DNA of 45,983 bases from an uncultured bacterium (GCA_903872035.1 CAIQIZ010000004.1:1-45983); one strand, 5' to 3'; shown: positions 1-45,983, numbered from the stretch's first letter. The notes: a model not told the origin generated them from the sequence alone. A program made the numbers and translations.

Positions 1-2
1 AA

Positions 3-125
3 GGTTGCCACAACAAGATCAAGCTCATCAAGAGAATGTCTTACGGATTTCGCAATTTCAAAAACTACGTACTCAAAATCACATTGGCATTTTTGCCTTT
101 CATTTTCCTAAATCTTCCACACTGA
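3..125 (+). pseudogene. C-terminal end of an ISL3-type transposase (cut by window edge)
   Basis: Frame 3 from the window edge is open for 40 codons and ends in TGA at 123-125. The peptide contains NKIKLIKRMSYGFRNF followed by a hydrophobic tail. The pattern 'NKIK.IKR..YG.RNF.N' is the conserved C-terminus of ISL3-family (IS204/IS1001/IS1165) DDE transposases. Only this tail is visible, so whether the element is intact upstream cannot be judged. The ribosomal genes begin about 100 bases later, so the insertion lies just upstream of rpsB and could affect its transcription. Confidence 0.75.
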
Positions 126-226
126 TATTCAAAGAACCGCGGATATAGAGGAACTGATACCTTTTTTGAGGTGCAGTCTCCAGACGTTGACTTCGAGCCG
201 GTATTTTGATAGCTTATATGCTACTT

Positions 227-943
227 ATGGATACAAAGAAAACAATGGAAACGATGTTCGGAGTAGGTGCGCATTTTGGATTGGGTCGCTCACGACGCCA
301 TCCGACTGTTTCGTCATACATTTTTGGAACAAAAAATAGAACTGACATATTCGATCTAGAAAAGACAGAAGCCCTGCTTGAAAAAGCCAAGGTTTTTGTA
401 AGCTCTTTGGCTAGTGAAGGAAAGACGATTCTATTTGTAGGCGGCAAGAAAGAGGCTTCGGCTGCGGTAAAGCATTCGGCACAGTCGCTCAATATGCCAT
501 TTGTCGAAGGACGCTGGATCGGTGGTACAATCACAAATTTTGGACAGATAAGGAAGCGCATCGATCGCTACGAGAAATTGGTCTCGGATCGAGAGAAGGG
601 TGAGTTGGCTAAATACACAAAAAGAGAGCGTATGCTTATAGACAAGGAGATCGCATCTCTCGAAAAGATGTTCTTGGGGATTGTATCTCTAAAGAAGGCA
701 CCTGATGCGCTATTCATCATCGATCCACGACATGAGAAGAGCGCTATCAAAGAAGCCGCTGATTTCAATATCCCTGTCATCGCTTTAGCCAGTTCTGACT
801 GCAATATCGGAAAGATCGCTTATCCCATGGTTGGAAATGATGCGGCCAAGGCCAGTATCCAATACTTTGTTGATGAGATCACCTCCTCTTATCAGAAGGG
901 AAAGTTGACCGTCAAGGCTCCGACTCCGTTGAAGGCAGCCTAG
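227..943 (+). CDS. rpsB: 30S ribosomal protein S2
   Basis: The protein carries the S2 signature regions: an N-terminal GVGAHFG motif, SYIFGTKN, IFDLEKT, a central FVEGRWIGGTITNF block, and DALFIIDPRHEKSAIKEA near residue 165. Size (about 238 residues) fits bacterial S2. It binds the 30S body/head junction and is needed for S1 docking and initiation. Possible starts are TTG 206, ATG 218 and ATG 227; I chose 227 because homology begins just after it, but none has a clear Shine-Dalgarno. It is followed by tsf, the classical rpsB-tsf pair. Confidence 0.95.
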   Translation: MDTKKTMETMFGVGAHFGLGRSRRHPTVSSYIFGTKNRTDIFDLEKTEALLEKAKVFVSSLASEGKTILFVGGKKEASAAVKHSAQSLNMPFVEGRWIGGTITNFGQIRKRIDRYEKLVSDREKGELAKYTKRERMLIDKEIASLEKMFLGIVSLKKAPDALFIIDPRHEKSAIKEAADFNIPVIALASSDCNIGKIAYPMVGNDAAKASIQYFVDEITSSYQKGKLTVKAPTPLKAA

Positions 944-1059
944 AGACAGATTTTCGGTTTTTACCTCATATCATTATGATCGGTCCCATTTTCCCTTTTT
1001 TACTAGAAGAGCAGAGTGAATTATCAACAAGCACTCCGCAAATTAAAAAAGAAAATCCA

Positions 1060-1689
1060 ATGAATTCAAAAAAACCAGCTGTTCCAGAGAACAAGCCTAC
1101 AGTCGCTATCACAACAGAACAGATCAAAGAGCTCCGCGATCAAACCGGCATTTCTATCATGCAATGCAAGAAGGCATTGGAAGAGGCTGGTGGCGATATG
1201 GCCAAAGCCATCGTCATATTGCAAAAGAAGAGTGGTGAGCTTTCGGCCAAGAAAGGCAGCCGAACATTCCGGGCTGGCGCGATTCAGGCATATATCCATG
1301 CCAACGGCACGCTCGGTTCAATGGTAGAACTCGACTGCGAGAGCGATTTCGTGTCCAATAACGACGAATTCAAGGCTTTGGCGCGTGATATCGCTATGCA
1401 TGTGACCGCCACCAATCCCAAATTCTTGAAAAAAGATGATATACTAGAGGCAGACAAAAAGGCGGCTCGCGAAGTATTCGAAGCGGAAGTCAAAGGCAAG
1501 CCCGAAGCAGTGAGGAAGACGATCCTCGACGGCAAGCTCGAAGCGTATTTCGGGGAGATGGTCCTTTTAGATCAGCCGTTCATCAAGGATAACTCAGTTA
1601 CGATCCAAGGTCTTATCGACAAGGCTGTCCAGAAATTCGGCGAGAAGATCGCCGTCACGAGGTTCATAAGGTTCAAAGCTCTAGAGTAA
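1060..1689 (+). CDS. tsf: Translation elongation factor Ts
   Basis: EF-Ts recycles EF-Tu from GDP to GTP. The N-terminal UBA-like segment has the hallmark LRDQTGISIMQCKKALEEA, followed by a SAKKGSR segment and the dimerisation core (AYIHANGTLGSMVELDCESDFV, the universally conserved 'L.E.NCETDFV' region). At about 209 residues it is a compact EF-Ts with a shortened second core subdomain, as in many reduced bacteria. An upstream in-frame start at 976 exists, but ATG 1060 gives a normal N-terminus. It sits 116 bases after rpsB and is probably co-transcribed with it. Confidence 0.95.
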   Translation: MNSKKPAVPENKPTVAITTEQIKELRDQTGISIMQCKKALEEAGGDMAKAIVILQKKSGELSAKKGSRTFRAGAIQAYIHANGTLGSMVELDCESDFVSNNDEFKALARDIAMHVTATNPKFLKKDDILEADKKAAREVFEAEVKGKPEAVRKTILDGKLEAYFGEMVLLDQPFIKDNSVTIQGLIDKAVQKFGEKIAVTRFIRFKALE

Positions 1690-1705
1690 TCTAGAACCCA
1701 TCAAT

Positions 1706-2080
1706 ATGTATCCACTAATCATAACGTTCTACCTTTCCTTCATAGGCATCATTGTCATGGTTCTCATGAAGCGCCACGAGGTGAAGTCCGGTAAGGTCAC
1801 GGTCGTCTCGCGCCTGGGACAGGGAAGCGACCAATTCTTTCATCGCATATTTTCTCTTGTTAAAGAGGGGGCTTCTTATGTCAACAAGCATTCATTCATC
1901 GCCATCGCTCAAGTTGCAGCATTCCACGTTCTTTTGCCCATCCGCAAGATTTACGTCGAGCTAAAACATCGTGCTCTTTCCAATCCACATTCACGTAAAG
2001 TCGTCGATGCTGTTCGTGGCCGGGGCGAGATAACTCCTCACAGCGCATCGTTCTATTTGAGAAGGATCGGTGACAAGTAA
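1706..2080 (+). CDS. Conserved small membrane protein, function unknown
   Basis: A 124-residue protein with one N-terminal transmembrane helix (about residues 3-21, ending MVLMKRHEVKSG) and a basic cytoplasmic body rich in His, Arg and Lys. It starts 16 bases after tsf and probably shares its transcript. A second weakly hydrophobic stretch near residues 65-80 (FIAIAQVAAFHVLLPI) could be a second helix. I recognise the general type from parcubacterial translation loci but no named family; no catalytic motif is visible. Confidence 0.7.
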   Translation: MYPLIITFYLSFIGIIVMVLMKRHEVKSGKVTVVSRLGQGSDQFFHRIFSLVKEGASYVNKHSFIAIAQVAAFHVLLPIRKIYVELKHRALSNPHSRKVVDAVRGRGEITPHSASFYLRRIGDK

Positions 2081-2141
2081 GATGTTCGAGTTGATACTTA
2101 GTCGATTTACTGTTACCTTATGGAGGTAATTTTTTAATTAC

Positions 2142-2214
2142 GCCGCCTTAGCTCAGTTGGTAGAGCAACGCTTTTGTAAAGCGAAGGTCCCCAGTTCAAG
2201 TCTGGGAGGCGGCT
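2142..2214 (+). tRNA. tRNA-Thr (anticodon TGT)
   Basis: Full cloverleaf: acceptor GCCGCCT/AGGCGGC, D-arm GCTC...GAGC with GG in the loop, anticodon loop TTTGTAA giving TGT, T-arm with TTCAAGT loop, discriminator T. The anticodon stem has one mismatch at 27-43. No CCA is encoded. Its 3' end lies one base before the ATG of the next gene, so tRNA 3' processing must cut right at the start codon of that mRNA. Confidence 0.95.
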
Positions 2215-2215
2215 C

Positions 2216-2440
2216 ATGAAGGGAGGCTCGAAAATTAAGCCGGGTATCTACAAACACTATAAGGGCGGTTTGTATAAGGTGCTATTTATTGCCAGACACT
2301 CGGAAACTTTAGAGGAAATGGTAGTCTATGAGCATGTTGAGAAATCAGCTGATAAGTATTGGGTGCGGCCACTCTCCATGTTCAAGGAATCGGTGCTAGT
2401 AGATGGAAAGAAAGTGAGGAGATTTACGCTCATTAAGTAA
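2216..2440 (+). CDS. DUF1653 domain protein
   Basis: A 74-residue protein matching the DUF1653 layout: PGIYKHYKGGLYKVLFIARHSET, VVYEH near the middle, WVRPLSMFKESV, and a closing RRFTLI. The family is small, beta-rich and widespread in bacteria, with no established biochemical function. The gene begins one base after tRNA-Thr, so it has no room for its own promoter or a Shine-Dalgarno outside the tRNA. It is probably expressed from the tRNA transcript, possibly as a leaderless mRNA after tRNase Z cleavage. Confidence 0.85.
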   Translation: MKGGSKIKPGIYKHYKGGLYKVLFIARHSETLEEMVVYEHVEKSADKYWVRPLSMFKESVLVDGKKVRRFTLIK

Positions 2441-2479
2441 GAGGTGAAATTTTACGCGTTTTTTGCTAGAGTAATAGCC

Positions 2480-3619
2480 ATGCGACACATAGTCATAACC
2501 GATCCAAAAGAGAAGGAAATCCTCGCCCAACTCGAAAAGCGCACTGATTTCAAGAGCTTGCGAATGAAGCGTCTCTTGGCCTTGCCAGATCTCACAAAGA
2601 AAGCTAATTCTCCAGTTAAGATCCTTTTTGATCAGATTTTCAAACTTCCCAGATTTGCGGATTTCGATATCGTCGATTTCCCAAAGATAGTGACGGTGGA
2701 GCAGAATTTCAATTTATTGAATACTCCAAAGGACCACCCAAGTAGGAGGGAAACTGATACTTATTATGTGACCGATGATTACCTACTCCGTACGCAGATG
2801 ACGGCCATGTGGTCTTTTTACTTGAAGGATCCAGAGGTATTGAAGCGCCTGGAAACAGAAGGACACATTCAGGCCTTGGCACCCGGCATTGTTTACCGCA
2901 AGGATGAGATAGATAGGCACCATTTCCCGGCATTTCATCAGATCGACGGCTTACTTATTTGCAAGAAGAGCCAGAAAGTCATCACTCAAAATGATCTGAA
3001 AGAGGTTCAAGCCGATTTGGCCAAGGGTATTTTCGGCCCGCAGATCGAGTATAAATTCTTGGAAGACGATTTTCCTTACACAGTGCAAAGCTTGGAAATG
3101 GACATTATGTTCAATGGTAGCTGGCTGGAAGTGAATGGGGCAGGTCTCGTCAATCCAATAGTTTTGAAGAATTTCGGTCTGGATCCAGAGATCTACAATG
3201 GCTGGGCCTTTGGATTTGGAGAGAGGTTGGCCATGATAAAGATGAGCATACCGGATATCCGCATCCTCTGGTCGGATGATCCTCGTATCACCTCACAATT
3301 CATCGACATCGATTCCAAATACAAAGAAGTCAGCAAGTATCCGTCGACTCTGCGCGATATCTCATTCATTGTGGACAAGAGCGTCGGTCTCAACAATTAC
3401 TTTGAGATCGTCCGCGAATATGCCGGTAACCTGATCGAGGAAGTGAAGCTTATCGATAGCTATGAAAATGCCAAGAAGTTCGGCGAAGGAAAGATGAGTT
3501 ACACCTTTCGGATCGTATACTGTTCTCCAGAAAGGACGCTGACGAATGAAGAGGTCAATGGTATCCAAGCTAAGATCATAGAAAAGACCAAATCAGAGCT
3601 CAAAGCGGTGGTGAGGTAG
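2480..3619 (+). CDS. pheS: Single-chain phenylalanyl-tRNA synthetase (PheS core + FDX-ACB domain)
   Basis: Residues about 75-265 form a class II PheRS-alpha core: FNLLNTPKDHPSRRETDTYY (substrate-site block), motif 2-like VYRKDEIDRHHFPAFHQIDG near 138-157, and motif 3 (GWAFGFGERLAMIK) near 250. Residues about 290-379 (YPSTLRDISFIVDKS ... MSYTFRIVYCSPERTLTNEEV) are a ferredoxin-fold anticodon-binding (FDX-ACB) domain, which in ordinary bacteria is the C-terminus of PheT. The order matches the monomeric mitochondrial PheRS. There is no N-terminal coiled coil and no pheT nearby; dus follows. I chose ATG 2480 over an upstream GTG at 2444. It should charge tRNA-Phe. Confidence 0.88.
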   Translation: MRHIVITDPKEKEILAQLEKRTDFKSLRMKRLLALPDLTKKANSPVKILFDQIFKLPRFADFDIVDFPKIVTVEQNFNLLNTPKDHPSRRETDTYYVTDDYLLRTQMTAMWSFYLKDPEVLKRLETEGHIQALAPGIVYRKDEIDRHHFPAFHQIDGLLICKKSQKVITQNDLKEVQADLAKGIFGPQIEYKFLEDDFPYTVQSLEMDIMFNGSWLEVNGAGLVNPIVLKNFGLDPEIYNGWAFGFGERLAMIKMSIPDIRILWSDDPRITSQFIDIDSKYKEVSKYPSTLRDISFIVDKSVGLNNYFEIVREYAGNLIEEVKLIDSYENAKKFGEGKMSYTFRIVYCSPERTLTNEEVNGIQAKIIEKTKSELKAVVR

Positions 3620-3661
3620 AAGTCAGGCCTCCACCGATAATCAGAATATAGCTATTCCTAT

Positions 3662-4699
3662 ATGATTCAACACATTTCTGCGGTAGAGGCGAAGCCTCCA
3701 CGATATTTTTGGAGCTCTCTTCCTAGGCCATTTTTCGTGCTTGCCCCTATGGCAAATGTCACGGATTCGATTTTCCGAAAGGTTATTACCAAGTATGGCA
3801 AGCCAGATGTATTTTGGACCGAATTTGTATCGGCTGACGGTTTGATTTCGACTGGTCAGAAACGACTGCTACCGGATTTAAAATATTTTGCGAAGGAACG
3901 ACCTATAGTTGCTCAGCTATTCACTGGCAATCCAGAATCGATGAGGAAGGCGGCCGAATTGGTGGCTAAGCTGAAATTTGATGGTCTAGATATCAATATG
4001 GGTTGCCCGGATAGGGCTGTTCAAAAACAGGGTGGTGGAGCAGCGCTCATGAAGAAACCCGAATTGGCACTAGAAATACTGAGAGCCGCTAGGGAAGGAG
4101 TAAGAAGCAAGGAGGATGGAGTCAACATTCCTGTCTCTATCAAAACTCGGATCGGCTTCAATCAGGTCGATCTTAAATGGATTGAACTACTTCTTATGCA
4201 GAAATTGCCGGCCTTAACTGTTCATTTGAGGACTCGCAAAGAAATGTCTGATGTACCAGCTCATTGGGAAATGATGCCGGAAATCATTCGTCTGCGTGAT
4301 GAGATTCAAGCAGATTTGAAGCCTAGCGAGCGCACACTCATTATTGGAAATGGCGACGTAGAAACTATCGAAAAAGGCCGCGAATTAGCAGCGAAGTATG
4401 GATGCGACGGCATAATGATAGGTCGTGGGATTTTCGGCAAGCCGTGGCTTTTTGAAAATGTCCGCAAAGGAGATGCTAAGCCAAAGTCTCCAGAGCAACG
4501 GTTGAAGATACTTCTCGAGCACGCCAAACTATTTGAAAAGAGCTATTGTGGCAAGAAGCGGATCAAGAACTTCGAAGTCATGAAAAAGCACTTCAAAGCT
4601 TATGTCTCTGGCTGGGACGGTGCCAAGGAATTGCGAGCGAAGCTGATGGTGGTCGAGAGCGCTAAAGATGTGGAAAAACTCATTAGACCTTTGCTGTAA
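3662..4699 (+). CDS. dus: tRNA-dihydrouridine synthase
   Basis: FMN-dependent TIM-barrel enzyme that reduces uridines in the tRNA D-loop. Visible motifs: VLAPMANVTDSIFR near the N-terminus, DINMGCPDRAVQKQGGGAAL with the catalytic Cys, IKTRIGF, LTVHLRTRKE, and a C-terminal IIGNGDV and GIMIGRGIFGKPW phosphate-binding block. The Dus signature usually reads NxGCP..V....GSAL; here an extra Gly run precedes AAL. A short purine-rich repeat is embedded in frame at about 4095-4124 and encodes EGVRSKEDGV, as also seen in gnd and pgl. The first 25 residues precede family homology, so the true start may be later. Confidence 0.93.
   Translation: MIQHISAVEAKPPRYFWSSLPRPFFVLAPMANVTDSIFRKVITKYGKPDVFWTEFVSADGLISTGQKRLLPDLKYFAKERPIVAQLFTGNPESMRKAAELVAKLKFDGLDINMGCPDRAVQKQGGGAALMKKPELALEILRAAREGVRSKEDGVNIPVSIKTRIGFNQVDLKWIELLLMQKLPALTVHLRTRKEMSDVPAHWEMMPEIIRLRDEIQADLKPSERTLIIGNGDVETIEKGRELAAKYGCDGIMIGRGIFGKPWLFENVRKGDAKPKSPEQRLKILLEHAKLFEKSYCGKKRIKNFEVMKKHFKAYVSGWDGAKELRAKLMVVESAKDVEKLIRPLL
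4095..4124 (+). repeat. Purine-rich repeat inside dus (copy 1 of 3)
   Basis: The stretch reads as ggagtaag-aagcaaggaggatgga with almost no pyrimidines and encodes GVRSKEDGV between two helices of the Dus barrel. It shares its core (aagcaaggaggaaggagtaa with two changes) with copies in gnd (13505-13541) and pgl (14146-14174), read in the same protein frame each time. Low complexity favours slippage, but the matching order of units in three unrelated genes suggests a dispersed in-frame repeat. Confidence 0.5.
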
Positions 4700-4754
4700 A
4701 TCCTGTTAAGGTGTAGGCAGTTCTTTAGAATCAACTTCGGAATCATTATGTCTT

Positions 4755-5201
4755 ATGAGTACTCAATATTTGTCCGCCGATCTGGTCGTCATTCCTGTTC
4801 CGGGTGCGTGCCTGTGCCTACCGTCAGCGAGGCAGTACGAACTGTACAAACGTGTCTCATTCGGATTCAGTGCTTTTTCGAATGAATTTCACAGTTCGGT
4901 CTGGCTGCTGGATATATTGGACAACGCTTTCACGACTCGGTTCTTCGAACATCGGGTCAAGGCATGGCTCAAAGCGGAAATCGAGAAGACCGGCGAACCA
5001 TTCTATTTACCGAACTGGCTCGACATGTACGGCCGAATGTCGGCATATTCCCGACGTATCCAGCTCCCGCTATCATCGCTGGTCGTCGGTTACGGTATGG
5101 ATCTGGAGGATGAAAGCATTTTGCAAGATATCCAGTATCACTTTCTGGATGATCTCTGGAAAGGTGCGGCAGCCATGTTCAAAGATCAGTTGCCGAAGTA
5201 G
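4755..5201 (+). CDS. Hypothetical soluble protein
   Basis: A 148-residue protein without signal peptide or membrane helix. It is rich in aromatic residues and predicted mainly helical (LDILDNAFTTRFFEHRVKAWLKAEIEK; LQDIQYHFLDDLWKGAAAMF). I do not recognise a family or a catalytic motif. A second frame (4804-5214) is also open, but its composition looks like a shadow. The gene is followed by its own Rho-independent terminator at 5223-5252, supporting a real, separately ended transcript between dus and dnaX. Confidence 0.6.
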   Translation: MSTQYLSADLVVIPVPGACLCLPSARQYELYKRVSFGFSAFSNEFHSSVWLLDILDNAFTTRFFEHRVKAWLKAEIEKTGEPFYLPNWLDMYGRMSAYSRRIQLPLSSLVVGYGMDLEDESILQDIQYHFLDDLWKGAAAMFKDQLPK

Positions 5202-5222
5202 CTTTCAATTTTAGAGCATAAA

Positions 5223-5252
5223 GCAGCGGGCCGGAGACCTGCTGCATTTTTA
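5223..5252 (+). terminator. Rho-independent terminator
   Basis: GCAGC(gGG)...(CCt)GCTGC hairpin followed directly by ATTTTTATCTTTT. It ends the 148-residue gene and separates it from dnaX. Confidence 0.75.
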
Positions 5253-5300
5253 TCTTTTCGAGACCTTTATTCTTGATACCTAATACCTTATACTTACCGC

Positions 5301-6317
5301 ATGGCCGTTCTATACCGCACATACCGTCCGACGAAATGGTCAGAAGTCGTTGGACAGGATCATATAGTCAATGCCTTGAAAGATGCGTTGGCAAATCAGC
5401 GAACAGCTCACGCGTACCTATTTTCTGGCTCAAGGGGAACAGGCAAGACCACCACGGCACGAATTCTTGCGCATGAATTGAAGACCAATGACGAGGATAT
5501 CTATGAGATAGATGCCGCTTCGAATAGAGGCATAGATAACATCCGGGAGCTTCGCGAGCATGTGTCAGTCTTACCGTTTTCTTCGCCATTCAAAGTCTAC
5601 ATCATAGATGAAGTGCATATGCTTTCCAAGGAAGCCTGGAATGCTCTTTTGAAGACTTTGGAGGAGCCGCCGAAGCATGTGGTCTTCGTTCTGGCTACGA
5701 CGGAGCTTGATAAGGTGCCAGATACAATCATTTCTCGCTGCCAGACGTTCACCTTCCGAAAACCAGGTCGTGAGGTCTTGCGCAAAGAATTGCAGCGCAT
5801 CGCAACCAAAGAAGGTATTACGATCGACGCTGGTGCAGCAGATCTTCTAGCGCTGCTAGGTGACGGATCATTCCGAGATGCGCTTGGAATGCTAGAAAAA
5901 GTGATTGCTGCTTCTTCTGACAAAAAAATCAGTCGTGTGGAAGTCGAGAACATTACCGGCGCTCCGCGAGCGGGTCTCGTCAATTCATTCATCGAGGCTT
6001 TGATAGGGAAGAATTCCGACTCGGCCCTGAAAAGTGTCAGCGAAGCGGAAAAGTCAGGTATTGCCATGACTATTTTCGTGACGCTCATCTTGGAGAAGAT
6101 GCGGTTCATTCTGCTTCTGCAACATTCAGCATCTTCGAAGGCTAGCATCCAGGAGAGAGTCTCGCCTGATGATTTCGAATTCATTTCGGCCCAGGTGGGG
6201 AAGAAAACATTGACGCCAGTCATGCTCTCTATCGTCCTTGCCGCGGCCGAATCAACGGCTCGTGCCAGAATAGAGCAATTACCCCTCGAATTGGCTGTTG
6301 TGGAGATTTGTGCTTAA
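5301..6317 (+). CDS. dnaX: DNA polymerase III gamma/tau subunit, short form
   Basis: AAA+ clamp-loader subunit. Motifs: YRPTKWSEVVGQDHI (box II), Walker A GSRGTGKTTTAR, Walker B/DExx VYIIDEVHMLSKEAWNALLKTLEEPP, sensor 1 LATTELDKVPDTIISRCQ, and sensor 2 GDGSFRDALGMLE. At 338 residues it ends soon after domain III, so no tau-specific C-terminus exists. The zinc-binding insert normally lying between the Walker A helix and EIDAASNRG (C..C..C cluster) is absent: the chain runs ILAHELKTNDEDIYEIDAAS. It follows a terminator, so it has its own promoter; tRNA-Gln follows 14 bases later. Confidence 0.93.
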   Translation: MAVLYRTYRPTKWSEVVGQDHIVNALKDALANQRTAHAYLFSGSRGTGKTTTARILAHELKTNDEDIYEIDAASNRGIDNIRELREHVSVLPFSSPFKVYIIDEVHMLSKEAWNALLKTLEEPPKHVVFVLATTELDKVPDTIISRCQTFTFRKPGREVLRKELQRIATKEGITIDAGAADLLALLGDGSFRDALGMLEKVIAASSDKKISRVEVENITGAPRAGLVNSFIEALIGKNSDSALKSVSEAEKSGIAMTIFVTLILEKMRFILLLQHSASSKASIQERVSPDDFEFISAQVGKKTLTPVMLSIVLAAAESTARARIEQLPLELAVVEICA

Positions 6318-6331
6318 ATGATGTGACCTAT

Positions 6332-6402
6332 TGGGGGGTCGTCTAACGGTAGGACAGCAGCCTTTGAAGCTGTTTATGAAGGTCCGATTCCTTCCCCCCC
6401 AG
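6332..6402 (+). tRNA. tRNA-Gln (anticodon TTG)
   Basis: Acceptor TGGGGGG/CCCCCCA with discriminator G, D-stem GTCT/GGAC, anticodon stem GCAGC/GCTGT with loop CTTTGAA (anticodon TTG), T-arm GAAGG-TCCGATT-CCTTC. The weak U1-A72 pair is typical of tRNA-Gln and used by GlnRS. CCA is not encoded. Confidence 0.95.
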
Positions 6403-6413
6403 CAAAAAATCGC

Positions 6414-7163
6414 ATGAAAAAAATCGTCGCCATAGGAGGAGGTGAAATCGGAAGTCCTGGATGTCTGATTGAAACCACTAAAATCGATAAGGAGATCATC
6501 CGTCTCTCCGGTAAGAAGAGACCTCGCGTGCTTTTTATACCTACAGCTAGTTCTGATTCGGATGGCTATTTTGAGACTGTGAAAAAACATTTTGGGAAAC
6601 GGTTGGGATGCGAAGTAGACGTGCTCCGAGTGATCAAAGAAAAACTTTCCCGCGCGGAAATCGAGCGAAAAGTATTGTCTTCTGACATTGTTTATGTAGG
6701 GGGTGGCAACACGCTGAAAATGATCCGGATCTGGAAATCGTGTCGTTTAGATATCATATTACAGAAAGCTTGGGACAAAGGCATCGTTCTTTCCGGCCTA
6801 AGCGCAGGGTCGATTTGCTGGTTCCGCAATGGGACTTCGGATTCCAGACGATTCAAAAATCCCGATGCTGATCTTATAAAAGTCAGCGGACTGGGATTTA
6901 TTCCTGCCACGCATTCTCCGCACTATGATGTCGAAAAAGACCGCCGTCCGGGGTTGAAGAAGATAATGCAGAAAACCTCAGGCATTGCTATAGCCATAGA
7001 CAATTGTTGTGCTGTCGAATTCATAGATAATACATATCGCGTCATTGCCTCAAAACCTGCAGCAAAGGCATATAAGGTGTATTGGAAGGCAGGTAAACAT
7101 TACGAAATAGAAATTTTAAAACAGAAGAAATTCTTGCCATTATTTGACTTACTGACTAAATAG
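6414..7163 (+). CDS. Peptidase S51 (PepE/cyanophycinase-like) family protein
   Basis: 249 residues with the class I glutamine-amidotransferase-like fold of family S51. Visible: MKKIVAIGGGEIG at the N-terminus, RVLFIPTASSDSDGYFE, VYVGGGNTLKMI, and the nucleophile elbow GLSAGSICWF with the catalytic Ser, then SPHYDVEKDRRPG, where the His of the dyad lies. PepE cleaves Asp-X dipeptides; other members act on cyanophycin, so the substrate is open. It starts 12 bases after tRNA-Gln and probably uses the tRNA transcript. No signal peptide, so cytoplasmic. Confidence 0.85.
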   Translation: MKKIVAIGGGEIGSPGCLIETTKIDKEIIRLSGKKRPRVLFIPTASSDSDGYFETVKKHFGKRLGCEVDVLRVIKEKLSRAEIERKVLSSDIVYVGGGNTLKMIRIWKSCRLDIILQKAWDKGIVLSGLSAGSICWFRNGTSDSRRFKNPDADLIKVSGLGFIPATHSPHYDVEKDRRPGLKKIMQKTSGIAIAIDNCCAVEFIDNTYRVIASKPAAKAYKVYWKAGKHYEIEILKQKKFLPLFDLLTK

Positions 7164-7267
7164 TTGCAGGAATTTTTTGTATACGTTACTATAAATATTT
7201 GAGTCAAATCATGATACTTATTCACATCGAATAAGCCGATTTGATTTGTTCAGTTACATACATAGTT

Positions 7268-7819
7268 ATGAAGACAATGCTCCAAGCACCTCCTCGGCTC
7301 GCTCGAACGGGTTCCTCGGGACCTCTTAGCGAGCAAATCATCCCTGCAACTCCTGGCACGAATTACGTCTACTCGTCCCTTTTCACTGGCGAGCGGCCGC
7401 TCTACGCGCTTCTGGATTGTAAGGCCAACAAGTCCCGTGTCCTTGCGCATGCAGCTTTGCTCAGCCGCGAAGTTCATCTGCATTTTGCGTTCGAGGACGC
7501 TGCCCGCGCCAAAGTCTCTTCGATAAAGATGGCCAAGGATGGTGGGCTGCTCGGCAACATCAGCACCGAATTTGACGACGTCTTCGTTGCTCCTGCTGAC
7601 ATTGCGATCGAGGATTTCTACACCGTGAGCGCGCGCCGCGATTCGGGGAAGCTCATTGAGATCTGCCAAGCGGCATGTCAGCAACACAAGACCTGCGCCG
7701 TCGTGGCGCCCGGCATGATCGTTGCTGTGCTGACTGGCGGCGGCAAATATGGTTTGTTCCTGGTGAAGGGTTTAGCATCGATGTCGGCTAGTATCGACGC
7801 CTACCATATCTTGGCGTAG
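7268..7819 (+). CDS. Hypothetical protein
   Basis: About 183 residues from ATG 7268 (an upstream in-frame start at 7241 is possible). No signal peptide or membrane helix. The central part alternates strands and helices (YALLDCKANKSRVLAHAALL; VVAPGMIVAVLTGGGKYGLFLVKG). It is more GC-rich at third positions than neighbouring genes. I recognise no family and no catalytic pattern. A strong terminator follows at 7893, which supports expression. Confidence 0.55.
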   Translation: MKTMLQAPPRLARTGSSGPLSEQIIPATPGTNYVYSSLFTGERPLYALLDCKANKSRVLAHAALLSREVHLHFAFEDAARAKVSSIKMAKDGGLLGNISTEFDDVFVAPADIAIEDFYTVSARRDSGKLIEICQAACQQHKTCAVVAPGMIVAVLTGGGKYGLFLVKGLASMSASIDAYHILA

Positions 7820-7892
7820 AAACCACATATCCGTGTGTTCTCAGCATCGCGACGGGATTCCGGTAGAGAGGCCTCCTGTGACTAGACTTCAG

Positions 7893-7926
7893 AGCGTACC
7901 AATTGGCATGGTACGCTTCTTTTTAT
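7893..7926 (+). terminator. Rho-independent terminator
   Basis: Perfect 8-bp stem AGCGTACC / GGTACGCT with a 9-base loop, followed by TCTTTTTAT. It ends the hypothetical gene at 7268-7819. Confidence 0.8.
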
Positions 7927-7992
7927 GAGCGAGCCATCAATATTATCAATACATGACGCGGACTTAGCCAAAATATAGCACCTCCCATTTAG

Positions 7993-8217
7993 CTACTTAT
8001 CCTCCGGAGCTGCTTCCCATACTTTATGGAAATATGCTTCGCTCTGGGCTTTCTGCTCTGGCTTCGCCCCTTTCATCATATCCTGTGTCATCTTGAACTT
8101 CTCTGGATGTGCCTCTTTGACATGCTTCCAGGCCATATCTGACATCTCTTTTTCCGTGGCGGCTGTCATTTTATGATCGCAGTCTCCGCCGAATTGCGCG
8201 CAAGTGATTGTTTTCAT
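7993..8217 (-). CDS. DUF1059-like small protein
   Basis: A 74-residue protein beginning MKTITCAQFGGDCDHKMTAATEKEMSDMAWKHV, which follows the DUF1059 pattern (MKTITC..LGG.CD.....T.EE......H....H). Family members are small, with conserved Cys residues that may bind metal; function is unknown. The Lys/Met-rich C-terminal half diverges. It is an isolated minus-strand gene between plus-strand neighbours. Confidence 0.75.
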   Translation of the reverse strand: MKTITCAQFGGDCDHKMTAATEKEMSDMAWKHVKEAHPEKFKMTQDMMKGAKPEQKAQSEAYFHKVWEAAPEDK

Positions 8218-8388
8218 AGGTAAATTGATTATTGTTTAAAATGTAATAAGCGAATATCGAGTAATGCATTAAATATACTGATGAGATTCATCGATTGGTG
8301 CGTCAATATCCGTTTACTAATGACTGATACAGCGCGGCTTAAGCTCTTTTCTTTTGCAAAGTGTTGTATGATAATAGTGTTAACGTCA

Positions 8389-9267
8389 ATGAATAAACTA
8401 CTATTAAAAGATGCGTTCGGGTGGGGTATAGCACTCTGGTTCATCGGTTATGTCTTGGGATTCGTATTATTTGCCATTGTACCGGCTAGTATGATCGGTT
8501 GGGTAATCATGCCAATTGGAGTCATTATCACTCTTTGGGTATTGTTGAAGAAGGTTAAAGGGAACTCGTTTCTGCATTACTTTCTAGTGGCGATAGTCTG
8601 GACCATTATTGCGGTCGCCATGGATTATCTTCTAATAGTAAAAGTCCTCCATCCGGTCGATGGTTACTACAAACTTGATGTGTACATATACTATGCTTTG
8701 ACTTTTATTCTGCCACTTCTAACGATATCCATAAAGAAGAGGCATGGTGAAGAACAGATTGCGGTAGTTGGCGAATTGACAGATAACCCGAATGTCAAAG
8801 TAGCTATGACTAGATTGGGCAGGGGTTTGGTGACTATCGCAGATATTTCAAAAGGTGAAATCATTGCCCGTTTCGATGGGGAAATATTTAGCGCCGGAAT
8901 GGCAAGTGAGTTACCGAATGATCAGCCATTATATGTAAGAGACCATGCTGTGCAATTTTCTGATAAACAATATCGTTGGAGCAAATTTGGTACGGCTATG
9001 AATCATTCATGTGATCCTAATTGTGGAATTAATGGCACAGGATCGATGTTTACGATTGTTTCCATGAGGCCGATATCAAAAGGTACAGAATTGACATTTG
9101 ATTACGAGATGACAGAAGACAGCGACTGGAGGATGGATTGTAAATGCGGAAGTCCTATTTGTAGACAAACGATCGGAGCGTATGCGAATACGCCGAATGA
9201 AACCCGGAAGAAATATGGCGGTTATGTCGCTAAATACTTGATTGATAAGTACGGCGAAGCGAAGTGA
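8389..9267 (+). CDS. Membrane-anchored SET-domain methyltransferase-like protein
   Basis: Residues 10-115 hold four hydrophobic helices (about 10-31, 36-54, 62-85, 98-115). Residues about 138-270 are a SET domain: GRGLVTIADISKGEIIARFDGE, the knot motif MNHSCDPNCGI, and SKGTELTFDYEM with the catalytic Tyr. A Cys cluster CKCGSPICR follows, as in post-SET zinc sites. SET enzymes methylate lysines using S-adenosylmethionine; here the catalytic part should face the cytoplasm, tethered to the membrane. An upstream in-frame ATG (8281) adds 36 residues, but a -10-like TATGATAAT at about 8367 and the helix start favour ATG 8389. Substrate unknown. Confidence 0.85.
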   Translation: MNKLLLKDAFGWGIALWFIGYVLGFVLFAIVPASMIGWVIMPIGVIITLWVLLKKVKGNSFLHYFLVAIVWTIIAVAMDYLLIVKVLHPVDGYYKLDVYIYYALTFILPLLTISIKKRHGEEQIAVVGELTDNPNVKVAMTRLGRGLVTIADISKGEIIARFDGEIFSAGMASELPNDQPLYVRDHAVQFSDKQYRWSKFGTAMNHSCDPNCGINGTGSMFTIVSMRPISKGTELTFDYEMTEDSDWRMDCKCGSPICRQTIGAYANTPNETRKKYGGYVAKYLIDKYGEAK

Positions 9268-9436
9268 TTCATATGTCCGATCAATTCACCAGAATATTGA
9301 ATAATATCATCCGGCGTATTTGCAAAGACAATTCCTAGAGGATATAATTGCTAACAAGTTCCCGTCTCTCATAGCCAGCTAACTGCGACTAAAATGCGGA
9401 ATCATTATTATTGACCAATAATCAAACAACTAAAAT

Positions 9437-11119
9437 ATGACATTCAGCATGCTACGTTCCAAGCTCGAAAGGGTTATGTCTCCAAAGATGATCATCATAC
9501 CCATGATGATAGTGAGCATTTTTGTTGCCGGATCTATTACTCAAGCTGCCGTACCGACATCTGGACAGGTGGGGGCATGGAAATTTACTTCTGCCCCGGT
9601 CAATCAGAGCATACCCGATTCAAGTACTCTCGATCCAGGCTCATATCTGTGGTCAGTCTCGGCTATGATCAAAGGTAGTGGAGATGGAACTATAGTCTGG
9701 AAAGGTAATAGGTCTGATTCCGATCTTTATAAGCTGGCGATTTCAGGAGGAAAAGCCACGTTCACAATTAATTCCGGCGGAACTGGTGTGACTGCTACGG
9801 CTGTTTCGTCTGCAAGCGTAAACGACGGGAGGTGGCATATGATAACTGGCACGAGGAGCTCGACAAAGACCGCGAACATATATGTTGACGGCGTCCTATC
9901 CGGGACATCAGCATACACGGGCTCCGGTTCAGCTATAGATACTGATACGCCGCTGACCATTGGATCGCAGAATGGAGCCGATCCGTACACCGGTCTCATT
10001 GACCAAGTATACGTTTTTAATCGTGCGCTAGCCGGTGCGGAGATATCAGGGATGTACGCGACACCAACTGGAGGGACATCTGGCACAGGTGGCACGGCTG
10101 GAATAGGTGGTTTGAGCTCACCAACACCTTCGCCGTCGAACCTCCCTGTGACCGGGTGCACTTTGCCGAGCCAGATATTTAACCTGACGAACTGGAAGGT
10201 CACTTTACCTATCGGTTCAAGTCACAGTCCTACGGAGATATTCCAACCGGCATTAGGATCTCTCACCAACCAGTATTTCAAAACGAACTCGTCCTGCACA
10301 GCTGTGGACTTCACGGCCCCGACAGATGGCGTGACCACGAGCGGTTCCAGCTATCCTCGCTCGGAGCTCCGGGAGATGACAGACAATGGGAAGTCGCTAG
10401 CCAGCTGGGGTACAAATGACGGTATCACTCATACCATGTTCATCGATGAGGCCATCCTGGCCGTGCCGGCCACTAAGTCACAAGTCGTGGCTGGACAGAT
10501 TCACGATCCTAATGATGATGTAACGGTGATCAGGTTGGATTACCCTGATCTTCACATCGATTTGAATGGCGCAGCCGGTCCCAGCCTCGACGCACACTAT
10601 GTGCTCGGCCGCCGTTTTACCGTGAAATTGGTCGCTCATGACGGACGGATAGATTACTATTACAACAATAACCCCACTCCGGTTTACACGTATGTCAAAG
10701 CCAGCAGCGGAGATTATTTCAAAGTCGGAGCTTATACGCAGTCGAATTGCAGCCACGAGGCCGCCTGTGGCCCGAATAATTTCGGAGAAGTGGAAGTGTA
10801 CAATACGTGGGTGCAACACGGTGCGGCCGTGAATCCATCGCCGACTGCTTCCCCGCAACCTGGCGGGGGTACGGTTACGCATACCGGCTCGATGAAATTC
10901 ACCATAGGCCAACGGATCGTTTCTGACGCTGTAGTCAATGTCAGGCAGTCTCCCGGAGGCGCGCTTCTGGGGAAGCAAGCCAAAAAATCTACCGGTCTTG
11001 TGGTGGCCGGTCCTATCTACGCTGTCTTGCCCTCTAGCGGTCACTATTTCTGGTGGTGGAATATCGACTTTGCCTCCGGGTCCGATGGTTGGGTGGGGGA
11101 GGACAACCTAAAAAAATAA
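9437..11119 (+). CDS. Secreted LamG + PL7 alginate-lyase-like protein with C-terminal SH3-like domain
   Basis: 560 residues. A signal/anchor helix spans about 17-38 (ending ITQAAVP). A LamG/concanavalin-like domain (about 45-208; GRWHMITGTRSS, NIYVDGVLSG) is followed by a Gly/Thr/Pro linker. Residues about 245-460 match polysaccharide lyase family 7: RSELREM at 308, QIH at 354 and YFKVGAYTQ at 427 are the three PL7 catalytic-site blocks. An SH3-like domain (about 490-560, VVNVRQSPGG...GWVGEDNL) closes the protein. PL7 enzymes cleave alginate or related uronates by beta-elimination. A monocistronic gene. It may digest host or biofilm polysaccharide. Confidence 0.87.
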   Translation: MTFSMLRSKLERVMSPKMIIIPMMIVSIFVAGSITQAAVPTSGQVGAWKFTSAPVNQSIPDSSTLDPGSYLWSVSAMIKGSGDGTIVWKGNRSDSDLYKLAISGGKATFTINSGGTGVTATAVSSASVNDGRWHMITGTRSSTKTANIYVDGVLSGTSAYTGSGSAIDTDTPLTIGSQNGADPYTGLIDQVYVFNRALAGAEISGMYATPTGGTSGTGGTAGIGGLSSPTPSPSNLPVTGCTLPSQIFNLTNWKVTLPIGSSHSPTEIFQPALGSLTNQYFKTNSSCTAVDFTAPTDGVTTSGSSYPRSELREMTDNGKSLASWGTNDGITHTMFIDEAILAVPATKSQVVAGQIHDPNDDVTVIRLDYPDLHIDLNGAAGPSLDAHYVLGRRFTVKLVAHDGRIDYYYNNNPTPVYTYVKASSGDYFKVGAYTQSNCSHEAACGPNNFGEVEVYNTWVQHGAAVNPSPTASPQPGGGTVTHTGSMKFTIGQRIVSDAVVNVRQSPGGALLGKQAKKSTGLVVAGPIYAVLPSSGHYFWWWNIDFASGSDGWVGEDNLKK

Positions 11120-11120
11120 G

Positions 11121-12479
11121 CTAAACAAAATGCACATCCGCGATCTCGGTCCTCTTGCCGTGAAGGACGATATCCTCGATATGATCAGCGCCGTGCTTTG
11201 AGGCATTCAAGAAGCCATTCATAGCCGCTTCGGCTAGCCAGCCGGAGTTTATCCAATCGAAGACCCATTCATGGGCATAGCGAGGGTCGTATTGCTCGAA
11301 GCCGGCACCCATCATATGAAGCCAGCTTTGATTGTATTCTTCCTGTGAGCCAAGAGCTGGCGCCATTATTATAGGCAAGCCAAGTCCTACGTAAAAGGAT
11401 AGCTCGCTGGGCTTTGTCCAGAGAATGTCTGTTTCTGGGAGTAGAGCATTGAATTCCTTGAAGTACTCGAACTTATCCGGATTGTATATGACTCGGATGT
11501 TCTTATTTAAATATGGTTCGAGAGATAATCCATCGATAGCGCGATTGAATTTATTGCGAAGCGACTCTGAAGTTCCGACGACGAGATTCAGTCTGATCTG
11601 ATCATCTATGATACTTTGTTTGAAGGATTCCAAGATCTGCACTCCTATATCCGATTGAGCACCAGCACCGCCTATGCAATAAGTTATCGTTAATGGCTTG
11701 TCAGACTGCGCCGTGTCGGTCTTCGAGTTCAAGTATATGTACATGAGCCTGCGGAACTTTTTGCTGTAAACGCCGCGAGGATCGAGCTTGAGCAATCGGC
11801 GTGACAAAGATGCGAGCATGACATCGTCAGTTTGTGGATCCCCGATTGCTTCCTTTGGCAGGGGGAAACCAGAGGCGATGATATTATCCGATCGTACCCC
11901 ATAAAGCTTCAATCTCTCACGTGTACGTTCTGTCGGTGCCAGATATATGATCCGGCTCTTTGATGGTTCGAGAGGCGCCCAAGCGCGGGCGATGTCGGTA
12001 TCCGTGCATAGACAGTAGATGTCGCCCAAATATCCATGTTCTTCCGCGGCGAAGGCTGGAATCGGGAATGAGCATATGAGGGGCAATGGGTCTTCGCTCA
12101 ATCGGTCGATGAGGTGCTTGCCGAAGCCTCCACGGATCAGATCATAGATGACATTTAGCGAGTATGTCGGCTTGGAAAGATCGCGGCGTGGATAGAATGG
12201 CGGGATCTTCTGGATATGGCTCATCAAGTGAAAAGCCTTTTTGCCCAGGAATGGAAAGCCTTGGAAGCGGGAGACCCCCTCGTATATCTTTCTGGTCACA
12301 TTCCATTTGAATCGATCGCGGGGCGGAATGCTCGGATAATCATTGGCCGAAATGATTTGCGGCAGCTTGCAGTTGAATGACGGAGGTGTCGTGGCGATAT
12401 CTATCAAAGGAAAAACAGCGCGTTGATGCCCATACCCCATATCAACGGCGACGACGTACGCTTGCTTAGGCAATTGCAT
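11121..12479 (-). CDS. GT-B fold glycosyltransferase-like protein
   Basis: About 452 residues from ATG 12479. The N-terminus YVVAVDMGYGHQRA resembles the Gly/His loop of MurG/MGDG-synthase-type glycosyltransferases. The C-terminal half has a Rossmann-like block: TITYCIGGAGAQSDIGVQI, then KPSELSFYVGLGLPIIMAPALGSQEEYN, where nucleotide-sugar enzymes bind the donor. No membrane helix is evident, so it is probably a peripheral cytoplasmic enzyme acting on lipid or cell-wall precursors. Exact donor and acceptor are not predictable. It converges on the PL7 gene with a one-base gap. Confidence 0.65.
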   Translation of the reverse strand: MQLPKQAYVVAVDMGYGHQRAVFPLIDIATTPPSFNCKLPQIISANDYPSIPPRDRFKWNVTRKIYEGVSRFQGFPFLGKKAFHLMSHIQKIPPFYPRRDLSKPTYSLNVIYDLIRGGFGKHLIDRLSEDPLPLICSFPIPAFAAEEHGYLGDIYCLCTDTDIARAWAPLEPSKSRIIYLAPTERTRERLKLYGVRSDNIIASGFPLPKEAIGDPQTDDVMLASLSRRLLKLDPRGVYSKKFRRLMYIYLNSKTDTAQSDKPLTITYCIGGAGAQSDIGVQILESFKQSIIDDQIRLNLVVGTSESLRNKFNRAIDGLSLEPYLNKNIRVIYNPDKFEYFKEFNALLPETDILWTKPSELSFYVGLGLPIIMAPALGSQEEYNQSWLHMMGAGFEQYDPRYAHEWVFDWINSGWLAEAAMNGFLNASKHGADHIEDIVLHGKRTEIADVHFV

Positions 12480-12590
12480 GCAGAAATTATAGCGACAAGT
12501 GAGGAAATATGAAAGTGGCGCTTTCATAGATTCCGAGCGCAGTCGATATATGAGCGAAGCGAATATAACATATGTTACAATTCAATCATC

Positions 12591-13559
12591 ATGAAAAAAA
12601 CATCACTTACAATTTTTGGTCTAGGAAGAATGGGTGCGCAAATAGCTAGAAGGCTCCACAAGAAGGGCTTTAAAGTCGTTGCTTGGAATAGGTCACCGGA
12701 ACCCGTTAAGGAGATCGTGAAGGCGGGTATTTTTGGTACTAGCGATTTAAATGAGGCAGTTGAAGCGACAAAGAATCAACCGCGCATTTTTTGGATAATG
12801 TTACCGCACGCTATTGTAGATGATTTTCTGTTTGGAAAGGATCACCTCGGACCACATTTGAAGAAAGGCGATATCGTGATCGATGGCGGGAATTCTTTCT
12901 TTAAAGATAGCCAGAAAAGATCTGCACGCATGGCTAAGAAAGGCATTCATTATTTCGATTGCGGAACCTCGGGTGGAGTTTGGGGTGAGAAGAATGGTTT
13001 TGCATTGATGGTCGGTGGTCCCAAAGAAAAGTGGTCAATCATTGAACCGATAATGGCAGCGCTTTCGGCAGGTGACAATTTCGCGTACTGCGGCGCTTCT
13101 GGCGCAGGACATTTCGTGAAGATGGTCCACAATGGCATCGAATATGGCATGATGGAAGCGATCGGCGAAGGCTATGCGGTTCTAGAAGCCAGTAAATTCA
13201 AATTGAATATGGCCGATGTGACACGAGTCTACCAACAAGGCTCCGTTGTGAGGAGTTGGCTCATAGATCTCTGCAGGAATATTTTTGAAAATGAAGACGT
13301 TGGAGCAACTAGTGGCAAAATCGATGCTACCGGAGAGGGGGAGTGGACGGTTAAGACCGGTCATGAATTTGGAGTCGACGTGCGTGTCATTGAGGATTCT
13401 CTGAATGTTAGGCGAGAATCAGCTGATCCAAAGAATCAAAAGAAGTATTCAAATAAGATAGTCGCACTGTTAAGGAAGCAGTTTGGTGGGCATGCGGTGC
13501 ATTCGGAGCAAGGAGGAAGGAGCAAGGAGGAAGGAGTAAGGGGTGATGAGAAGAAATGA
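12591..13559 (+). CDS. gnd: 6-phosphogluconate dehydrogenase, short (YqeC/GndA) type
   Basis: Oxidatively decarboxylates 6-phosphogluconate to ribulose 5-phosphate. Rossmann motif TIFGLGRMGAQIARRL near residue 10, DGGNSFFKDSQKRS, GTSGGVWGEKNGFALMVGG (substrate-binding signature) and the catalytic GHFVKMVHNGIEYGMMEAIGEG block are all present. At 322 residues it is the short dimer-forming type rather than the 470-residue enzyme. The last 20 residues (EQGGRSKEEGVRGDEKK) are a purine-rich repeat read in frame and are probably not part of the fold. Pgl lies directly downstream; zwf is not in the window. Confidence 0.93.
   Translation: MKKTSLTIFGLGRMGAQIARRLHKKGFKVVAWNRSPEPVKEIVKAGIFGTSDLNEAVEATKNQPRIFWIMLPHAIVDDFLFGKDHLGPHLKKGDIVIDGGNSFFKDSQKRSARMAKKGIHYFDCGTSGGVWGEKNGFALMVGGPKEKWSIIEPIMAALSAGDNFAYCGASGAGHFVKMVHNGIEYGMMEAIGEGYAVLEASKFKLNMADVTRVYQQGSVVRSWLIDLCRNIFENEDVGATSGKIDATGEGEWTVKTGHEFGVDVRVIEDSLNVRRESADPKNQKKYSNKIVALLRKQFGGHAVHSEQGGRSKEEGVRGDEKK
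13505..13541 (+). repeat. Purine-rich repeat at the 3' end of gnd (copy 2 of 3)
   Basis: Two tandem units of caaggaggaaggag followed by taagg, with one pyrimidine per unit. The segment encodes QGGRSKEEGVRG in the gnd frame. The same protein string RSKEEGV appears in pgl and RSKEDGV in dus. Confidence 0.6.
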
Positions 13560-13567
13560 CTCTAGAG

Positions 13568-13693
13568 AGATTTCAGATTCCAAATCTCAGATTCCAGATA
13601 AGCTCCAGATTTCAGGCATCAGTTACCAATTGGAATCTAGTATCTGGAGCCTGTGATCTTTACCTGGAATCTGTAATCTGGAATCTGAAATCT
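13568..13693 (+). repeat. Intergenic imperfect palindrome with 14-bp perfect ends
   Basis: The 126-base stretch between gnd and pgl begins AGATTTCAGATTCC and ends with the exact reverse complement GGAATCTGAAATCT. Inside, many variants of ATCTGGAATCTG alternate on both strands, so the arms pair over most of their length. It resembles a MITE or interspersed palindromic repeat and could form a long RNA hairpin between the two cistrons. It is open as an in-frame 5' extension of pgl but looks non-coding. Confidence 0.75.
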
Positions 13694-13702
13694 AATAAAT
13701 CG

Positions 13703-14386
13703 ATGCTTAAATTCATCACAGAAAAGTCCGAAGTTGGTGTAAATAGCCTCGCGACTAGGATTGCCGAGCTTTTGAATGCTGGTAAAAAAGTTCTCTGGTT
13801 GGTCTCTGGAGGCTCAAATATCGCTTTAGAAGTGGATATCTTGAACAAGGTTAGGGTTGGTGTGAAGTTGGATAAATTGGGCCTGTTAACAATTTCGCAG
13901 ACAGATGAACGATACGGTCCTGTCGGGCATCCTGATTCGAATTGGCAGCAAATGAAAGATGTTGGTTTTGACTTTAAAGGAGTGGTAGCTTTGCCCGCGC
14001 TTACCAACCTGTCTACTGTTCAGACTGTCGATCGTTGGTCAAATGAGATCGAACAGGCTTTCAATGGTTCTGACACGATCGTCGCCCAATTTGGAATAGG
14101 TGCTGATGGCCATATAGCTGGAATTTTGCCGCATTCAAAGGCGATTGGAGCAAGAAGCAAGGAGGAAGGAGTAAAATCAGCAATCGCCTACGAAGCGCCG
14201 CCATTTATTCGCATAACGCTGACGCCGGCAATACTTACCAAAGTGAACGAAGCCTACGTTTTCGCCTATGGTGATTCAAAGAAAAAGACTTTGCAGGATT
14301 TGCGCGATAGGGATCTGCCAATCGATGAACAGCCGGCTCAGATATTAAAGTCATTGCCAGAAGTTTCAATATACACAGACGCCTAA
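13703..14386 (+). CDS. pgl: 6-phosphogluconolactonase
   Basis: About 227 residues from ATG 13703. Motifs of the DevB/SOL family are LWLVSGGSN (phosphate loop), TISQTDERYGPVGHPDSNW, and FGIGADGHIAGILPHSKA with the catalytic His. It hydrolyses 6-phosphogluconolactone, the step before gnd, so the pair supplies pentose and NAD(P)H. The frame stays open upstream into the palindromic repeat, but that part is not homologous. A purine-rich repeat (14146-14174) adds RSKEEGV after HSKAIGA in a surface loop. It ends by overlapping the convergent PAP2 gene by four bases. Confidence 0.9.
   Translation: MLKFITEKSEVGVNSLATRIAELLNAGKKVLWLVSGGSNIALEVDILNKVRVGVKLDKLGLLTISQTDERYGPVGHPDSNWQQMKDVGFDFKGVVALPALTNLSTVQTVDRWSNEIEQAFNGSDTIVAQFGIGADGHIAGILPHSKAIGARSKEEGVKSAIAYEAPPFIRITLTPAILTKVNEAYVFAYGDSKKKTLQDLRDRDLPIDEQPAQILKSLPEVSIYTDA
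14146..14174 (+). repeat. Purine-rich repeat inside pgl (copy 3 of 3)
   Basis: ggagcaagaagcaaggaggaaggagtaa-type sequence encoding GARSKEEGVK. It is inserted just after the catalytic GADGHIAG block, in the same translation phase as the copies in gnd and dus. Confidence 0.6.
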
Positions 14387-15081
14387 TTTTTCGCTTCTAA
14401 TTTGAAATCACCTTGGTAGTCATGGGAATAGAGCAGTCTGGACATGCGATATATTCCGTAAGAGATGAAGAAGGCCGACATTACATCGATGGTGTAGTGC
14501 AATTTTGCCAGTAGGACAACGACGCCGAAAATTATAGATAAGGTGATAAAAATTACTCTCAACCATTTGCGATCATAATAAATGAAGGCCATGAGAAATG
14601 GTAAACCAGTGTGTCCGGAAAAGAATGAGTCGTTACCAAGGAATGTTGACGAGTACAGATTGATGCCGATGACGTCTACGATAAGGTTTTGCGAAGAGGG
14701 ATGAATGGCAGCGTGAGTTGGAAAAGCTCCGATATGGGTGAGAATGATGAAGAGAGAACGGACGATCATGAATGTCGATATGGTTTTTACTGTGAAAGGG
14801 ATCCTCTTGGGTTGCCAAAGGCATATCAGGATGATGAAGAACACCATTATGATAGCGCCGTTAACGAAAGTTCCATCGAGATCGACTACGGGGATATTGC
14901 TGAGGATGAGGTCAGTGACTGAGCTGCTGGCGCTTTCTGTAGCATACTGCACGGCATAAGAGCTGATGACGAAACCGGCAACCAATAAGAAAATGGCCGT
15001 TATGAATGAATACCAAAAACGTTTGCTGGTAAAACAAGCTTTGTACTGATCATTAAGTCCTCGCCAAAATGTTGGTAACAT
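14383..15081 (-). CDS. Sphingomyelin-synthase-like PAP2 membrane protein
   Basis: About 232 residues with six predicted transmembrane helices. The C-terminal half carries FFSGHTGLPFLMAF and LLAKLHYTIDVMSAFF, which match the D3 (SGHT) and D4 (HYTxDV) motifs of the PAP2_C/sphingomyelin synthase branch and provide the His-His-Asp catalytic triad. Such enzymes move or remove phosphate-linked head groups on lipids. In this context lipid phosphatase or head-group transfer are both possible; true sphingolipids are not expected. It lies five codons downstream of the flavin reductase gene on the same strand. Confidence 0.82.
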   Translation of the reverse strand: MLPTFWRGLNDQYKACFTSKRFWYSFITAIFLLVAGFVISSYAVQYATESASSSVTDLILSNIPVVDLDGTFVNGAIIMVFFIILICLWQPKRIPFTVKTISTFMIVRSLFIILTHIGAFPTHAAIHPSSQNLIVDVIGINLYSSTFLGNDSFFSGHTGLPFLMAFIYYDRKWLRVIFITLSIIFGVVVLLAKLHYTIDVMSAFFISYGIYRMSRLLYSHDYQGDFKLEAKN

Positions 15082-15103
15082 GTGCAAGTATTGTAACACT
15101 TAT

Positions 15104-16627
15104 CTAAAATCCTGGAAAATAATCGGTTTTGATGTGGCTTCGCGGTACGCCCATGCCGATCAGATTTTGCTTACAGGCAGAAACAAGTGAATTGGGTCCA
15201 GAAATATAAAACATCCGATCTTGATAATCCGACACTTCAGCGGCTATCATGGCAGCATCAACATAGCCACGATGACCATTCCAGTCAGGACGAATCGAAT
15301 CTTGATCAGAGAGTGTGAATACGGATTTCGTACCAAAAGCCATATTGGCACGCTTTAACAAGTCCAAGTAGGCCAAGTCGGATTCCTTTCTGACCGAGTA
15401 CACGACTATGACATCACGCTTTTCGTTGGTATCGAGCATGTATTGGATCATGCTGCGAAAAGGCGTAAAACCGATTCCTCCGGCGATGAAGCAAAGTTTT
15501 TTCGATGGGTCCTTCGGCAAAGTAAAATCGCCTGCCAATTGCCCGGCCATGATCGTGCCGCCTTCCGGCAGTTCAGCCAAGTTAACCTTGAAAGTGCTTG
15601 GCTTGTTGGCATCGAACTTAACTCCCAATCGTATCTCTTTCTCAGTTGGAGAGGAGGCTATCGTAAAATACCTGCGGTTTCCGCGGCTATCGGGTCTGCC
15701 GTGAGCAAGAGTCCATTCTAGATATTGACCAGGTTTGAATGACACTGGCTTATTGGATGCAAAGACAAATTCACCAGTGTCTGTTGCTATTCGCGCTTTG
15801 CTTTTCAGTGTAAGAGTATATTTATGCTTTGGTGATAACATGAAGGAGAGGATATTTCCAACGACTAGTGCCAGTTCAGGAGTCGAATAGAATGATCCTA
15901 TATGGATATTTGGTGCGAATAACACACCGACCAAAGCCCCATAAAGAATTCTCTGTAATCTGGCCGGTGGAGTAGTGAGCGGCTCGGTCAACATGACCGT
16001 GGCAAAGAAGACGATGGGGGATATGACGAATAGGCTTTGAAGGCTGAATAAAATGTTCGTCAATCCGTTCGTAGTAACGATAACAGTAACGATGGCTGCA
16101 ATGAAAAACGATACGAGAAGATCCGTTCGCCGAATTTTTCTGACGATCAGGAATCCGCCAATGATAACGAATGGCAACATGTAGAGAGTACCGATCCACC
16201 ACGTTGCCGATTGATTTAATGCAAAAGCAGTTATCACTATTGCCAGTGCTGCTGGGTTAAATGCGTGCTTCTTATTGAATGCAAAAATGAACTTTGAAGC
16301 CATGGACCAGATGGCAGCCCAGATCAGGAACGGCAATATTGAAACAAAGCTTCCTGGAATCGGAGGCGAGATGATGAGAGCTAGAATAAGTGCGGTTATA
16401 TAGATCGACTCGGTATTTGCATGAGTTTCGAATACCAGAGAGAATAGGCGATTTGTGATCCATGCTACAACGAGTAGAATTGCTGTTGAATATAATATGG
16501 CCTCCGGTGCATACGGTAATAGATGGAGATATCCAAAAACGGCGGCAATAACCAACCAGGTGATAAGGCAGTACAAGACGAGCTTGTACATAGTGATCCT
16601 GTTGAGAAAGTTATCGATTAGTTTCAT
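15104..16627 (-). CDS. RnfD/NqrB-like membrane domain fused to an FAD/NAD(P) reductase
   Basis: 507 residues. Residues 15-265 contain about nine membrane helices with RnfD/NqrB hallmarks: KKHAFNPAALAI (119-130) and MLTEPLTTPP (212-221), the latter corresponding to the site where FMN is linked to Thr in RnfD. Residues about 270-507 are a ferredoxin-NADP reductase module: RRYFTIASSP for FAD binding, CFIAGGIGFTPFRSM for nucleotide binding and a C-terminal FYISGPNSLV. The fusion predicts electrons moving from NAD(P)H through FAD to membrane FMN. It overlaps apbE by 17 bases and sits downstream of it and the FMN-binding gene, forming one operon. Confidence 0.88.
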   Translation of the reverse strand: MKLIDNFLNRITMYKLVLYCLITWLVIAAVFGYLHLLPYAPEAILYSTAILLVVAWITNRLFSLVFETHANTESIYITALILALIISPPIPGSFVSILPFLIWAAIWSMASKFIFAFNKKHAFNPAALAIVITAFALNQSATWWIGTLYMLPFVIIGGFLIVRKIRRTDLLVSFFIAAIVTVIVTTNGLTNILFSLQSLFVISPIVFFATVMLTEPLTTPPARLQRILYGALVGVLFAPNIHIGSFYSTPELALVVGNILSFMLSPKHKYTLTLKSKARIATDTGEFVFASNKPVSFKPGQYLEWTLAHGRPDSRGNRRYFTIASSPTEKEIRLGVKFDANKPSTFKVNLAELPEGGTIMAGQLAGDFTLPKDPSKKLCFIAGGIGFTPFRSMIQYMLDTNEKRDVIVVYSVRKESDLAYLDLLKRANMAFGTKSVFTLSDQDSIRPDWNGHRGYVDAAMIAAEVSDYQDRMFYISGPNSLVSACKQNLIGMGVPRSHIKTDYFPGF

Positions 16628-17366
16628 ATTTTTTAAATCCGCTAGTCATGGTTGCAACGGCGTCGGCATCAATCATATATCCTTCAAATCCTCGTAATGT
16701 CTCGATGAATTCTATCCCTTTCTTACCCATCGCAAAAGCCGGCGTAACGAAGCGGTCAGCTTCATAAACGTTCGGTCCGACGACTGTTAAGCTAACGATA
16801 TCAGTAATATCTTCGGCCATTTTCTTCGGATCATATATATGCTGACCGCGAATGTAAGTGCCGGATGTGGCAACGCCCTTATTGCCTGGGTAGAGGACTT
16901 TTACGATTTCTTTTTGGTTGAAGGGATTTTTGATGCCGACGCTCCACGGTTTGCCGAGAGCATTTGATCCGTGAGCTTGGATATCGCCCCCAGCCTCGAC
17001 ATAGAAATTCTCATAGCCAGATTTCTTGAGGAGATCTGCTGCATTTCTAATCGCCCAACCTTTGACTATGCCCGATGGATCAAGGATCCCTTTTCGGTTG
17101 ACGATATTGAAATAGCCGTCAGATTCTTCTTTTGTCTTTTCGGATAAAGCAAATATCTCGCGCACATCTTGACTAGATGCTTCTATGGATAGTTCGCCTC
17201 TATTGATCCTCATTATCTCGCTGGAATCTTTGTATACACTAAAAGTTTTGTCGACATAAGTGAAATAGTCGAAAATATTACCCATATCTTTAGGTGCCGT
17301 TGATGTCGAATCGCCGACGATTTCCAGCGTTATCGGCATACCCATGATTAGTCGTGTTTCTTTCAT
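16611..17366 (-). CDS. apbE: FAD:protein FMN transferase (ApbE family)
   Basis: Transfers FMN from FAD to a Thr of target flavoproteins. Motifs: MGMPITLEI near the start, DPSGIVKGWAI, FYVEAGGDI, GVATSGTYIRGQHIYDP and EADRFVTPAFAMG (metal and FAD sites). Likely targets are encoded on either side: the SGATQTS Thr of the upstream protein and the TEPLTTP Thr of the downstream membrane protein. Unusually, no signal peptide or lipobox is visible; most ApbE proteins work outside the membrane. The upstream gene's stop is 10 bases before this ATG, so no hidden N-terminus exists. Confidence 0.92.
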   Translation of the reverse strand: MKETRLIMGMPITLEIVGDSTSTAPKDMGNIFDYFTYVDKTFSVYKDSSEIMRINRGELSIEASSQDVREIFALSEKTKEESDGYFNIVNRKGILDPSGIVKGWAIRNAADLLKKSGYENFYVEAGGDIQAHGSNALGKPWSVGIKNPFNQKEIVKVLYPGNKGVATSGTYIRGQHIYDPKKMAEDITDIVSLTVVGPNVYEADRFVTPAFAMGKKGIEFIETLRGFEGYMIDADAVATMTSGFKKYETNR

Positions 17367-17376
17367 GGGTCCTTAG

Positions 17377-17997
17377 TTAGTTTGTGGCAAGCGCAAGAGC
17401 TGAAGAAAGTGACTGAACGAATGCCTGACTAGTCTGGGTCGCTCCAGATACTATATTAACCTTAGCGCTTTGAGCGGCTATAGCTTCGCTGCGGAGGATC
17501 GGAGTCGCTCGCGAATTGATCTGCTGGGAAGTCCGTCGATCGCTAGGATATTGTAAGAATGTGACATCAGATAATCTGCCTCCACTTATGGTGGCAACGA
17601 CTTGCATATTCCCATAATACGCGTCTGTCACGGGACCTGTGTATGAGCCGTTTTTGTATAAACCGGAATTTACCGCAACGCTCACTGGGGTAGGGGCTGG
17701 AGCAACCACCGTTTTCGGCTTGATAGAAGGTGTCGACACTGTAACCTTTGGCGTCGGCTTTGTTACGGGAGTCTTTGGCGCGTCGTCTTCTGAGTCTTCG
17801 TCGCTTCCGCTAGCAATATCTTCCGAAGGTTTAATAGTCGTTGGAGAAGGTGTCGGAGAAACTATTGGAATTACAGATGTTGTGGGTGTTTGATCGGTGA
17901 TTGTTGCCAACGGTTGACCATTTGTCCGTCCAGAGCTCAACATGACATAAAATGCAAATGCGATAATCAACACAAACGAGAGCAGGAATTTTTTCAT
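17377..17997 (-). CDS. Exported FMN-binding domain protein (RnfG/NqrC-like)
   Basis: 206 residues: N-terminal signal anchor (about 3-22, MKKFLLSFVLIIAFAFYVML), a long low-complexity Pro/Thr/Ser and acidic linker (about 30-110), then an FMN_bind domain (about 115-206) beginning YKNGSYTGPVTDAYYGNMQV and ending with VNIVSGATQTSQAF. The SGATxT motif is the flavinylation site used by ApbE. The protein should be outside the cytoplasmic membrane with a flexible tether reaching into the wall. First gene of the flavin operon. Confidence 0.9.
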   Translation of the reverse strand: MKKFLLSFVLIIAFAFYVMLSSGRTNGQPLATITDQTPTTSVIPIVSPTPSPTTIKPSEDIASGSDEDSEDDAPKTPVTKPTPKVTVSTPSIKPKTVVAPAPTPVSVAVNSGLYKNGSYTGPVTDAYYGNMQVVATISGGRLSDVTFLQYPSDRRTSQQINSRATPILRSEAIAAQSAKVNIVSGATQTSQAFVQSLSSALALATN

Positions 17998-18199
17998 GTA
18001 AGTAATTGTACCATTATGATATGTGGTTCCTACGAACGAAATTGATCAAGTGGTGCGGAAGTGAGGTAAAGCCTCGCAAAGTGCCTTCATGACTTTTTTA
18101 ATCTTTCTTTATCGTTTCTTGAGACTAAATTCACGGTTTCTTCATACAGGTTTGCTAAAATCTTTGATTATTAGAATATTAATACAAACTTATACTTCA

Positions 18200-18784
18200 A
18201 TGAGTACAAAAAAGAGCCGCAAGAAGCTGGTCATCAATCGTCCGAGTCCGGTGACGATACCCGAAGATTCGGCGTTTATTCAAGATCTGAGACGAAGAAG
18301 TTCTGAAATTAGACGACGAGGCACGTTGAAAAGAGCATTCACTCTAATTGAGATTCTGGTCGTCATCGGAATCATTGCCGTGTTGGCTGCTATAGTCCTC
18401 GTGGCTGTCAATCCGGCCAGACAGTTCAAATTGGCTCGTGATTCGCAGAGAGTCGCCAATGTCAATGCGATTCTGAATGCCATACATCAGAACATGGCCG
18501 AACACCGAGGTATATTCACTTGCAACGGTATAGCGAAGGACATCCCGAATGTACCGACGATAGTTATGGGCAGCTCCACAAATCCAAATTACGGCGGTGA
18601 CATAGCTCAATGTGTCGTACCTGACTATATCTCGTCGTTACCCTACGATCCATCCAAATCAGACGCCTTCTATGAAAGCACCTCGAGCTACGATACAGAT
18701 TACATCATTTCGCGAGACCAAAATGGTCGCATCACAGCCAGCTCGAGCGGAGAATTGGCACCATCGATCTCCGTGACTAGGTAA
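18200..18784 (+). CDS. Type IV prepilin-like protein
   Basis: 195 residues with a long basic leader (about 48 residues) followed by RAFTLIEILVVIGIIAVLAAIVLVAVNPARQ, a class III prepilin cleavage and helix motif with Glu at mature position 5. Cleavage would follow Ala rather than the usual Gly. The C-terminal domain has GspG-like features (ANVNAILNAIHQNMAEH, PYDPSKSD) and two Cys. It should be a pilin or pseudopilin for surface pili or DNA uptake, both common in CPR. ATG 18200 was chosen over an upstream frame opening at 18089. No prepilin peptidase is nearby. Confidence 0.85.
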   Translation: MSTKKSRKKLVINRPSPVTIPEDSAFIQDLRRRSSEIRRRGTLKRAFTLIEILVVIGIIAVLAAIVLVAVNPARQFKLARDSQRVANVNAILNAIHQNMAEHRGIFTCNGIAKDIPNVPTIVMGSSTNPNYGGDIAQCVVPDYISSLPYDPSKSDAFYESTSSYDTDYIISRDQNGRITASSSGELAPSISVTR

Positions 18785-18806
18785 ATCCGTTCTGCTATCA
18801 TGAACA

Positions 18807-19742
18807 GTGATGTTCGTAAGCCATCGCCATCTATTTGCTTTGTTGGCCGCTTGTATAGGCGTCGTATCTGTGGTCGTCGCATTCAAGTATTCACAATCAT
18901 TGTCGGCGTTCCAAAGCGGATCGCTTCGATCGGCAACTACGCTAGAGCCTTTGGCGCCGGACTCTTCTTTCTACGGGCTTACAAATGGTGCGAAGATTGC
19001 CACTACAAGCGGTAGTTCATCGGAATCCACAGTGACAGCATACGCATATTTGGTTGGCGATGTCGTCACGGGGAAAATCTACATGGAAAAAAATGCGGAT
19101 ACGGTATTTCCCGTAGCTTCTATGTCAAAACTAATCACGGCAATAACCGCAACAGATATATATAAATCGACTAAAGGAGTGACCGTTACACAACAGGAAA
19201 CTTTGGTTGCTAGCGATACTAGCCAGCTCAAAGGCGATGAGACATTTACAGTTAAGGAGTTGCTATATCCACTTCTTCTGAATTCGTCGAATGTGGCAGC
19301 GGAGGCTTTGGCATCGAGTACTGATCGAGCCCATTTCTTGGAACTCATGTCGAGTTATGCGTGGGAAATAGGCATGCGCAAGACATTCTTTGCCGATCCA
19401 TCCGGGATCAGCCCGCAGAATATGGCATCGACCCGGGACTTTTTCACTTTAGCGAGATATCTGTATTCAAGTCGTCCTGACATCCTCGCGATAACTCGCA
19501 CCTCATCTCTATACCTGGCCACCACGACTGATCACAATTCGCATAATTTTGTAAGCATCCACCCGTTTGTGTATGATGCTAACTTTCTGGGTGGCAAAAC
19601 TGGTCACACTGATGAGGCTAGCGATACTATGTTGACTATCATGAACATGAACGGCAGGCCAATCGCTTTCATAGTCTTAAAATCGCAGGGGCGAGCAGGG
19701 GACACACGTCTGCTCATCGATGCTTACAAGAACAATCGCTAG
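18807..19742 (+). CDS. D-alanyl-D-alanine carboxypeptidase (PBP5/DacA family)
   Basis: 311 residues with an N-terminal membrane anchor (about 10-27). It has all three serine-peptidase S11 motifs: SMSK near residue 109, SSN near 156 and KTGHT near 263. It trims the terminal D-Ala of peptidoglycan stem peptides outside the membrane. No C-terminal PBP5 beta domain or amphipathic anchor is present, so the N-terminal helix is the only tether. ATG 18810 is an equally possible start. Confidence 0.9.
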   Translation: MMFVSHRHLFALLAACIGVVSVVVAFKYSQSLSAFQSGSLRSATTLEPLAPDSSFYGLTNGAKIATTSGSSSESTVTAYAYLVGDVVTGKIYMEKNADTVFPVASMSKLITAITATDIYKSTKGVTVTQQETLVASDTSQLKGDETFTVKELLYPLLLNSSNVAAEALASSTDRAHFLELMSSYAWEIGMRKTFFADPSGISPQNMASTRDFFTLARYLYSSRPDILAITRTSSLYLATTTDHNSHNFVSIHPFVYDANFLGGKTGHTDEASDTMLTIMNMNGRPIAFIVLKSQGRAGDTRLLIDAYKNNR

Positions 19743-19747
19743 TTCTT

Positions 19748-20500
19748 CTATGGCAACCAACTTCTGATCAATTGTTTGGTATCATCTGGTCCTTTGACCG
19801 ATATGCAGTCGACACCAGTGGCTTTGGCTGGAAAATCATTTCCGCCGTAAAAAAGGGCGTCACCGACGAAGACGATGTCATTGGAATCGATCTTCAAAAA
19901 TTGCTCGAGCTTGCGGATGCCGTAACCTTTGTTGATACCGCGCTTGGTCACATCGATAGAGGTTGCTCCACCTACGCGCACTTCAAATTCAGGGATTCTT
20001 TCGCTGAGAACCGAAGCCAACCTTTCGCGTTTCGTCCGAGTAGGATCCCAGGCATATTTGATGTCAGCGGGAGCGCTCTGTCCCAGAGCGGAAAAAGTAA
20101 TCTGCGACCCTCTGTCTTCGATGAGCGGCCCATAGATCTTTGCTGGTTGTTCATATTTCATGATCTTGAGCGCCGTGTCTAATGCAGACATGATCCGTTG
20201 CTTCTCGTTCGGTAGCAAATTCTCGGTGTATTGCTCGACCCAGTTTCCTCTCCAGACAAACAAGCGCGTTCCCGAAGTCGGCATCAATAATAAGTTATCG
20301 TAGTTCTCTGAAGTCCCCGGCAACTGTGCCAGAAATTGTGTTTGAAATTGAGGAAATCCACCGCCAGAAATGATAGCGACTTTTTTTTGTTGTAGAAGCT
20401 TCACAACGAGTTCAGCCGTCTCTTTGTCCATCGGAGACTTGCTGATCGTTAACGTTCCGTCTAGATCGAAGATGATTAGTTGTTTTGAGTATGCGGTCAT
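19748..20500 (-). CDS. HAD-superfamily phosphomannomutase-like phosphatase/mutase
   Basis: 250 residues, HAD type IIB. Motif I is LIIFDLDGTLT (nucleophile and acid/base Asp), motif II ISGG, motif IV VGDALFYGGNDFPA, with cap residues EDRGSQITFSALGQSAP and W-D-P as in eukaryotic-type PMM. PMM interconverts mannose 1-phosphate and mannose 6-phosphate. It is the last gene of an operon with two GH130 proteins and a phosphomannose isomerase, which supports this activity over a general sugar phosphatase. Confidence 0.83.
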   Translation of the reverse strand: MTAYSKQLIIFDLDGTLTISKSPMDKETAELVVKLLQQKKVAIISGGGFPQFQTQFLAQLPGTSENYDNLLLMPTSGTRLFVWRGNWVEQYTENLLPNEKQRIMSALDTALKIMKYEQPAKIYGPLIEDRGSQITFSALGQSAPADIKYAWDPTRTKRERLASVLSERIPEFEVRVGGATSIDVTKRGINKGYGIRKLEQFLKIDSNDIVFVGDALFYGGNDFPAKATGVDCISVKGPDDTKQLIRSWLP

Positions 20501-20542
20501 TGTTATATAAATATATCAATAAGTGGGGAACACCAACAGACA

Positions 20543-22423
20543 TCAAACCTCCAGCATCTTTAACAAAGTCGCCATCTTCATCGTTGCAACACCAACGACT
20601 TGGTCGGCGCCACCATAGTACATGTACGCCGTACCGCCACGTACGGTCAGTCCACAAGGGAAGACCACGTTAGGGACTATACCCTTGCACTCATATTGTT
20701 CTTTGGGTGCAAATAGCGGCTCAGCCGTTCTCGCCTTGACGATCGTCGGGTCGGCAAGATCCAAGAGGACTGCTCCGATACGATAGGTAGTGCTCCAGGA
20801 TACGCCATGATACAGGAGAAGCCAGCCCATCTTGGTCTTGATCGGTGGCGCAGATATGCCAACCTTGCCACCATCCCACATGCCCCGTCTCGGCGTGATG
20901 ATCTCGATACATTGAGTTATCTTGTATTTCGAAAAGTCGAGCGAGGCCACGAAGTCTGCGCAAACGCTCTCGTTCACACGGTGGAATACCATATATCCAC
21001 CTTTGCATGGTTCGGGCAAAATAGCCGCATCTTTGTTGGCTATAGATGGTGGGGTTATGATCTCTGGCTTTGACCAAGAACCCCATTTCTTTTTGAGGAA
21101 ATCTTCTGTCCCGATAGAGCTCACAGCAACTCGCGGAGTGCTTCCATCATAGGCCGTGTAGGCCATAAATACACGATCACCGATCTTCATGATGCGTGGA
21201 TCCTCGCATCCTTTCGATTCAAAATCTGCTCGCGGAAAATAGATAGGCTTGTCCGAACGTTCGTCGATGGACAATCCGTCGATAGAAGAGGCGTATCCAA
21301 CAGTTGATATATTATCGACAGAAACTGCTCGGTACAATATATGAGTCTTGTCACCCAGATCGATCGCGGCAGGATTGAGTGTCCCTCGAGTCTCCCAAAG
21401 CATTCCTGGACGAGGTGAAATTATCGGATTGCCAGCGAAACGCTTGAAGCATGACCTCCTGTTGTCTGTCAGGACATCCATGAGGTTATCGAGCGGAATA
21501 GACGCTACGGCACAATGAGTATCGGCAGCACCGTAATAGATCTTCAAACGGCCATCTTCTATCAGAGCTCCAGTCGGAAAGATCACATGGGCGACTTGTC
21601 CGGTATTCTCGTAATACTCCTCGGGTACCATGAAGGGACCTCTCGTTCTTCCGATCACGTGACGGGGATTCTCCAGGTCTAGAAGAACGATCTCAATACC
21701 GAAGACTTGATCACCTTGGCCATAACGTTGCATATGTGAATACACAACCAGCCATCCCTTGTCTGTTCGAACCGGTGCGGCACCTAGTTCGATATGGTCG
21801 CTCGGTAATCTGCGGATAGATATCTTATGAGACTCGAGATTTTTCCACCATTCATTCCAAAAATCAGGCGACCAGATATCTTCCTCATTATTGAATTCGA
21901 CGTAACATATATCCGAAGGTTTTCTATCGGTATTTACTGTAATCAAAGCGGCCATTTTCCCATTGATCTTATCAGGGAAGAGCGCCATGGCTTTGGCGTT
22001 AAAAGGAGTGACAAGATGCTTTTCGGTGATCGTATTTAAGTCTTTGGAGATCGCAACTGCGACTTTGATATTGTCTGCAGAAAAAGGGTATCCTCCGAGC
22101 GCTGTATAAAAAATATAATATTTTCCATTCAGTTTCGTGACACGCGGATCTTCGCATCCATAGTAATCGAATTCACGATCTGGTGAGACGAGTACGTGGC
22201 GATCCTCGAAGTCGATGCCGTTGGTCGAAGATGCCCTGGCGATCACTGACATGCGGACATGAGGATCTCGCAGAAGGTCTGGCTCTGACATGGCGCGATA
22301 AATCAGATAAGTTTTTTTGCCGACAACGACTGGACAGCCGTTGAAAGCGGCGGCGGCCTCCCAAGGATGTTCGCGTAGGGGAGAGAGAAGAGGATTATGT
22401 TCGGATCTTTTGAGTGTGAACAT
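20543..22423 (-). CDS. Tandem GH130 beta-mannoside phosphorylase-like protein
   Basis: 626 residues containing two five-bladed propeller modules (about 1-310 and 315-626). Each has the GH130 block: YGCEDPRVTKLNGKYYIFYTA in the first and KGCEDPRIMKIGDRVFMAYTA in the second, plus GWLVVYSHM and GWLLLYHGV strand motifs and YYGAADTHCAVA / YYGGADQVVGVA ends. GH130 enzymes release mannose 1-phosphate from beta-mannosides using phosphate. Both halves look complete, so this is a duplication-fusion. No signal peptide: cytoplasmic. It lies nine bases after the third GH130 gene. Confidence 0.88.
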   Translation of the reverse strand: MFTLKRSEHNPLLSPLREHPWEAAAAFNGCPVVVGKKTYLIYRAMSEPDLLRDPHVRMSVIARASSTNGIDFEDRHVLVSPDREFDYYGCEDPRVTKLNGKYYIFYTALGGYPFSADNIKVAVAISKDLNTITEKHLVTPFNAKAMALFPDKINGKMAALITVNTDRKPSDICYVEFNNEEDIWSPDFWNEWWKNLESHKISIRRLPSDHIELGAAPVRTDKGWLVVYSHMQRYGQGDQVFGIEIVLLDLENPRHVIGRTRGPFMVPEEYYENTGQVAHVIFPTGALIEDGRLKIYYGAADTHCAVASIPLDNLMDVLTDNRRSCFKRFAGNPIISPRPGMLWETRGTLNPAAIDLGDKTHILYRAVSVDNISTVGYASSIDGLSIDERSDKPIYFPRADFESKGCEDPRIMKIGDRVFMAYTAYDGSTPRVAVSSIGTEDFLKKKWGSWSKPEIITPPSIANKDAAILPEPCKGGYMVFHRVNESVCADFVASLDFSKYKITQCIEIITPRRGMWDGGKVGISAPPIKTKMGWLLLYHGVSWSTTYRIGAVLLDLADPTIVKARTAEPLFAPKEQYECKGIVPNVVFPCGLTVRGGTAYMYYGGADQVVGVATMKMATLLKMLEV

Positions 22424-22431
22424 AGAGGAAA

Positions 22432-23556
22432 TTAGACTTTACCATGTTCAACCAACCAATTAAGCAATTGTTTTAATGGCGTCTGAGCAATACATACATG
22501 CCTGTCTCCGCCACCATAATAGACCATCAGATTGTCGCCTAGAATCACTGCGCCGCTAGCGTAAACCACACCTGGTTTTCCATCATTCTCATAATTCATC
22601 TCCGGATTGAGGATCGGTTCAGGCGAACGATAGAGAACTTTGGTTGGGTCTTTCAGGTCTAGAATCATTGCTCCGATCCTATATCCGATGCCGTATTTAT
22701 CAGGATCGTCCTTATCGATAGCGTGGTAAAGGAGTAGCCAGCCGATCTCTGTCTTGAGCGGTGGTGGACCGGCGCCACGGACGCGGTTATCCCAGAATTC
22801 TTTGCGTCCAACCTGGACCCCTTGGGGACGGGTGCTCTTAATATGGGTAGTCAAATTATCTAAGCTATCGACGTATTCGATGGCTATATTCGGTACTATG
22901 CTGTTCAGGATTGCGTATTTGCTGTTTATCTTCTCTGGAAATATCAGCCAATTCTTGGCGACGTAACCAGGAGGAGATATGAGAACAGGTCGACGCCAGC
23001 GCCACTTCTTATGTTTAAAATCATCTATACCGATAGAAGTCAGAGCGATCCTAACGGAGTTCCATCCTTCGAAGGCTACGTATGTCATATAGATCTTGCC
23101 ATCTATCCTCACCGCTCTCGGGTCCTCTGAACCACCCCATCCTCCGCCGGAAGTATAAAAAGATGGATCGTAATTACGAGGTCCGTAGGAAGATTTTGAA
23201 GCTGGCATACCATAATCCGGCAGGGGCTCATAGACTGGATACATGGGTCGATCATCGAAATGTAAACCATCGGTGCTCGAGGCATAGCCGATTCGGGATA
23301 TACCATCAGCGCCAACTGCACGGTACAAAAGGTGGACTTTTCCATCATCATCCTTGATCGCGGTCGGATTGAATGTCCCGTTCAGCTCCCATTCATGGAC
23401 AGCAAGAGGAGATATTACCGGGTTTTTGTGATGGCGTGTCAGCTTGAAAGATGGCCGCTTGAGTCCGTATACTCTCTTGATCTCAAGAAAAGCGAATACG
23501 CATGCCGCGAATGCTGCGACGAAGGCGATCAGAGAAAGTGTGATTGTTAAGTTCAT
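22432..23556 (-). CDS. Membrane-anchored GH130-family protein
   Basis: 374 residues. An N-terminal helix (about 3-25) is followed by a GH130 propeller: HKNPVISPLAVHEWELNGTFNPTA, WGGSEDPRAVRIDGKIYMTYVAFEG, GWLLLYHAIDKDD and YYGGGDRHVCIAQ. The EDPR block is intact. The single anchor would hold the enzyme at the membrane; orientation is not certain, since phosphorolysis needs inorganic phosphate and is usually intracellular. It is 17 bases downstream of the cupin gene and nine upstream of the tandem GH130 gene. Confidence 0.88.
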   Translation of the reverse strand: MNLTITLSLIAFVAAFAACVFAFLEIKRVYGLKRPSFKLTRHHKNPVISPLAVHEWELNGTFNPTAIKDDDGKVHLLYRAVGADGISRIGYASSTDGLHFDDRPMYPVYEPLPDYGMPASKSSYGPRNYDPSFYTSGGGWGGSEDPRAVRIDGKIYMTYVAFEGWNSVRIALTSIGIDDFKHKKWRWRRPVLISPPGYVAKNWLIFPEKINSKYAILNSIVPNIAIEYVDSLDNLTTHIKSTRPQGVQVGRKEFWDNRVRGAGPPPLKTEIGWLLLYHAIDKDDPDKYGIGYRIGAMILDLKDPTKVLYRSPEPILNPEMNYENDGKPGVVYASGAVILGDNLMVYYGGGDRHVCIAQTPLKQLLNWLVEHGKV

Positions 23557-23573
23557 TGTAAAAAAGGAACAGA

Positions 23574-23924
23574 TCAGCTCCGACCATAGCGGTCTTCGAT
23601 ACGAACCACATCATTTTCATCGAACTCATCAAGTGCAATCTCCAGAATGATCAGTGGTTCAGTGCCACCTTCAATGCGGTGATTAGTTTCTCTTGGTATA
23701 AAATAATCCATCCCAGGCTTCGCTTCATGCTTGCTATTACCTATTTGAATCATCCCATTTCCGGAAATGATGCGCCAGAATTCATCCCGCTTATGATGAT
23801 ATTGCAAACTGAAAGCTTCACCGGGTTTTACGGTGAGAATTTTTACAGTGGAGGATGTGTTCTCGGTGAACTTAACAAACTCCCCCCATGGTCGTTCTTC
23901 ACGATACGGTTCGAGGGACTTCAT
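23574..23924 (-). CDS. Cupin-type mannose-6-phosphate isomerase
   Basis: 116 residues forming a single cupin: RPWGEFVKFTEN at the N-terminus (the type II PMI start), VKPGEAFSLQYHHKRDEFWRIISG with the metal-binding His-His and Glu, and PRETNHRIEGG supplying the last His. These features match the cupin half of bifunctional ManC/AlgA proteins. It should convert mannose 6-phosphate and fructose 6-phosphate. First gene of the mannose operon (PMI, GH130, GH130 x2, PMM). Confidence 0.87.
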   Translation of the reverse strand: MKSLEPYREERPWGEFVKFTENTSSTVKILTVKPGEAFSLQYHHKRDEFWRIISGNGMIQIGNSKHEAKPGMDYFIPRETNHRIEGGTEPLIILEIALDEFDENDVVRIEDRYGRS

Positions 23925-24035
23925 TTGGATTATTACCCGACATTATAACGTGAAAACTATATATATATGCTGTGCATAACTTGATCAGGGTCAACATTTG
24001 GTAAATATCGCTCGGTATGCAATAATATCGCAACA

Positions 24036-25250
24036 ATGAATAACCTAGATGATAAGAAGCTCACGTATTTACGAATAGGCCTACCGGCCATAATTTTTGG
24101 CCTGTTGATAGGATTCTACATAGGGCAGCGCAATTCCTCCAATCACAATTTTTCTTCATTGACCAATGGTGCGCCGGTCACCAGCCAGCAATTTTCCCCG
24201 TTTTGGACGGTGTGGCAAGATTTGGACCAGAAATATGTTGCAGCTGCTAGTACTACGGCCCAGGATAGGATATATGGTGCCATCCAGGGTTTGGCGGCTT
24301 CGTATGGCGATCCTTACACTGTCTTTTTTCCACCAGTGGAATCGAAGATGTTCCAAGAAGACATCACCGGAAACTTTGAAGGAGTTGGTATGGAGATCGG
24401 AATAAAGAACAAGCAGCTCCTCGTTATCTCGCCGATCAAGGGAAGTCCAGCTGACAAAGCTGGCGTAAAGGCCGGGGACTTTATACTTTCGATCGACGGT
24501 ACATCGACAGCGTCCATGGGCACCGATACGGCAGTCAAGCTTATTCGCGGTCCGGGTGGCTCGAAGGTCAAGATCAGTTACCTTATCCAGGGAATAGGGA
24601 AGCCTGTTGAAAAAATTCTAACTCGCGCGGTCATCAATATTCCTACGCTCGATACCAAGACAAAACCAGGCGGTATCTTTGTCATTAGCCTTTACAGCTT
24701 TACTTCAGAATCGCCGAATTTGTTCAGAGATGCCCTCCGTCAATTCGTCCTCTCAGGTGACCATAAGCTCATCCTTGATTTGCGCGGTAATCCGGGTGGA
24801 TATCTAGATGCGGCCTGGGATATGGCTTCCTGGTTCTTGCCGGCCGGAAAAGTAGTGGTTACCGAGGATTTTGGTAAGAATCATCCGCAGAATATCTATC
24901 GTAGCAAGGGTTATGATATCTTTAATAAAAATCTGGATATGATAGTCCTAGTTGACGGCGGATCGGCTTCAGCAGCGGAGATTCTGGCTGGTGCCTTGAA
25001 AGAGCAGGGGATAGCCAAGCTAGTCGGGGCCAAGACATTCGGTAAAGGATCTGTACAAGAATTGATACCTATTACCTCTGACACCTCTCTCAAGGTCACA
25101 ATCGCCCGCTGGTTGACTCCAAACGGCCATAACTTATCTCATGATGGTCTGGATCCTGATTATGCCGTCGAAGTGGGCGACAAGGACGCGGCCGCCAAGA
25201 TCGATTCTCAAATGAATAAAGCCGTGCAGTTATTGACAGCACAACCGTAA
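24036..25250 (+). CDS. Carboxyl-terminal processing peptidase (S41)
   Basis: 404 residues: signal anchor (about 12-30), an N-terminal helical segment, a PDZ domain (about 110-195, GVGMEIGIKNKQLLVISPI...AGVKAGDFILSIDG) and an S41 core with LILDLRGNPGGYL, DGGSASAAEILAGAL (catalytic Ser) and GAKTFGKGSVQE (catalytic Lys). Ctp proteases trim exported proteins at the outer face of the membrane. It lies divergent from the mannose operon. Confidence 0.92.
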   Translation: MNNLDDKKLTYLRIGLPAIIFGLLIGFYIGQRNSSNHNFSSLTNGAPVTSQQFSPFWTVWQDLDQKYVAAASTTAQDRIYGAIQGLAASYGDPYTVFFPPVESKMFQEDITGNFEGVGMEIGIKNKQLLVISPIKGSPADKAGVKAGDFILSIDGTSTASMGTDTAVKLIRGPGGSKVKISYLIQGIGKPVEKILTRAVINIPTLDTKTKPGGIFVISLYSFTSESPNLFRDALRQFVLSGDHKLILDLRGNPGGYLDAAWDMASWFLPAGKVVVTEDFGKNHPQNIYRSKGYDIFNKNLDMIVLVDGGSASAAEILAGALKEQGIAKLVGAKTFGKGSVQELIPITSDTSLKVTIARWLTPNGHNLSHDGLDPDYAVEVGDKDAAAKIDSQMNKAVQLLTAQP

Positions 25251-25301
25251 TCAGCCATTATCAAATAGTACCGAATCACTTATATAACTAATCCCAACCA
25301 C

Positions 25302-25778
25302 ATGAAAGTCATTCTACTCAAAGATGTCGCTAAGCTGGGTCGCCAGTATGAGATCAAAGAAGTCAGCAGCGGTCATGCTATCAATCTGCTCATCCCTCAA
25401 GGATTGGCATTATCAGCTACACCTGATGCGGTAAAGCGCCTTGAAGTGAAGAAGAAACAAGCTGATGCAGAAAGAAAGATCCACGAAGACCTGCTTGTAA
25501 TGAATATCAAAGGTCTTGATGGTAAGACAATTACTATTGCAGGCAAAGCCAATGAAAAAGGCCATCTCTTTGCCGGCTTGCACCGTGAAGCTATCGCCGC
25601 AGAGTTGCAGAAGCAAACAGAACTGCAGATCGACCCCTCATTCATCCAGATCGACCACCCATTAAAGGAGGTCGGCGAGCATATAGTTGAAGTGAAAGCA
25701 CCCGCCTCAACAGAAATATCTGGTATGTCAAAAGGTAAGTCAGTTAAGTTTACAGTAGTCATTGAAGCCTTGAAGTAA
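25302..25778 (+). CDS. rplI: 50S ribosomal protein L9
   Basis: 158 residues: N-terminal MKVILLKDVAKLGRQYEIKEVSSGHAINLLIPQGLA, the L9 signature, then a long connecting helix and a C-terminal lobe (KGHLFAGLHREAIA, EVGEHIVEVK). It binds 23S rRNA near the L1 stalk. L9 is often missing from Microgenomates, so its presence speaks for another CPR branch. The gene converges with rpmA across a shared hairpin terminator. Confidence 0.95.
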   Translation: MKVILLKDVAKLGRQYEIKEVSSGHAINLLIPQGLALSATPDAVKRLEVKKKQADAERKIHEDLLVMNIKGLDGKTITIAGKANEKGHLFAGLHREAIAAELQKQTELQIDPSFIQIDHPLKEVGEHIVEVKAPASTEISGMSKGKSVKFTVVIEALK

Positions 25779-25802
25779 TAGCTTTTTCGCCTATAATTAG
25801 CT

Positions 25803-25858
25803 CGAAAACCTGTTCATTTCTGAAACTGGCCCACAGTTCTCAGAAATGACCAGGTTTT
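25803..25858. terminator. Long near-perfect hairpin between rplI and rpmA
   Basis: The 56-base palindrome pairs GAAAACCTG, TCATTTCTGA and AACTG with their complements around a GCCCA loop, with only one or two single-base interruptions. A-runs on the left and T-runs on the right make it usable in both directions, so it probably terminates both convergent genes. Confidence 0.75.
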
Positions 25859-25893
25859 GTCGCTAATGTAAGGCGTTTGAGCGAACCGATCAA

Positions 25894-26166
25894 TTACAAA
25901 ATACACACAGTCTTCTTCCTAACGATATCATTATTGAAGCTAGTCTTTCTTTTTGTACCAAAGGAAACCTTGCCGTCTTTGAGGGCGAACAGGGTATAGT
26001 CTTTGCCAACACCGACATTGTTCCCTGGTAGAACGGTTGTACCGCGCTGGCGGAGGATGATTTGACCTACTGTGATCGCTTGGCCATGATTGACCTTAAC
26101 GCCCAGGTTCTTTGGGTTAGAATCGCGTCCGTTTTTGGTTGTTCCTGCGGCTTTCTTATGGGCCAT
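25894..26166 (-). CDS. rpmA: 50S ribosomal protein L27
   Basis: 90 residues starting [24 protein letters not shown], the conserved L27 N-terminus that reaches the peptidyl-transferase centre, then [29 protein letters not shown]. It starts directly with MAHKK, so no Firmicutes-type cleaved extension exists. rplU, the usual partner, is not adjacent. Confidence 0.96.
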
Positions 26167-26487
26167 TTGATTGGATTAGAGATTATAAATTACAACTTCA
26201 AGCCAAATGCTTAGTAGGGAAGAGCTTATCACATAGTAGCTAAGAAATGCAAGATGTAGGGCGTTATAGACGGTTTGGAGCCATATTTTGGGGCCAGAAC
26301 GGGTAGTATAGGTTAGAAAGCCACAGAATGGCTAGGAATAAGGGTATTTAAGGTGTATAAAATGGCTCAACAAAGCCATATTATGGAGTTTAAAGGCTTG
26401 ACTTTAGGGGTCAAAAGCGCTATACTTGTTCGCACAAGAAGGAGCGAGTGAGCCTCATGCTTACAAGCTCTATTTTTGTTAAAAACA
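26167..26487 (+). promoter_or_regulatory. Divergent intergenic region with a near-consensus promoter at 26398-26426
   Basis: The 321-base gap between rpmA and the lysozyme-like gene holds no convincing gene. TTGACT (26398-26403), a 17-base spacer and TATACT (26421-26426) form a sigma70-type promoter reading rightward, with transcription expected near 26433. An AAGAAGGAG purine run lies at about 26436. Upstream of this promoter I see only A/T-rich sequence, which should include the rpmA promoter. Confidence 0.7.
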
Positions 26488-26985
26488 ATGACTGAACTTA
26501 CAACGAGCGCGATCTTCTTGGTAGCATCCTTGTATGGATCTGGACAAGCAACAAGTCCGATGCAAACCGTACAGGCGAGTACCATTAAGACAAGTGTTGA
26601 ACAGACGACTAACATAGAGAGCACCTCGATAGCTAAAAATTCGGCGCAGACGACTTCGGCTGATACGAGAGCCATGGAGGCCTACTTGCGCAAGCAATTT
26701 GGCGATCAAGACGCGATTTTGGTAGATATCGCCCGCTGTGAGTCCAATCTCCACCAGTTCGATAGTAGCGGTAATATTATCCGCGGTGTGGTCAACTCAG
26801 CAGATATCGGTGTGATGCAGATCAATGAAAGGTATCACGACGAGACAGCTGCCAAGCTTGGCCTGGACCTTCATACTGTAGAGGGTAACGTGGCTTATGC
26901 CAAGCACCTCTATGAGGAGCAGGGCACGGCCCCTTGGAAGTCTTCGCAGAAGTGTTGGGGCACTGGGGATATTGCCAAGAAGTAA
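26488..26985 (+). CDS. Lysozyme-like (transglycosylase-fold) exported protein
   Basis: 165 residues from ATG 26488. A weak N-terminal hydrophobic segment (about 3-20) looks like a signal peptide. The C-terminal half has IARCESNLHQFDSSGNIIRGVVNSADIGVMQINERYH, a lysozyme/SLT pattern with ESN (catalytic Glu), GVMQIN and a closing KCWG, where the two Cys could pair. Such proteins cleave the glycan backbone of peptidoglycan and are frequent and small in parcubacteria. It has its own promoter and terminator. Confidence 0.82.
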   Translation: MTELTTSAIFLVASLYGSGQATSPMQTVQASTIKTSVEQTTNIESTSIAKNSAQTTSADTRAMEAYLRKQFGDQDAILVDIARCESNLHQFDSSGNIIRGVVNSADIGVMQINERYHDETAAKLGLDLHTVEGNVAYAKHLYEEQGTAPWKSSQKCWGTGDIAKK

Positions 26986-27008
26986 ATTTGAATCTATTAA
27001 CAAAACAT

Positions 27009-27038
27009 AAAAGGTCTCATCGAAAGGTGAGGCCTTTT
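27009..27038. terminator. Bidirectional hairpin terminator
   Basis: AAAAGGTCTCA / TGAGGCCTTTT stem with a TCGAAAGG loop. The flanking A and T runs allow use from the lysozyme-like gene on the plus strand and, overlapping its stop region, from the DUF5672 gene on the minus strand. Confidence 0.8.
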
Positions 27039-27792
27039 ATGATGGCTGGAGATTAATTGTCTTCTGGTTGATTCGTTTCCTATGATCGGTGAGGTCGTTT
27101 ATGATTTGGCCTGTATACTCGGCATGTACGTTTAACCACTTTGAGATATCAGTCCACCAAAGACCGTGAAATCCAAATTGACCATTCCAGGTGTCGTCTG
27201 CGTCGTCATGGCCTTCAAAGCTGAAACGTTCTGCCAACGCAATCGGTGCAAATCGTATGTCGTTTTGCTCCAAAATCTTACGCTGATCTACGCAGAGTAC
27301 GATGTCCTCAGGATGGTATCTCTTGAATGAATCATCACCATCCAACGTTGAGCATAACGATGTGAGTTTCTTGCTTCGAAGGGAGAAACCGCCATTTCCG
27401 ACTATCGATCTGCCAAGAAGTTCCTTCGGGCAGCCGAACTTGCTGACAGACCAACCGTTGATGAGCCAGGGCGCCCCGATATAGTCGTACTTCAAGAAAT
27501 CATCAGTCCATGCCTCAGGGTTAAGGATGAATCCATCGTGTTGGATAATGAGCACATGCGGAGTCTTAATGAACTTGTCGACGTCAGCGATCATGAATTT
27601 CGAATAGGCCGCAACAGTTGGGAGATGCTCTATTTGCACTATCCGCTTATCCCCTGATGTGGGGAGGGAAGTGAGGAGCTTCACATCGGCGAACTCGAAA
27701 TGCTTCTCGCAAATGTCTGCTACCAATCGAAGCCTCTCGATCTCAACGCAATCGACGCCGAGGAGGGTGACGGAGTTCAGAGGCTTCTTCAT
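27037..27792 (-). CDS. DUF5672 family protein, glycosyltransferase-like
   Basis: 251 residues. The core reads HVLIIQHDGFILNPEAWTDDFLKYDYIGAPW, then SIVGNGGFSLRSKKLTSL and PEDIVLCVDQRKILEQ, which is the DUF5672 pattern. This family resembles GT-A glycosyltransferases: QHDG would play the DxD-like role and ED the catalytic acid. Donor and acceptor are unknown; nearby surface proteins make glycosylation of wall or surface proteins plausible. No signal peptide. Confidence 0.83.
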   Translation of the reverse strand: MKKPLNSVTLLGVDCVEIERLRLVADICEKHFEFADVKLLTSLPTSGDKRIVQIEHLPTVAAYSKFMIADVDKFIKTPHVLIIQHDGFILNPEAWTDDFLKYDYIGAPWLINGWSVSKFGCPKELLGRSIVGNGGFSLRSKKLTSLCSTLDGDDSFKRYHPEDIVLCVDQRKILEQNDIRFAPIALAERFSFEGHDDADDTWNGQFGFHGLWWTDISKWLNVHAEYTGQIINDLTDHRKRINQKTINLQPS

Positions 27793-28015
27793 TAGAAGAG
27801 AATATTAGCATAAATATTTTTGGCTGACATTTGCATCAACTGAATGAGGTTCATTATCAAAGGGGAAGGGCCAATGTCGGCCGAGTCAGATGGCATAAAG
27901 TCGAAACAGGCCATGTCGCACAAGTATCTGTGGATAACTTATCGGGACACATTTACTGTATTATAGCAAACTATTAATCTCATAGATTTTAGAAACGCTA
28001 CTTTGAGCCAATATA

Positions 28016-29710
28016 TCATTGCAAGAATAGACCCTGTGATCGGTATTTCTTGATTGCTGACTCGAAGTGACTAGCCCACTGGGGGAAATTGGAGACATAA
28101 TTGCTGTCGAGACATAGGTAAAGCATCTTTGGGTCTAATTGCAAGACTTTGAACAGAGCCTGGAATTGAGGATTGGTCCAGTCGCTTGTTTTATACGGAT
28201 ATTCAGTCTCTGTGGACATGGTCTGCCCATTATCATTATATGTTCCAGTTGGTTTGTACTTTATCGAACCATCCCACCAATAACCATAGTGACCTTCTTT
28301 ATCTTTGGATAGCATAACCTCGATATTATCTAAATTCAGACTTAAATTCAGGCTTCCGAGTACAAGAAGTTTGGACATGGTTATAGGATTACCCTGCACA
28401 CCCGTACCAGATAGCTTTTGTAAAGCAACTGCATTGTTGATACTGATAGGCGATTTGCAGAAATTTGAACTGTAGGTGATATTGTTATCGACGGTATTCT
28501 CACCACCGCCGATAAATGAGGTCGCGCTGCTATTTCTGGTGTTGCTGTATTGAACGCCAAGAATATTTACAAGACCAAGTGAAGTAGTAAGCCCGGAACC
28601 TGTAGAACCAACAAAGCCAGCCGAGGAGTAAGCAGGGCCGTACATAGAGGCGATAGGGTATATAGAGGCGATATTTGTTGGAGGTGGAACATAAGGCATT
28701 GTGTTCATATAGCATTTTCCATCGCCGTAATTATCATAGAATTGATTCGCTCCGCAAACAGGCGTAAGTGGTGCGGTATCGCCTGTTGTGGTATAACCGG
28801 CAGGCATTGTGAGCCAGATCGCGGAGCCGTCACTAGGCTCCTTGCCTTCAATAATTTCGTGAGTCTTGTAGTCGTTTTCGATAATACCATTAGTATTATA
28901 AGATCTGTGGTTACCATAACTGTAGTCGGTGGGATTCGAAACGGCGGTATATGTGACCGGTGATGTGCTCACCGGAGTCGTGGGCGTAGTCGCTACCGTT
29001 GTGTTTACAATCGGTGAAGTCACAACTGCCGGCGGTGTGGGTGTCGGAGTCGGACTAGGGCTGGCATTACTCACCGTGCCATTGTTTCCCAGATAATCGG
29101 TATACGCTGAACTGCCGCCGGAACCCAATTGTCCGATCAGTTGGTTAAGCTGAGCGGAGTTATCAGGAGAAGGTGTTGGGGTCGGAGTTGGATTAGCAGT
29201 CGCTAAAGTACATGTCCATCCTGGCGGACAAACTGGAACGTTCGTTTGAGTTATTGGGGTGCAAATCCATCCGGTCGGACATTGGGACGTTCCGCTGGTC
29301 GCTCCAGCACTGCTTCCGCTCGATGAACCGGAGCTGGCTGTGCTTGTTGTACATCCATAGAGGCTGTTTATCTTAGCTCTGGTAGAAGCTCCGAAAAATC
29401 CATTGCCTGAAGTCAGGCCATTCGGTGCCAGAATATCCGTAGAATATTTTTCCTGGAAGGTGGTAATTGCTTTGGCAACTGTCGCATTGTAAGAAGTAAG
29501 CGCCACTCCGGAGCTCCAAAGGCCTTCATTGACCAGATCGGCTTTGAGAGCCGTAGCTTCGGCGGAAGTCAGAGAGGAGCCAATTTTGTGGTTATTTGTG
29601 AAGGTGTAACAGGAGGTGGAGGCGTGAACGATTTCCGTCGGCAGAACACTCAAGGCTGATAATCCCAAGATTGCCAGTGGAATCGCGAAAAGGATGAGGA
29701 ACTTTTTCAT
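28016..29710 (-). CDS. Large secreted surface protein with peptidoglycan-binding-like domain
   Basis: 564 residues. Signal peptide about 1-30 (MKKFLILFAIPLAILGL ... VHA). Residues about 38-118 follow the PG_binding_1-type repeat seen in many parcubacterial exported proteins (VNEGLW...VAKAITTFQEKYSTDILAPNGLTSGNGFFGASTRAKINSLYG). Next come two similar Cys motifs (CPTGWICTP and CPPGWTCTL) and a long Ser/Thr/Pro-rich stalk to about 270. The remaining 290 residues form a domain I do not recognise. It is probably cell-wall-attached and involved in surface contact. Whether it belongs to the host or to the neighbouring phage is open; host is more likely. Confidence 0.75.
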   Translation of the reverse strand: MKKFLILFAIPLAILGLSALSVLPTEIVHASTSCYTFTNNHKIGSSLTSAEATALKADLVNEGLWSSGVALTSYNATVAKAITTFQEKYSTDILAPNGLTSGNGFFGASTRAKINSLYGCTTSTASSGSSSGSSAGATSGTSQCPTGWICTPITQTNVPVCPPGWTCTLATANPTPTPTPSPDNSAQLNQLIGQLGSGGSSAYTDYLGNNGTVSNASPSPTPTPTPPAVVTSPIVNTTVATTPTTPVSTSPVTYTAVSNPTDYSYGNHRSYNTNGIIENDYKTHEIIEGKEPSDGSAIWLTMPAGYTTTGDTAPLTPVCGANQFYDNYGDGKCYMNTMPYVPPPTNIASIYPIASMYGPAYSSAGFVGSTGSGLTTSLGLVNILGVQYSNTRNSSATSFIGGGENTVDNNITYSSNFCKSPISINNAVALQKLSGTGVQGNPITMSKLLVLGSLNLSLNLDNIEVMLSKDKEGHYGYWWDGSIKYKPTGTYNDNGQTMSTETEYPYKTSDWTNPQFQALFKVLQLDPKMLYLCLDSNYVSNFPQWASHFESAIKKYRSQGLFLQ

Positions 29711-29719
29711 GTGATATTT

Positions 29720-29741
29720 CTACTGATAAACTACTGATAAA
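29720..29741 (-). repeat. Tandem 11-bp repeat just upstream of the surface protein gene
   Basis: Two exact copies of TTTATCAGTAG (minus strand) end about 10 bases before the ATG at 29710. A diverged version (TTATTAGTAATTTATC) sits at the same distance before the phage spike gene at 35537. Candidate shared translation or transcription control site. Confidence 0.5.
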
Positions 29742-29757
29742 CGATTGCTCAAATTCT

Positions 29758-29931
29758 TCACCGCCGCCACTTTGTAGCCATTGTATTATTGTAGCAATTA
29801 TAAAAGAAAAAGTAGTAAATAGGAAATGCCACGCATACACAAATGACGATAATTAAAGCGATCAACTTCGGATGATGTTCTTTTGGAGGTATCTTGAAAA
29901 TCTCGTTCAATTGAGAATTGGTGGCATCCAT
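29758..29931 (-). CDS. Small single-span membrane protein
   Basis: 57 residues from ATG 29931 (an in-frame extension to 29958 runs into a CA-repeat microsatellite and is unlikely). The N-terminal half is soluble; residues about 23-42 (LIALIIVICVCVAFPIYYFFF) form one helix with a short basic tail (MATKWRR). The gene lies 47 bases upstream of the surface protein on the same strand and may be co-expressed. No family recognised. Confidence 0.5.
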   Translation of the reverse strand: MDATNSQLNEIFKIPPKEHHPKLIALIIVICVCVAFPIYYFFFYNCYNNTMATKWRR

Positions 29932-29996
29932 GAGGTCAATTATCCCACACACACACACACTAACAAGGGGCGTGGTGGGGATAAGGTAAGTGCGGG

Positions 29997-30025
29997 TTGC
30001 TGGATACTGTGATCCGCGATAATAT
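29997..30025 (+). promoter_or_regulatory. Promoter of the DUF3800 gene
   Basis: TTGCTG (29997-30002), a 17-base spacer and TAATAT (30020-30025). The expected start point is about 30032, only about three bases before the ATG at 30035, so the mRNA is probably leaderless. Confidence 0.6.
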
Positions 30026-30034
30026 ATTCGCTAT

Positions 30035-30697
30035 ATGCCACACATTTTCCTAGACGAGAGCGGACAGTTTTCTAAACATAGCCACGAAAAGTATTTTGTG
30101 GTTGCGTCATTTACCGTAGGCGACATTCGTCGAACAGCGAAAGGATTCCGGGCATGGTGCAGAAGTCATTTTCCCAGGAAAATGCGTGATCAGAGTGAGA
30201 TAAAGTGGTCGTCAACGAGATATCCCGATAGCTTGCGTTTGAAAATGTTGCGTGAAATTTCAAAGCTTGATGTGCGAATACGGTTTGCATATCTACTCCA
30301 CAGAAATATTCCAGCGGACTATCATCATAAAAACAAATTGAAAAGCGGACTGTTATATACCAATATTGTCGGCGAAATATTGACATCGTACTTGCCGATA
30401 ACTGATAAAGAATTCCGTGTTTTCTGTGATCGTAGAAAATTGAGCGGAATGTCTGAAGCCGAATTCAAAGAAATTCTTAAGGCGAGACTTCTTCCGGGAT
30501 TACCGAAGAATGTAGTGTTACAAATTGAAATGGTTGATTCGGCCGCAGTGGTCAATATTCAGATAGCTGATTGGATAGCCGGAGCCTTGGCACGATACCT
30601 TGAAAAGGGGAAGCTTGGAGAAGAATGTTTCCAGATTTTGAAAGGTAATATCATCGGGGAAGGGAAGGAACTATTTAACGGAGAGACGATCGCATAA
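30035..30697 (+). CDS. DUF3800 domain protein
   Basis: 220 residues beginning MPHIFLDESGQFSKHSHEKYFVVASF, the DUF3800 signature (DESG with the first acidic site). Later conserved parts include FRVFCDRRKLSG near residue 128 and VDSAAVVNIQIADWIAGALARYLE near 170, where the second acidic residues lie. The family has an RNase H-like fold by prediction and is common next to mobile elements, but its activity is unproven. It sits just outside the integrase end of the phage and may be a passenger of the integration site. Confidence 0.85.
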   Translation: MPHIFLDESGQFSKHSHEKYFVVASFTVGDIRRTAKGFRAWCRSHFPRKMRDQSEIKWSSTRYPDSLRLKMLREISKLDVRIRFAYLLHRNIPADYHHKNKLKSGLLYTNIVGEILTSYLPITDKEFRVFCDRRKLSGMSEAEFKEILKARLLPGLPKNVVLQIEMVDSAAVVNIQIADWIAGALARYLEKGKLGEECFQILKGNIIGEGKELFNGETIA

Positions 30698-30728
30698 ACA
30701 AAAAATCCGCCGTAGCGGGTTCTTTGTT
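30697..30728 (+). terminator. Terminator after DUF3800 gene
   Basis: AACAAA...ATCCGC-CGTA-GCGGGT...TTTGTT: a GC-rich stem with A/T arms that start at the stop codon. It ends the DUF3800 transcript before the phage region. Confidence 0.7.
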
Positions 30729-30853
30729 AGAAGTAGCGTCTCACAAGGTGGTGCTCTCCAACTCAAGCCCCAGATACTCTGAGGGAACATCGGAGCGCCT
30801 CGTAAGTTATTATTGCGTACTTCTGGTACAAGACTAGCAAACTCGATGCGTGT

Positions 30854-30897
30854 TGTCAACTTGACCTGTTGACAGCGTTAATTTGTAATAAGATACT
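30854..30897 (+). promoter_or_regulatory. Promoter with an overlapping operator-like dyad
   Basis: A perfect dyad TGTCAAC-ttgacct-GTTGACA (30854-30874) overlaps the -35 box TTGACA (30869-30874). With a 17-base spacer, GATACT (30892-30897) makes a good -10. The opposite strand also offers TTGACA from the left arm. This looks like a repressed, possibly divergent, promoter at the phage edge. It reads into the structured region at 30896-31070, opposite to all phage genes. No repressor gene was recognised in the element. Confidence 0.55.
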
Positions 30898-31070
30898 CCG
30901 TGCAGGAGGCGAGGATTTGACGAGGGTCAGGGGTCGGATAGCCCTGTATATTCCATTTTTTGTTTACTCGTATAGTCACCTCGCAAGATCGTCCCGTGAT
31001 GAGCACACAACTCATCCGGCCCAACTTCAAGTGTGATAAGCGTTTACTATTCCGCCACTCCTGCACGGAG
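30896..31070 (+). ncRNA. Structured region: candidate small RNA or phage origin/packaging signal
   Basis: The 175-base stretch opens with CTCCGTGCAGGAG and closes with its exact reverse complement CTCCTGCACGGAG; pairing continues imperfectly inward. Each 13-mer can also fold on itself (CTCC/GGAG). Inside are hairpins at 30928-30946 (CAGGG/CCCTG) and 30998-31016 (GATGAG/CTCATC, loop CACACAA). A promoter directs transcription into it, so it may be a small RNA. It also lies where the circular phage would have its non-coding region (after the integrase, before the OB-like gene). In Ff phages that region carries replication origins and the packaging hairpin. No known RNA family recognised. Confidence 0.5.
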
Positions 31071-31093
31071 CATCTTATGAAATTGTCAATGAG

Positions 31094-31954
31094 CTATAAA
31101 AATTTCTGCGCGTTAGCCAACATTTCATTTTTGTCGAAGTTCAAATATATGAGAGCCGAATACGGACTCACGTGTCCAAGCATCATCTGGACGTCTTTGA
31201 GATCAGCTCCACTGGCTTTCATTCGATGAGCTTTGGCATGTCGAAACATGTGAGGATGTATTCGTTTGGTGATTCCGGCTTTGGCGGCGATTTCTTTGAC
31301 CCAGCGTTCAACCGTCCTAGGGGTTATGCGTTCACGGCCGGGTTTGTCGAGCGATAGAAACAAGCTTTGTTTCTGATTCAGACAGATGCGATTGCCGAGC
31401 CAGCGGAGCAGGGTGTTCTGATGGAATTCCTTGTTCCACATGATCCAGCGGATATGCTTGTTTTTCTTTGTCTCTATCGAAGTGAAATTTTCGGTTGAGG
31501 ATATCTGATTGACATCAAGATCACACAGCTCGCTTACACGAACGCCGGTGTCGTGTAGGAGGTTGAGTACGGTCAGCTTTTGCAAGTCATGGAGTTCCCA
31601 TGGATTGAGCGTCTTGCACATTGCGGCATAATCTTCATCGCTAACTCCGATTCTGGGCTTGTGGACGTACTTGGGCTCCTGGATCAAGAAAGGGTTGACG
31701 GCGGATTCCTGTACCGAATTGAGGTAGCGAAAGAAGTTCTTCAAAACCCGACAGGAAAAAGCTACAGTAGGCGGATTATGATCCGTTGCCAGATGATGAT
31801 TGAACGCCACGATGTCGCTGTTACTGATTTCTTTGGTGTCGGTATTCTTGAAATTTGAAAGTCGAAGCAGGTATGGCTTGTATACCTCGGCCGCCCGTGG
31901 GCTTCGTATGACTTTCCAATCCAAATAATTTTGTACTGCTTGATTAATGATCAT
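31094..31954 (-). CDS. Phage tyrosine recombinase (Xer-like integrase)
   Basis: About 286 residues from ATG 31954 (an earlier in-frame start would overlap rep). The N-terminal SAM-like domain (INQAVQNYLDWKVIRSPRAAEVYKPYL) precedes a catalytic domain with Arg-139 in HDTGVRVSELCDL, a Lys in ETKKNKHIRW, the His-x-x-Arg box HPHMFRHAKAH (Arg-238), LGHVSP (His-261) and Tyr-270 in ALIYLNF. All catalytic residues are present. It is the last gene of the phage, next to the left end, and should integrate and excise the element. It is longer than the ordinary chromosomal partner proteins only at the N-terminus. Confidence 0.92.
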   Translation of the reverse strand: MIINQAVQNYLDWKVIRSPRAAEVYKPYLLRLSNFKNTDTKEISNSDIVAFNHHLATDHNPPTVAFSCRVLKNFFRYLNSVQESAVNPFLIQEPKYVHKPRIGVSDEDYAAMCKTLNPWELHDLQKLTVLNLLHDTGVRVSELCDLDVNQISSTENFTSIETKKNKHIRWIMWNKEFHQNTLLRWLGNRICLNQKQSLFLSLDKPGRERITPRTVERWVKEIAAKAGITKRIHPHMFRHAKAHRMKASGADLKDVQMMLGHVSPYSALIYLNFDKNEMLANAQKFL

Positions 31955-31965
31955 TATGATTTTGG

Positions 31966-32760
31966 TTAGTTGATAATTCTCGAATATCTCTTGTAGACCG
32001 TATGACCCGTCCATGAGTTGTAGGGAAGTGTTCGGGATTCCTCCAGTGTGTATTCAATTTGTTCTCCGAAGTCGAGATCGATCGGCGGTATCCGGATAGT
32101 GATCGGCTTTTTCAAGCCTCTCGAAGTGAAGTAGCATTTTTCGTTGAAGAGTCGAGCATCGACTACGCCTTTCTGAAGATACTTTGAGACATATGCGCCG
32201 ATCGAACGGATATGTTTGATAGCGTTGATCTTGATGAAGCCGTGAGACCAGATTTCCGCTAGCTCGTCGTTGTCGATGAATGGTAGATTGAAGAAGACGG
32301 TGTGATAGTGGACGGCTCCACGCTTCTGAAATTCGACAACCGATACATATTTCAAAGGATGTTCGATGTGGTAATTCAACCTCATCACGAACTTGCGCCA
32401 CATCTCGTTTGCTTCTTTCAGTCCGGTGACGTTTTCGGCGAAAGTGAAGGTAACGAATTTATCGGTATATTCTTGGTACTGGCCGGAATTACAGGCTATT
32501 AGACGGCGAATATGCTTCCTAGCGCGTGAGATTGAGAACGGACGACGCATACCCTGATTTCGCTTACCAACACGCTTCTTACGACGATTTCGCGACTTCA
32601 ATTGACCGCCAAAGTGGATGTCTTTCTCGAATTCGTAGACTTCTTTCACCGGACCGGAAATTACAGCTTTGAATTTTGAGAAATCTACGCCCCAGTTAGT
32701 TTTTCGCAATTCGTCGAAAGCTCGACCGAGCTCATCGGCGGAGGGAATCTGATTACCCAT
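31966..32760 (-). CDS. Rolling-circle replication initiator (HUH endonuclease, pII-like)
   Basis: 264 residues. After a basic N-terminal third (SRNRRKKRVGKRNQ), motif I is FVTFTFAENV (102-111), motif II is the metal-binding HYH at 151-153 (RGAVHYHTVFFN) and motif III is AYVSKYLQKG with Tyr-190 and Tyr-194. This is the HUH/two-Tyr layout of phage initiators such as gpA. It should nick the plus-strand origin and start rolling-circle synthesis. It ends 11 bases before the integrase ATG and follows the Zot gene, so the three probably share a transcript. Confidence 0.9.
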   Translation of the reverse strand: MGNQIPSADELGRAFDELRKTNWGVDFSKFKAVISGPVKEVYEFEKDIHFGGQLKSRNRRKKRVGKRNQGMRRPFSISRARKHIRRLIACNSGQYQEYTDKFVTFTFAENVTGLKEANEMWRKFVMRLNYHIEHPLKYVSVVEFQKRGAVHYHTVFFNLPFIDNDELAEIWSHGFIKINAIKHIRSIGAYVSKYLQKGVVDARLFNEKCYFTSRGLKKPITIRIPPIDLDFGEQIEYTLEESRTLPYNSWTGHTVYKRYSRIIN

Positions 32761-32822
32761 ACAATTGTCTATTTTGTTTTCTGATTATGTGTGACGGAGG
32801 TCGAGTCTAGAAAACACATAAC

Positions 32823-33602
32823 CTACATTTTGATATTTCTTAATGTGGCCGAAAATCTGGCCGCTAAAGCAGCCCAGATTTCGGCCACTTTTATGATGTT
32901 AACTTCATAGGTTTCAGTTTTGATGGTTGTGGTGCCGATTGTATTTCCAATCTCACCTTTGATACCGACAGTCTCCTTGGTGTTATACATATTGAAGTAT
33001 TTCGCTTCACCCCAATATAATTTTCTTGATAGTCGGTTTTCTTCGTTGACTGTTTCATCACCGGATAGGTCATATTCATCGCGAGCGAATAGAGTGATGA
33101 ATGGAACCATGAACTTTTCGCAATGATAGAATACGTTGGTCATACCTCTCATGACGGCGTGAACGGAAGTCGGGCGTTGAGTAGTGTAGAAGATCGAACG
33201 ATCAAATTTGCGGGTTTGAAGAATATTTAATCTTTGAGACATGGGCATTTTCGACATCTGGTATGAATCAAAGAGCACATATGCTTCATCTATACCGACA
33301 ATACAGTTTCGTAACTTCCCGAAATTTTCGTGCCATTTTTCATCCGTTGGCATCTTTCGGAGATTAGTAGCAGGATATTTTATGAACTTTCTTTTGAGAC
33401 CGATAGCGCCTAGGAATATGCAGAATGGATTTTGCCTAGCGTCGTAGCCATTCCAATTGATCGTAAAATTCGTGTAAACAACATGACCGGCATTCAGTAG
33501 GCGAAGAAGATCCCGAACCATAGCGTACGTCTTACCTTGGCCGAGCCGGCCGTAGTAGCAATATATGCCGTGCTCTATATCCATTCGTTTTGATTTGAAC
33601 AT
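32823..33602 (-). CDS. Zot/pI-like assembly ATPase
   Basis: 259 residues from ATG 33602. Walker A is GRLGQGKT (18-25) and Walker B is IVGIDEAYVLF (101-111), followed by SQRLNILQTRKFDRSIFYTTQRPTSVHAVMRGMTNVFYHCEKF, which fits the sensor region of Zot/gene I proteins (HerA/FtsK branch). These proteins power extrusion of filamentous phage. Unlike M13 pI, no C-terminal transmembrane helix is visible, so a separate membrane partner such as the pVI-like protein may anchor it. The TTTT-rich upstream stretch lacks a clear Shine-Dalgarno. Confidence 0.9.
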   Translation of the reverse strand: MFKSKRMDIEHGIYCYYGRLGQGKTYAMVRDLLRLLNAGHVVYTNFTINWNGYDARQNPFCIFLGAIGLKRKFIKYPATNLRKMPTDEKWHENFGKLRNCIVGIDEAYVLFDSYQMSKMPMSQRLNILQTRKFDRSIFYTTQRPTSVHAVMRGMTNVFYHCEKFMVPFITLFARDEYDLSGDETVNEENRLSRKLYWGEAKYFNMYNTKETVGIKGEIGNTIGTTTIKTETYEVNIIKVAEIWAALAARFSATLRNIKM

Positions 33603-33616
33603 AACCACTGATTTAA

Positions 33617-33787
33617 TTATTTTTTATATATTCGACCCTGGTACTTCAGTACATAACAGACAAGCAACTCACAAAATTTATTGTCGTCGATCTCGCTGTA
33701 TTTCCAAGAATTGATCAGATCAGCGACGTGACAGACAAACCTCCGTTTGATGATATGAGGATCATTCGAATACAACCTGTTCCACAT
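33617..33787 (-). CDS. Small basic phage protein (56 aa)
   Basis: An open frame from ATG 33787 to TAA 33617 fills the gap between the pVI-like and Zot genes. The product is soluble and basic, with two Cys and a helical middle (KRRFVCHVADLINSWKYSEIDDNKF). It starts 38 bases after the previous stop. Too short for many gene finders. No family recognised; position between assembly genes suggests a structural or regulatory role. Confidence 0.55.
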   Translation of the reverse strand: MWNRLYSNDPHIIKRRFVCHVADLINSWKYSEIDDNKFCELLVCYVLKYQGRIYKK

Positions 33788-33824
33788 GACTTTTTACATT
33801 AGCTAATAATGCGAACAAATTTCG

Positions 33825-34085
33825 TTATCCCGAACCTCGCAACTTGTTTATGACCCAATTAACCAGCTGATATATTTTGTAGCCGACTTCTATCCCGACT
33901 CCGGTGATCATATATGTCATCGCCGTAGACAGGGGAGGGAAGATCGTCGCAAAACCGCGATAGTAGCCAAAGATCGTCGTGATCGTAGCGTCGAGACCAA
34001 GCGGCAGAGATGAGACAGTCGGCAAGAAGCTCAACAACCAAGACATCGCATCCATGACGAATGAGATTAGCAGTGACGTTATCAT
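33825..34085 (-). CDS. pVI-like minor coat/assembly membrane protein
   Basis: 86 residues with two to three hydrophobic helices (about 4-22 SLLISFVMDAMSWLLSFL, 30-45, 50-75 ending GVGIEVGYKIYQLV) and a basic C-terminus (NKLRGSG). Its ATG overlaps the TGA of the preceding gene (ATGA), so the two are translationally coupled. In Ff phages gene VI, a three-helix protein that caps the virion with pIII, directly follows gene III. Size, hydrophobicity and position all match; sequence identity cannot be claimed. Confidence 0.65.
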   Translation of the reverse strand: MITSLLISFVMDAMSWLLSFLPTVSSLPLGLDATITTIFGYYRGFATIFPPLSTAMTYMITGVGIEVGYKIYQLVNWVINKLRGSG

Positions 34086-34372
34086 GGCCTGATTTTGCTA
34101 GAAGCGTACTTCCACAACCAAAAGAAGAAGCCGGCACCAAGCAGCAGATTAATCATATTATTCAGGCTCGACCAACCTGAACCCCAATAATTATTCGTCG
34201 TCGAAGAAGCCATCTGCGTCCAATCGATGAAAGTAAGCGTCTTGCCTTTCCATATCAATGTCGAAGTGGCGTTATAGAGCCGATTCGAATTGCTCGGAAA
34301 TGTCATGGAAAGATTGGCCGTCGAAAGAGCGGTCGTTGATGCAGTGCTATAGCCGGTAATATCCTTTGACAC
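34082..34372 (-). CDS. C-terminal anchor segment of the spike (separate frame, GTG start)
   Basis: 96 residues if started at GTG 34372. The Ser/Thr-rich N-terminal part looks extracellular and residues about 72-90 (MINLLLGAGFFFWLWKYA) form a membrane helix with a basic tail (SSKIRP). No signal peptide precedes it, so alone it lacks an export signal. It overlaps the end of the spike frame by 26 bases. Reading upstream in this frame gives WGYIFLVSKDITGY, suggesting that it is the displaced C-terminus of the spike; see the finding on the frameshift. Confidence 0.6.
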   Translation of the reverse strand: MSKDITGYSTASTTALSTANLSMTFPSNSNRLYNATSTLIWKGKTLTFIDWTQMASSTTNNYWGSGWSSLNNMINLLLGAGFFFWLWKYASSKIRP

Positions 34373-35537
34373 GAGAAAGATGTAACCCCAAAGGGGCCTT
34401 ATATTTCAGATCATTATACTGCTCTTGAAAACGGAGGCGAGTATACGTATCGGGGACAAATAATAGATACAAGACGTTCTTGAATACCGTTCCGACGGCG
34501 CAGCCGATACCCGAAGCGGTAAGCATGGAATCGCAGTCGCTTAATCCAGTGGTGATGGTTATCGGCGTTGATGTAGCAGGAAAGTATAGGCTAAGAGATG
34601 AGATCGGCGTGACTGTCTTATTGACGATGAATTCGCTTGATGTAGCGACGTACACGTTCGGCGAATTGTCGAACAGAATAGACATGTGGTACCGGCCATC
34701 CAGAAGGGTAGTGGTCGTGGAATATGTATAGGTACCAGGCGTTGATAGCACACCAAAATTGAATTCCTTATAGTCGCCATTATCCGTATCCAGTAGACTG
34801 ATTAATAAATTGGGAGTTGATGATCCGATATCTTGGCCGACGGAATATGTACCGGAAATTGTTGTTGGTGTACCTATAGGTGTGACAGAATACGCTGGTA
34901 GAAAAGACAAAATTGCGGATTGAGCTGGCGGAGGCGGCACGTAAGAATCAGATAGCATGAAATACAGATCCGACACAGAGCCACATGACCAGTAACCGCT
35001 ACATGAACCGTTCGTATATGAATTTGCATCAGATGAACCGTAGAATCGGGTAGTCGTGCCAGAATGTAGGTAGATTGCATAATAGCTACCAGCAGACAGA
35101 CTAATGCCATTCGAGGAACCGCCTCCACCGCCTGTTGACTGATAGTTGTATGTAAAATCCCAGCCATATTCAGCTTCGCCGGTGCCGACAGTGTGATGAT
35201 TGGTATTGCTATTCGTACATTGAGTAGACCAGTTCGAAAAATCACCAGGGTCGCAGGGAACGTATAGAATATTGAAGGTGGAACATGCAGAGCTCGTGCA
35301 TCGCCAAATCTGTAAGTCGTTATCGCCCGAGACCGGCTTGGACAAACGAACACGTACGCCTTTCAAGGTACCGCTAATGCCCGTAAATGACTGAACAATC
35401 CACCCAGCACCAGAGCCATCCTTATATACCGAGTGATCAGTCTGCTGGGCTAACGTGGAAGCAAATACAGCACGGGAAGATATTGCGCAGGATATTGCAA
35501 CAACTGAGAGGCATATGAGGATGGTCTTCTTGTACAT
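34347..35537 (-). CDS. pIII-like adsorption/spike protein
   Basis: 396 residues: signal peptide about 1-27 (MYKKTILICLSVVAISCAISSRAVFA), then a beta-rich domain (about 28-190) with four or more Cys and a Gly-rich stretch (STGGGGGSSNG). A second beta domain after a PPPP linker (about 205-325) follows, and a C-terminal part with a Cys pair and FKNVLYLLFVPDTYTRLRFQEQYNDLKYKAP. It is the only large exported protein of the phage and stands after the coat genes, as gene III does. The reading frame lacks a membrane anchor; one lies in the overlapping frame downstream. It should bind the host surface receptor. Confidence 0.75.
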   Translation of the reverse strand: MYKKTILICLSVVAISCAISSRAVFASTLAQQTDHSVYKDGSGAGWIVQSFTGISGTLKGVRVRLSKPVSGDNDLQIWRCTSSACSTFNILYVPCDPGDFSNWSTQCTNSNTNHHTVGTGEAEYGWDFTYNYQSTGGGGGSSNGISLSAGSYYAIYLHSGTTTRFYGSSDANSYTNGSCSGYWSCGSVSDLYFMLSDSYVPPPPAQSAILSFLPAYSVTPIGTPTTISGTYSVGQDIGSSTPNLLISLLDTDNGDYKEFNFGVLSTPGTYTYSTTTTLLDGRYHMSILFDNSPNVYVATSSEFIVNKTVTPISSLSLYFPATSTPITITTGLSDCDSMLTASGIGCAVGTVFKNVLYLLFVPDTYTRLRFQEQYNDLKYKAPLGLHLSRVKGYYRL

Positions 35538-35569
35538 GTGTTTGATAAATTACTAATAATGATCTGGTC

Positions 35570-35737
35570 GGGTCAGTCTAGTCATAGCTAGAGCGTAATT
35601 TTTCCGAAATTTATTGTGTCAAGGTCGCTTCGCGGCGCTCTACACTGTTATATTTTTTAAGGTGTAAGAGCGCCACGAAGCTCTCTTGACAAAAAATTTC
35701 CTGAAAAATTATTGCTCTGCTATGGCAAGCCTGACCC
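35570..35737. repeat. Long imperfect inverted repeat between coat and spike genes
   Basis: Arm 35570-35645 and arm 35661-35737 are reverse complements over about 76 bases, roughly three quarters identical by eye, around a 15-base AT-rich loop. The innermost part (GCTTCGCGGCGCTC / GAGCGCCACGAAGC) is nearly perfect. Each arm contains TTGACA facing outward. On single-stranded DNA this makes a very long hairpin. Possible roles: origin or packaging signal, attenuator/terminator between coat and spike, or a duplicated promoter region. Confidence 0.75.
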
Positions 35738-35755
35738 TCCAACTGACTGAACGGG

Positions 35756-35827
35756 TTGCGGAGGTTGGAATTGAACCAACTATCTCCAGAAAGTCGATCT
35801 GGCGGGTTACCGGTACCCCACTCCGCG
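35756..35827 (-). tRNA. tRNA-like element, anticodon position GAC, non-canonical loop
   Basis: A complete 72-nt cloverleaf: CGCGGAG/CTCCGCA acceptor with a C1-A72 mismatch as in initiator tRNAs, T8, D-arm GGGT/ACCC with A14 and G18G19, anticodon stem CCAGA/TCTGG, loop TCGACTT, five-base variable loop, T-arm GTTGG-TTCAATT-CCAAC, discriminator A. All invariant bases fit except position 33, which is C instead of U, and position 37, a pyrimidine. A strict reading gives anticodon GAC (Val). It may be a degraded or repurposed tRNA, or a structural mimic inside the phage; ordinary decoding looks doubtful. Confidence 0.6.
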
Positions 35828-35897
35828 GTATCAAAAGACCGATCTCGTGTGAACAGTCTCTTGCCTTCTAAGCAGAGGACTAGCCTGATTGCTTAAG

Positions 35898-35925
35898 AAA
35901 GATCAAACTGTGCGGCTTACGCCGC
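35898..35925 (-). terminator. Hairpin after the coat gene
   Basis: Five bases past the coat stop (minus strand) GCGGC-GTAA-GCCGC is followed by ACAGTTTGATCTTTCTT. The T-rich tail is interrupted, so termination may be partial. Ff phages carry their central terminator at exactly this place, between genes VIII and III. Confidence 0.55.
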
Positions 35926-35930
35926 GATGG

Positions 35931-36143
35931 TCATTTAATACCACCCACATATCCCCTTGCCTTATGCCAGAGCATGAATACGGCCGCGAGGAGCAACATG
36001 GCTGGGACAATGTAGGGAAGGATGTCGATAACTAGCGTATTGACCTGCCCGATGGTGTTATCCCAGATGGTGTGAACCACAGCCAGAGAAATAGTGGTAG
36101 AAGCTAAAGTAGCAACTAAATTATTTTGATTAGGGTTGATAAT
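35931..36143 (-). CDS. Major coat protein candidate (pVIII-like), no ATG start
   Basis: An open frame bounded upstream by TAG encodes 70 residues from ATT 36143 (an AGG lies seven bases before it) or 49 residues from GTG 36080. The N-terminal 21 residues are weakly hydrophobic and end ISLA, a possible signal-peptidase site. The rest, VVHTIWDNTIGQVN followed by LVIDILPYIVPAMLLLAAVFML and WHKARGYVGGIK, has a polar N-terminus, one helix and a basic C-terminus in 49 residues. That is the size and plan of mature M13 or Pf1 coat. It is the last gene before the terminator, as gene VIII is in Ff. Start codon uncertain. Confidence 0.6.
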   Translation of the reverse strand: MINPNQNNLVATLASTTISLAVVHTIWDNTIGQVNTLVIDILPYIVPAMLLLAAVFMLWHKARGYVGGIK

Positions 36144-36192
36144 TTCGACCTAGAGAACACGATCCCTATATTGGGCTTATTGACGTTGCCAA

Positions 36193-36294
36193 CTAGCGGA
36201 ACATAGACCGAAGCACGTTTATGATCATGTAAGCGAACATACCCAGAAAAATGGCGGCCAGATATATTTGATATGCGTCGGATACGATATTCAT
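36193..36294 (-). CDS. 33-residue pVII/pIX-like minor coat protein
   Basis: ATG 36294 overlaps the stop of the previous gene (ATGA). The product is a single hydrophobic helix (YQIYLAAIFLGMFAYMIINVL) with a short acidic N-terminus (MNIVSD) and a basic end (RSMFR). Length equals M13 pVII (33) and pIX (32). A longer in-frame opening to 36393 exists but overlaps the neighbouring gene entirely; the coupled start is preferred. Confidence 0.65.
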   Translation of the reverse strand: MNIVSDAYQIYLAAIFLGMFAYMIINVLRSMFR

Positions 36295-36455
36295 GCGAAG
36301 AATTGATAGAATAACGTTACTCCTTGCACTAGCATCCAATACACGACCAATGGGGCACCAACAACGGCCGGAACGAGCAGGAACGTTATCCAAAACAGGT
36401 CAATGTAGGAGGCGTTATCGAGTATTGGTTGTAATGTTTGGATTAATGGATTCAT
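36291..36455 (-). CDS. 54-residue membrane protein, phage coat cluster
   Basis: ATG 36455 overlaps the TGA of the 79-residue gene, and its own TGA overlaps the next ATG, both as ATGA. The product MNPLIQTLQPILDNASYIDL leads into a hydrophobic region (about 19-50, two helices around an AP turn: FWITFLLVPAVVGAPLVVYWMLVQGV). It is in a different frame from the track of longer open frames and easily missed. A minor coat or assembly role is inferred from position only. Confidence 0.65.
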   Translation of the reverse strand: MNPLIQTLQPILDNASYIDLFWITFLLVPAVVGAPLVVYWMLVQGVTLFYQFFA

Positions 36456-36691
36456 TTTTTTGATTTCATGCCCCTGATCGAAGCGAACACCGTGGCGAAG
36501 AACAAGACTGACAAAAAGAAAATAATGATGCCGATACCGAATATCATCGAGCCGTCATCACGGACTGAAATAGGGGAGTCTGGGAAGATAGCCGGCTGGG
36601 TTGACGAAGAAGTGACCGTACACGTTTGCTCTACCATGAGAGGCGGTTCATCTGTGTTGTAGAGGTTGTCGCAGTGCCAAGAATTGATCAT
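36452..36691 (-). CDS. 79-residue coat-like membrane protein
   Basis: A polar, acidic N-terminal half with two Cys (about 1-48), then one helix (SMIFGIGIIIFFLSVLFFATVFA) and a strongly basic tail (SIRGMKSKK). The plan is that of a type-I-like coat protein without a cleaved signal. Translation is coupled to the next gene by ATGA. It is an alternative candidate for the major coat protein. It starts five bases after the stop of the 57-residue gene. Confidence 0.65.
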   Translation of the reverse strand: MINSWHCDNLYNTDEPPLMVEQTCTVTSSSTQPAIFPDSPISVRDDGSMIFGIGIIIFFLSVLFFATVFASIRGMKSKK

Positions 36692-36695
36692 GGGA

Positions 36696-36869
36696 TTATT
36701 CGATTACGGAACACTGATTGACCATATAGAGAGCATTATCAAACTGGCGTTTCCAGAAGTAGAATCGTTGGTAATCGCCGTTGTAGTATGCCTGCAACAT
36801 GAATATGAGAGAGTCCGGGACTACGTTCTCATTCACGTCGAATGATTTATTATTGATTTTTATGTGCAT
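36696..36869 (-). CDS. 57-residue soluble phage protein
   Basis: ATG 36869 to TAA 36696. The product is polar and aromatic-rich (DSLIFMLQAYYNGDYQRFYFWKRQFDNALYMVNQ) with no membrane helix. It lies between the OB-like gene and the membrane chain, in the same direction with a five-base gap to the next gene. No family recognised. A competing open frame (36850-37092) has a composition typical of a shadow. Confidence 0.5.
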   Translation of the reverse strand: MHIKINNKSFDVNENVVPDSLIFMLQAYYNGDYQRFYFWKRQFDNALYMVNQCSVIE

Positions 36870-36967
36870 TTCTCGTAAGTAATTTTATTAACGCGCGAAT
36901 CTCCATTTGAGCCGCCAGGGAAGTAAGCCCGGCAACCCATCGATAACATGGAGAGGGAACAGAGAGA

Positions 36968-37201
36968 CTAGAGGGACCTAACTGCGACGATTTTGAGAGA
37001 AGCAAGAAGGTTTGAGCCGGCGACAATCTCCACATCAGCTTCAACCTCCTGATCGAGCAGATTGGATATGTTGCCAACCTTGTTGCGATCAAGCTTAAAC
37101 TTCAAAATTTTGCCGTTATAACGAGCATGGATATTGGAGTATTTGACCCCTTGATATTCACCATCGTAAAACTCGAGCAACGACAATTTTATGGTTTGCA
37201 T
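36968..37201 (-). CDS. Small OB-like protein, candidate phage ssDNA-binding protein (pV-like)
   Basis: 77 residues with alternating strand pattern (TIKLSLLEFYDG, YSNIHARYNGKILKFKLD, EVEADVEIVAG, ASLKIVAVRSL), compatible with a five-strand OB fold. M13 pV is 87 residues and is encoded right after the replication genes; circularising this element places this gene after rep and int. No sequence motif proves DNA binding. First gene of the phage coat operon; an AT-rich TATAAATAT lies just before the ATG. Confidence 0.55.
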   Translation of the reverse strand: MQTIKLSLLEFYDGEYQGVKYSNIHARYNGKILKFKLDRNKVGNISNLLDQEVEADVEIVAGSNLLASLKIVAVRSL

Positions 37202-37412
37202 TTGTTATATTTATATAAGAAAATCACCCCATGACCCCCGCAGGGAATTCACGGAATAACTTCAATTTGTTTTTTAACGACCTTTAATGTCGATAGGGTA
37301 GCCTTACTTGCTGGCTTTAGTCCCTCAACACTCTAAGGTCAAGTATGTCGCACAATATATCTTGTACACCATGTCATATATTGCAAAACCTAGGTACTTC
37401 CCTATTTAGGAC
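37202..37412. other. Non-coding right end of the phage
   Basis: No gene seen. The stretch holds an imperfect palindrome near 37353-37384 (CAATATAT ... ATATATTG arms) that resembles a recombinase or repressor site. ACTTGACCT on the minus strand (37335-37343) is also found at 37765-37773 and, in opposite orientation, at 30859-30867. A weak minus-strand promoter (TTGACC, 17-base spacer, TAAAGC) could drive the phage coat operon. The attachment site probably lies here, but I cannot define it. Confidence 0.35.
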
Positions 37413-37442
37413 AAAAAAATCGACCCCAGCTCAGGTCGACCT
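37413..37442 (-). terminator. Terminator after the small membrane gene
   Basis: On the minus strand GGTCGACCTGAGCTGGGGTCGATTTTTTT: a TCGACC/GGTCGA stem followed by seven T. It ends the transcript of the gene at 37456-37761 and the Liv operon. Confidence 0.8.
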
Positions 37443-37455
37443 TAACTACCCTTTC

Positions 37456-37761
37456 TTAGAGTTTGATGTAGTTCAAAACTGCTGCCGTCGAGCTAGCTAC
37501 CTTCTGTTCGTCGACATGCTTTGCCGTATTTGATATCAATGGAGCCAAGATATAATTCCAAATGAAATTTACCGCACCTTTCAAGTAATTGTCCCAAATG
37601 TTCGATATGAGGTTGGTCAGGAAGTTCCAGTTGTCCTGGAAGGTCTGGGAGGCCACTATGCTCCTCAAGTTGAGTCCGAAATAGGCTAAGAGGAGCAGGG
37701 CGATGAATATGATGACGAGCATCTTTATAAGTCCCCTGTTTCGATTTTTCAAAATGATCAT
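37456..37761 (-). CDS. Single-span membrane protein, host
   Basis: 101 residues. A basic start (ILKNRNRGLIK) precedes one helix (MLVIIFIALLLLAYFGL, about 14-31); the remainder is an amphipathic helical region rich in Asn and Trp (NWNFLTNLISNIWDNYLKGAVNFIWNYIL). Similar small proteins are common in parcubacterial genomes without known function. It lies 18 bases after livF on the same strand and is probably the last gene of that operon. Confidence 0.65.
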   Translation of the reverse strand: MIILKNRNRGLIKMLVIIFIALLLLAYFGLNLRSIVASQTFQDNWNFLTNLISNIWDNYLKGAVNFIWNYILAPLISNTAKHVDEQKVASSTAAVLNYIKL

Positions 37762-37779
37762 GATAGGTCAAGTATAGCA

Positions 37780-38505
37780 TTAAGCTTTTCCTAGAAATAC
37801 TTTTTCCAGGATGCCTTTGTCGATGATGTCTTGAGGTTTGCTTTCGGTGTAGATCTTGCCCTTATCCAGAACGTAAGCACGAGTAGTGATCTCGAGAAGC
37901 GACTTCAAATTGTGCTCGACGACGAAAATAGCTGTTTTCCGGCGTTCATTGATCTCTCTGATCTTCTCGAAGACTTCCTTGACTATCTTCGGAGCCAAGC
38001 CGAGTGATGGTTCGTCGAGGAGGAGGACTTTAGGATCGGGCATGAGTCCACGGGCGATAGCCAGCATCTGCTGTTGGCCTCCAGATAAGGTGCCGGAATT
38101 GGCTTTCAGTTTTGATTTTAGCGCAGGGAAGAGGTCGAGGACATTCTCAATGCGCTCTTGCCTCCCTGCCCTGCTCTTCACGTGGAAACCGCCGATCTCC
38201 AGATTTTCCAAAACTGTCAGATGATGAAATACGCGTCGGCCCTGCGGCACGAATGAAACTCCCCTTTCTACGACTTCGAAAGAGACCGGCTTGAACTGAC
38301 GACCTTCCCATAGCACTTGTCCGGAATCGATCGGAGCCAAACCGAATATTGCTTTTAGGATGGTCGACTTTCCTGCCCCGTTCGGTCCCATGAGAGCCAC
38401 GATCTCTCCTTCATCTATCTTGACCGAAGCTCCGTCCAGCGCCTTAACGCCGCCGTAGTGAACGTGGATGTTCCGGAGTTCGAGGAGGGTTTCGGTGGTG
38501 GGCAT
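37780..38505 (-). CDS. livF: Branched-chain amino acid-type ABC transporter ATPase
   Basis: 241 residues: Walker A GPNGAGKST, Q-loop region SFVPQGRRVFHHLTVLENL, ABC signature LSGGQQQMLAIARGL, Walker B VLLLDEPSLGLAP and the H-loop VVEHN. FVPQGRRVF is diagnostic of LivF. The protein would power amino acid or amide import together with LivG. It begins six bases after the binding-protein gene. No LivH/LivM permease is encoded in the window. Confidence 0.92.
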   Translation of the reverse strand: MPTTETLLELRNIHVHYGGVKALDGASVKIDEGEIVALMGPNGAGKSTILKAIFGLAPIDSGQVLWEGRQFKPVSFEVVERGVSFVPQGRRVFHHLTVLENLEIGGFHVKSRAGRQERIENVLDLFPALKSKLKANSGTLSGGQQQMLAIARGLMPDPKVLLLDEPSLGLAPKIVKEVFEKIREINERRKTAIFVVEHNLKSLLEITTRAYVLDKGKIYTESKPQDIIDKGILEKVFLGKA

Positions 38506-38511
38506 AGGATA

Positions 38512-39645
38512 CTATTGTTGATAAATAACTGCCTTTCCATCCTTCACTTGGAATAACGAATAAGCTGTATTACTACGGTCGTTACTTGCATCGAAACTAA
38601 TTGAACCGCTGACTCCGTCATAATTGACTGTCTTCAAGTAAGATTGAATTGCTGCAGCATTGTAATCTTGTGATTTGATCGCACCGGCCAGAAGATAAAT
38701 CGTATCGTAGACCGCGGCGCAGATATTCGTCTGCGGACAATCTTCGCCATAATTTGTCTTGTATTTCTGTAAGACAGCAGCCAGCTTGTCGTTTTGAGCT
38801 ATGACATAGTCTCCACCGAGAGCGCCTTGCAGAATCTTCGCGTGCTTGGAAACTAGGTCGGCCGACTTGATGACGTTGTCATTGACGAATATGCGAGCCG
38901 GAGAGAATTTGAGCTCCTCCATTTGGCTTAATACGACTTCTCCGCTCGTAACCGTTTGAGGGCTCACAAATAGAAGATCCGGATTGCCACCCTTGAGCTT
39001 CGTGAGTTGTGTACGAATATCTGTAGCTCCAGTTGTAAATGATTCACTGGAGACTTTGACTGACGTTCCTTTCAAGTAATTCTCTAATGCGACTTCCAAA
39101 CCCTTGGCGTAATCTGTTTCTTCGTAAATGACGGCGACTTTCTTATAGCCGGCTTGTTTGATCGTATCGGCAAATAGTTTGGCCTCATTTATGTCTTGGC
39201 CCCAATTGCGGAAGACGTTCGGAGATGAGCTGCTGATTTTGGATCCGGAAAGGGTTGAGCCGACTAGCACTGAATCGGTGCTTTGCAGAATAGGTTCCAT
39301 AGCTAGAACTGTTCCTGTACAGGCACCTGACGTGAATACTCTTATTCCGCTACCAGTCAGTTGTTGCAAAGCGGACACAGCGGCCTTTGGATCGCATTTG
39401 TGGTCTTGGAAGACGACTTCAAGCTTCTTACCATTGATTCCGCCAGCGGCGTTGATATCGTCGACAGCTAATTGGGCGGTCTTTTGAGAAGGTTCGCCAT
39501 ATGTGGCTAGTCCGCCAGTCAGTGGATACATAGCGCCAATCTTGATCGTAGAGCTCGAGAAAGATTTGTTAGCAACAACGGCTATTACGATAATGATTAC
39601 AATGACGATGATGAATAGGGACCATTTGCCTTTTGATGATTGCAT
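38512..39645 (-). CDS. Leu/Ile/Val-binding-like protein (LivJ/K family), copy 1
   Basis: 377 residues. N-terminal membrane helix (about 8-26) keeps it tethered; no lipobox. The type I periplasmic-binding fold shows IKIGAMYPLTGGLATYGEPSQKTAQLAVDDINAAGGINGKKLEVVFQDHKCDP, the typical LivJ/K opening, and YDTIYLLAGAI near the C-terminus. The extra Cys residues (DHKCDP, SGACTG, CPQTNIC) suggest disulphides outside the cell. It stands directly upstream of livF and shares its transcript. Ligand unknown. Confidence 0.9.
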   Translation of the reverse strand: MQSSKGKWSLFIIVIVIIIVIAVVANKSFSSSTIKIGAMYPLTGGLATYGEPSQKTAQLAVDDINAAGGINGKKLEVVFQDHKCDPKAAVSALQQLTGSGIRVFTSGACTGTVLAMEPILQSTDSVLVGSTLSGSKISSSSPNVFRNWGQDINEAKLFADTIKQAGYKKVAVIYEETDYAKGLEVALENYLKGTSVKVSSESFTTGATDIRTQLTKLKGGNPDLLFVSPQTVTSGEVVLSQMEELKFSPARIFVNDNVIKSADLVSKHAKILQGALGGDYVIAQNDKLAAVLQKYKTNYGEDCPQTNICAAVYDTIYLLAGAIKSQDYNAAAIQSYLKTVNYDGVSGSISFDASNDRSNTAYSLFQVKDGKAVIYQQ

Positions 39646-39734
39646 ATTGGCTGAATTAGCCTGATAAGTGGTTTAACTGTAGCACAGCAAAATCAGGGTG
39701 AAAATAGACGACGATAAGCCCAGAATCATTGAGA

Positions 39735-40487
39735 TCACTCCCCCAAATACGCTTCTACCACATCCCTGCGCGATAGCACTTCAGCCGGCTTCCCTTCTGC
39801 CAAGAGTTCTCCGGAGTCGAGGACGTAGATGTGATCAGACATCTCGCGGATGAGATCTATATTGTGTTCGACCAAGATGACAGCCTTGCCTTGATCGCGC
39901 AGTTCTTTCATGACAGTCGTGACGATCTTGATCATTTCCGGGAAGAGACCGGCGAATGGTTCGTCGAGGAAGATGATGTCTATGTCCCCTGCTCCAGAAT
40001 GGATCATGGCCAGGATGCGAGCGATCTCCAGGAGCTTGCGCTGACCGTAAGAGAGGTTCTTGGCCAGTTCATTACGCTTGTCCCATAGCCCGACCTTCTT
40101 CAACACTTCCTCAGCTTTCTCTGAATGAAAAGCGCCATGCTTCTCGAACAATGATTTCCAAACACTTCGTTCTGTGAGAACGACCAGGATATTGTCCAAT
40201 ACAGGCATTTGTTCGAACAGCTTCACATCTTGAAAAGTCCTGGTCATTCCGAAAGCTGGACCTTCATGCGCGCGTACTCGTCGGAGATGTTCACTGTCGG
40301 CGATGACGATCTCGCCGGCATCAGCCGGTATCATGCCAGTCAAAGTATTTATGAGCGTCGACTTGCCAGACCCGTTCGGTCCGATGATGCCCGTGATCTT
40401 GCCAGCTTCAAAGGCGATAGAAAGCTTGTTGACGGCATGGACGCCTTCGAATCGTTTGACTAAGTTTTTGGTTGAGAGGAGGGGCAT
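39735..40487 (-). CDS. livG: Branched-chain amino acid-type ABC transporter ATPase
   Basis: 250 residues: Walker A GPNGSGKST, MTRTFQDVKLFEQMPVLDNI (LivG-type Q-loop), signature LSYGQRKLLEIARIL, Walker B IIFLDEPFAGLFPEM, H-loop LVEHN. The LSYG signature and TFQ..KLF are characteristic of LivG. It follows binding-protein copy 2 by about 18 bases. Confidence 0.92.
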   Translation of the reverse strand: MPLLSTKNLVKRFEGVHAVNKLSIAFEAGKITGIIGPNGSGKSTLINTLTGMIPADAGEIVIADSEHLRRVRAHEGPAFGMTRTFQDVKLFEQMPVLDNILVVLTERSVWKSLFEKHGAFHSEKAEEVLKKVGLWDKRNELAKNLSYGQRKLLEIARILAMIHSGAGDIDIIFLDEPFAGLFPEMIKIVTTVMKELRDQGKAVILVEHNIDLIREMSDHIYVLDSGELLAEGKPAEVLSRRDVVEAYLGE

Positions 40488-40505
40488 TGATTTACAGTAT
40501 ACAAT

Positions 40506-41564
40506 CTAATTAACTTTCTCCAAATGCAATGGAACCACGAAGTCTCCCGGGGCAACCTGTGTCGCGAGTCCGGCGGCACCATCCATAGATTTTACATTTG
40601 TCAGACATGCTTGTAGCGACTGCCTTTCATTCTTGCATTGGTCAATTAGGTTAACTATATCGTAACCGAATGCCGATCCGAAGTTTGGTTGTTTGCCATA
40701 TTTGGCCAAATACGCGGCCTTGAAATCTACCGCTTTATCTGGCAACGAGAAATCATATGAGCTGGAATAGAATGCGATACCGCTTACCTGTTTTCGCGTA
40801 TCCATGTCCGCAAATACTGCTGACGATTCGATGATAGGCATCCCGATATTCAACTGGCTGGCCGTCTTGACTATGCCGACAGCTTCACCAGGAGTTGAGG
40901 CTACGAACACGAAAGCATCTGCACCCGAACTTTTGACTTTAGATAGAACCGTACGAAAATCAGCTTCTGCTGGCATAAATGATTCTTCAAGAACGATCTG
41001 CTTGCTATTAGCTTTACTTAGTTCTTCAATCTTGTCTTTAACTGAATTGCCAAGCTCGTCATTTCTGTACAACAATGCGATCTTCTTACCTTTAACAACC
41101 GGAGACGCCGGATCAGTAAACGCCGGAGAAGCGTAGCTAGTTGGATCTGCATAATATCTAGTCGTGTAATCATTGACGATCGATGAATGCGTAGCAGCGA
41201 CAAGAGATACTAATAGCGGCTGTTTCTTTTCCAAGGCGATCTTAGAGAGAGGCACAGCCACGATCGAAAGTTCTGAGACAGTCAAATCTATAGGTTGTTC
41301 CCGGAGGAAATTATAAGCAGAAATACCATCGGCGGCTGTCGATTTGCTGTCCTGGTAAATGATAGAGATACCGGTCTTTTGTTGAAGCGCCAAGTCCATT
41401 CCATTCTTGAATGTCTCGCCCCACAAAGATGCCGGGCCGGTCAATGGCAATACTGCGCCAACCGTAAAAGTACTGTTAGTAACCGGTTTTGGCGACTTAA
41501 CCAAAACAATGATGACTACGAGAATGATGATACCTATTACCGTCCAAATGAGTTTTTTGTTCAT
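40506..41564 (-). CDS. Leu/Ile/Val-binding-like protein, copy 2
   Basis: About 352 residues from ATG 41564 (an in-frame start at 41591 adds nine). The N-terminal helix MNKKLIWTVIGIIILVVIIV is nearly the same as in copy 3 (MNKKLIWSVLAIVIIAVIIS), so both arose by duplication. The opening FTVGAVLPLTGPASLWGETFKNGMDLAL matches the family, but the GINGR segment is shortened. The ligand-pocket half is more diverged than in copies 1 and 3, suggesting a different substrate. Confidence 0.88.
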   Translation of the reverse strand: MNKKLIWTVIGIIILVVIIVLVKSPKPVTNSTFTVGAVLPLTGPASLWGETFKNGMDLALQQKTGISIIYQDSKSTAADGISAYNFLREQPIDLTVSELSIVAVPLSKIALEKKQPLLVSLVAATHSSIVNDYTTRYYADPTSYASPAFTDPASPVVKGKKIALLYRNDELGNSVKDKIEELSKANSKQIVLEESFMPAEADFRTVLSKVKSSGADAFVFVASTPGEAVGIVKTASQLNIGMPIIESSAVFADMDTRKQVSGIAFYSSSYDFSLPDKAVDFKAAYLAKYGKQPNFGSAFGYDIVNLIDQCKNERQSLQACLTNVKSMDGAAGLATQVAPGDFVVPLHLEKVN

Positions 41565-41643
41565 GATATTAGGCTTAAGTTTGTACACCAAAATACTAAC
41601 CTATTCAGCCTCTTTTTCCAATACGATGTCCACCGCTGGATTA

Positions 41644-41672
41644 TTGACAGTGGTCGTTGATACTATTAATAT
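41644..41672 (+). promoter_or_regulatory. Promoter of the 59-residue gene
   Basis: TTGACA (41644-41649), 17-base spacer, TAATAT (41667-41672). It points rightward, away from the Liv genes, with the first plausible gene at 41735 and a strong terminator at 41941. Confidence 0.65.
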
Positions 41673-41734
41673 CATTTTCGGAACAAGTGTTTTAATGTTG
41701 GTAAACAATAACTCGGAAAATTGTAAGACTGATT

Positions 41735-41914
41735 ATGGCAACAGAATGTTATCCAGTAAATGCTAACTGGCGTGCTCTAGCGAGACAGGCGCGAATTCAG
41801 ACTTCAGCGGCTGCTCAAAATCTAGCCGGTCCACCAAAACCGAGGGTACTGGTTCTTCAAAAGAACTCCAAGCTCGCCACGAGCCAGTCTCAGGCGAGAT
41901 CGAGCGCCGGATAA
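41735..41914 (+). CDS. Small protein (59 aa), function unknown
   Basis: MATECYPVNANWRALARQAR to SAG*. The product is basic, Ala/Gln/Ser-rich and soluble. It is enclosed by a good promoter and a strong terminator, on the strand opposite to the Liv genes on both sides. Either a real small protein or the body of a small RNA that happens to be open. No family recognised. Confidence 0.45.
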   Translation: MATECYPVNANWRALARQARIQTSAAAQNLAGPPKPRVLVLQKNSKLATSQSQARSSAG

Positions 41915-41940
41915 TTACCACTGATCAGAACCATTCGCAA

Positions 41941-41973
41941 GCCCCACCTCCCGCCGGTGGGGCAGCTTTTTTT
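41941..41973 (+). terminator. Strong Rho-independent terminator
   Basis: GCCCCACC/GGTGGGGC 8-bp stem with a seven-base loop, then AGC and seven T. It ends the 59-residue gene and lies just beyond the stop of the convergent binding-protein gene. Confidence 0.88.
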
Positions 41974-41981
41974 GTGTGGCA

Positions 41982-43109
41982 CTACTTCCAGGGTACAGGA
42001 ACGCCATTCTTGATAATATCTATCTCCACTGGCGTTGAATTGACCGTATGATCGGTTGTGAAGGTGATATTAGCATTTGGAGTGACGAATGAATGATTTG
42101 CGATATAAGAAGCAACGTCCGCGGTGCTCGTGCTGTCGGCTATAGCTGTGGCCATGACATAGAGAGCATCGAAGGCTTTATCGGCGGATTTGCCGGCTGG
42201 TTTGCCATACTCTTTTTGGTAGAGCGCGTTGAATTGCGGAGAGGTGATCTCCCAGTTCACCACGGCCACATTCTCGATCAGGGACTTGTCTTTCTCTTGT
42301 CCGAACGATTCCAGAGCTCCTGTGTATGTGAGCATAGTCGGAGTGAATCCCAGCTCCTTTGAACGTTTCAAGAAATTCACTGAATCATCTCCGAGCATAT
42401 CGAAGAATACCGTGTCCACACCCTCGCTCTTTAGCTTAAGAATCACGGTTTTGAAATCATTTCCTCCGATGTGGAGATACGTCTCTTCTATTGGCTTGGG
42501 CTTGCCATATGATGTCATTATCTCTCCCATGACCTTTGAGATTTCGACTCCCCACGTGGAAGTATAGTGGACTATCGCCAGGCGTTTGATCTTGTTCTGA
42601 CCAAGGAATGCTTTGTAATAGCGGACCATATCGTCGAAGTTGATGAGCATGGTGAAGCTCTGACTGCCCAGGTCGAAACTACCAGGTATGCGAAAATTCG
42701 GTGGCGTTATGAGTGCAACGTGATTAGTCTCTGCCAATGGCAATAAGGGCTGGGTTGTGAAATCGAATACGCTGCCGATGACACCTGAGACATGGTCGAC
42801 GTTGACTAGCTTGTTGTAAGCCGAGACCGCAGTCTTTCCGTCCGTATGATCATCTTCTGTGACTACCTCGACCATCCGGCCGTTTATGCCACCGGCCGCA
42901 TTGATCGTTTTTGCCGCCAAAGCGATACCGTTCTTGGAAGACTCACCCCAAGGCGCAGCATCACCAGAGAGCGACAATACAGCCCCGATCTTTATGGGTT
43001 CTGTGGTAAATACTTCACTCGGACCTTTTGAAGCATTCTTACGGACGAGGCTGATAATCACGGCAATGATTACGATGGCGAGCACTGACCAAATGAGTTT
43101 CTTGTTCAT
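41982..43109 (-). CDS. Leu/Ile/Val-binding-like protein, copy 3
   Basis: 375 residues: N-terminal anchor (MNKKLIWSVLAIVIIAVIISLV), then IKIGAVLSLSGDAAPWGESSKNGIALAAKTINAAGGINGRMVEVVTEDDHTDGKTAVSAYNKLV, a full LivJ/K opening. The second lobe contains RLAIVHYTSTWG and VDTVFFDMLGDD. It is the first gene of the minus-strand cluster, next to the divergent TrmB regulator, so it is the most likely target of that regulator. Confidence 0.9.
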   Translation of the reverse strand: MNKKLIWSVLAIVIIAVIISLVRKNASKGPSEVFTTEPIKIGAVLSLSGDAAPWGESSKNGIALAAKTINAAGGINGRMVEVVTEDDHTDGKTAVSAYNKLVNVDHVSGVIGSVFDFTTQPLLPLAETNHVALITPPNFRIPGSFDLGSQSFTMLINFDDMVRYYKAFLGQNKIKRLAIVHYTSTWGVEISKVMGEIMTSYGKPKPIEETYLHIGGNDFKTVILKLKSEGVDTVFFDMLGDDSVNFLKRSKELGFTPTMLTYTGALESFGQEKDKSLIENVAVVNWEITSPQFNALYQKEYGKPAGKSADKAFDALYVMATAIADSTSTADVASYIANHSFVTPNANITFTTDHTVNSTPVEIDIIKNGVPVPWK

Positions 43110-43134
43110 GGTATTTTTAGCGATTAATGGATAT

Positions 43135-43192
43135 TTGTCACATATCTTACACTTATGCTAGAATTAGTACACTATTCGGCGAAAAGCGAATA
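43135..43192 (+). promoter_or_regulatory. Promoter and operator-like dyad before the TrmB gene
   Basis: TTGTCA (43135-43140), 18-base spacer, TAGAAT (43159-43164) drive the regulator. A dyad TATTCG-gcgaaaag-CGAATA (43173-43192) lies at the expected start point, where a bound repressor would block transcription. The intergenic region is shared with the divergent binding-protein gene. Confidence 0.55.
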
Positions 43193-43206
43193 ACAAGCAA
43201 ATACAC

Positions 43207-43974
43207 ATGAATACATCATTTCTGGACATATTCGGTTTATCCCCCAAGTCGAAACGGGTTCTATTAGACATCATCACCCACGGTGTTTCGTCAGTTGCAG
43301 CAATTTCCCGTCGTCTAAATATGCCGAAATCGTCCGTTTATGATGCTATCTCTCCCCTTCTTGACCAAAGCTTAGTCAATGAGTATAGCGATAATAGAGG
43401 TAAAACATTCGGAATCTCCGAGGGAGAACAGCTATCGCGTGTGCACAAGGAGAAGATGGAGGAGATCCAGAAAGCTCAGGCTTCCCTGCTCTCATTCATC
43501 GGCCATCACCACGCGGATGATTCTGTGGCCAAACCGACTATTAAATTCTATGCGGGAAATCAAGGCATCAAGCAAGCTTTCCGAGATATGCCATGGCAGA
43601 AGGAGTATTTGGAAACATACATGCTTTGGCCGACGCGCGACATGATCGACATAGATGAAGCTTTCTTCAAGTGGCATGGAACACAGCGTTTCAAATACGG
43701 AGTCTATATATACGCAGTCGAGAAGCATGCCGACAGGAAGCTTCAGGGCGATAAAAAACATGAATGGTTGAAGAATGACTCAAAAAGCAACTTGGTCTCC
43801 GTGCGCTATCTACCAAAAGGTGTCAATTGTAAGATGAGCTTCTGGCTCTATGGAAATAAGTGTTTGATAGCTTCTAGCGGTGCTGAAAAGATAGCGTTTA
43901 CCGTGCACAGCAAAGAGTTCTGCGAGATGATGAAATTGTTGTGGCAAAGTCTGTGGAATGAAGCCAAGCCATAA
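43207..43974 (+). CDS. TrmB-family transcriptional regulator
   Basis: 255 residues. Residues 1-75 are a winged helix of the TrmB type (LSPKSKRVLLDIITHGVSSVAAISRRLNMPKSSVYDAISPLLDQSLV), followed by a short coiled linker (SRVHKEKMEEIQKAQASL) and a C-terminal effector domain resembling the phospholipase-D-like fold of TrmB sensors (about 95-255). TrmB regulators often sense sugars or other transported compounds and control adjacent ABC transporters. The divergent Liv-type cluster is the obvious candidate target. Confidence 0.82.
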   Translation: MNTSFLDIFGLSPKSKRVLLDIITHGVSSVAAISRRLNMPKSSVYDAISPLLDQSLVNEYSDNRGKTFGISEGEQLSRVHKEKMEEIQKAQASLLSFIGHHHADDSVAKPTIKFYAGNQGIKQAFRDMPWQKEYLETYMLWPTRDMIDIDEAFFKWHGTQRFKYGVYIYAVEKHADRKLQGDKKHEWLKNDSKSNLVSVRYLPKGVNCKMSFWLYGNKCLIASSGAEKIAFTVHSKEFCEMMKLLWQSLWNEAKP

Positions 43975-43979
43975 ATGTC

Positions 43980-44008
43980 AAAGGCCCGGGATTTAACCGA
44001 GCCTTTCA
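43980..44008. terminator. Convergent terminator after trmB-like gene
   Basis: AAAGGCcCGG-atttaac-CCGaGCCTTT hairpin; its A and T arms allow termination from both the regulator and the opposing hypothetical gene. Confidence 0.75.
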
Positions 44009-44023
44009 TTCAAAATGTGTGCG

Positions 44024-44506
44024 CTATATGGCTACGCTAGCCCACTCGTAAACACTGTCTGCGTCGAGTTCAGGTTGACTATCTGTTTCGTAAACAGAAA
44101 CGCACCAGCCCTTTGTCTGCAGTAGACGCTTAATCTCCTTCACGTACCCGTCGTTAGGTTCTATATCTGAAGTGTGGAAGATCTTGATCGAGACAATTTC
44201 CCTGAGCATACTGATTTCTGCCCAGATCATATTGCCCGTCCTTGATGGTGGAAGATTACGCCCCAGAAGCAAGTAAACGAATTGGCCCTGCTCGCCACAT
44301 GAGGGACCTACGATTCCATGTTGATCCGGATGTCGTATGACATCGAGCATATCCTCAAAGGCCAATTTTGCTATCCGACGCTGATTTCTGGAGTCATCTA
44401 GGTCGTGTTTGTGAAGCCAGGTGATGAAGGCGGCGAATGCGAGGGCTAATAGAAGTCCAGCGAATAAGCAGAGCTGCTGGTCGGGAGGCAGATAATTTGG
44501 AGTCAT
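44024..44506 (-). CDS. Membrane-anchored hypothetical protein
   Basis: 160 residues. One N-terminal helix (about 11-30, LCLFAGLLLALAFAAFITWL) and a soluble domain with mixed alpha/beta character (FVYLLLGRNLPPSRTGNMIWAEISMLREIVSIKIFHTSD). No catalytic motif recognised. The gene is isolated between two terminator/promoter regions and probably monocistronic. Confidence 0.6.
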   Translation of the reverse strand: MTPNYLPPDQQLCLFAGLLLALAFAAFITWLHKHDLDDSRNQRRIAKLAFEDMLDVIRHPDQHGIVGPSCGEQGQFVYLLLGRNLPPSRTGNMIWAEISMLREIVSIKIFHTSDIEPNDGYVKEIKRLLQTKGWCVSVYETDSQPELDADSVYEWASVAI

Positions 44507-44575
44507 AATGGAAGAGACTAGTTGTTTGTTTTTGGTGTGCTGTGAGAAGGTTCGAGATTACAATAGCATTAGAGA

Positions 44576-44604
44576 TTGCAATAGTCAAGTTTGTATGCTA
44601 TAAT
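44576..44604 (+). promoter_or_regulatory. Near-consensus extended -10 promoter
   Basis: TTGCAA (44576-44581), 17-base spacer, TGcTATAAT (44596-44604). This is the best sigma70-type promoter in the window. It drives the 393-residue gene with a leader of about 60 bases containing GAAAGGCAG before ATG 44673. Confidence 0.8.
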
Positions 44605-44672
44605 ATACAGGTAAGATTTTTGACAAAAACATAGAAAACCAAACAACTATCGCAACTACAGAAAGGCAGTTT

Positions 44673-45854
44673 ATGGAAATAATGAATGCAATCGGTAAGG
44701 TTTTAGCCCTCGGATGTGGAACGACCTTGGAAAAGGTACTGCGCTCCAAGCGCTATCAGGCGCTTAGCGCGACTACCCACACTCTCGAAGCCCGGCATAG
44801 CGCCGACTCAGACACTGGCGTAGCGCTTCGGGCTGGTCACATGGAATTCGGTCGCCTCATTAACACCGTTGGCGAACGGATGGCCATCGTCGGAGCAAAG
44901 AACCTGCACCCTGCCTTCGGGCTAGGTATGGAACTTCGACCGCTCATCCAGTTGACTGGTGAGCATATCGTCCAGGCCGCCAAGAAATGCCTAACTCCCA
45001 CCATTAGGGACATGGCAGCGAAATGGAAAACGTGCACGGCAGATGAGCAAGTTGAGATCTGTCGTTCCCTCTACCAACAGCTTCGCTCAACTGGTCAGGA
45101 ATCAAAGAGCGAGTTGACCATGGATGTCGCTCTCGAGAGCATGGTGTCGGACATTCGCGCTAATAGCCACGACAATCGTAAAGTTCTACCAAAACAGTAT
45201 GGTATGTGGAATGCAGATTCCTGCGTCGCCAACTGCCAAGGTAAGACTCAAATGATCGTCGCATTCGCTCGAATGGCGAAAGCCCGTGTCATCGTGGCTC
45301 ACCCACTGAAACATGCTAATCGAGTGATAAGCCAGATCCGTTGCCGTATCTACGAAAGGATCGTCGGTGACATTCAAAAGCGTGGATTGACGCAACTGGA
45401 TCAACCGTTCGCGGAATCGCTTCGAGCTGGAGAGATCGACTTGTTGCGCCGCGCGGGCGATGATTACTTCCACGTTTGTGCTTGTGTCGAAATCAAAGAC
45501 GGGCGGTTGGTTCTTATTGATCCGCACGGCTTGAACTTCGGTATCCTGCATCCGGAATGGAACATCGGGACGATAGTAGAGCAGCTCGAACGCTACAAAG
45601 AAGTCCTGCCGGGTTTGCACTTGTGCGCTACCGATAAGGGACGGCATCAAGAGCTATACCGGATCGCCGAAAAGAAAGTCGACGAACTCCTAGCCAGCTC
45701 TGAGAAGCTTGAAAGACAGCTACAGAAGGCCATCAATCCGATGGAACTGGTCTATGCTCTCCGAGATTCCGGCGAAGTTCCGTTCATGCTCGAGAATTTC
45801 TCGGAGCATGGCCAGGAAGTTACGAGGAGTCAAGAAGGGCTCCTTGAATTCTAG
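44673..45854 (+). CDS. Putative cysteine-peptidase/transglutaminase-like protein
   Basis: 393 residues, no signal peptide. I do not recognise a named family. The region 185-290 shows a papain/transglutaminase-like order: WNADSCVANCQGKTQMIVAFARMA (candidate nucleophile Cys at the start of a helix), YFHVCACVEIKDGRLVLIDPHG (His on a strand, then Asp). N- and C-terminal parts are helical. Codon use is more GC-ending than its neighbours (ctc, gtc, cgc), hinting at high expression or transfer. A strong promoter precedes it and an IS30-type element follows. Activity is inferred from the residue pattern only. Confidence 0.55.
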   Translation: MEIMNAIGKVLALGCGTTLEKVLRSKRYQALSATTHTLEARHSADSDTGVALRAGHMEFGRLINTVGERMAIVGAKNLHPAFGLGMELRPLIQLTGEHIVQAAKKCLTPTIRDMAAKWKTCTADEQVEICRSLYQQLRSTGQESKSELTMDVALESMVSDIRANSHDNRKVLPKQYGMWNADSCVANCQGKTQMIVAFARMAKARVIVAHPLKHANRVISQIRCRIYERIVGDIQKRGLTQLDQPFAESLRAGEIDLLRRAGDDYFHVCACVEIKDGRLVLIDPHGLNFGILHPEWNIGTIVEQLERYKEVLPGLHLCATDKGRHQELYRIAEKKVDELLASSEKLERQLQKAINPMELVYALRDSGEVPFMLENFSEHGQEVTRSQEGLLEF

Positions 45855-45921
45855 CCTGAAGCACAACACCTCCCTAGCGTAGAATAGCGGTATACCATTA
45901 CCAGCCATTAACGCTAAGGAG

Positions 45922-45983
45922 ATGTCGCATACACAATTTAACAGAGATACTAGGATCGAGCTAGCGATTCTTTTGAATGCCAG
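45922..45983 (+). CDS. IS30-type transposase, N-terminal fragment (cut by window edge)
   Basis: The last 62 bases encode MSHTQFNRDTRIELAILLNA, matching the IS30 start 'MSHT.LT..ER..I..LL.AG'. AAGGAG abuts the ATG, an unusually short spacing. The terminal inverted repeat should lie in 45860-45915. The gene continues beyond the window, so intactness is unknown. Confidence 0.7.
   Translation, partial: MSHTQFNRDTRIELAILLNA

Follow-up and report, generated by a model that had tools for sequence, protein, structure and literature searches.

Three genes on the minus strand of an uncultured bacterium's DNA (GCA_903872035.1 CAIQIZ010000004.1:1-45983; the whole 45,983-nucleotide stretch analysed is called the window) are in our judgement a likely member of the NQR/RNF-like flavinylation systems, coding for a one-way transmembrane electron wire of two proteins together with the enzyme that attaches the flavin. 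Relative to Rnf and Na+-NQR, the membrane protein of this wire has lost a whole segment, and the attaching enzyme has no export leader.

The cassette and its class

The trio occupies positions 15104-17997 in the order FMN_bind, ApbE, RnfD/NqrB-reductase fusion and forms an operon. The three open reading frames lie where the sequence-only reading had put them, all on the minus strand, and Pfam backs each one at curated cut-offs of 22 (FMN_bind), 25.6 (ApbE), 27.7 (NQR2_RnfD_RnfE) and 22 bits (NAD_binding_1). That reading called the trio one overlapping operon; the genes are indeed tightly packed, but the 17 bp shared by ApbE and the fusion are the only overlap, and a 10 bp gap separates FMN_bind from ApbE. 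The features are as follows.

17377..17997, minus strand: FMN_bind protein, 206 aa (Pfam FMN_bind, 29.9 bits)
17437..17439, minus strand: codon of Thr187, predicted covalent FMN acceptor in S184-G-A-T187-Q-T (sequence, motif position)
16611..17366, minus strand: ApbE (FAD:protein FMN transferase), 251 aa, without export leader (Pfam ApbE, 131.9 bits)
15104..16627, minus strand: fusion of RnfD/NqrB-like membrane domain and FAD/NAD(P) reductase, 507 aa (Pfam, AlphaFold2 model)
15824..16627, minus strand: membrane domain of the fusion, residues 1-268 (model helices, RnfD/NqrB alignment)
16199..16258, minus strand: N124-W143 of the fusion, the place of the missing FMN-Thr-bearing five-helix linker (alignment)
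15107..15823, minus strand: cytosolic FAD and NAD(P) binding domain of the fusion, residues 269-507 (NAD_binding_1, 60.9 bits; fold)
14383..15099, minus strand: PAP2-type membrane phosphatase (PAP2_C, 39.7 bits)

NQR/RNF-like systems were defined by an NqrB/RnfD-PF00175 fusion encoded in flavinylation clusters. The defining study counted them in 127 genomes, for the most part Actinobacteria and members of the candidate phyla radiation, and proposed that electrons flow one way from NAD(P)H (Meheust 2021, PMC8238504). The window has an N-terminal PF03116 and a C-terminal PF00175 domain in one protein, with ApbE and FMN_bind adjacent. Like the published systems, it thus joins an NqrB/RnfD-type membrane domain fused to a PF00175 reductase with an exported FMN_bind protein and ApbE, and in both the membrane flavinylation site is not conserved. 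We found no defining difference between them. As the class was already published in 2021 and 2024, the value of the present case lies in detail and testability and not in discovery. What is added is the loss of a whole linker, which explains the missing Thr, the mapping of riboflavin ligands, the leaderless ApbE and a plasmid copy.

The PAP2 phosphatase gene begins 4 bp past the fusion and is probably co-transcribed with the cassette. It was rejected as a fourth member, adjoining the cassette elsewhere only in the closest relative (L002). Promoter-like sites were slightly more frequent than in shuffled sequences; otherwise, scans for promoters and terminators gave nothing above that background. 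Beside the cassette on the opposite strand are genes for 6-phosphogluconate dehydrogenase and 6-phosphogluconolactonase (12591-14386, plus strand), a possible source of NADPH for it. Farther off, two tandem GH130 mannooligosaccharide phosphorylases (20543-23556, minus strand), the phosphomannomutase-like gene adjoining them (19748-20500) and a secreted LamG and alginate-lyase protein (9437-11119) make up a carbohydrate-use cluster. A DUF3800 gene (30035-30697, plus strand) is followed just downstream, on the opposite strand, by the Rfam 'DUF3800-V' RNA motif (30729-30824, minus strand, 75.6 bits).

The membrane domain of the fusion lacks the FMN-bearing linker

The fusion scores 60.9 bits with NAD_binding_1 (PF00175) and 29.4 bits with NQR2_RnfD_RnfE (PF03116), the latter barely over the 27.7 cut-off. 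FAD_binding_6 falls under its cut-off by sequence, and the fold is clear. In the AlphaFold2 model (39 sequences; mean pLDDT 89.0, pTM 0.75), the membrane part matches RnfD of Azotobacter vinelandii (8rbq_D) with a Z of 24.2 over 248 residues at 3.6 A, and the C-terminal part matches FNR-type reductases, including NqrF, with a Z of about 26-28.

In RnfD of Clostridium tetanomorphum, helices V and VI are joined by a five-helix linker (residues 140-190), and Thr153 within it carries the FMN (PMC9588780). Profile comparison with one RnfD aligned only the C-terminal half of the fusion; adding six RnfD and NqrB sequences resolved the alignment, which then held four RnfD and three NqrB references, each with the Thr motif in the linker stretch. 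Against these seven, only about 18 residues separate the FNPA motif from the next helix in the fusion family, and the span corresponding to N124-G158 is 33-46 residues long in 40 family members versus 74-110 in RnfD and NqrB. The extracytosolic FMN-Thr linker is absent from the window fusion and from all 40 family rows. With the five helices the membrane-domain covalent FMN-Thr site is therefore absent as well, leaving the cassette with one covalent flavin site instead of two. A Roizmanbacteria protein consisting of the membrane domain alone, with no reductase (L040, 5791-6606), also has no FMN-Thr linker.

This result goes against the earlier expectation of a second Thr flavinylation site on the membrane domain, the carrying segment being absent from 40 of 40 rows. 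The sequence-only reading had itself named lack of the Thr sites in homologues as evidence that would count against it, and for the membrane domain that is what we find. A chain of three flavins, one of them a second covalent FMN held by a membrane-domain Thr as in Rnf and Nqr, could draw on the RnfD/NqrB homology of the fusion and on the mention of NqrB/RnfD flavinylation when the fusion was described (Meheust 2021, PMC8238504), but given that universal absence and the report that the NqrB/RnfD flavinylation site is not conserved in the NQR/RNF-like class (Huang 2024, PMC11334425), we regard it as highly improbable.

The site of the non-covalent flavin is another matter. Riboflavin ligands in Vibrio cholerae NqrB include Thr162, Asn200, Asn203, Ala205 and Asp346 (PMC10643135). 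Mapped through the V. campbellii NqrB sequence, with a one-residue offset allowed for, their counterparts in the fusion are T78, H121, N124, A126 and E215. H121, N124 and E215 do not vary across 39 sequences; position 78 holds Thr or Ser, and position 126 holds Ala or Val. Judged by alignment, then, the riboflavin-site residues of NqrB are kept or conservatively replaced in the fusion family, which suggests that the cytosolic half of the membrane domain binds a flavin non-covalently. The invariant Asn-to-His and Asp-to-Glu changes could mean that a different flavin is bound.

The FMN_bind protein is predicted to be exported and tethered

The FMN_bind protein starts with a membrane anchor (about residues 1-22), followed by an acidic linker rich in Pro, Thr and Ser and by the FMN-binding domain (about residues 114-206). 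It is predicted to be exported and to stay tethered to the membrane. An SGATxT site had been noted before and is present as SGATQT at residues 184-189. In a phmmer comparison (E 2e-12) it aligns with SGATYT of 8p2a, an FMN-binding domain whose crystal structure comes from work on covalent multi-flavin proteins. All 28 FMN_bind homologues have a hydrophobic N-terminus, with a maximum mean hydropathy of 1.9-3.3 over 15 residues; both this signal-anchor-like N-terminus and the leader of ApbE were judged by hydropathy and not by SignalP or another trained signal-peptide predictor.

Conservation of the acceptor Thr itself was borne out in part. Of 22 canonical homologues, 13 have Thr as the acceptor and nine have Ser. 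Six divergent partners have non-canonical acceptor motifs of the G[AS]S or SS type. They belong to a subgroup of loci (L026, L033, L034, L036, L037 and L039) where the motif reads, for example, GGASLT, NGSSLT or TSSLT; most of these partners score under the Pfam cut-off. The searches run found no second FMN_bind protein in the host genome.

ApbE is complete in fold without an export leader

An export leader is common, if not universal, in the ApbE family, and the cassette enzyme has none. The first strand of its model (pLDDT 94.7) begins at residue 2. The model aligns with 1vrm from residue 1 (246 residues, Z 29.3), and with solved ApbEs it gives Z values of 27-29 over about 245 residues. In these structural alignments its residue 1 falls, for instance, at residue 24 of V. 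cholerae ApbE and residue 42 of Listeria FmnB. An in-frame TAA stop (17373-17375) is found six bases upstream of the ATG. H176 and D204 are at least 90% conserved, and H176 aligns with the catalytic His region, in mature numbering, of the V. cholerae enzyme. A hydrophobic leader was found in none of 29 cassette ApbEs (maximum hydropathy 0.3-1.6). The cassette ApbE is leaderless yet complete in fold, and no other ApbE was found in the host genome. We did not find a leaderless ApbE with an exported target discussed for NQR/RNF-like systems.

Having no export leader, the enzyme probably acts in the cytosol, before its target is exported. Flavinylation before export is the simplest reading of the sequences; that ApbE in this NQR/RNF-like branch attaches FMN in the cytosol and the flavinylated protein is exported afterwards is nevertheless a tentative proposal, to which we give slightly less than an even chance. 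The alternative is that the leaderless ApbE is itself exported by an unrecognised route. The ApbE of Klebsiella pneumoniae is likewise cytosolic and without a signal peptide (PMC12052999), but its target is a soluble cytosolic fumarate reductase, whereas export is predicted for the target of the cassette enzyme. Cytosolic flavinylation, if true, would make it needless for the cell to export FAD. A search for FAD synthase gave a best match of 19.5 bits, under the cut-off of 27.

The cassette is linked but patchily distributed

We searched 84,980 species genomes with the fusion protein as query. Full or nearly full fusions were found at 38 loci with 36-75% identity, nearly all of them in Patescibacteria/CPR or metagenome-assembled genomes. 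FMN_bind and ApbE lie beside the fusion in 25 of the 38, and 21 of these also match the window in gene order (FMN_bind, ApbE, fusion) and strand. A survey of CPR for fused RnfD-reductase proteins next to ApbE and FMN_bind genes had been suggested from the window alone; with the trio together at 25 loci, the adjacency is not due to chance. One or both partner genes are missing in the other 13 within the stretch covered, several of which are at contig ends. Eleven more loci came from genomes of relatives, nine with all three genes and one with ApbE and the fusion. Within the collection of papers searched, none joined Patescibacteria or Parcubacteria with ApbE.

The fusion is an accessory trait of patchy occurrence, present at full length in 13 of 100 relatives and in 44 of 287 genomes of the phylum. 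That patchiness, together with a relative (G037) whose fusion is interrupted by two in-frame TAA stops, might suggest a decaying or non-functional remnant, but the three window genes are intact with their catalytic and ligand residues conserved, and we think there is very little chance of this.

Plasmid pB2-1-1 of Mesorhizobium sp. B2-1-1 carries the cassette in the same order (L042, 6408-9509). Its fusion is 47.5% identical to that of the window over the full length, and falls within the Patescibacteria set, branching with a sequence from Candidatus Adlerbacteria (support 99/94), in a comparison with few taxa outside Patescibacteria. VIT and cytochrome b genes accompany this copy.

Proposed electron path

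The sequence-only reading had predicted a complete path from NAD(P)H to an outside FMN, and the domains present do predict one. FAD in the cytosolic reductase domain would be reduced by NAD(P)H, and from there electrons would move on to a flavin, probably riboflavin, held non-covalently in the cytosolic half of the RnfD/NqrB-like domain. The next carrier would be the FMN attached covalently by ApbE to Thr187 of the tethered outside protein, which may dock at the mouth opened by the missing linker. From this FMN electrons would pass to an extracellular acceptor, in one direction and without ion pumping. With the linker gone, the outside FMN could approach the membrane flavin site directly, as it does in a published AlphaFold-multimer model of a Ktedonobacter homologue (Huang 2024, PMC11334425). 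Direction, flavin content, docking and cytosolic flavinylation are all parts of the path deduced indirectly.

Relation to Rnf, Na+-NQR and Listeria

The cassette shares ancestry with parts of Rnf (RnfABCDGE) and Na+-NQR (NqrA-F). Its membrane domain is homologous to RnfD/NqrB and keeps the riboflavin ligands, its FMN_bind protein is related to RnfG/NqrC, and its reductase domain is like NqrF. It differs in that its membrane domain has no covalent FMN and its reductase is fused to the flavin-carrying subunit, and ion pumping is not to be expected of it. We rejected its identification as an Rnf or Nqr complex, finding neither the PF02508 subunits nor the covalent FMN-Thr on RnfD/NqrB that define one. 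RnfA/E-NqrD/E (PF02508) had no match in the host genome, which is rated 100% complete, while four control genomes matched. A normal Rnf or Nqr complex elsewhere in the genome, named beforehand as a finding that would tell against the cassette, accordingly did not appear by this search; the PF03116 whole-genome search missed even the window's own weak domain, and its negative carries no weight. The earlier statement that the fusion replaces several Rnf/Nqr subunits is too strong, because the second-limb and ion-pumping subunits are absent and the fusion does not take over the function of those complexes.

In Listeria, flavin-based extracellular electron transfer (Ndh2, FmnB, PplA) is similarly an NADH-fed export to an outside protein that is covalently flavinylated (PMC8238504). 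The membrane step there uses Ndh2 and quinones, whereas here it would use an RnfD-like flavoprotein, and FmnB is described as acting outside the cell (PMC9973259), in contrast to the leaderless ApbE of the cassette.

Possible roles in the host

The host genome is 1.05 Mb with a completeness of 100. COX1, cytochrome bd and the ATP synthase a-subunit had no match in it, nor did VIT1 and Ldh_1_C, while control genomes matched. The oxidase and a-subunit absences fit a host without a respiratory chain, as the sequence-only reading had supposed. We also scanned 119 neighbour genes with Pfam in two sets; among the first 25 families listed for each, none recurred in more than two members per set, and neighbour genes are only hints to the role of the cassette.

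An outside ferric or metal reductase feeding metal uptake is a possible role, one that we hold with some doubt. A VIT1 gene lies directly downstream of the fusion at one locus (L006) and another near the Mesorhizobium cassette, an Nramp gene is directly upstream at L015, and six clusters of the class have VIT1 (Meheust 2021, PMC8238504). These are few loci, however: no metal gene recurs among the neighbours scanned or was recognised beside the window cassette, and the host has no VIT1 match.

The cassette could instead act as an electron sink by which a fermenting host regenerates NAD(P)+, with an outside acceptor or a partner cell receiving the electrons. The lack of matches to COX1, cytochrome bd, the ATP synthase a-subunit and the Ldh_1_C family dehydrogenase in a complete genome would agree with this. 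We consider it rather unlikely, as the patchy occurrence given above implies that most comparable fermenters manage without the cassette, and no acceptor, multihaem or appendage gene was recognised next to it.

Upkeep of the envelope's redox state (copper, oxidants, thiols), induced by stress regulators, also seems a rather unlikely role. It would account for the ECF sigma factor and membrane protein genes directly upstream at L007, L018 and L029, for two-component pairs in the vicinity of L005, L012 and L013, for cupredoxins beside L031 and L032 and, next to the Mesorhizobium copy, for genes of a histidine kinase, a response regulator and a PepSY protein. Each association is limited to two or three loci, though, and none adjoins the window cassette. 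The genes for the sigma factor and the unassigned membrane protein, upstream of FMN_bind (L007, 1760-3083; L018, 3393-4690; L029, 3395-4721), are possibly a sigma/anti-sigma pair controlling the cassette there. The cupredoxin genes (L031, 1-198 and 1806-2315; L032, 7765-8229) lie beside fusions at loci where no FMN_bind or ApbE was seen, and the cupredoxins are a possible alternative outside electron carrier.

With its three flavins, the two-protein NQR/RNF-like wire may represent the smallest form that such a wire can take. The missing linker makes it testable whether the outside FMN reaches the membrane flavin directly, and the leaderless ApbE whether flavin attachment can precede export. 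The cassette would place a compact electron-export system in a host without a detected respiratory chain.
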